Source: a virus
IMG/VR virus record: IMGVR_UViG_3300020700_000031
Coordinates: 1 to 25,504 of that record
DNA length: 25,504 bases
Reading direction: 5' to 3' (one strand)
Shown here: piece by piece, positions 1 through 25,504 of the stretch
How positions within the stretch are numbered: position 1 is the first letter of the stretch
How the letters are laid out: every line of letters starts with the position of its first letter
The notes under the pieces: generated by a model
What the model was told of the DNA's origin: nothing
Databases searched by the model: none
The model's input: the letters and a program-made list of their open reading frames with translations, nothing else
Program-made: the position numbers and the translations under genes

Positions 1-1693
1 CCCCAGCCTTGGGATCGGCGGTAATCTGCATTTGCCGCGCAGCGGGGGGCTTGACCAAAGTGGTTTTCTTGGGTGCCGCCTTGGCCTTCATCTGCTTTTT
101 GACCTCATCCTGGATGGTTTTCAGGTCAACTTTGAAGTCTTCCGCCACCGCATTGATGCGCTCAGGCTCTTTGATGCCTGCATACTCGTTGAAGCGCATG
201 TCGTGCTGCATGAACAGCAATAGCAACACGCCGCCAACTTCCATGTCAGTGGCAGTTTCGATATAGGACTTGATGCCGTCAGCATCAGCCACCTTACCAA
301 CGCCGATCAGCTCGGCCGTGTGGGCGCGATCGTCGGCAACCAAACCCTGCAGCAGCATCTTGGCCAGCAGCCGAATGGTGGGCACGCCAATGGTGTAAGC
401 CTCTGGGCTGCGCATCATGGTCTCGTAGGTCTGCTCGATGGCCAGACGGCGCCAGGTGCGGTTGTATTTTTCTTCGAGTTTGGCCTTGGCCTCGTGGACA
501 CTGATATCGCGCGTGGCGCGCGCCTGGGCCGGCGAGAGCAGGCCGCGGTCTTTCAGTAGTTGGGTAACCGTGGCGTCATCCACGACCTCGATCAGGCTGC
601 CGTCGTGCGGGCTCTTGAGCAGCACAGGCTCAGGGCAGTCCTTGCCCAGCAACTTCTTGAGCGATTTGTTACCTTCCACACGTGGGTCGGGACGGTCCAG
701 GCGACGGTAGCCGTTGAGGTTATTTGAGTGCTCATACTCCCACACACGCTTGGCTGCCTTGCCGTCGATGATGGTCCTGCCCATCGCCTCTGCTGCTGTC
801 ACAACGTCTTTGTCATGAACAGCTTGCTTTTGGTGAAAGCACTTGGTGTCGGTGCAGACATCTGCCTTGTCCACATCGGCAAACAGATCCGGCGCAGCGC
901 CGGTACGCTTTGGGCACTCATGGCAACTGCCGGCAGCCGGCACCAGGCTAACGTCGGTGATTTTGAAGCGGGCTTTGTCCAGATCCAACATCAAATGCTG
1001 GCGCACCCACACCTGAAATCTGCGAACGCTTGGAACGCTACCCTGCCAATCGGTCTCGCAGGCTTCCTTCAGCGCCTCGAGCTGCAGCTGCTCATCTGGC
1101 ACGCGGGCAATGATCAGGGCGCGGCTCTGGTCGATCTTCTCGGCATAGAAAGCATCGCGTGCCGTCACACACAGGTCTAGCAGCTTCAGGCGTGCGTACA
1201 CAGTGGCCCGACTCACACCCACTTCATCGGCAACCTGGTCAGCGTTGATACCTAACAGCGTCATCATGTGCTGGAAGCCCTCAGCCTCTTCCATCGGATG
1301 CAGATCGGCGCGCTGTGTGTTCTCGACGATTTGAATGCGCACCACCTGTTCATCGGTGTAACGCTTGACGCGCGCCGGGATGGTGGTCTTGCCGGCGTCG
1401 ATGCTGGCACGCCAGCGGCGCTCACCAGACACGAGCTCGTGTGTGGGCAGCGGTGCGCCAGGCCTGCGGTCAAGGAAGCTCTCCTGAAGGCGGGCTGCAG
1501 GGAGCGGCCGCACGACAATCGGCTCGTGCACTTCGTCGGCCTTGACGCTGGCCGCCAGTTCGGCCATCTTGGCAGAATTGAATCGCTTGCGGGGGTTGGT
1601 GGGACTGGCGACGATGGTGTCAAGCGCCAGGTCAGCATATTCAATGATGGCGTCGGTAATGACCTCGCCGGTGTCTGCGGAGTATTCTTTCAT
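1..1693 (-). CDS. ParB/RepB/Spo0J-family protein, C-terminus cut by window edge
   Basis: The frame is open from an ATG at 1693 to the window edge (564 codons, no stop), so the C-terminus is missing. Residues 33-38 (NPRKRF), the GERRWRA motif at 90-96 and the ENTQRADLHPMEEAEGF stretch at 124-140 are the ParB N-terminal CTP-binding/nuclease-like domain. An HTH (about 149-171, DQVADEVGVSRATVYARL) follows. A Cys cluster lies further on (CHECPKRTG, then CTDTKC), before a long helical C-terminal part rich in Lys near the edge. ParB proteins bind centromere-like sites and slide as CTP clamps; phage relatives can serve in partition, regulation or DNA processing. No ParA is visible next to it in the window. 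The start overlaps the stop of the upstream gene by ATGA, so translation is coupled. It is the last visible gene of the leftward early operon. The family call is secure, the role is not. Confidence 0.9.
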   Translation of the reverse strand, partial: MKEYSADTGEVITDAIIEYADLALDTIVASPTNPRKRFNSAKMAELAASVKADEVHEPIVVRPLPAARLQESFLDRRPGAPLPTHELVSGERRWRASIDAGKTTIPARVKRYTDEQVVRIQIVENTQRADLHPMEEAEGFQHMMTLLGINADQVADEVGVSRATVYARLKLLDLCVTARDAFYAEKIDQSRALIIARVPDEQLQLEALKEACETDWQGSVPSVRRFQVWVRQHLMLDLDKARFKITDVSLVPAAGSCHECPKRTGAAPDLFADVDKADVCTDTKCFHQKQAVHDKDVVTAAEAMGRTIIDGKAAKRVWEYEHSNNLNGYRRLDRPDPRVEGNKSLKKLLGKDCPEPVLLKSPHDGSLIEVVDDATVTQLLKDRGLLSPAQARATRDISVHEAKAKLEEKYNRTWRRLAIEQTYETMMRSPEAYTIGVPTIRLLAKMLLQGLVADDRAHTAELIGVGKVADADGIKSYIETATDMEVGGVLLLLFMQHDMRFNEYAGIKEPERINAVAEDFKVDLKTIQDEVKKQMKAKAAPKKTTLVKPPAARQMQITADPKAG

Positions 1694-1908
1694 GGCGCCA
1701 CCTTGTTGCAGTTGAAATGCACGGCATCGATGTCAACGCCATCTTGCTTGGCGGCAGCGGGGATTCCCCATTGACGGTGCGTACGGTTGATGATCTCCAG
1801 CGCGTAGGACTGTGCCGGGCTGCAGGGGTTGCCGACAGCAGGCTTGAAGCTGCTGTGGCATGCGACGCCATTCGGCGTATCGGTGAGAGTGATGGTTACA
1901 GAGGGCAT
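1690..1908 (-). CDS. Small phage protein of unknown function (72 aa)
   Basis: Starts at ATG 1908 behind AGGAG about 7 bases upstream and ends in an ATGA overlap with the ParB-like gene. A longer upstream reading to 2079 exists, but it would run through the neighbouring gene and lacks a comparable ribosome binding site. The protein begins with a beta-like stretch (MPSVTITLTDTPNGVA) and ends AVHFNCNKVAP. It contains two or three Cys and no recognisable domain. Its place, directly ahead of the ParB-like gene in a coupled operon, makes it a plausible early phage protein, but no function can be assigned. Confidence 0.75.
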   Translation of the reverse strand: MPSVTITLTDTPNGVACHSSFKPAVGNPCSPAQSYALEIINRTHRQWGIPAAAKQDGVDIDAVHFNCNKVAP

Positions 1909-1924
1909 TGAAAGGGCTCCTGGG

Positions 1925-2239
1925 TTATTGGTCTTTAGGAACATTGATATGCGCGGCAATACCGCCGATGCGCAGCGTGAGCAAAGGCACCTTGACGGTG
2001 ACGCGCTGACCCTTCTTGAAGCGGTGCGCAGCGGCTTGTGCCTGCGCCTGGTGGCCAGTGGGGAAATACTGCTCAACATGCAGCGGCGTGTGAAAGCTGT
2101 TGTCGAGCTCGATGTCCAGGCACAGCACCGGCACCATGTGCCCTTCGCGGTCGCTTGGGCTCGTGCGGGCCTCGGCGGCGTGTAATAGGGTGCCTGAGTA
2201 CTCGATCAACGCGCCGGATTGTGTAGACGCCTGCATCAT
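1925..2239 (-). CDS. Small beta-rich phage protein, possibly OB-fold-like (104 aa)
   Basis: The ATG at 2239 overlaps the stop of the upstream gene (ATGA), which favours this start over in-frame starts up to 2302. The sequence has an alternating hydrophobic pattern (VPVLCLDIELD; RVTVKVPLLTLRIGGIAAHINV) that suggests a small beta barrel. Such proteins in leftward phage operons are sometimes single-strand DNA binding, but no diagnostic motif is seen, so this is speculation. It ends 16 bases before the next gene of the same operon. Confidence 0.75.
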   Translation of the reverse strand: MMQASTQSGALIEYSGTLLHAAEARTSPSDREGHMVPVLCLDIELDNSFHTPLHVEQYFPTGHQAQAQAAAHRFKKGQRVTVKVPLLTLRIGGIAAHINVPKDQ

Positions 2240-2475
2240 GAGAGCCACCCCGGAAAAATGAAGCGTATGCCGGCGTAGATCAGGACGACGCTGGCAAAGC
2301 AAAGCGCGAGCACAATACCTGCAACCACTACCATTTCACCGAGGCTCATGGGCTCGCAAAGGTCTTTCGGATCGGGTATCCAGTCAAGCGGCGGCTGTGT
2401 GGGCTGAGTCTCAGCGGCGCGAGCGCAGCAATCGTCGCCGCGTGTGCACCTGCCCCAGGCGTCGCAGCACTTCAT
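2236..2475 (-). CDS. Cys-rich single-pass membrane protein (79 aa)
   Basis: The start at 2475 is chosen because its ATG overlaps the upstream stop as ATGA. The N-terminus carries clustered Cys (MKCCDAWGRC, then DDCCAR), followed by a Pro-rich linker with one further Cys. One strong transmembrane helix fills most of the C-terminal third (MVVVAGIVLALCFASVVLIY), ending in FPGWLS. The Cys pattern looks like a small metal-binding or disulfide head on a membrane anchor. The adjacent upstream gene has the same plan. Function unknown; an envelope-directed accessory role is possible. It is coupled to the downstream gene by ATGA at 2239. Confidence 0.7.
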   Translation of the reverse strand: MKCCDAWGRCTRGDDCCARAAETQPTQPPLDWIPDPKDLCEPMSLGEMVVVAGIVLALCFASVVLIYAGIRFIFPGWLS

Positions 2476-2810
2476 GGCATCACCAAAGCCACTCGGGCAG
2501 TCTTGCGGCCAGTATGGAGCGCGCAACGCATTGAGCCATCCCCCAGCTCAACCACGCCGGCATTGATGCCGCAGGAGCGCTGTGCGGCAGCCAGGTAGCG
2601 ATCGCGCGCCTGGGCGGCCTCCATTGCGTCAGCGGTTGCCGAGTCGCCGCTGTGGTCATCAATCGCGGGGCCCGCCCAAGCCAGCAGCACAATGATGAGC
2701 GACACCAAGACGGCGATCATGGCCACATTGCCCAGGGTGCCATGGGCCGCGCGGTTGGGGCAGTCTCGGCCCTGGTTGCAGTTGTGGCTGCAGCAGTGGG
2801 CGGCCTTCAT
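2472..2810 (-). CDS. Cys-rich N-terminus plus transmembrane helix (112 aa)
   Basis: Starts at ATG 2810, overlapping the stop of the P-loop gene as ATGA. The N-terminus reads MKAAHCCSHNCNQGRDCPNR, with four closely spaced Cys and a His, a pattern typical of small phage proteins with a metal-binding knuckle. One transmembrane helix follows at about 29-49 (VAMIAVLVSLIIVLLAWAG). The C-terminal domain of about 60 residues holds two more Cys, and an acidic then basic stretch. The plan is shared with the next gene (2236-2475). Function unknown. Confidence 0.7.
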   Translation of the reverse strand: MKAAHCCSHNCNQGRDCPNRAAHGTLGNVAMIAVLVSLIIVLLAWAGPAIDDHSGDSATADAMEAAQARDRYLAAAQRSCGINAGVVELGDGSMRCALHTGRKTARVALVMP

Positions 2811-2821
2811 GCTGCACCGCC
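2801..2821. repeat. Imperfect direct repeat, left copy
   Basis: Twenty-one bases that recur at 3344-3363 with a single one-base gap. The repeat covers the end of one coding frame (Gly-Gly-Ala-Ala-stop on the minus strand) and the ATG of the next gene. It brackets the segment holding the P-loop frame and the plus-strand gene at 3005. Confidence 0.8.
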
Positions 2822-3034
2822 CTGCCACAAACGTAAAACATCATCATTGGTCAGATGAAGGGCTCCTGGTGTGATTTGCGCACCGGCCGACCAATCATCA
2901 ACCACCGAATTGCATCCCAACTCAGCCGCAATGGCGTGGGCCATCAGGCTTTTGCCATATCCTTGCGGCAGGTAGAGAATGACAGTCTTTAAGGAAGAAT
3001 TACCATGACAGAGCGCGTTGCTGACTTTCGGCAC
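2807..3034 (-). CDS. Short P-loop NTPase-like protein, start uncertain or disturbed
   Basis: The certain part is the last 60 residues or so, KTVILYLPQGYGKS (Walker A-like, G-x-G-K-S) followed by AHAIAAELGCNSVVDDW. This resembles very small P-loop proteins common in Burkholderiales prophages, which normally begin with Met just before this strand. No ATG is available there. The nearest upstream start is a GTG at 3034, used here, which overlaps the start of the plus-strand gene at 3005. Alternatively, the frame stays open up to an ATG at 3352 that overlaps the stop of the gene at 3349 as ATGA, giving a 181-aa product whose first two thirds are antisense to the plus-strand gene. The gene may have lost its start through the insertion. 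Its own stop overlaps the next ATG at 2810. Confidence 0.45.
   Translation of the reverse strand: MPKVSNALCHGNSSLKTVILYLPQGYGKSLMAHAIAAELGCNSVVDDWSAGAQITPGALHLTNDDVLRLWQGGAA
2952..2980 (+). promoter_or_regulatory. Possible promoter for the inserted plus-strand gene
   Basis: TTGCCA at 2952-2957 and GAGAAT at 2975-2980 are separated by 17 bases, and the predicted start of transcription lies about 18 bases before the ATG at 3005. The -10 box matches only four of six consensus positions. The site lies inside the antisense P-loop frame. Confidence 0.3.
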
Positions 3035-3337
3035 ACTTTCATGATCTACTGCCTGCAAAAACTCGAAGACGGTTCGTATGTGGCCCTTAACCGAAGTTAC
3101 AAACCCGTGGGCATGACGAGCTCCGAGTGGGTCAAATACGAAGACCTTCCCGTTCGATTCAAGTTCAAACGCGGGCTCAGTGCACGGCAGATCGAGGCGC
3201 TGTCCTACAAGGGTGATCCCGCAGCCGAGCGCATATATTTCTACAACGACGGCTGTGTGCCCACGGCCTCCGACGCCAACTGGACCGCCTACTCGAACCG
3301 ACTCAAGCGGATCGCCGCTTACCTGATCGTGACTTGA
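3005..3337 (+). CDS. Unknown protein on the opposite strand within the leftward operon (110 aa)
   Basis: Starts at ATG 3005 behind GGAAG (AAGGAAGAATTACC). The product is soluble, rich in Tyr, Lys and Arg, with a natural-looking composition (YCLQKLEDGSYVALNR; FKFKRGLSARQIEALSYKG; RIYFYNDGCVPT) typical of a conserved hypothetical protein. I do not recognise a domain. It is the only plus-strand gene between the window start and the repressor region, and it lies opposite an open minus frame. A direct repeat flanks the wider block, so it looks like an accessory (moron-type) gene acquired separately from the operon around it. A possible own promoter lies at 2952-2980. Function unknown. Confidence 0.8.
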   Translation: MTERVADFRHTFMIYCLQKLEDGSYVALNRSYKPVGMTSSEWVKYEDLPVRFKFKRGLSARQIEALSYKGDPAAERIYFYNDGCVPTASDANWTAYSNRLKRIAAYLIVT

Positions 3338-3343
3338 TTGGAT

Positions 3344-3363
3344 CGGCCTCATGCTGCACCGCC
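3344..3363. repeat. Imperfect direct repeat, right copy
   Basis: Second copy of the element at 2801-2821, one base shorter. Here it spans the last codons of the gene at 3349-3693 and an ATG at 3352 in the frame that leads to the P-loop domain. Confidence 0.8.
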
Positions 3364-3693
3364 TTGTGCAAGCACCGAGGAGCCAGCCCACGCGAACAGC
3401 AGACCACCAGAAATTTTCAAGTTATTGAGCGTTTCGTTGGCGGCACGCCGACTTTGGTGAATTGCCTGCCAGAACGCGTCTTGCTCCTGTTCGGGCAAAC
3501 GATAGTTTGTTGCGCGCTTTAACAGTGCTTTATGAACTATCTCATATTGCCTTTGTTCGCGGAACCAGTGTGCCAGCCAGAACTTGATCTTGTCTTCAAA
3601 GCGGTCTTCTGCTGTGCTTAGGGTTGGGTAGGGCAGCTTCGAATCTGCCGTCAGGGTGAGCGCCTTTGGTTTGCGCTGTGTGGGTATCTGCAT
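3349..3693 (-). CDS. First gene of the leftward operon, unknown function (114 aa)
   Basis: ATG at 3693 behind GGAGTG. This is the first gene after the operator-controlled promoter at 3733-3762, so it should be the most strongly controlled early leftward product. The protein is helical with a basic N-terminus (MQIPTQRKPKAL), a Trp/Phe/Arg-rich centre (DKIKFWLAHWFREQRQYEIVHKALLKRA) and the C-terminus QGGAA. The C-terminal end coincides with the repeat that also ends the P-loop frame. No domain recognised. By position it could be a counterpart of N-region or kil-type genes, but nothing in the sequence shows this. Confidence 0.7.
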   Translation of the reverse strand: MQIPTQRKPKALTLTADSKLPYPTLSTAEDRFEDKIKFWLAHWFREQRQYEIVHKALLKRATNYRLPEQEQDAFWQAIHQSRRAANETLNNLKISGGLLFAWAGSSVLAQGGAA

Positions 3694-3732
3694 TTTTCAC
3701 TCCAAACCGGCTGAATGTGCCGGGATGAGGTG

Positions 3733-3762
3733 AATATACCCTAGGGTATTTATTTACGTCAA
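3733..3762 (-). promoter_or_regulatory. Leftward early promoter (PL-like)
   Basis: On the minus strand, TTGACG (3762-3757) and TATATT (3738-3733) are separated by 18 bases, 5/6 matches to each sigma70 box. The promoter points into the gene at 3349-3693. A perfect operator palindrome overlaps the -10 box and spacer, and a second operator covers the -35 edge, so bound repressor would block it directly. Confidence 0.75.
3736..3749. promoter_or_regulatory. Operator OL1-like, perfect palindrome
   Basis: ATACCCTAGGGTAT, a perfect 14-base palindrome over the leftward promoter. The same motif, less symmetric, occurs at 3762, 4991, 5006 and 5031. Confidence 0.75.
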
Positions 3763-3775
3763 TACCTTGGGGTAA
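3762..3775. promoter_or_regulatory. Operator OL2-like
   Basis: ATACCTTGGGGTAA, 26 bases from the previous site. It differs from the copy at 5031-5044 only in its first and last base. Confidence 0.7.
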
Positions 3776-3819
3776 CTTATTTGCATCAGTGTGAACACCA
3801 GCATGGCGCTGGCGCTTTA

Positions 3820-4371
3820 TCAGGACTCCATTGCGCGCGTGATAAGTGACACGACATCTTCACCACCTGCGGGTGTGCAGTTTTTGTTCCAAGCAGTCAC
3901 AAAGGCATTGCCTGCTGATTCCTGAACGAGTAGTTTTCCGTTGGCCAACACCGCGCTGCCCTTGAGCATGGCATTGAAGCTGTTCTTTGCCCGGTATTCA
4001 AAACATACTGTTGAATTGGGGTGCGCCACGATCTCAGTGAATTCAAAGGTCTGCGGGTCTTTCGAGCTTTGCTTTAATGTTTTGGCTCCCATCAACGCCA
4101 ACCCAAGCGTCAGCGATGCCTTGTCTTTCTTTACCTTTTCTTGCGCCGCTTGTGCTGGCGTCAGCGCCGCAGCACCTTTGCTGGTGGTTGATGCCTCGGG
4201 TGTATGGTTTATGGTCGCCATGACAATACCAAACCCCAAGAGCCCGGCAACTGCCCATGTCATTTTTGATGTTGGTTTCTTTGGCAGTTTCACTGTTGCG
4301 CCGCACGCCGGGCACTTCTTGGCTTCGGTGCTGACTGGTTTTCCGCATTCGTGACAATTGATTAAAGCCAT
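3820..4371 (-). CDS. Zinc-ribbon membrane protein in the rex position (183 aa)
   Basis: ATG at 4371 behind GGGAGAG; the longer start at 4419 has no such signal. The N-terminus is a zinc ribbon (Cys6-x2-Cys9 and Cys20-x2-Cys23, ECGKPVSTEAKKCPACG). A basic stretch and one transmembrane helix follow at about 38-55 (WAVAGLLGFGIVMATI). The C-terminal domain of about 120 residues has two further Cys and ends ISL/V-type (VVSLITRAMES). With Cys-Cys in the cytoplasm, the C-terminal domain would be periplasmic. The gene lies downstream of the repressor gene on the same strand, before the leftward promoter, like rexAB in lambda, so it is probably expressed in the lysogen. Superinfection exclusion or another lysogenic conversion role is an inference from position and topology only. 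Confidence 0.75.
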   Translation of the reverse strand: MALINCHECGKPVSTEAKKCPACGATVKLPKKPTSKMTWAVAGLLGFGIVMATINHTPEASTTSKGAAALTPAQAAQEKVKKDKASLTLGLALMGAKTLKQSSKDPQTFEFTEIVAHPNSTVCFEYRAKNSFNAMLKGSAVLANGKLLVQESAGNAFVTAWNKNCTPAGGEDVVSLITRAMES

Positions 4372-4409
4372 AAGTCTCTCCCTGCAAATTTTGAGTGTAC
4401 TGGCGGCCG

Positions 4410-4431
4410 CCACAGTCACCGCCTACTGTGG
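4410..4431. repeat. Inverted repeat between repressor gene and zinc-ribbon gene
   Basis: CCACAGT (4410-4416) and ACTGTGG (4425-4431) form a perfect 7-base stem with an 8-base loop. No T-run follows on either side, so it is more likely a weak transcription attenuator, RNA stability element or binding site than a full terminator. Confidence 0.45.
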
Positions 4432-4486
4432 ATAGTCTTCAGCGAAATCTAATTGTTGTTGCGCGTGGTTATTTTGTTTTTGAGAC

Positions 4487-4969
4487 TCACGCAGCCCCCT
4501 CTTTTTTAACGGCCATTGGTAGATCTTGGCCGAAACGGGGTGGGCCGATGGCTGCCTCATAAGCTCGGAGTAACACGACACAGGCGCCACGCTGGGCGTC
4601 GGTCAGACGTAAAAATATTTCTAGCGCCTCCATTGTCCATTTATCTGGTTTTCTCTTTGGCAGTGTGATGACATCGACCGCCTTTGCTAGGCTCACCCCT
4701 GTTGGGTGATCGTCCGGCTTTATCTTGTAACTTGGCGGGAGTTCGGCCGCACCCTCCCAAAATCCTGGAGCAAGCTCAAACGCCTTTGAGCACGCCTGCA
4801 TGATTTCGAGCCCTACACCTTTGCCGCCTTTCTTGCCTATAGGATAGAAAAGTCGACTCACATAGGTGGGGTCTTTCCCTATTTTTCTGGCAAGTTCGGC
4901 GGCTTTCTTGTTGCAGAAGTCGTCGCGCAACCTCATGAGCAGCAACTGGGGATTGGTGTAGTCCGGCAT
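4487..4969 (-). CDS. Short HTH repressor without peptidase domain (160 aa)
   Basis: Diverges from the cro-like gene across an operator cluster. The ATG at 4969 gives a start just after the operators; longer starts would run into them. Residues about 21-42 (KAAELARKIGKDPTYVSRLF) form a helix-turn-helix. The rest (LEIMQACSKAFELAPGFWEG; then EALEIFLRLTDAQRGACVVLLRAYEAA) is helical and contains no S24/LexA Ser-Lys peptidase motifs. The protein should thus bind the ATACCYTNGGGTAT operators but cannot be cleaved like CI of lambda; induction would need another route, such as an antirepressor. The ribosome binding site is poor (A-rich), as expected for a maintenance promoter. Confidence 0.85.
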   Translation of the reverse strand: MPDYTNPQLLLMRLRDDFCNKKAAELARKIGKDPTYVSRLFYPIGKKGGKGVGLEIMQACSKAFELAPGFWEGAAELPPSYKIKPDDHPTGVSLAKAVDVITLPKRKPDKWTMEALEIFLRLTDAQRGACVVLLRAYEAAIGPPRFGQDLPMAVKKEGAA

Positions 4970-4990
4970 TTTTGCAATTTTCTTTTGCAA

Positions 4991-5004
4991 ATACCCAAAG
5001 GTAA
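4991..5004. promoter_or_regulatory. Operator OR3-like, nearest the repressor gene
   Basis: ATACCCAAAGGTAA. The left half matches the consensus exactly and the right half loses two positions, suggesting lower affinity. It lies 22 bases before the repressor ATG, where bound repressor or Cro could shut its promoter. Confidence 0.6.
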
Positions 5005-5005
5005 A

Positions 5006-5019
5006 CGCCCTTGGGGTAT
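5006..5019. promoter_or_regulatory. Operator OR2-like
   Basis: CGCCCTTGGGGTAT. The right half is exact and the left half weak. It abuts the -35 box of the rightward promoter (5019-5024), so repressor here could contact RNA polymerase. Confidence 0.6.
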
Positions 5020-5047
5020 TGTTTAACGCTGTACCTTGGGGTATATT
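5019..5047 (+). promoter_or_regulatory. Rightward early promoter (PR-like)
   Basis: TTGTTT (5019-5024) and TATATT (5042-5047) with a 17-base spacer point into the cro-like gene. An operator fills the spacer and reaches into the -10 box. Transcription should start at about 5053-5055, almost exactly at the cro ATG. Confidence 0.75.
5031..5044. promoter_or_regulatory. Operator OR1-like
   Basis: GTACCTTGGGGTAT, nearly identical to the operator at 3762-3775. It overlaps the -10 region of the rightward promoter. Confidence 0.7.
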
Positions 5048-5054
5048 CCGGCTC

Positions 5055-5330
5055 ATGGATAAATTACGCGCTTACCTCAATAGTCTGCCCACCGCAGACC
5101 GAGAGATATTTGCTGAGCGCTGTGGCACCACGGTTGGTTACTTGCGCAAAGCGGCTTCGGTTGGTCAAAAAATCAGCGAGGGCCTTTGTATCCGGGTTGG
5201 GATTGAGTCACACGGGGCCGTCAAGCCCGACGATTTGCGTCCCGATGTTGACTGGGACTACTTGCGGGTAGGAATTCTCAGCTCCAGCCCAACACCTGGC
5301 GCCGATCAATCCGCCGGGCAGGGGGTTTGA
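5055..5330 (+). CDS. Cro/YdaS-like transcriptional regulator (91 aa)
   Basis: ATG at 5055, directly after the predicted transcription start. The first 70 residues (MDKLRAYLNSLPTADREIFAERCGTTVGYLRKA, then ISEGLCIRVGIESHGAVKPDDLRPDVDW) match the YdaS/Cro-type HTH family, whose members are Cro-like early repressors although often named YdaS antitoxin. The HTH spans about residues 15-55. It should bind the same operators as the divergent repressor and favour the lytic state. The C-terminal tail (SSSPTPGADQSAGQ) is probably disordered. An in-frame start at 5019 lies within the operators and is unlikely. Confidence 0.85.
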   Translation: MDKLRAYLNSLPTADREIFAERCGTTVGYLRKAASVGQKISEGLCIRVGIESHGAVKPDDLRPDVDWDYLRVGILSSSPTPGADQSAGQGV

Positions 5331-5331
5331 G

Positions 5332-5544
5332 ATGGTGAGCGCTCGAAGAATAAGGAAGGCATCAAAAAACCGGATCGGCAAGCAGCTGCTATGTGCGTTT
5401 GGCGTTGATGCTGGGTCGGACCAACTCTCGTTCACGGTATTTGAAGGCAGGCGCTCTGCAACCCTGTGGATAAGCGCTGCGGTGGCCGACCACTTGGGCG
5501 AGCAGTTTCGCAACGCTGCGGCTATGTGCCGTCGAACCCAATGA
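5332..5544 (+). CDS. Small basic protein after cro, unknown (70 aa)
   Basis: ATG at 5332, two bases after the cro-like stop, behind a G-rich stretch (GGGGG). The N-terminus is strongly basic (MVSARRIRKASKNRIGKQ), and the rest could form a small alpha/beta domain (QLSFTVFEGRRSATLWISAAVADHLGEQF). The 3' end overlaps the convergent gene at 5522 by 23 bases. No family recognised. Support is position, start signal and codon use. Confidence 0.5.
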   Translation: MVSARRIRKASKNRIGKQLLCAFGVDAGSDQLSFTVFEGRRSATLWISAAVADHLGEQFRNAAAMCRRTQ

Positions 5545-5719
5545 TTGAAATGATGGTCACCACAGTTCCGCGCTTCGGCTTTTTCCCTTTCACTTGGCGC
5601 AAATACAGCGCCACAGAATGCAAGAGCTCCTGTCTTGTCAGGGCTCGGTATGCCATCACCCGATATCTCACGCCAGCGCCTGGGTCGTTGAGTTCGTTTG
5701 CGACTGATGGTGTTTCCAT
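5522..5719 (-). CDS. Small conserved-looking phage protein on the opposite strand of the PR operon (65 aa)
   Basis: ATG at 5719 behind AGGGG. The sequence YRVMAYRALTRQELLHSVALYLRQVKGKKPKRGTVVTIISIIG looks like a genuine small phage protein: a basic loop, then a hydrophobic C-terminal strand. It lies on the minus strand between cro and the CII-like gene, so its mRNA is antisense to the rightward early transcript. The Shine-Dalgarno bases are part of one arm of a perfect 10-base inverted repeat (5722-5731 with 5776-5785). Function unknown; small regulators or inhibitors are common in this place. Confidence 0.6.
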   Translation of the reverse strand: METPSVANELNDPGAGVRYRVMAYRALTRQELLHSVALYLRQVKGKKPKRGTVVTIISIIGFDGT

Positions 5720-5721
5720 TT

Positions 5722-5785
5722 TGAGCGCCCCTTTCAGTGGACTTGGTTGTGTGAGAACTCCATTGTCCTCTGGCTGGGGCGCTCA
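5722..5785. repeat. Inverted repeat able to mask the RBS of the 65-aa gene
   Basis: TGAGCGCCCC (5722-5731) and GGGGCGCTCA (5776-5785) are perfectly complementary, 44 bases apart. In a minus-strand transcript that begins upstream of 5785, pairing would hide the AGGGG of the gene starting at 5719. A consensus TTGACA lies at 5794-5789 on the minus strand, but no good -10 follows at 16-18 bases. The repeat could instead be a protein-binding site. Confidence 0.5.
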
Positions 5786-5860
5786 GCTTGTCAAGATGCG
5801 TTTGGTTTGTGTCCATGCATCAAGTGTGTTTTTTTTGTCCTTTTTCGTCTCCCCTACACA

Positions 5861-5877
5861 CCCCTAATTTTTAGGGG
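5861..5877. repeat. Perfect inverted repeat upstream of the CII-like gene
   Basis: CCCCTAA-TTT-TTAGGGG, a 7-base stem with a 3-base loop, ending 18 bases before the ATG at 5896. There is no T-run after it. It may be an operator, an mRNA hairpin shielding the start of the downstream gene, or a weak terminator. Confidence 0.45.
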
Positions 5878-5895
5878 ACCTTCGATGGATGTCAT

Positions 5896-6282
5896 ATGAA
5901 GCTCTTTTTCGACGATGAATTTGACGCAATCGCAACCGCGATCGGCGAGAGTGGCAAGCAGTTCAAATTGGTTGCCGCGCACATGTTTCCTGACATGAAG
6001 CCAGAGAGCGCATATGCCCGGCTGAAGGAATGCTGCAGCCCTGTTGGGGATCAGCGGCTCACGTTTGGGCAGGTCATCCGCTTGATGGAGTTTTGCGAGT
6101 GCTACGACCCGTTGTTGTATGCCTGCGATGAGACGCTGCATGCTCGCCCTGACCGAAAGGCGCCGGATGATGAGGCTGTCAAGCTGGTCGAGGTCATCAG
6201 TCACGCAGCCAACACGATGGAGCGCGCCATGAAGGCGCTCGATCACATTCAGGCTCGGGGCGGCATCAGAGCAGTCGCCTGA
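5896..6282 (+). CDS. CII-like phage regulatory protein (128 aa)
   Basis: ATG at 5896, first gene of a coupled rightward set. Residues about 8-45 (FDAIATAIGESGKQFKLVAAHMFPDMKPESAYARLKECC) look like a helix-turn-helix domain of the phage regulatory CII type. Next come LTFGQVIRLMEFCECYDPLLYACDE and a conserved RPDRKAP-like linker. The C-terminal helix probably mediates oligomerisation. Position after cro agrees with a lysis-lysogeny regulator. The start signal is modest (GGATG six bases upstream). It shares one base with the next ATG at 6282. The family call is from pattern memory and is not certain. Confidence 0.65.
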   Translation: MKLFFDDEFDAIATAIGESGKQFKLVAAHMFPDMKPESAYARLKECCSPVGDQRLTFGQVIRLMEFCECYDPLLYACDETLHARPDRKAPDDEAVKLVEVISHAANTMERAMKALDHIQARGGIRAVA

Positions 6283-6575
6283 TGGATGACCACAGTCGTC
6301 AATCGAGGGGGCGCCCGATCGGCGCCAAGCGGGCCGAGTTGGCCGGCTGGATGGCCGCACGTAACGAGTTCACCATGCGCGACGTTGTTGCTTCGCTGGG
6401 CTGGCCCATGGGCGCTGCCGGCGTCACCTTGCATCGTGCCATCGATGCCGGTGAAGTCCGAATGACAGGCACTGTTCGCATCCCCGACGCCAAGCGTCCG
6501 GTGGCGCTGTACGAGCGCGCCGGCGCACAGCTTAGCTCCGTTCCACTATCAAATTTGATGAGGGTTTGGTCATGA
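6282..6575 (+). CDS. Small winged-helix-like DNA-binding protein (97 aa)
   Basis: The ATG at 6282 overlaps the stop of the previous gene (TGATG). After a basic N-terminus (RQSRGRPIGAKRAELAGW) the segment NEFTMRDVVASLGWPMGAAGVTLHRAIDAGEVRMTG reads as a winged helix-turn-helix. It ends with a strand (RPVALYERAG). Small proteins of this kind precede the primase-helicase gene in related prophages and may help load or regulate replication. The stop overlaps a small reading frame starting at 6572. Confidence 0.65.
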   Translation: MDDHSRQSRGRPIGAKRAELAGWMAARNEFTMRDVVASLGWPMGAAGVTLHRAIDAGEVRMTGTVRIPDAKRPVALYERAGAQLSSVPLSNLMRVWS

Positions 6576-6649
6576 AGTACAACCAGGTGGTGTGGTGCCG
6601 CCTTGCACGTAACGTGCGCAGGGGGGGGGCATTTGGCAACCTCAATTGA
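6572..6649 (+). CDS. Possible 25-aa coupled leader frame into the primase start
   Basis: The ATG at 6572 overlaps the previous stop as ATGA, like the other coupled genes here. The frame runs MKYNQVVWCRLARNVRRGG, through the nine-G run at 6621-6629, and stops at 6649, 17 bases inside the primase gene in another frame. With eight G instead of nine it would fuse in frame to the primase. It may be a leader that carries ribosomes to the primase start, a remnant of an older N-terminus, or chance. Confidence 0.3.
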   Translation: MKYNQVVWCRLARNVRRGGAFGNLN

Positions 6650-9143
6650 AGACGTCCTAAACCAGATGCGCGAGCGGGGCATGGAAACCCCGGGCAATCT
6701 GACCACCGACGGCAAAAAGATCACATGGGCTGGCGATGCACGCCGGCCAAACAAGAAGAACGCTTGGGCCGTGCTGCATGAATGGAGCAGTCCAAAGAGC
6801 GGGCGCGTCTTCATCGTCGGCATTTACGGCATCCGAGACCAATGGTGGACGATCGAACCGACACAGGTCGAATGGTCGCCGGCAGAAAAGTTGGCCTGGC
6901 AAGAGAAGCAACGGGCAATAGAGAAGGCTGCAGAAGAGGATCGCAAGGTCCTGGCCGCCGAGGCGGTCGATAAGGCCGAGAAGCTTTGGGCGCGATCACG
7001 GACTGAGGGCGCGAGTGAATATCTGGAGCGAAAACAGGTAGGCGCGTACGGCGTTCGGTTTATGCGTGGCTCTGTGGTGGTGCCTCTGGTGGATCTAGCC
7101 GATAAGTTGCACGGCCTGCAATGGATCGCTGCCGACGGCAGCAAGGTGTTCGGTACTGGTACTGTCAAGGAAGGTCACTTCCACTTGATGGGCGACATGG
7201 CGCCCGATCTTCCGGTTCTGTTTGCCGAGGGCTACGCAACCGCTGCCAGCGCGCACCAGGCCACCGGATGGCCAACGGTGGTGTGCTTTGATGCCGGAAA
7301 CATCCTTCCGGTGATGGCATCATGGCGCAAGCTGTACCCCGAGACTGTGTTTGTAGTGGCTGCCGATGATGATCGCCACCTGGTGCGTCGTCTTTGTGAG
7401 CGACTACAGGCGGTCGGCGTTGGCGTCAAGCAATCTGACTTTGCCAAGAGCGCCGGCGGGCTGCGTGACCTGCAATGGGATCTGCCCGACAAGCGAACTG
7501 TCCAACTCAAGGCGCGATGGGCCAAGGATAAGTGCGACGTCTACTACATCGAGGGCTCGATAACCTGCGATGGCGTAGCGCAGCTACTCAAAATCGAAAA
7601 TGCTGGCAGGTCCAAGGCCTTCGCGGCAGCGAAGCGTCACAACGCGCGTGTGGTGGTTCCGGTATTTGCTACCAGGGCTGATGATGCGACCGATTTCAAT
7701 GATCTACATGTAGCTGAAGGATTGCCGGTAGTGCGCGCGCAGCTGAAAGCTCCGCCGCCAGAGTCAAAGCAAAAAAAATCGAACGCCATGCCTTCCGGCG
7801 TAGGTGGGTCAGATAACGGCTCGCACGATGGCGCACCCAGAATCACATTTCCTTACCTCACTGAAAAGTGGGAAATCAAAGGTATCCGTGAGAACGTCTA
7901 TTTCGCGCTGCGCGAAGACCTGAATCTGCGCGAGCTGGTGCGATACAACGAGTTCTCAAACAAGATCGACAAGTGCCGCGTTCCGCCGTGGGGCGGCAAG
8001 GCCGGCGAGTGGAAAGAAACGCTCGACGACATACGCCTGGCTGAATACGTGGCGGCACGCCATGGCCTGATTGTTGCCAATCCGGTCACGATCGAGCAAG
8101 CCGTGTTGATGTCAGCACACGACAACGCATACAACCCGGTGCGCGATGATTTTGAGGCTGTGGCATGGGACGGCATCGAACGGCGCAAGCATTGGATGAT
8201 TGACTGCCTCGGCGCTGCCGACACAGAGTATGTGCGGCTGGCGTCGGAGTACTTCCTGCTCAGCATGGTGGCACGTGTGTTTGAGCCCGGCTGCCAGATG
8301 GATTACATGCTGGTGTTGCAGGGCCTGCAGGGCGCCGGCAAGACCAGTGCACTCAACATCCTGGGCGGCCACTATTACGGTGCAGGATCATTCCGCATTG
8401 GAGATAAGGAATCGATGCAGGCCCTGCAAGGCAGGCTGATCTTCAACTTCAATGAGCTCGATGCGCTGAGCCGATCCGAAGCAACAGCCATTAAGGGCTT
8501 CATTACCGAGCGTACCGATCGCTTCCGCCCGCCCTATGCCAAAGGCTTTCAGGCCTTCCCCCGCAATTGCGTGCTGACCGGCGACACCAACCAGGGCGAG
8601 TTCCTGCGCGATGCAACAGGTGATCGTCGATTCTGGGTAGTGCATTGCGCCGAGGTCGAGGTCGAGAAGCTCACCAGCATGCGGGCCCAACTGATGGCCG
8701 AGGCTATTCACCATTACAAGGAAGGTGCGCGCCGCTATCCCACTAAGGACGAAGAGACTACGTTGTTCTTCCCTGAGCAGGAAAAGTGGAAGTTTGTCGA
8801 TGTATGGCATGACGCCCTGGCTCGCTATGTCAATTCGGATGAATTGGCTGAGGGGTTTGACGGTAGCGTGTCAGATGCTGGCACCTTGCTGTCGAATCAC
8901 CAACGTGCCTTCTTTAGCGCGCACGAGCTACTGGTTAGGGCGTTGCACATTGACATCGGCAAGGTCGATCGCGCTGGCACGATGCAAAAGAGCGTTGCCA
9001 ACGCAATGAAGATGCTGGGCTTTGACGGCAACATCAAATGGGCCAAGGGAAGGGTAAGACCTCGCGGCTATCAACGCCGCCTGGCAGCACCCATCACACT
9101 GCAATCACCAATACCAACCAGCGAGGTTCCGGCATGGGACTGA
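6633..9143 (+). CDS. TOPRIM primase / VapE (VirE)-family superfamily 3-like helicase (836 aa)
   Basis: The likely start is TTG at 6633 (ATSIEDVLNQMRERGM) because the nine-G run just upstream gives a strong Shine-Dalgarno; a TTG at 6603 is possible. The N-terminal half carries a TOPRIM primase domain: Glu199 in AEGYATAAS and Asp245-Asp247 in AADDD. A linker rich in Pro, Lys and Gly (about 368-405) follows. The C-terminal half is a VapE-type ATPase: Walker A GLQGAGKT at 564-571 (Lys570), Walker B-like IFNFNELDAL with Glu608, then the family segment KGFITERTDRFRPPYAKGF and TGDTNQGEFLRDATGDRRFW (sensor/arginine finger region). The protein should prime and unwind at the phage origin. A small inverted repeat (GCACGT-A-ACGTGC, 6605-6617) lies ahead of the start. 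Confidence 0.9.
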   Translation: MATSIEDVLNQMRERGMETPGNLTTDGKKITWAGDARRPNKKNAWAVLHEWSSPKSGRVFIVGIYGIRDQWWTIEPTQVEWSPAEKLAWQEKQRAIEKAAEEDRKVLAAEAVDKAEKLWARSRTEGASEYLERKQVGAYGVRFMRGSVVVPLVDLADKLHGLQWIAADGSKVFGTGTVKEGHFHLMGDMAPDLPVLFAEGYATAASAHQATGWPTVVCFDAGNILPVMASWRKLYPETVFVVAADDDRHLVRRLCERLQAVGVGVKQSDFAKSAGGLRDLQWDLPDKRTVQLKARWAKDKCDVYYIEGSITCDGVAQLLKIENAGRSKAFAAAKRHNARVVVPVFATRADDATDFNDLHVAEGLPVVRAQLKAPPPESKQKKSNAMPSGVGGSDNGSHDGAPRITFPYLTEKWEIKGIRENVYFALREDLNLRELVRYNEFSNKIDKCRVPPWGGKAGEWKETLDDIRLAEYVAARHGLIVANPVTIEQAVLMSAHDNAYNPVRDDFEAVAWDGIERRKHWMIDCLGAADTEYVRLASEYFLLSMVARVFEPGCQMDYMLVLQGLQGAGKTSALNILGGHYYGAGSFRIGDKESMQALQGRLIFNFNELDALSRSEATAIKGFITERTDRFRPPYAKGFQAFPRNCVLTGDTNQGEFLRDATGDRRFWVVHCAEVEVEKLTSMRAQLMAEAIHHYKEGARRYPTKDEETTLFFPEQEKWKFVDVWHDALARYVNSDELAEGFDGSVSDAGTLLSNHQRAFFSAHELLVRALHIDIGKVDRAGTMQKSVANAMKMLGFDGNIKWAKGRVRPRGYQRRLAAPITLQSPIPTSEVPAWD

Positions 9144-9442
9144 GCGCACACATGCACAAGGCAGTTATGGGAACCGTGGGGCCGATGGGGCGCCGTGGGC
9201 CTGCCTGGTGCAAGCGCGTGACTCAATCCGCCCGGCAGCAATTGCGTCCCGGACGTTTATCCCGGACGTTGCAAGTTATTGATATTGCGTGTGATTTCGG
9301 AATCCGTCCGGGACGACCGCCACCACCACGCACACACATGCATGTGCATGTGTGCAGGCGCAGGCAGGTGCGCAGGGGCGGGCGTGCGTACGTGCGCGCG
9401 ACATGTTTTCTCTGGACGTTCTAGAAAAAGGAAGAATAGAGA
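9144..9442. other. Gene-poor stretch after the primase gene, candidate replication origin
   Basis: 299 bases without a convincing gene; the open frame 9134-9424 has a composition unlike a protein. The stretch holds three copies of RTCCSGGAC (9246-9254, 9259-9267, 9306-9314), with two more just inside the next gene (9464-9472, 9491-9499). It also has an AT-rich patch around 9270-9300, a 10-base inverted repeat (9333-9354) and a long alternating purine-pyrimidine tract up to about 9400. Iteron-like repeats beside a replication gene are typical of origins. Function is inferred. Confidence 0.4.
9333..9354. repeat. 10-base inverted repeat in alternating purine-pyrimidine DNA
   Basis: CACACATGCA (9333-9342) and TGCATGTGTG (9345-9354) are perfectly complementary with two bases between. 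The tract alternates purines and pyrimidines and continues into CGTGCGTACGTGCGCGCG at about 9385-9402, so it could extrude a cruciform or adopt Z-form DNA under supercoiling. Confidence 0.7.
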
Positions 9443-9778
9443 ATGAAATCAACGACTTGCGACGTCCGGGACAACGACCGGGGCGTTTGTATCCCGGACG
9501 GATTGGGGCCAATACCAGCGAGCATCAAGGATCAAATGCCGGAACTGGCAGGGATGCTTCAAAGCTTGTCAAACCAGCTTGGGCGTGAAACAGTTCAACT
9601 CCAAATCAAGGCCAGCATCGACCTGCGCCGCGCATTTGATGCAGACGACTACACAACAGTCAATGCGATCTATCGGCGTGGCCATGGCTGGATTCACTGG
9701 CAGGAAAACGGCTTTTGCATTGGTGTTCCAGAACGGTCGATGCGAGACTTTGCAAAGCGCCACCGGGGCGGCGCATGA
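9443..9778 (+). CDS. Unknown early protein (111 aa)
   Basis: ATG at 9443 behind AGGAAG. The N-terminus (MKSTTCDVRDNDRGVCIPDG) is encoded over two of the RTCCSGGAC repeats, so its sequence is partly dictated by DNA sites. The middle is helical (ELAGMLQSLSNQLGRETVQLQIKASIDLRRAF), and the C-terminus has a Trp/His-rich strand (YRRGHGWIHWQENGFCIGVP). No domain recognised. It is coupled by ATGA to the Q-like gene, so it may act in the same switch or in replication. Confidence 0.65.
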   Translation: MKSTTCDVRDNDRGVCIPDGLGPIPASIKDQMPELAGMLQSLSNQLGRETVQLQIKASIDLRRAFDADDYTTVNAIYRRGHGWIHWQENGFCIGVPERSMRDFAKRHRGGA

Positions 9779-10116
9779 TCCATTGGGTGGACGCAAAATT
9801 TGAGAGATGGGGTAGCTGGGTGCAGATGGGGCACGGCCTTGGCAGCCGTGGTTTGACCGCGTCCTGGGGCGCTGTGGGCCGGAGTAATGTGCGCGAAGCG
9901 TTTATCCCGATAAAGAGCATTGAGGACAGTCGCCTGGATGATTGGGTGAGATCACTTTCACCAGAAGACCAGACCATTCTGTTTGAGGTCTATTGCACCT
10001 CCCACACATCGATGCAGCATGCTCGCATTCTCAAGATGAGCACCAGGACGCTATACGCGCGCCTGCACAGCCTGCAGGCGTCCTATACGCGCCGTAATGA
10101 ACGGCTTGAAAAATGA
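9775..10116 (+). CDS. Q-like antiterminator or sigma-region-4-like HTH regulator (113 aa)
   Basis: The ATG at 9775 overlaps the previous stop as ATGA. The N-terminus (IHWVDAKFERWGSWVQMGHGLGSRG) fits the start of small phage Q/late-regulator proteins (W-G-x-W). The C-terminal half, LDDWVRSLSPEDQTILFEVYCTSHTSMQHARILKMSTRTLYARLHSLQ, is an HTH of the sigma70 region 4 type. It is the last gene before a promoter-free, hairpin-rich gap and the late operon, the usual place of Q. It probably switches on the late genes. The distinction between true antiterminator and DNA-binding activator cannot be made here. Confidence 0.6.
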   Translation: MIHWVDAKFERWGSWVQMGHGLGSRGLTASWGAVGRSNVREAFIPIKSIEDSRLDDWVRSLSPEDQTILFEVYCTSHTSMQHARILKMSTRTLYARLHSLQASYTRRNERLEK

Positions 10117-10152
10117 ATTATGAAAAGTAAAACGTTTTTGTTAGATTCAGGC

Positions 10153-10190
10153 ATGCTGTGGTTTTGTCTTGACGGGTAAAAACACAGCAT
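10153..10190. repeat. Hairpin 1 of the late control region
   Basis: Arms 10153-10165 and 10178-10190 pair over 12 of 13 positions (ATGCTGTG with CACAGCAT, plus TTTT with AAAA), with a 12-base loop that contains TTGACG (10169-10174), a good -35 box. No clear -10 follows at 17 bases. It may be part of a late promoter/pausing site or a weak terminator. Confidence 0.5.
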
Positions 10191-10209
10191 TTTCAGTTCT
10201 CCCAGAACC

Positions 10210-10251
10210 GGCCCAGCAGTCTCCCACACCACCTGCTGGGCCGCTTTCTTT
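10210..10251 (+). terminator. Intrinsic terminator before the late operon
   Basis: GGCCCAGCAG (10210-10219) and CTGCTGGGCC (10233-10242) form a perfect 10-base GC-rich stem with a 13-base loop, followed by GCTTTCTTTCT. It lies between the Q-like gene and the late operon, where a Q-type protein would let polymerase pass. Confidence 0.75.
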
Positions 10252-10364
10252 CTGATTCTGGTGTCACAGTTCTTCCCAGCCGTCAATCGACCACTCGACG
10301 GTCTTGACCAAAAAGCGATTGCACCGTGCTGGGAGATTTAATACAGGCTGCCAGGCGGATTGCC

Positions 10365-10955
10365 ATGATTGATGTTCGAGACAATATCCGTGATGTGTTG
10401 GCAGGCATGGATCGCTACAAGCGCGACGTTGTAGCCAAGGCTATCCCTAGAGCGCTCAATAGAACAGCATCAATGGCTATCACGCAAAGTGGACGCGAGA
10501 TGCCTGCTCAGGGATACAACTTCACTGCCAGCGAGATTAAGCAGGCAATGAATCTAATGAAAGCAATGCCCGGTAAATTGGTCGCATCAATAAGGGTCAA
10601 GCGCAAGGTTAAAAGCCTGATGCTATTCAGTCCACGTGAGTCCAAGGCTGGCGTGACCGTCAAGATATTAGGCCAAAAGAAGCTAATCAAAGGTGCATTC
10701 ATTGGGCAGTTGCGCAATGGGCGCCAGGGTGTGTATGTGGAGGACAAGGCAGCAGGTAAGACCGTGGTGCGCCACTCCAAGCAGTACAAGCGTGGCGGGC
10801 GTGGTGGCTGGCATGACTTCCCCATACGCAAGCTGTATGGTCCCAGCATTGGTGGATCGTATTCCACTGATCGCATCCAACAGATCATGGGCAAGATGAT
10901 CACTACGACCTTCTCCGATCGTCTCGCACATGAGATAGCCTTCCTCAGCCGGTGA
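10365..10955 (+). CDS. Minor tail protein Z-like (196 aa)
   Basis: ATG at 10365 behind AGGCGG; a GTG at 10326 is possible but lacks a clear signal. The sequence shows features of the lambda gpZ family: AIPRALNRTASMAI near the N-terminus, a YNFTASEIKQAM segment, basic beta strands (LVASIRVKRKVKSLMLF), IKGAFIGQLRNGRQGVYVE, and near the C-terminus FPIRKLYGPSIGG. gpZ helps finish the tail top that joins the head. It stands here before the terminase genes, whereas in lambda it lies among the head-tail joining genes. The head-tail block at 18367-19097 has no Z of its own, so this copy probably serves the tail. Confidence 0.75.
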   Translation: MIDVRDNIRDVLAGMDRYKRDVVAKAIPRALNRTASMAITQSGREMPAQGYNFTASEIKQAMNLMKAMPGKLVASIRVKRKVKSLMLFSPRESKAGVTVKILGQKKLIKGAFIGQLRNGRQGVYVEDKAAGKTVVRHSKQYKRGGRGGWHDFPIRKLYGPSIGGSYSTDRIQQIMGKMITTTFSDRLAHEIAFLSR

Positions 10956-11005
10956 AAATCCCGGGTCCTTCCTGGCCGAGGAAAACGCGCAGTCCATGAC
11001 CCCGG
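10939..11005. other. Candidate cos/packaging site before the small terminase gene
   Basis: Between gpZ-like and small terminase genes lies a dense set of repeats. CCTTCCT..GCCG..GAAAA occurs twice as a direct repeat (10939-10958 and 10967-10985). TTCCT-GGCCG-AGGAA (10969-10983) is a perfect small hairpin, and CCGGGTC (10961-10967) and GACCCCGG (10998-11005) face each other. Lambda-type phages keep cos just ahead of the small terminase gene. The assignment is by position and structure. Confidence 0.4.
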
Positions 11006-11061
11006 AATTCGCCTAGTTTTCAAACTTGTAGGGGGGTTGTAAACGTAGGGTGGATGCAGCC

Positions 11062-11619
11062 ATGCCAACACAGAAAGACATCGCCAAGCGCCTGGACCTG
11101 TCGCAGCAGGCGGTCAGTCAACACATGGCCGAGCTGGGAATCGCTTGGAAGACCACCAGCCTGGATGACATCACCGTCGCCTACATCCGCAAGCTGCGGG
11201 GTGCGGCTGCCGGGCATGTTTCGAACGATGGCGAGATGGACCTGACGCGCGAGCGGTCGTTGACCGAGCGAGTAGATCGCGAACTGAAGATGTTCACACT
11301 GGCTGAGAAGAAGGGCCAGCTGGTGAACATCGAGCAGCTCGAACCGGAACTGGCCCAGATGATCGGCGCCTTCCGCACGGAGCTGACATCGCTGGGCGAC
11401 AAGCTCAAGACTGAAATCGACGCGCTCTATGGCATTGACCTGGACGTGCATCTCCTGGAAGAACATGTCCGTGACACCCTCGCCCAACTTGCTCGATACG
11501 ACCCCGAGCGTTCGGGCACTCATTCGCCGGCTGGTGAAGGGGTTGAAGCCGCAGGTCAAGCTGACGACAACGGAGTGGGCACGCCAGCGTCGGCGGATGT
11601 CAAGCAAGGCCTCGGCTAA
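11062..11619 (+). CDS. Terminase small subunit, Nu1-like (185 aa)
   Basis: ATG at 11062 with GGTGGA upstream; a GTG at 11050 would add four residues. The N-terminal HTH (TQKDIAKRLDLSQQAVSQHMAELGI) binds the packaging site. A long helical middle (LTERVDRELKMFTLAEKKGQLVNIEQLEPELAQMIGAFRTELTSL) should mediate oligomerisation. The Gly/Ala/Asp-rich tail after about residue 150 is read over DNA that also encodes the N-terminus of the large subunit in another frame. It should recruit the large subunit to DNA and start packaging. Confidence 0.88.
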   Translation: MPTQKDIAKRLDLSQQAVSQHMAELGIAWKTTSLDDITVAYIRKLRGAAAGHVSNDGEMDLTRERSLTERVDRELKMFTLAEKKGQLVNIEQLEPELAQMIGAFRTELTSLGDKLKTEIDALYGIDLDVHLLEEHVRDTLAQLARYDPERSGTHSPAGEGVEAAGQADDNGVGTPASADVKQGLG

Positions 11620-13630
11620 GCCTGGCGTCTACAACCCGGACATCACGCCCTGGGTGCAGGGCATCCATGAGGCGCTGGACGACCCGAAGGTTTTCAAGAT
11701 CGTTTGCCGCAAGTCGGCGCAGGTGGCCTGGACTGATGGCGTGCTGTTGAACTACATCGGTCGGCGCGTTGACATTGATCCGGTGCCGATGATCGTGATG
11801 TTCGCCAAGACCGAGGCGGCCAAGCAGTTCAACGATGAGAAGTTGACGCCGATGATCGAGGTCACGCCGCACCTGGCGACGCGGATACCGATTCACATGG
11901 TGCGGGACCGCAACAACCGCTGGGACTTTAAGACGTTCCCCGGCGGGTTTTTGAAACTGGTGGGCTCCAACAGCCCGAGTTCTGTCAAGTCGACACCGGC
12001 GCCCGTTGTGGCGGTAGAGGAACCGGACGACTGCAATACCAACGTGAAGGACCAGGGCGACACCATCACCCTGCTCGAAGAGCGGACCAAGTCCTACACG
12101 CGGCGCAAGGTGATCTTCGGTGGCACGCCGACGGTCGAGGGTTTCAGCCGGATCGACGCGGCCTACAAGTCGAGCGACCAGCGCCAGTTCTGGGTGCCTT
12201 GCCCATCATGTGGCGAGAGCCAGGTGCTGAGCTGGGAGCAAGTGCGCTGGACAAATGACCCGGCGCAGTCGCACGAAGTGTTTGGCAACGCCATGCCGGA
12301 GTCGGCCCGCTACTGCTGCCCGCACTGTGGCAGCCTGTGGAGCGACACCGAGAAATTGCGCGCCGTGCGCCTGGGCGTCTGGAAGGCCTCAGCCGCGTTT
12401 CATGGAATCGCTGGGTTCTACATCAACGAGCTGTACAGCCCGTTTCCTGGCTCGAAGATGGCGCGCCTGGTCGAGAAGTACTTGACCGCGCAGCACGCCA
12501 TGGCGCAAGGCGACGACACGAAGCTGCGCAGCTTCCGAAACAACACCGAAGGCCTCGCCTATGCCTACCAGAGCACGGTGCCGGACGTCGAGAAGCTTCG
12601 CCAGCGCGCCAAGGATTACGTCGAGTTGACCGTGCCATGGGGCGGTGTCGTGCTCACGGCCGGCGTTGATGTGCAGCACGATCGCCTGGCCATCGTGATC
12701 CGCGCCTGGGGCAGGGGAGAGGAAAGCTGGTTGGTGTGGTGGGGCGAGATCCCGGGCCGAACCATGATGGTCCATTGGAACGACGACGGCAGCCTCAACC
12801 GCGAACAGTCGGGCGCCTGGTGGGACCTCGACCAGCTGCTCGCCGGTGGCTTTCCCCATGCGAGCGGCGCCATGTTGCGCATTCGCGCGGTCAGCGTTGA
12901 CAGCTCGGACGGCCAGACGCAGGACGCCGTGTACGGCTATGTGCGCCGCCGGCTGGCGCGCGGGTTCATGGCGGTCAAGGGCCGCTCGATCGATACCGGA
13001 AAGGACATTTTCAGCGCGCCCAAAATCAGCGTCGACACCAACGGCCGGCACAAGCCACACCCCAGCGGCATCAAGCCCTACATGGTGGGCACACAGACCG
13101 CGAAGGACCTGATCCTGGGCGTCGATGCGCAGGGCGGACGCATCAAGCTCGATGGCAGCGGGCCCGGCCGCATGCACTGGATGCGCACAGTGCGCCCGGA
13201 CTATTACGACCAGCTCACCGCCGAGGTCAAGGTGCCGCACAAGAGCGTGCGCGGTCGCCTGGTGTGGCAGTGCAAATCAGGCCGGCGCAATGAGGCGCTC
13301 GACTGTGAGGTCTACGCGCTGCACGCCGCGCGCAGCATGAAAGTGAACCTGTGGCGGGCTGAGCGCTGGGAGGTCGAAGAGTCGGTCATCACCCAGCCCG
13401 CCTTGTTTGGAGATTCCACCGCACTGGCGGTGGTGCCGGCAGCGGCACAAAGCAACGAACTACCCCCCCGAGCGGCCGAGGTCGGCGACGACCTGAAGGT
13501 GGGAACGGATAACCCGGGGCCTGGCAAGCCCGAAACCGTAGTGCAGACGCCTGCACGCCCTGTGCAGCAACCCAAGAAACAAGCCGTTCCACAACCCAGA
13601 AACATGGGTTGGAGCGCGAAGAACTGGTAA
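11465..13630 (+). CDS. Terminase large subunit, GpA family (721 aa)
   Basis: ATG at 11465 behind GGAAG, inside the small subunit gene (155-base overlap in another frame). The family N-terminus LTTTEWARQRRRMSSKASAKPGVYNP is complete only with this start. The ATPase has CRKSAQVAWTDG (81-92) where GpA proteins have the Walker A-like loop, lacking a classical GKT, and VAVEEPDD (Glu185, Glu186) as Walker B. A zinc ribbon follows (Cys246, Cys249, Cys285, Cys288). The nuclease domain begins with TAGVDVQHDR (Asp402), then later VSVDSSDGQ. The C-terminal tail is rich in Pro, Gln and Lys and probably docks on the portal. It cuts concatemers and pumps DNA into the prohead. Confidence 0.93.
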   Translation: MSVTPSPNLLDTTPSVRALIRRLVKGLKPQVKLTTTEWARQRRRMSSKASAKPGVYNPDITPWVQGIHEALDDPKVFKIVCRKSAQVAWTDGVLLNYIGRRVDIDPVPMIVMFAKTEAAKQFNDEKLTPMIEVTPHLATRIPIHMVRDRNNRWDFKTFPGGFLKLVGSNSPSSVKSTPAPVVAVEEPDDCNTNVKDQGDTITLLEERTKSYTRRKVIFGGTPTVEGFSRIDAAYKSSDQRQFWVPCPSCGESQVLSWEQVRWTNDPAQSHEVFGNAMPESARYCCPHCGSLWSDTEKLRAVRLGVWKASAAFHGIAGFYINELYSPFPGSKMARLVEKYLTAQHAMAQGDDTKLRSFRNNTEGLAYAYQSTVPDVEKLRQRAKDYVELTVPWGGVVLTAGVDVQHDRLAIVIRAWGRGEESWLVWWGEIPGRTMMVHWNDDGSLNREQSGAWWDLDQLLAGGFPHASGAMLRIRAVSVDSSDGQTQDAVYGYVRRRLARGFMAVKGRSIDTGKDIFSAPKISVDTNGRHKPHPSGIKPYMVGTQTAKDLILGVDAQGGRIKLDGSGPGRMHWMRTVRPDYYDQLTAEVKVPHKSVRGRLVWQCKSGRRNEALDCEVYALHAARSMKVNLWRAERWEVEESVITQPALFGDSTALAVVPAAAQSNELPPRAAEVGDDLKVGTDNPGPGKPETVVQTPARPVQQPKKQAVPQPRNMGWSAKNW

Positions 13631-13633
13631 GCC

Positions 13634-14203
13634 ATGAACATCTTTGCAACATTACCGTCGGGCGACAGTGCCACATGGCTGGACGATCCGGTCACACTGC
13701 CAGATGGCCGCACGGCTGACGCGTCGGCATGGGTCATGACCTATTACCTACGCGGCCCGGTCGCACTCGACATCGTGGCCAGCGCTGCCGGCAAGAACTG
13801 GAGCACAACCCTGACCCCGACGGCCAGCGCTGCGCTGGGTGCTGGCACCTATGCCTGGACCGCCATCATCGTCAACGGGGATGAGCGGATCACCGTCGGC
13901 TCGGGCCAGAGCCTCATCACGCCGGATCTGACAAAACTGACCGGCACGTTCGACCCGCGCAGCAAAGCGCAGATTGCGCTGGATTCCTGCGAGGCAGCCA
14001 TGGCCACCTTCAATGCGACCGGCGGCAAGGTTAAGAGGTATGAGATCGCCGGCCGCACCATGGAGTTCCAGACCATCGGCGACCTCATGACGCTGCACAG
14101 CTTCTGGAAAGCCAAGGTCATGTCCGAACTGTCCTCGCAGTCCGTGGCCAACGGCCTGGGCAATCCGCGCAACCTTTACACCCGATTCCAGAGGCCTCAA
14201 TGA
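13634..14203 (+). CDS. Head protein in the gpW position, with extra N-terminal beta domain (189 aa)
   Basis: ATG at 13634, three bases after the terminase stop; the end overlaps the portal ATG by ATGA. The N-terminal part (to about residue 100) is beta-rich and Ig-like (GTYAWTAIIVNGDERITVGSGQSLI). The C-terminal part (DPRSKAQIALDSCEAAMATF, then YEIAGRTMEFQTIGDLMTLHSFWKAKV) resembles the small head-completion proteins found at the lambda W position between terminase and portal. It probably helps seal or join the head. The function is inferred from place and partial pattern. Confidence 0.65.
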   Translation: MNIFATLPSGDSATWLDDPVTLPDGRTADASAWVMTYYLRGPVALDIVASAAGKNWSTTLTPTASAALGAGTYAWTAIIVNGDERITVGSGQSLITPDLTKLTGTFDPRSKAQIALDSCEAAMATFNATGGKVKRYEIAGRTMEFQTIGDLMTLHSFWKAKVMSELSSQSVANGLGNPRNLYTRFQRPQ

Positions 14204-15897
14204 ACAACACCGCCACCAGGATATTGGATACTGCCGCGCGCGTGGCGTTGCCGACAGGCGCGGTTGTGCCCGACCTGTCTGTCAAGCGCAGCCTGGTGCT
14301 GACCGAATGGAACGCCAAGCGCAGCGCGGCGCGTGGCGCCGCCATCCAGCGCGATCGCCTGGCGGCGCAGGAGCGCGCCTACGGCGGCGCCGCTGTCAAC
14401 CGCTTGACCGGCGACTGGTCGGCCATGAACACCAGCGCCGACAGCGAGATCCTCACCAGCCTGCGCATCCTGCGGGCCCGCAGTCGCCAGCTGGTGCGTG
14501 ACAACGAGTACGCCAAGCACGCGGTGCGCATCATCACCAACAACGTGGTGGGCAACGGCATCGGCATGCAGGCGCAGGTCTTGAGCGCCGGCGGCAAGCT
14601 GCAGGGCAAGATCAACGACGCCATCGAGCAGGGCTGGGGCCTGTGGTCGGAAAAGAAGACCTGCCACACGGCCGGCATGCTGAGCTTCGCCGAGATCGAG
14701 CGCCTGAGCATGGTCCAACTGGTGACCGCAGGCGAGGCCATCATCCGCAAGATCCGCAGGCCTTTCGGCGGTGGCACCATCCCGCTGGCGCTCGAAGTTA
14801 TGGAAGCGGACCAGCTGCTCGACAACTGGCAGACCGCGCGCGCGCCCAACGGCAACGCGATCCGCATGGGCGTCGAGATCGATGAGTGGCACCGCCCGTG
14901 CGCTTATTGGTTCAGCCCGAAGCACCCGGGTGACTATCAGTTCACCAGCTTCGAGCCCTCGCGCTTCGTGCGCGTGCCGGCCGAGGACATCATCCACCTC
15001 TACGTGGTCGAGCGCTGGCCTCAAAGCCGTGGCGAGCCCTGGTTCCATGCCGCCCTCAAGACCCTGCACAACGTCGGCGGGTATGAGGATGCCGAAATCG
15101 TCAAGGCCCGCGCCAGCGCCAACATTGTCGGCTTCATTCGTTCGCCAGAGCCGCTGGCCGCAGACGGCACGGTCAACGGCCGCAAGGTGGTCGATACCGA
15201 GCCGGGCACCTGGCAGACCCTGCTGCCCGGCGAAGATGTCGCCGGCTTCTCGTCCAACACGCCCAACCCGGCCGTCGATCCGTTCCTGCGCTACATGCTG
15301 CGCAAGATGGCGGTCGGCATCGGCGTCAGCTACGAGAGCCTGAGCCGGGACTACAGCCAGAGCAACTACAGCGGCAGCCGAATGGGCCTGCTCGATGACC
15401 GCGACCTTTACCGTATGGTGCAGGGCTTCCTGTGCCGCAACTTGCGCCAGGACATTCACCGCGAGTTCCTGGACGCGGCCGTGCTGGTGGGTGAGATCAA
15501 GGTCGGCGCCGACTACTTCTCGAACTCGGCCAAGTACCAGGCGGTGCGATACAAGCCGCGCGGCTGGAGCTGGATCGACCCAAGCAAGGAAGTCGCAGCC
15601 TACAAGATGGCCGTGCGTTCGGGCTTCATGACCGTCGGGGATGTGATCGCCCAGACGTCTCCCGACTCGGACGTCGAAGACACATTCAAGCGCCGCGAGG
15701 AAGAACTCGATATGGCCGAAGGCATGGGACTGGTGTTCGACACCAATCCGGCGCAGGTCAACGACAAAGGCTTGGAGCAGCCCGGCCCAGTTCCGGCCGA
15801 TGGGACCGCACCACCGCCGCCGCCGCCATCTGGTAGTGATGTGGTTGCAGACGACGCAGACGATGAAGACAAACCCGACGACAAAAAAACGGAGTAG
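14200..15897 (+). CDS. Portal protein, lambda gpB family (565 aa)
   Basis: The ATG at 14200 overlaps the previous stop. The sequence carries typical portal stretches: ILRARSRQLVRDNEYAKHAVRIITNNVVGNGIG near the N-terminus, EVMEADQLLDN, IIHLYVVERWPQSRGEPWFHAALKTL, and the conserved SYESLSRDYSQSNYSGSRMGLLDD. The C-terminal tail is Pro-rich then acidic (Asp/Glu/Lys). It forms the dodecameric ring through which DNA passes, binds terminase and later the tail. Length and order fit lambda-like phages. Confidence 0.93.
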   Translation: MNNTATRILDTAARVALPTGAVVPDLSVKRSLVLTEWNAKRSAARGAAIQRDRLAAQERAYGGAAVNRLTGDWSAMNTSADSEILTSLRILRARSRQLVRDNEYAKHAVRIITNNVVGNGIGMQAQVLSAGGKLQGKINDAIEQGWGLWSEKKTCHTAGMLSFAEIERLSMVQLVTAGEAIIRKIRRPFGGGTIPLALEVMEADQLLDNWQTARAPNGNAIRMGVEIDEWHRPCAYWFSPKHPGDYQFTSFEPSRFVRVPAEDIIHLYVVERWPQSRGEPWFHAALKTLHNVGGYEDAEIVKARASANIVGFIRSPEPLAADGTVNGRKVVDTEPGTWQTLLPGEDVAGFSSNTPNPAVDPFLRYMLRKMAVGIGVSYESLSRDYSQSNYSGSRMGLLDDRDLYRMVQGFLCRNLRQDIHREFLDAAVLVGEIKVGADYFSNSAKYQAVRYKPRGWSWIDPSKEVAAYKMAVRSGFMTVGDVIAQTSPDSDVEDTFKRREEELDMAEGMGLVFDTNPAQVNDKGLEQPGPVPADGTAPPPPPPSGSDVVADDADDEDKPDDKKTE

Positions 15898-15900
15898 CCC

Positions 15901-17955
15901 ATGACAAAGAAATCCCGCCCAACATCCATCGAGCCGCAGATGCGAACCACCACGTTGCGCCTGCAGCGCGGCGTTCCTGGCCAGCCCAGCGACAAGCCGG
16001 AAGAGCCCTCTCGCACAGTGGATCTTGCGTTCAGCTCTGAAGAGCCATGCGACATGTGGTACGGCAAGGAAATCCTGAGCCATGCACCTGGCGCCATGCG
16101 CACCGGCGTGCGGCAACAGACCATGCCGTTGCTCTACAACCACCGCATGGATAGTCTGCTCGGCGTCGTCGAGTCGACGGTCTGCGAGGGCAGTATTGGG
16201 CGCGCCACAGTGCGCTTTGGCAAGGATGAGTTTGGAACCTGGGCTATGAACCAGGTGCATGACGACATCCTGGTCAATGTCTCCTTTCAATACCGGGTCT
16301 ACAAATGGCTCGAAGACACCGAGGCCGACACCATCACCGCGGTGGATTGGGAGCCTCTCGAAATCTCGCTGGTCACCGTACCAGCGGACCCCACCGTTGG
16401 AGTTGGCCGCAATGCCAGCGCTGACGTTGCCAACGGCGTGCAACTCCAACGAGTAGTAGCCGGTTCTCCCGCGCCTGTGGCGCAACCTCTCTCTTCTCAT
16501 CAACCCCAGGAGCATTCTATGAACCTACGTAAACAACGCCTGCTTGAGCAGGTCAAGGGCGACGGCGCCCCCGCTGGTGGCGGTTCCGCCATTGACGCGA
16601 CCATCATCGAGAACGGCACGGCCGCACGCGGCATTGATCCCGCTGCACACCAGCAACGCGGCGCGGAAGCTGAACGCGCCCGCATGACCGAGATTGAGGC
16701 GCTTAGTCGCAAGTACGATCTCAGCCCGGAGCTGCGCACGCAACTTATCCAGCGTGGCGCAAGCATCGAGCAGGCTCGCTTGACCGCTGCCGACGTCGTG
16801 CTGGAACGCGCGCAAAAGGCCGGCAAGGCTGTCGTTGATTTCGGCGACACGAACAACCCAGATCTGACGTCCAAAGAAAAATCCCGCTACAGCATGCTGC
16901 GCGCGGTGAATGCCGCTATCACCGGCAAGTGGGATGGCGCCGGCTTCGAGCTGGAGTGTTCCAATGAGATCTCCAAGCGTACCGGCCGCACAGCCAGCGA
17001 CGCCAAGGGTTTCTTTGTCCCGACCAACCTGCGTTCCGCCTACACCGTGGGCACGGCAGGAGCCGGCACCACTGGCGGCACCATGGTGGCCACCAACCTG
17101 CTGGCCGGCAGTTTCATTGAGGTTCTGCGCAACAAGGCCCGCGTGATGCAGCTCGGTGCCACCGTCCTCAGCGGCCTGGTCGGCAACGTTGACATCCCGC
17201 GCCAGACCGGTCAGACCTCGACCTTCTGGGTGGCTGAAGGCGTCGATACCACCGAGGCCGAAGCAACCTTCGACAAGGTCAGCCTGGCCATGAAGAGCAT
17301 CGGCACCTACAGCCTGATCACCCGCAACATGCTGCTGCAGGCCACGCCTGACATCGACATGATCGCGCGCGCCGACATGCTCGCCGCCATGGCGCTGGGC
17401 ATTGACCTGGCTGCGCTCTCGGGTGTCGGCACCGGCGCCACGCCACGCGGCATCGCCAACGTCTCCGGCATCGGCTCCGTTGTCGGCGGTACGGACGGCG
17501 CTGCGGTCAGCATCGACAACTACATCGACCTCGAAACCAAGGTCACGTCCGCCAATGCGCCCGAAAGCAACTTGGCCTACCTGACCAACGCCAAGGTCGT
17601 CGGCGCAACCAAGAAGCTCAAGTCCACCACGGGCCAGTACCTGTGGACCGGGTCTTCACTTGGTGCGCAGTCCGGCACACCCGGTGAGATCAACGGCTAC
17701 ACGGTTGCCCGGTCCAACCAGGCGCGTTCGAACCTCACCAAGGGTGCCAGCAACGCGATTTGCTCCGAAATTTTCTTCGGTGCCTGGAGCGAGCTGCTGA
17801 TCGGCGAATGGGGCGTGCTGGAAATCGTGCCCAACCCGTACGCGGCAGAAGCCTACAAGAGCGGCGGCGTGTTGCTGCGCGCCCTGCAGTCGCTCGACAT
17901 CGGTGTACGTCACGCAGCATCGTTTGCCACGATGTCCGACGTCCTCACGTCGTAA
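15901..17955 (+). CDS. Prohead protease fused to HK97-type major capsid protein (684 aa)
   Basis: ATG at 15901, right after the portal stop. Residues 1-170 are a U35-type prohead protease: His81 in LLYNHRMDSLLGVV and Ser128 in VNVSFQYRV, with the family end LEISLVTVPADPTVGVGR. Residues about 207-330 are helical and charged, like the scaffold (delta) domain. Residues about 330-684 are an HK97-fold capsid (GGTMVATNLLAGSFIEVLRNKARV, then VDIPRQTGQTSTFWVAEG). The capsid part begins near an internal ATG at 16519 with a strong AGGAG, so separate capsid protein can be made from the same gene. Protease and capsid are usually separate genes in HK97. Confidence 0.92.
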   Translation: MTKKSRPTSIEPQMRTTTLRLQRGVPGQPSDKPEEPSRTVDLAFSSEEPCDMWYGKEILSHAPGAMRTGVRQQTMPLLYNHRMDSLLGVVESTVCEGSIGRATVRFGKDEFGTWAMNQVHDDILVNVSFQYRVYKWLEDTEADTITAVDWEPLEISLVTVPADPTVGVGRNASADVANGVQLQRVVAGSPAPVAQPLSSHQPQEHSMNLRKQRLLEQVKGDGAPAGGGSAIDATIIENGTAARGIDPAAHQQRGAEAERARMTEIEALSRKYDLSPELRTQLIQRGASIEQARLTAADVVLERAQKAGKAVVDFGDTNNPDLTSKEKSRYSMLRAVNAAITGKWDGAGFELECSNEISKRTGRTASDAKGFFVPTNLRSAYTVGTAGAGTTGGTMVATNLLAGSFIEVLRNKARVMQLGATVLSGLVGNVDIPRQTGQTSTFWVAEGVDTTEAEATFDKVSLAMKSIGTYSLITRNMLLQATPDIDMIARADMLAAMALGIDLAALSGVGTGATPRGIANVSGIGSVVGGTDGAAVSIDNYIDLETKVTSANAPESNLAYLTNAKVVGATKKLKSTTGQYLWTGSSLGAQSGTPGEINGYTVARSNQARSNLTKGASNAICSEIFFGAWSELLIGEWGVLEIVPNPYAAEAYKSGGVLLRALQSLDIGVRHAASFATMSDVLTS
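16508..16521 (+). promoter_or_regulatory. Internal ribosome binding site and ATG for stand-alone capsid protein
   Basis: AGGAG (16508-16512) lies six bases before an in-frame ATG at 16519 (product begins MNLRKQRLLEQVKG, 478 aa). It falls exactly at the border between the protease and the scaffold/capsid parts. Spacing and strength equal those of true gene starts in this operon. Confidence 0.7.
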
Positions 17956-17976
17956 GACGACCCGCGAGATTTACCA

Positions 17977-17997
17977 CCCTGCACCTTTGGTGCAGGG
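17977..17997 (+). terminator. Stem-loop after the capsid gene
   Basis: CCCTGCACC (17977-17985) and GGTGCAGGG (17989-17997) form a perfect 9-base stem with a TTT loop, 21 bases after the capsid stop. Only a weak pyrimidine run (CTTCTC) follows. It is probably a partial terminator or an mRNA end-stabiliser that lifts capsid over the tail genes. Confidence 0.55.
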
Positions 17998-18039
17998 CTT
18001 CTCAACAGAACTTTCCACAAATTTTCCAAGGAGCCATTC

Positions 18040-18348
18040 ATGGCCAAGAAATACATCGTCCGGGAGGGCTTCATCGTCTTTCTCGAAGTCGTCAGCCCGA
18101 AAGGCGACAAGTACGAGCGGACCTTTTCCGGCGGCGAAGAAGTCAGCCTGGAAGACGACGCCGCCGCATTGCACGCCCACAAGATCGAATTCGCCATGCA
18201 GAAGGACCGCGACGCCGCCCTGGCAGCAGAGACCGCAGCTCGCGTAAAGGCCGCAGCATCCGGTGACGCCGGCACGCTGGTGCAATCGCTGGTCGCAGCG
18301 CTCGCCCAGGCACAGGCCGCTGCTCCGCCCGAAGCACCAAAACCCTGA
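18040..18348 (+). CDS. Small head-region protein, paralogue of the protein at 19108 (102 aa)
   Basis: ATG at 18040 behind a strong AAGGAG. The protein begins MAKKYIVREGFIVFLEV, with a small beta domain in the first 50 residues (DKYERTFSGGEEVSLEDD), then an Ala-rich helical tail ending PPEAPKP. Its position after the capsid gene is that of a head decoration or joining protein, but no family is recognised. Its first residues and DNA match the start of the 62-aa gene at 19108. Confidence 0.75.
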   Translation: MAKKYIVREGFIVFLEVVSPKGDKYERTFSGGEEVSLEDDAAALHAHKIEFAMQKDRDAALAAETAARVKAAASGDAGTLVQSLVAALAQAQAAAPPEAPKP

Positions 18349-18366
18349 TAACACGGACCTCTCGCA

Positions 18367-18684
18367 ATGTACGCAGACCACGCGCTGATCTTCCTGCAGG
18401 ACTTTGGCGACCCCATGAGCTGGAGCCCCAGCGCAGGGGGTAGCACCATCAATGGTGTCGCCTTATTCGATCAGGGCGATGCCGGCGCGGAGGGCGGCAG
18501 CCACATCAGTCGGGAGTACGTTATCACTGTCGAGACGGCAGCCTGGCCCGGCCTCAACCGTAGCGAAGTCGTGGTCATCACCAGTCCCATCGGAGGCATT
18601 GCCAGCTACAAGCTGCGCAGTGACCTGGTGCAACAGGATGACGGCGTGTTCAGCACCGTTAAGCTGACAAAGGTCCAACCATGA
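18367..18684 (+). CDS. Head-tail joining protein, gpFII-like (105 aa)
   Basis: ATG at 18367; the end overlaps the next ATG. Order and sequence (NGVALFDQGDAG, REYVITVETAAWPGLNRSEVVVI, YKLRSDLVQQDDGVFSTVKLTKV) match the lambda FII-type joining proteins, small beta barrels that sit on the head connector and receive the tail. The typical ending DDGxFSxxxLxKV is present. Confidence 0.75.
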   Translation: MYADHALIFLQDFGDPMSWSPSAGGSTINGVALFDQGDAGAEGGSHISREYVITVETAAWPGLNRSEVVVITSPIGGIASYKLRSDLVQQDDGVFSTVKLTKVQP

Positions 18685-19097
18685 GCACCACCCTGGCGCA
18701 AGTGCTGGACCGGCTTGACGTGCTGCTCAAGGCCAGCGTGCCTGCCGGCTGCGGCGTGTTCCGTGAGCGCGCCGAAGCCGAGAGCCGCAACGAAGCGCCA
18801 TGCGTCAACGTCACGCCGCGTGAGCTGACCGTCGAGTCGTTCAGCGCCGAGGTTGATAAACACACGCAGGCGATCGAGCTGCGGATCTACGTGCGGGCCG
18901 ATCCGCCCACACCCAGCGCCGAAGTCATCCACCTGGCTGTGCATGCGGCCATGGCGGCGGACAGCCAGCTGCACGGCCTGGCAGACAGCATCCGCATCGA
19001 GGGCGCCAGTTTCAACGAAGCCGAGGCCGACGCCACTTCGCTCGACAAGCTTTGTCGCTACCGCTTCACCTTCAACGTTCTCAGTAACACCCTGTAA
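18681..19097 (+). CDS. Tail terminator protein, gpU-like (138 aa)
   Basis: The ATG at 18681 overlaps the previous stop as ATGA. An N-terminal helix (TLAQVLDRLDVLLKASV) leads into RNEAPCVNVTPRE. Alternating strands (AIELRIYVRAD) are followed by a helix (SAEVIHLAVHAAMAADSQLHG) and a last strand (LCRYRFTFNVLSNTL). This is the plan of tail terminator proteins, which cap the growing tube. Sequence similarity is low in this family, so the call rests on order, size and pattern. Confidence 0.65.
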   Translation: MSTTLAQVLDRLDVLLKASVPAGCGVFRERAEAESRNEAPCVNVTPRELTVESFSAEVDKHTQAIELRIYVRADPPTPSAEVIHLAVHAAMAADSQLHGLADSIRIEGASFNEAEADATSLDKLCRYRFTFNVLSNTL

Positions 19098-19107
19098 AGG
19101 ATCACTC

Positions 19108-19296
19108 GTGGCCAAGAAATACATCATCCGCCCGGGCGCGAGCTTCCGACTTCCCGACGGCACTGTTAAAGGCGCCGGCGACGAAATCGACCTCGAATCC
19201 GATGTCGTGCTCGCTCACCCGAACAGTGTTGACCCTGTGCCAGATCCCGATCCGGCGCCGGCGTTCGACGCAGCCCAAAACCTCTCGCAACTTTAA
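19108..19296 (+). CDS. Small protein with GTG start, paralogue of the protein at 18040 (62 aa)
   Basis: Starts at GTG 19108 (GGATCACTC ahead). The product begins MAKKYIIRPGASFRLPDG, almost the same as the start of the protein at 18040 (MAKKYIVREG), and ends in an Asp/Pro/Ala-rich tail. The DNA of the first eight codons is nearly identical in both genes. Together they look like a duplicated short beta motif with different tails. Its place between tail terminator and tube protein suggests a virion or assembly role. Function unknown. Confidence 0.6.
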   Translation: MAKKYIIRPGASFRLPDGTVKGAGDEIDLESDVVLAHPNSVDPVPDPDPAPAFDAAQNLSQL

Positions 19297-19305
19297 GGAA
19301 CTCCC

Positions 19306-20058
19306 ATGACCAAACAAAAATTCGGCGTAGGCGTGCTAATCGCCACCAGTCGCACCGACGCCTCTGGGCTTGCACTGGCCGTGCCTCAGTCGTATCGGCT
19401 GGGCATCCTGCAGGATGTCTCGACCGACTTCAGCTTTGAATCCAAACCCCTGTACGGCGCCAACCAACTGCCCGTCGATCAGGGCCGAGGCAAAGCCAAA
19501 CTCGCCTTTACAGCCAAGACGGCCGACATCAATGCGGCTGCCCTGGCCGCACTGCACTTTGGCATCACACCCACTGTCGGCGTCAAACTTCCGCTGCTCG
19601 ACTGGGCTGGAACCATTCCCGCAACGCCGTTCTTGCTGACACCAATCCTTCCAGGCAGCGGCACCTGGGTGTCCGACCTGGGCGTAATGGATACATCGGG
19701 CAACAACTTTACCCACGTCGCAACAGCGCCCACCACTGGCCAGTATTCGGTCAGCGCAGGCGCCTACACCTTTGCGGCTACAGATATCGGCAAGGCCGTG
19801 CTGATCAGCAGCGAATACACCGCGACAACGGGCGGCATCATCGTTCCCATGACCAATCAGCTCATGGGCAATAGTCCGAGCTTCTCAGCCATCCTTTACA
19901 ACGACAGCAAAGGCAGCAAGCTCGGCATCAAGCTTACAAACTGCCAAAGCGACAAGCTCAGCATGCCGTTCAAAAACGAAGACTTTGCCATCGCTGATTT
20001 TGGCTTCATGGCGCTCGATGATGGAACCGGGTCTGCAGGCTACTGGTGCCAGACATGA
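19306..20058 (+). CDS. Major tail tube protein (250 aa)
   Basis: ATG at 19306 behind AAGGA. The size, and the place before the G/T chaperones, are those of lambda V. The N-terminal part includes YRLGILQDVSTDFSFESKPLYGANQLPVDQGRGKAK, the long strand pair typical of tube proteins. A Gly/Ser/Thr-rich insertion follows (about 120-180). The C-terminus DEDFAIADFGFMALDD-like (NEDFAIADFGFMA) is usual for tube proteins. Hexameric rings of it form the tail. The stop overlaps the G gene start. Confidence 0.8.
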   Translation: MTKQKFGVGVLIATSRTDASGLALAVPQSYRLGILQDVSTDFSFESKPLYGANQLPVDQGRGKAKLAFTAKTADINAAALAALHFGITPTVGVKLPLLDWAGTIPATPFLLTPILPGSGTWVSDLGVMDTSGNNFTHVATAPTTGQYSVSAGAYTFAATDIGKAVLISSEYTATTGGIIVPMTNQLMGNSPSFSAILYNDSKGSKLGIKLTNCQSDKLSMPFKNEDFAIADFGFMALDDGTGSAGYWCQT

Positions 20059-20375
20059 AAGAGTTTGTCACTATCGCATTGTCCGAAAAGGACTGGACTT
20101 TTCGCGCCCTCGATCTGGACCAGATTGAGGCGTTGGAAGAACAGTTCATTGCGGTGTCAGGCCTCGGCGCCTCAACCGTCACGATGCCCAAAGAAGGTGT
20201 CTTGGCAGTCGCTGAAATTGCCTGCGAGAGCCTCAAGTTCAAGCACCCGGACATGACCGTTGCCCAATGTCGAAAGTTGATAACGATCGGCACCGTGCAA
20301 CTGGTCATGGATGCGGTGCGCGGCGTCAGTGCACTGGAGCCCATCCCGGGGGAAGCTCGGGCGGGGATGATGTAG
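20055..20375 (+). CDS. Tail assembly chaperone G (106 aa)
   Basis: The ATG at 20055 overlaps the tube stop as ATGA. The sequence (FVTIALSEKDWTFRALDLDQIEALEEQF, then FKHPDMTVAQCRKLITIGTVQLVMDAVRGVS) is that of GTA/lambda-G-like tail chaperones. It ends EARAGMM at 20375 when no frameshift occurs. It binds tape measure protein and tube monomers during tail assembly. Confidence 0.8.
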   Translation: MKEFVTIALSEKDWTFRALDLDQIEALEEQFIAVSGLGASTVTMPKEGVLAVAEIACESLKFKHPDMTVAQCRKLITIGTVQLVMDAVRGVSALEPIPGEARAGMM

Positions 20376-20722
20376 TCGAATGGGACGACCTTCGTGCCTA
20401 CGTCATCGCCAATACAGGATGGACGTGGGACGAAGCCGGCCGGCTCACCATACCTCGCCTCAAGGCACTCAACCGGTACTGGCAAAGGCACCCACCAATG
20501 CATTTGTTGGTGGCGGCGTACCTGGGCTTTGAGGCTCCGTCCGAAGTTGTGCGAAGCACCCGATCCGACGCACCCAACGAAGGACCGGTCATGCCGAGTC
20601 AGACGCCGTGGATGGCCGGCATGGGTGCAATACCGGCGAGCGATGACTTGCGCACCGCCGGAACACCGATGGAAGCATTGGCAGCGTTGGAGCGTACGTT
20701 TTTTGGAACCGTGACCCCGTGA
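20055..20722 (+). CDS. Tail assembly chaperone GT, -1 frameshift product (about 222 aa)
   Basis: A ribosome that slips back one base at about 20345-20351 continues in the frame GSSGGDDVVEWDDLRAYVIANTGWTW and ends at 20722. This frame has no good start of its own and begins to look like protein only after the slip site. The T part is helical with Trp/Tyr (LKALNRYWQRHPPMHLLVAAYLGF). It is followed 10 bases later by the tape measure ATG. G:GT ratios set by such slips are known from lambda and most siphophages. Confidence 0.75.
20345..20351 (+). promoter_or_regulatory. Slippery heptamer for -1 frameshift
   Basis: C CCG GGG in the G frame fits the X XXY YYZ rule: CCG can re-pair as CCC and GGG as GGG one base back. 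The neighbouring G GGG GAA is a less fitting alternative. It lies 22 bases before the G stop codon, a normal distance. Confidence 0.65.
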
Positions 20723-20732
20723 GGAATTGAAA

Positions 20733-23213
20733 ATGGCAAACGACGATAAAGACTTCAAGCAAGACATCAGCGCTGACCCGACCAACTTTTTGGCGGGTTG
20801 GCAAAAGGCTGTGACCGGCGCTGCGTCTGGCGCTGACGCCATGAAGTCATCGTTTAACAAAATTGGCGATGCCTTCAGCGCTATTCAGAAACCGCTGTTG
20901 GTCATTAGCGCGATTTTTGCCGGGGGCGCATTCTTCAAAGATGCCATCGGCGTTGCCAACAAATTCAATGGCGAATGCCTGGGGCTAGCCAAGTCGCTGG
21001 GCATCACCGGCACGCAGGCCAGCACACTCAACACCGCGCTGGGCGACATCGGTTCAGATACCGACACTTATGTCGGCGCCTTCCAGAAATTCGCCAAGCA
21101 GCTGAAAAACAATGAGGAAGGCCTGCAACAGATGGGCCTCAAAACCCGCGACGCCAATGGCAACCTGCGCGACAGTAATACTTTGTTTACAGAGGCGCTG
21201 GGCACTGTTGGCGGCTACAAAGCAGGCCTTGACCAAAACATCGCAGCGCAAACACTGTTCGGGAAAGGCGTCGCAGATGTTATGACGCTGCAGAAGCTCA
21301 ACAATAAAGTTCTCGAAGATGCAAAACAAAAAAATCAGGAACTAGGCCTCACCATTACCCAAGAGGGCGTCGAGGCCAGCAAGAAGTACAAACTCGCAAT
21401 CAACGATGTTGGCGACGTCTTCATGGCCATCAAGAAGACCATCGGCGAGGCTGTCATGCCGGTCTTCACCGAGTTGAGCGAATACTTCGCGTCTTCTGGC
21501 CCTTATGTGGTGGCGGTGTTCAAAGGCGCCATGCTGGGTCTGCTGGGCGCTTTTGAATTTCTCAAGGCTGCGGTTAAGACAGTTTCCGGCGTCATTTTTG
21601 AAGCCATCAGCCTCATTGTGGATGGCGCTGGCCTGCTTGGCGATGTGTTCAGCAAGTTGTTCAAAGGCGACTTCAGCGGCGCATTTGAATCCGCCAAGAA
21701 TGTGGGCAAACGCGTGGGGCAAGCCTTTACCGGTGCTTTTGCCAACTTTGTGGAGTCTGGCAACGATGTTGATAAAGCCCTTCAGAAGAACTATGACCGG
21801 CTCTATGGCAAAGGCACTGAATTGGCCAACCCCAGCAAGGGCACCAAGACCATGGGAGATCTTGGCAAGACCAAGGACACTTCACAAATGGCGGAGTGGG
21901 AAGCGGCGCTTTCTGTCGAGAAGGCCGCCCTGGAGCGCAAAGGAATGCTCGAAGGGCAGTATCGTGAAATGAGCAAGGCCGCCGAGCTGAAATACTGGAC
22001 GGACATCAAGAGCAGGCAAGGACTCAGCTCCGCAGAACGCACCGCCCTGAGCCGCAAGACCGCCGAACTGGAAATGGCCGGTATCAAGCAAGGCTTTGAA
22101 GTTAAGGTGGCATCCCTGCAGGCCGAGGCTGCAGCCTACAAGAACAACACCACCGAGCGCCTGCGCATCGAACTGGAGATCCAGGCCAAATATCAGCAGG
22201 GCACTAAGCAGTACGAAGAGTCCGCCAAGCGCATCGTCGAGATCCAGCGCCAGGCTGCCGAGCAGGAGCGCGCTATTCGTTCCAGCCGCGTGCAGGCTGA
22301 GCGTGATGCGCGCCTGCAAACGGTTGCCCTTGAAGAGCAGACCATTCAGAGCGCAGCGCAGCTTGGCTTAATCACACAAGAACAGGTGCTTGCGTCACAG
22401 GCACAGTTTGAACAGCGCCGCAATGCGATCGCGCGGGAAGCCATCCAGGAGCGCCTTCAGATTGCACTACTGGACAAAGACAAGAACCCAGTCGAAATTG
22501 AAAAGATCAATACGGAGCTGGAAGCCCTCGAACGCGCGCACCAGCTGCGCCTGGGCCAGATCCGCGGTGCGCAGGCGGTAGATTCTGCCAAGTACCAGAC
22601 GCAATTCTTCCAAGGCATGCAAAGCAGCATGCAGGGCTCGATCCAGAATATCCTCAATGGCACGCAGACCATCGGGCAGGGTTTTCGCAGCCTGTTCGCC
22701 GGCATCGGCCAGAGCCTGGCGCAAACGGTGTCGAAGATGGCGACGGATTGGATCATGGGCCAGATCAAGATGCGCCTGGCGTCCAAGGAAACTTCGATGG
22801 TCCAGCTGAACAACAACGCTATGGCGGCAGCCGGCGCAGCGTACAACTCGGTTGTGGGAATTCCCTACATCGGCCCCTTCCTGGCACCCGCAGCCGCTGC
22901 CGTGGCCTACGCCGGCGTAATGGCCTTTGGCAGCCTGGCATCGGCCGAGGGCGGCTTCGACATACCAGGCAACGTCAACCCGATCGTGCAGACGCACGCA
23001 CGCGAAATGATCCTGCCCGCCAAGCACGCCGACGTCATCCGCAGCCTGGCCGACCAGGGGCAGGGCGTCGCAGCGGCAAGTGGTGGCGACGTGCACATGC
23101 ATGTTCACACCCAGAGCACACAGGACTTTCAGAACTTCCTGAGCCAAAACAGTCACGTCCTGGCACCGGCCCTGCGCCGGCTTGGCCGCAACTTTTCACC
23201 GACCAAAGCATGA
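20733..23213 (+). CDS. Tail tape measure protein (826 aa)
   Basis: ATG at 20733 behind GAGGA. Hydrophobic segments occur near the N-terminus (LLVISAIFAGGAFF), at about 250-300 and near the C-terminus (YIGPFLAPAAAAVAYAGVMAFG). Long charged coiled coils fill about 390-630. The C-terminal third (GGFDIPGNVNPIVQTHAREMILPAKHADVIRSL, then HMHVHTQSTQDFQNFL) is common in tape measure proteins of GTA-like tails. It sets tail length and passes into the cell during DNA entry. No lysozyme-like domain is seen. The stop overlaps the next ATG. Confidence 0.92.
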   Translation: MANDDKDFKQDISADPTNFLAGWQKAVTGAASGADAMKSSFNKIGDAFSAIQKPLLVISAIFAGGAFFKDAIGVANKFNGECLGLAKSLGITGTQASTLNTALGDIGSDTDTYVGAFQKFAKQLKNNEEGLQQMGLKTRDANGNLRDSNTLFTEALGTVGGYKAGLDQNIAAQTLFGKGVADVMTLQKLNNKVLEDAKQKNQELGLTITQEGVEASKKYKLAINDVGDVFMAIKKTIGEAVMPVFTELSEYFASSGPYVVAVFKGAMLGLLGAFEFLKAAVKTVSGVIFEAISLIVDGAGLLGDVFSKLFKGDFSGAFESAKNVGKRVGQAFTGAFANFVESGNDVDKALQKNYDRLYGKGTELANPSKGTKTMGDLGKTKDTSQMAEWEAALSVEKAALERKGMLEGQYREMSKAAELKYWTDIKSRQGLSSAERTALSRKTAELEMAGIKQGFEVKVASLQAEAAAYKNNTTERLRIELEIQAKYQQGTKQYEESAKRIVEIQRQAAEQERAIRSSRVQAERDARLQTVALEEQTIQSAAQLGLITQEQVLASQAQFEQRRNAIAREAIQERLQIALLDKDKNPVEIEKINTELEALERAHQLRLGQIRGAQAVDSAKYQTQFFQGMQSSMQGSIQNILNGTQTIGQGFRSLFAGIGQSLAQTVSKMATDWIMGQIKMRLASKETSMVQLNNNAMAAAGAAYNSVVGIPYIGPFLAPAAAAVAYAGVMAFGSLASAEGGFDIPGNVNPIVQTHAREMILPAKHADVIRSLADQGQGVAAASGGDVHMHVHTQSTQDFQNFLSQNSHVLAPALRRLGRNFSPTKA

Positions 23214-23833
23214 GCAACGCCATTTACCCCATCGCCTTGCCTGGCCTTACAGCCACGTCGCCTGTGGTTGCGCCAAAGTTTTCGACCAAAGCGCAGCAGG
23301 CAGTGTCGGGCCGCGAGACGCGCGCCGCCTTCATGCAATACCCGTTGTGGGACATCACGCTGGGCTATGAGTTCCTACGCACCAGCGCCATCTATCCCGA
23401 GCTCGACACCCTGACGGGTTTCTTCCTGGCGCGCAAAGGAATGTGGGATTCGTTTCTGATTTCATTGCCTGCAGATAACGCCTGCACCAACATGGCGTTT
23501 GCTACGGGTGACGGCGCAACCCGAGTGTTTCAACTCACGCGCACACGCGGCGCCGGCGGTTTTGGTTTCGCGGAGCCCGTCATGAATCCGCTGGCCGTCA
23601 CCAATATCAAGGCGGACGGCACAGCAATGTCGAGCGGCGTCTACAGCATCGGCAGCACCGGTCTGGTGACTTTCGTATCGGCGCCCGCCAATGGTGTTGC
23701 GTTGACCTGGACGGGCACCTACTACTACCGCTGCCGCTTCCTGCAGGATCAGGCTGAATTTTCGCGGTTCATGTCGAACCTGTGGTCCGCACAAAAGGTT
23801 CAGATGATGGGTGCGGTAGGCAATCGGGTTTGA
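23210..23833 (+). CDS. Distal tail protein, DUF2460 family (207 aa)
   Basis: The ATG at 23210 overlaps the tape measure stop. The sequence (YPIALPGLTATSPVVAPKFSTKAQQAVSGRETRAAFMQYPLWDITLGYEFLR, then GFFLARKGMWDSFLISLPAD) is typical of DUF2460, the distal tail protein of gene transfer agents and related siphophages. It forms the ring between tube and hub. The C-terminus (YYYRCRFLQDQAEFSRFMSNLWSAQKVQMMGA) is also typical of the family. Confidence 0.88.
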   Translation: MSNAIYPIALPGLTATSPVVAPKFSTKAQQAVSGRETRAAFMQYPLWDITLGYEFLRTSAIYPELDTLTGFFLARKGMWDSFLISLPADNACTNMAFATGDGATRVFQLTRTRGAGGFGFAEPVMNPLAVTNIKADGTAMSSGVYSIGSTGLVTFVSAPANGVALTWTGTYYYRCRFLQDQAEFSRFMSNLWSAQKVQMMGAVGNRV

Positions 23834-23835
23834 TT

Positions 23836-24693
23836 ATGAAAACCCTCAGCCCGACATTACTCACCCACCTGCAAGGCGGTGGCCCGTTCACGATGGCCGA
23901 TCTGTACACGGTCACCATGGCGTCTGGCACCATCCTGCGCTGGACCGACTACGACGTTGACATCACGCACCCCGTTACCGGTTACACGCACAGTGCCTCG
24001 GGCCCGGTGCTCAAGCGCGGCAAGACCCGCACCATCATCGGCGTTGAGGTTGACACGCTTGATGTGTCGATCTACCCGCAGGCATCCGACCTGATCAACG
24101 GCATTTCGCTGCTGGCAGCCGCGCGCGGTGGCGCCTTTGATGGTGCAACGCTGGCGCTTGAGCGAGCCTTTCTGTCGCCGGCACCGGTGGCGCTGGGTAT
24201 TGTCTCGCTGTTTGTTGGCCGATTTGCCGATCTGCAGCTGGGCCGCACCGAGCTACAGGCCCGTATCAACTCCAGCACGGAGTCGCTTGCTGTGCAGCTG
24301 CCGCGCAACCTGTTCCAGCCGGGCTGCATCCACACTCTGTATGACAGCGGCTGCGGCCTAGCACGCGCGACGCTTGCCGCCGCCTCAACCATTGCCACTG
24401 GCAGCACCGATGTTTTGATCTTGAGCGGACTTGGCCAGGCTGCCGGGTATTTTGACCGGGGCTATATCCGGTTCACCGGTGGCGCGCTTGATGGCGTGCG
24501 ACGCACCATCAAACTGCATACCACCGGCTCGCTGCTGCTGTTCTCGCCGCTGCCGTCTGCACCTACTGTCGGTGCCAGCTTTTCTGCCTACCCGGGCTGC
24601 GACAAGCTGCAGGCCACTTGCACAACCAAGTTCAGTAATGTCGTCAACTTTCGGGGCGCACCATACATCCCGACACCGGAGACCGCTGTATGA
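23836..24693 (+). CDS. Tail hub protein, DUF2163/BR0599 family (285 aa)
   Basis: ATG at 23836, two bases after the previous stop. DUF2163 features include LHLQGG-like start (LLTHLQGGGPFTMADLYTVTMASGT), RGKTRTIIGVEVDTLDV, and the C-terminal beta domain. Four Cys (164, 173, 255, 262; PGCIHTLYDSGC and PGCDKLQATC) are placed as in family members, where they can hold an iron-sulfur cluster; lambda gpL, in the same place, is known to bind one. It is the GTA orfg13 counterpart. The stop overlaps the next ATG. Confidence 0.88.
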   Translation: MKTLSPTLLTHLQGGGPFTMADLYTVTMASGTILRWTDYDVDITHPVTGYTHSASGPVLKRGKTRTIIGVEVDTLDVSIYPQASDLINGISLLAAARGGAFDGATLALERAFLSPAPVALGIVSLFVGRFADLQLGRTELQARINSSTESLAVQLPRNLFQPGCIHTLYDSGCGLARATLAAASTIATGSTDVLILSGLGQAAGYFDRGYIRFTGGALDGVRRTIKLHTTGSLLLFSPLPSAPTVGASFSAYPGCDKLQATCTTKFSNVVNFRGAPYIPTPETAV

Positions 24694-25130
24694 CCGCCTC
24701 GCGCACCGACGTCGTTGTTGAGGCTATGGAGTGGATCGGCACGCCGTTTCACCATGCCGCGCGCCTCAAGGGCGTCGGCGTTGACTGCGCCAACCTGTTG
24801 ATCGGCGTCTTTACCGCCGTCGGCCTGGTTCCTGACGTGACGCTTGACCACTACCCACCCGACTGGCACATGCACCGAGACGAAGCCCGCTTCCTGGCCA
24901 TCCTGCGCCAGTACGCCGACCCACTGCCTGAAGGTAGCCCGATCGAGCCCGGCGACATCGCCATGTTTACCTATGGCCGCCACGCCGCCCACGGCGCGAT
25001 CGTTGTCGGCTGGCCTGTGGTCTGCCACGCCTGGAGCGATGTCGGTCGCGTGGTACTCACAGAGGCTGACACCGGCCCGCTCGCCGGGCGCTTTGCCGGC
25101 TGCTACCGTGTGCGGGGGGTAGCGTCATGA
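24690..25130 (+). CDS. NlpC/P60 tail peptidase (146 aa)
   Basis: The ATG at 24690 overlaps the hub stop as ATGA. The papain-like catalytic residues are Cys33 in GVDCANLL, His101 in AAHGAIVV and probably His113 in VCHAW. The GTPF and EPGDIAMF stretches are normal for this phage/GTA family (TIGR02219-type). It should cut peptidoglycan cross-links at the tail tip during DNA entry, like lambda gpK. The stop overlaps the start of the tip gene. Confidence 0.9.
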   Translation: MTASRTDVVVEAMEWIGTPFHHAARLKGVGVDCANLLIGVFTAVGLVPDVTLDHYPPDWHMHRDEARFLAILRQYADPLPEGSPIEPGDIAMFTYGRHAAHGAIVVGWPVVCHAWSDVGRVVLTEADTGPLAGRFAGCYRVRGVAS

Positions 25131-25504
25131 GCGGTCTATTTGGCGGCGGCGGCATGTCGACATCGGACACCCCGTTGACGGGGATGACGATTCAGTCGAG
25201 CTCGAATGGCAAGCCGATCCCGATCGTGTACGGCACAACCCGGGTGACGCCGAACCTGCTCTGGTATGGCGACTTCACGCCGATCGAGCACACGACGTCA
25301 CAGGGCGGCAAAGGCGGCGGCTCCAGCAGCACGACCCACACCTACACGGCATCCTTGATCCTGGGCCTTTGCGAAGGTCCGGTGGCTGGCATCCCTAACG
25401 CATTCATCGACAAGTCGGTGGTCGATCCCAGCACGCTTTTTTCACTGTTTCTCGGCACCTACCCGCAGTCGCCGTGGAGCTACCTGACCAGCTCGCATGC
25501 CGAC
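25127..25504 (+). CDS. Tail tip protein J-like, N-terminal 126 codons only
   Basis: ATG at 25127 overlaps the peptidase stop as ATGA. The frame is open to the window edge. The N-terminus (LFGGGGMSTSDTPLTGMTIQSSSNGKPIPIVYGTTRVTPNLLWYGDF, then a Gly/Ser linker and YTASLILGLCEGPVAGI) is that of the large J-like/megatron tip proteins of GTA-type tails. The full protein is normally about 1000 residues or more and carries the receptor-binding end. Confidence 0.88.
   Translation, partial: MSGLFGGGGMSTSDTPLTGMTIQSSSNGKPIPIVYGTTRVTPNLLWYGDFTPIEHTTSQGGKGGGSSSTTHTYTASLILGLCEGPVAGIPNAFIDKSVVDPSTLFSLFLGTYPQSPWSYLTSSHAD

Follow-up and report, generated by a model that had tools for sequence, protein, structure and literature searches.

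A probable phage replication origin made of two inverted half-origins beside a Toprim-VapE primase-helicase gene

In the window, the whole 25,504-nucleotide stretch of DNA analysed here (a complete IMG/VR record and probably a fragment), positions 9228–9504 very likely constitute a phage replication origin, composed of two inverted half-origins whose iterons would be bound by the winged helix of the adjacent helicase. An origin right after the primase-helicase gene had been predicted from the sequence alone, and the local clustering of the sites, their conserved positions, their joint switching among relatives, their tracking of the helicase and its homology to helicases of phage-inducible chromosomal islands (PICIs) all support that placement.

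Results

The motif RTCCSGGAC gives eight strand matches in the 25,504-base contig, compared with 0.74 expected and a maximum below eight in 100 dinucleotide shuffles. The five sites predicted at 9246, 9259, 9306, 9464 and 9491 are all present and all exact, and every one of the eight matches falls within them (9246–9499), in place of the even spread over the genome that had been named as evidence against an origin. Because one-mismatch copies occur near the chance level contig-wide (28 versus 20.8 expected), the cluster is local. Dispersal of the sites over the genome is ruled out by the contig count and by a looser pattern scanned in relatives.

The sites had been described as near-palindromes, and they do look palindromic in the window's variant, but the conserved unit is an asymmetric 10-bp iteron with the consensus TCCCGGACGK in the window. 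In the alignment of relatives, the conserved part is GG[AC]CGK and the upstream half, a triplet, is variable, which makes the near-palindrome incidental to one variant. In addition to the five exact sites, four degenerate iterons occupy positions at which relatives have good sites (Table 1); strong sites in the window are thus five of about nine. Direct tandem copies are spaced 9–13 bp apart, and the first iterons lie ~85–105 bp past the helicase stop codon.

Table 1. Features of the proposed origin and of its flanks, with positions in the window
Feature	Position	Strand	Remarks
Toprim-VapE primase-helicase, proposed initiator	6603..9143	+	PF05272 E 5.5e-65; PF13362 E 8.7e-7
C-terminal winged-helix domain, proposed iteron reader	8910..9074	+	Third helix ~8979-9014
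Open frame through left half-origin, non-coding behaviour	9131..9424	+	Even codon-position substitutions
Conserved element AGTTATGGGAACC	9163..9175	+	Left edge of origin, from alignment of 17 relatives
Degenerate iteron CCGCCCGGCA, 8/10	9228..9237	-	2 bp from mirror position of site 5
Iteron 1, TCCCGGACGT	9247..9256	+	Exact site
Iteron 2, TCCCGGACGT	9260..9269	+	Exact site; mirror partner is iteron 4
Left AT-rich block GCAAGTTATTGAT..., candidate melting site	9270..9303		Kept in relatives
Iteron 3, CCGTCCGGGA	9304..9313	-	Exact site
Degenerate iteron ACGACCGCCA, 7/10	9313..9322	-	Tandem at 9 bp; good site in relatives
Central GC-rich alternating purine-pyrimidine tract	9323..9403		Between half-origins; includes inverted repeat 9333-9354
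Degenerate iteron CTCTGGACGT, 7/10	9410..9419	+	Mirror of 9313 site
Right AT-rich block	9420..9455		Mirrors left block; contains gene 9443 start region
Small coding gene, no Pfam/PHROG match	9443..9778	+	Third-position excess in relatives
Iteron 4, ACGTCCGGGA	9462..9471	-	Exact site
Degenerate iteron ACGACCGGGG, 8/10	9474..9483	-	Mirror of iteron 1
Iteron 5, TCCCGGACGG	9492..9501	+	Exact site
Downstream coding gene, not likely site reader	9775..10116	+	73% identical in L016, iterons different

Other elements of the original prediction are found in the same region. The AT-rich patch appears as two patches, at ~9260–9290 (up to 64% AT) and at 9404–9450 (up to 72% AT), and the 10-base inverted repeat is real (9333–9342/9345–9354). 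The alternating purine-pyrimidine tract exists as a 33-nt run when one break is allowed, but shuffles reach 40, which places its length within chance; the central tract goes beyond shuffles in L047, L099, L063, L066 and L065, and not in the window.

The sites and AT-rich blocks are arranged as two halves in mirror order. The left half reads 9247+, 9260+, AT-rich block, 9304− and degenerate 9313−, and the right half, past the purine-pyrimidine tract, reads degenerate 9410+, AT-rich block, 9462−, degenerate 9474− and 9492+. Alignment of the reverse complement of the left half to the right half scores 28.5 in the window, where the shuffle maximum is 13, and the inverted match between halves exceeds all 200 shuffles in each of the 15 family members tested. 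The halves are joined by a 27-nt inverted repeat of 85% identity (9257–9283/9448–9474), a perfect 13-nt inverted repeat connects 9301–9313 with 9492–9504, and ATCAACGACTTGCGACGTCCGGGA in the right AT-rich block also matches left-half sequence in reverse complement.

With the mirror axis set by pairing iterons 2 and 4, 8/10 matches lie 1 bp from the mirror of iteron 1 and 2 bp from that of iteron 5, and a 7/10 match lies 1 bp from that of the 9313 site; the background chance within 2 bp is 0.0043 for at least 8/10 and 0.031 for at least 7/10. The mirror position of iteron 3 holds no matching site in the window. Restricted to the five exact sites of the window, the mirror test is not significant; the case for a mirror there rests on the relatives and on the degenerate partners. 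Mirror spacing reaches p <0.05 in 17 of 35 VapE loci with gaps and strands permuted, and in 19 with random positions, counts in which loci inside the close family are mutually dependent. Site maps in unrelated VapE loci often mirror to the base pair, as in L092 (12/12 sites, six pairs) and L065 (10/10).

Relatives were gathered by protein similarity and comprise viral contigs and two beta-proteobacterial MAG contigs; phage and plasmid collections hold no relatives at the DNA level. In an alignment of 17 regions 3′ of the helicase gene, the window among them, the positions and orientations of the sites are constant, while the sequence of the sites switches jointly within each phage. Specifically, the TCCCGGACGK class comprises the window, L009, L033 and L034 (with a mixture with TGCCGGACG in L020 and L033), TGCYGGMCGK is the class of most other relatives, and GGTGGACGK occurs in L047 and L050. 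The upstream triplet is CCC at six of eight core sites in the window and GCT at all seven in L019, and GGT is the commonest in L047 and L050. Such a concerted change is expected if the sites share one DNA-binding protein. At 9163–9175, the conserved element reads AGTTACGGTAACC, an inverted repeat, in several relatives, and some have the inverted repeat GTTACGGTAAC.

The joint switching also bears on whether the sites act as transcribed RNA hairpins (a terminator, attenuator or antitermination signal). Inverted sites could fold into hairpins, but all sites switch to one new sequence, beyond what pairing alone requires, some copies are direct tandems at 9–13 bp, and no Rfam match was found, which makes this reading extremely improbable.

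The protein that most likely reads the iterons is the helicase itself, through the winged helix at its C-terminus. The helicase matches PriRep1 of the staphylococcal island SaPI5 (7pds) with a profile E-value of 3.1e-50 over the helicase domain and a Foldseek E-value of 8.4e-13; 7pds is PriRep1, evidently the SaPI5PriRep1 of PMC10516667. A winged helix is predicted at the C-terminus in an AF2 model (ma0e5140f3645, pLDDT mostly 70–90 in that region), and its top structural match is the C-terminal part of 7pds, with a middling Z of 6.1 (VIA). The C-terminal domain alone gave no meaningful profile match in PDB sequences and no Foldseek match below E 0.001.

Among 28 distant loci, iteron similarity tracks the C-terminal 130 residues of the helicase (r 0.27, p 0.0005; partial r 0.32) and not the helicase core (r 0.05, p 0.25). 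Without the closest pair, the correlation with the C-terminus is r 0.21 (p 0.012; partial r 0.27, p 0.0006). Within the close family, the covariation is not significant (11 loci, p 0.23). By inspection, changes in the third helix seem to accompany iteron class.

Natural swaps separate the helicase from the downstream genes. L046 and L050 lack genes 9443 and 9775 and have the helicase and the array; in L016, gene 9775 (73%), the neck gene (80%) and the terminase small subunit (79%) are present beside different iterons and a different helicase (34% over part). These swaps indicate that the sites go with the helicase and not with the genes downstream. In L016 (4699–5004) and L046 (~5960–6230), another family takes the place of the small gene that follows the origin; the two replacements look alike by eye and the arrays stay with the helicase, which marks a cassette exchange point.

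The same swaps much weaken the second option of the original prediction, a multi-site control region. Multi-site arrays are common in phage control, and gene 9443 starts within the right half, so that its product, that of gene 9775 or a repressor from elsewhere could regulate gene 9443 onward. This is unlikely, given the array without those genes in L046 and L050, the other iterons beside a gene 9775 of 73% identity in L016, arrays 3′ of unrelated VapE genes with differing next genes, and a promoter scan, itself a weak test, in which 9131–9510 contains no sigma-70-like site. Autoregulation may be a second role of the sites.

A cos or packaging site bound by a winged-helix terminase small subunit is most improbable. 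The phage does encode a lambda-type terminase, and the lambda small subunit binds repeats in cos, but here the small-subunit gene starts 1.5 kb off, the small subunit of L016 is 79% identical beside different iterons, and arrays accompany the helicase in unrelated elements.

The sites were predicted to continue into the next coding region, and the first ~20 codons of gene 9443 do lie inside the right half-origin; this overlap accounts for the impression that the sites constrain the protein. The open frame at 9131–9424 has substitutions by codon position of 20/21/18, 21/21/15 and 18/16/17, against 31/20/110 in the helicase; with no codon-position signal, it is ruled out as a source of protein-coding constraint. 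The frame stays open in many relatives and will probably be misannotated as a gene.

Genes 9443 and 9775 are coding by codon-position pattern where alignable, and neither has a match among the phages searched. The C-terminus of the 9775 protein appears HTH-like by eye, with no Pfam or PHROG match, and it is a possible regulator. After gene 9775, 10212–10245 contains a hairpin (GGCCCAGCAG...CTGCTGGGCC) followed by T-rich DNA, terminator-like by eye and absent from the scan's list. Past the two small genes come a neck/tail-completion gene and the large and small subunits of a lambda-type terminase.

Arrays also accompany other VapE helicases. The search for VapE domains covered samples of one order, one class and one phylum, and an array was scored from repeated 8-mers in the 400 nt beyond the 3′ end of the gene against 60 shuffles. 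The array exceeds all 60 shuffles at 45 of 56 loci, a set that takes in the close family and near-duplicates, so that not all are independent; the same test is positive at 5 of 56 inside the gene and at 7 of 53 farther downstream. The 39 loci used later form 16 clusters by core similarity. The arrays usually differ between loci (ACCCGGAACA, GTGAGTAACA, AGTGGGAACA, AGGTTGTGACA, GGTGTTACAG and others), and the genes after them vary among unrelated VapE loci. Several further VapE loci have an array within 900 bp of the gene, and some of the sampled loci have none. Arrays are found in the cultured phages Marinobacter phage PS3 and Staphylococcus phage 2638A, and ~300 bp on in Pseudomonas phage LPPA36. 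In one phage collection, 951 of 50,697 records have tblastn matches to the helicase of the window.

No DnaA box (TTWTNCACA, at most one mismatch) is present in 9131–9520. One exact match, TTATCCACA, lies far from the origin on the minus strand (5465–5473), and one-mismatch matches are scarcer than expected in the window (10 versus 23.7). The GC skew lacks the flip that forks with a G-rich leading strand would produce at this site and lends the origin no support: the cumulative skew peaks between the site and a few kb rightward in most contigs (window 6–25 kb and relatives). A cumulative-skew peak near the origin is the opposite of the usual origin minimum.

Discussion

In the mechanism that we propose, each half-origin is a set of asymmetric 10-bp iterons with an AT-rich block, and the two lie around the central alternating purine-pyrimidine tract. 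The C-terminal winged helix of the Toprim-VapE primase-helicase would bind the iterons, and the helicase would assemble at the origin and melt an AT-rich block, as SaPI/PICI Rep proteins do. Replication would start without DnaA, and the mirror symmetry could serve to load two helicase rings in opposite directions, giving bidirectional forks.

In a lambda-type origin, phage iterons lie beside an AT-rich element inside the initiator gene O. Lambda O recruits the host helicase, whereas here the iterons are outside the initiator gene, 3′ of a helicase for which self-loading is proposed. The alpha protein of satellite phage P4 initiates at short repeats (ori/crr) near its gene; as far as known these have a different layout. 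Alpha is likewise a primase-helicase fusion (PMC7145576).

The closest parallel is with the PICI origins of SaPIbov1, SaPI1, EfCIV583 and EcCICFT073 (PMC6092414), which share with the window a VapE-type helicase bearing a tail domain at its C-terminus (SaPI5 PriRep1), an origin directly past the 3′ end of the gene, a pair of iteron sets with AT-rich DNA, and element-specific iterons. In PICIs, the region 3′ of rep, in which two iteron sets flank an AT-rich region, is the proven origin (PMC6092414). The same layout is found here, where iterons 1–2 and 3 flank the AT block at 9270–9303, with a mirror copy at 9410–9501. Unlike a PICI, which is a helper-reliant satellite, the element here is a phage that carries terminase and neck genes of its own, and it has two inverted half-origins, each with an AT block, around a purine-pyrimidine tract, with mirror spacing examined in the VapE loci sampled here. 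From the shared helicase family, place and layout, the element appears to function as PICI origins do, though its own terminase sets it apart from PICIs.

Plasmid parS-like and inc regions also carry iteron arrays, so the array could instead serve a plasmid-like prophage in partition or incompatibility and not be a replication start. We regard this as very unlikely: the iterons go with a helicase, and origin function is proven for the homologous SaPI/PICI arrays (PMC6092414).

We found no description of origins of phages with VapE-type primase-helicases in the open-access literature searched, and earlier ones may exist. The region proposed here gives this large group of phages an origin that can be tested. 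The PICI layout was stated in 2018 to occur in "no other known bacterial replicon" (PMC6092414); the present region calls this uniqueness to chromosomal islands into question, and thereby bears on the relationship between satellites and phages.

Whether twin inverted half-origins are the standard origin of VapE phages, loading two opposed self-assembling helicases, with winged helix and iterons coevolving, is to our mind an even question. If they are, hundreds of natural matched pairs exist, from which the recognition code could be read. Because the iterons vary by phage and follow the helicase C-terminus, comparison alone would supply many initiator–site pairs, usable for deriving recognition rules, for predicting origins and for assessing the incompatibility of co-resident elements.
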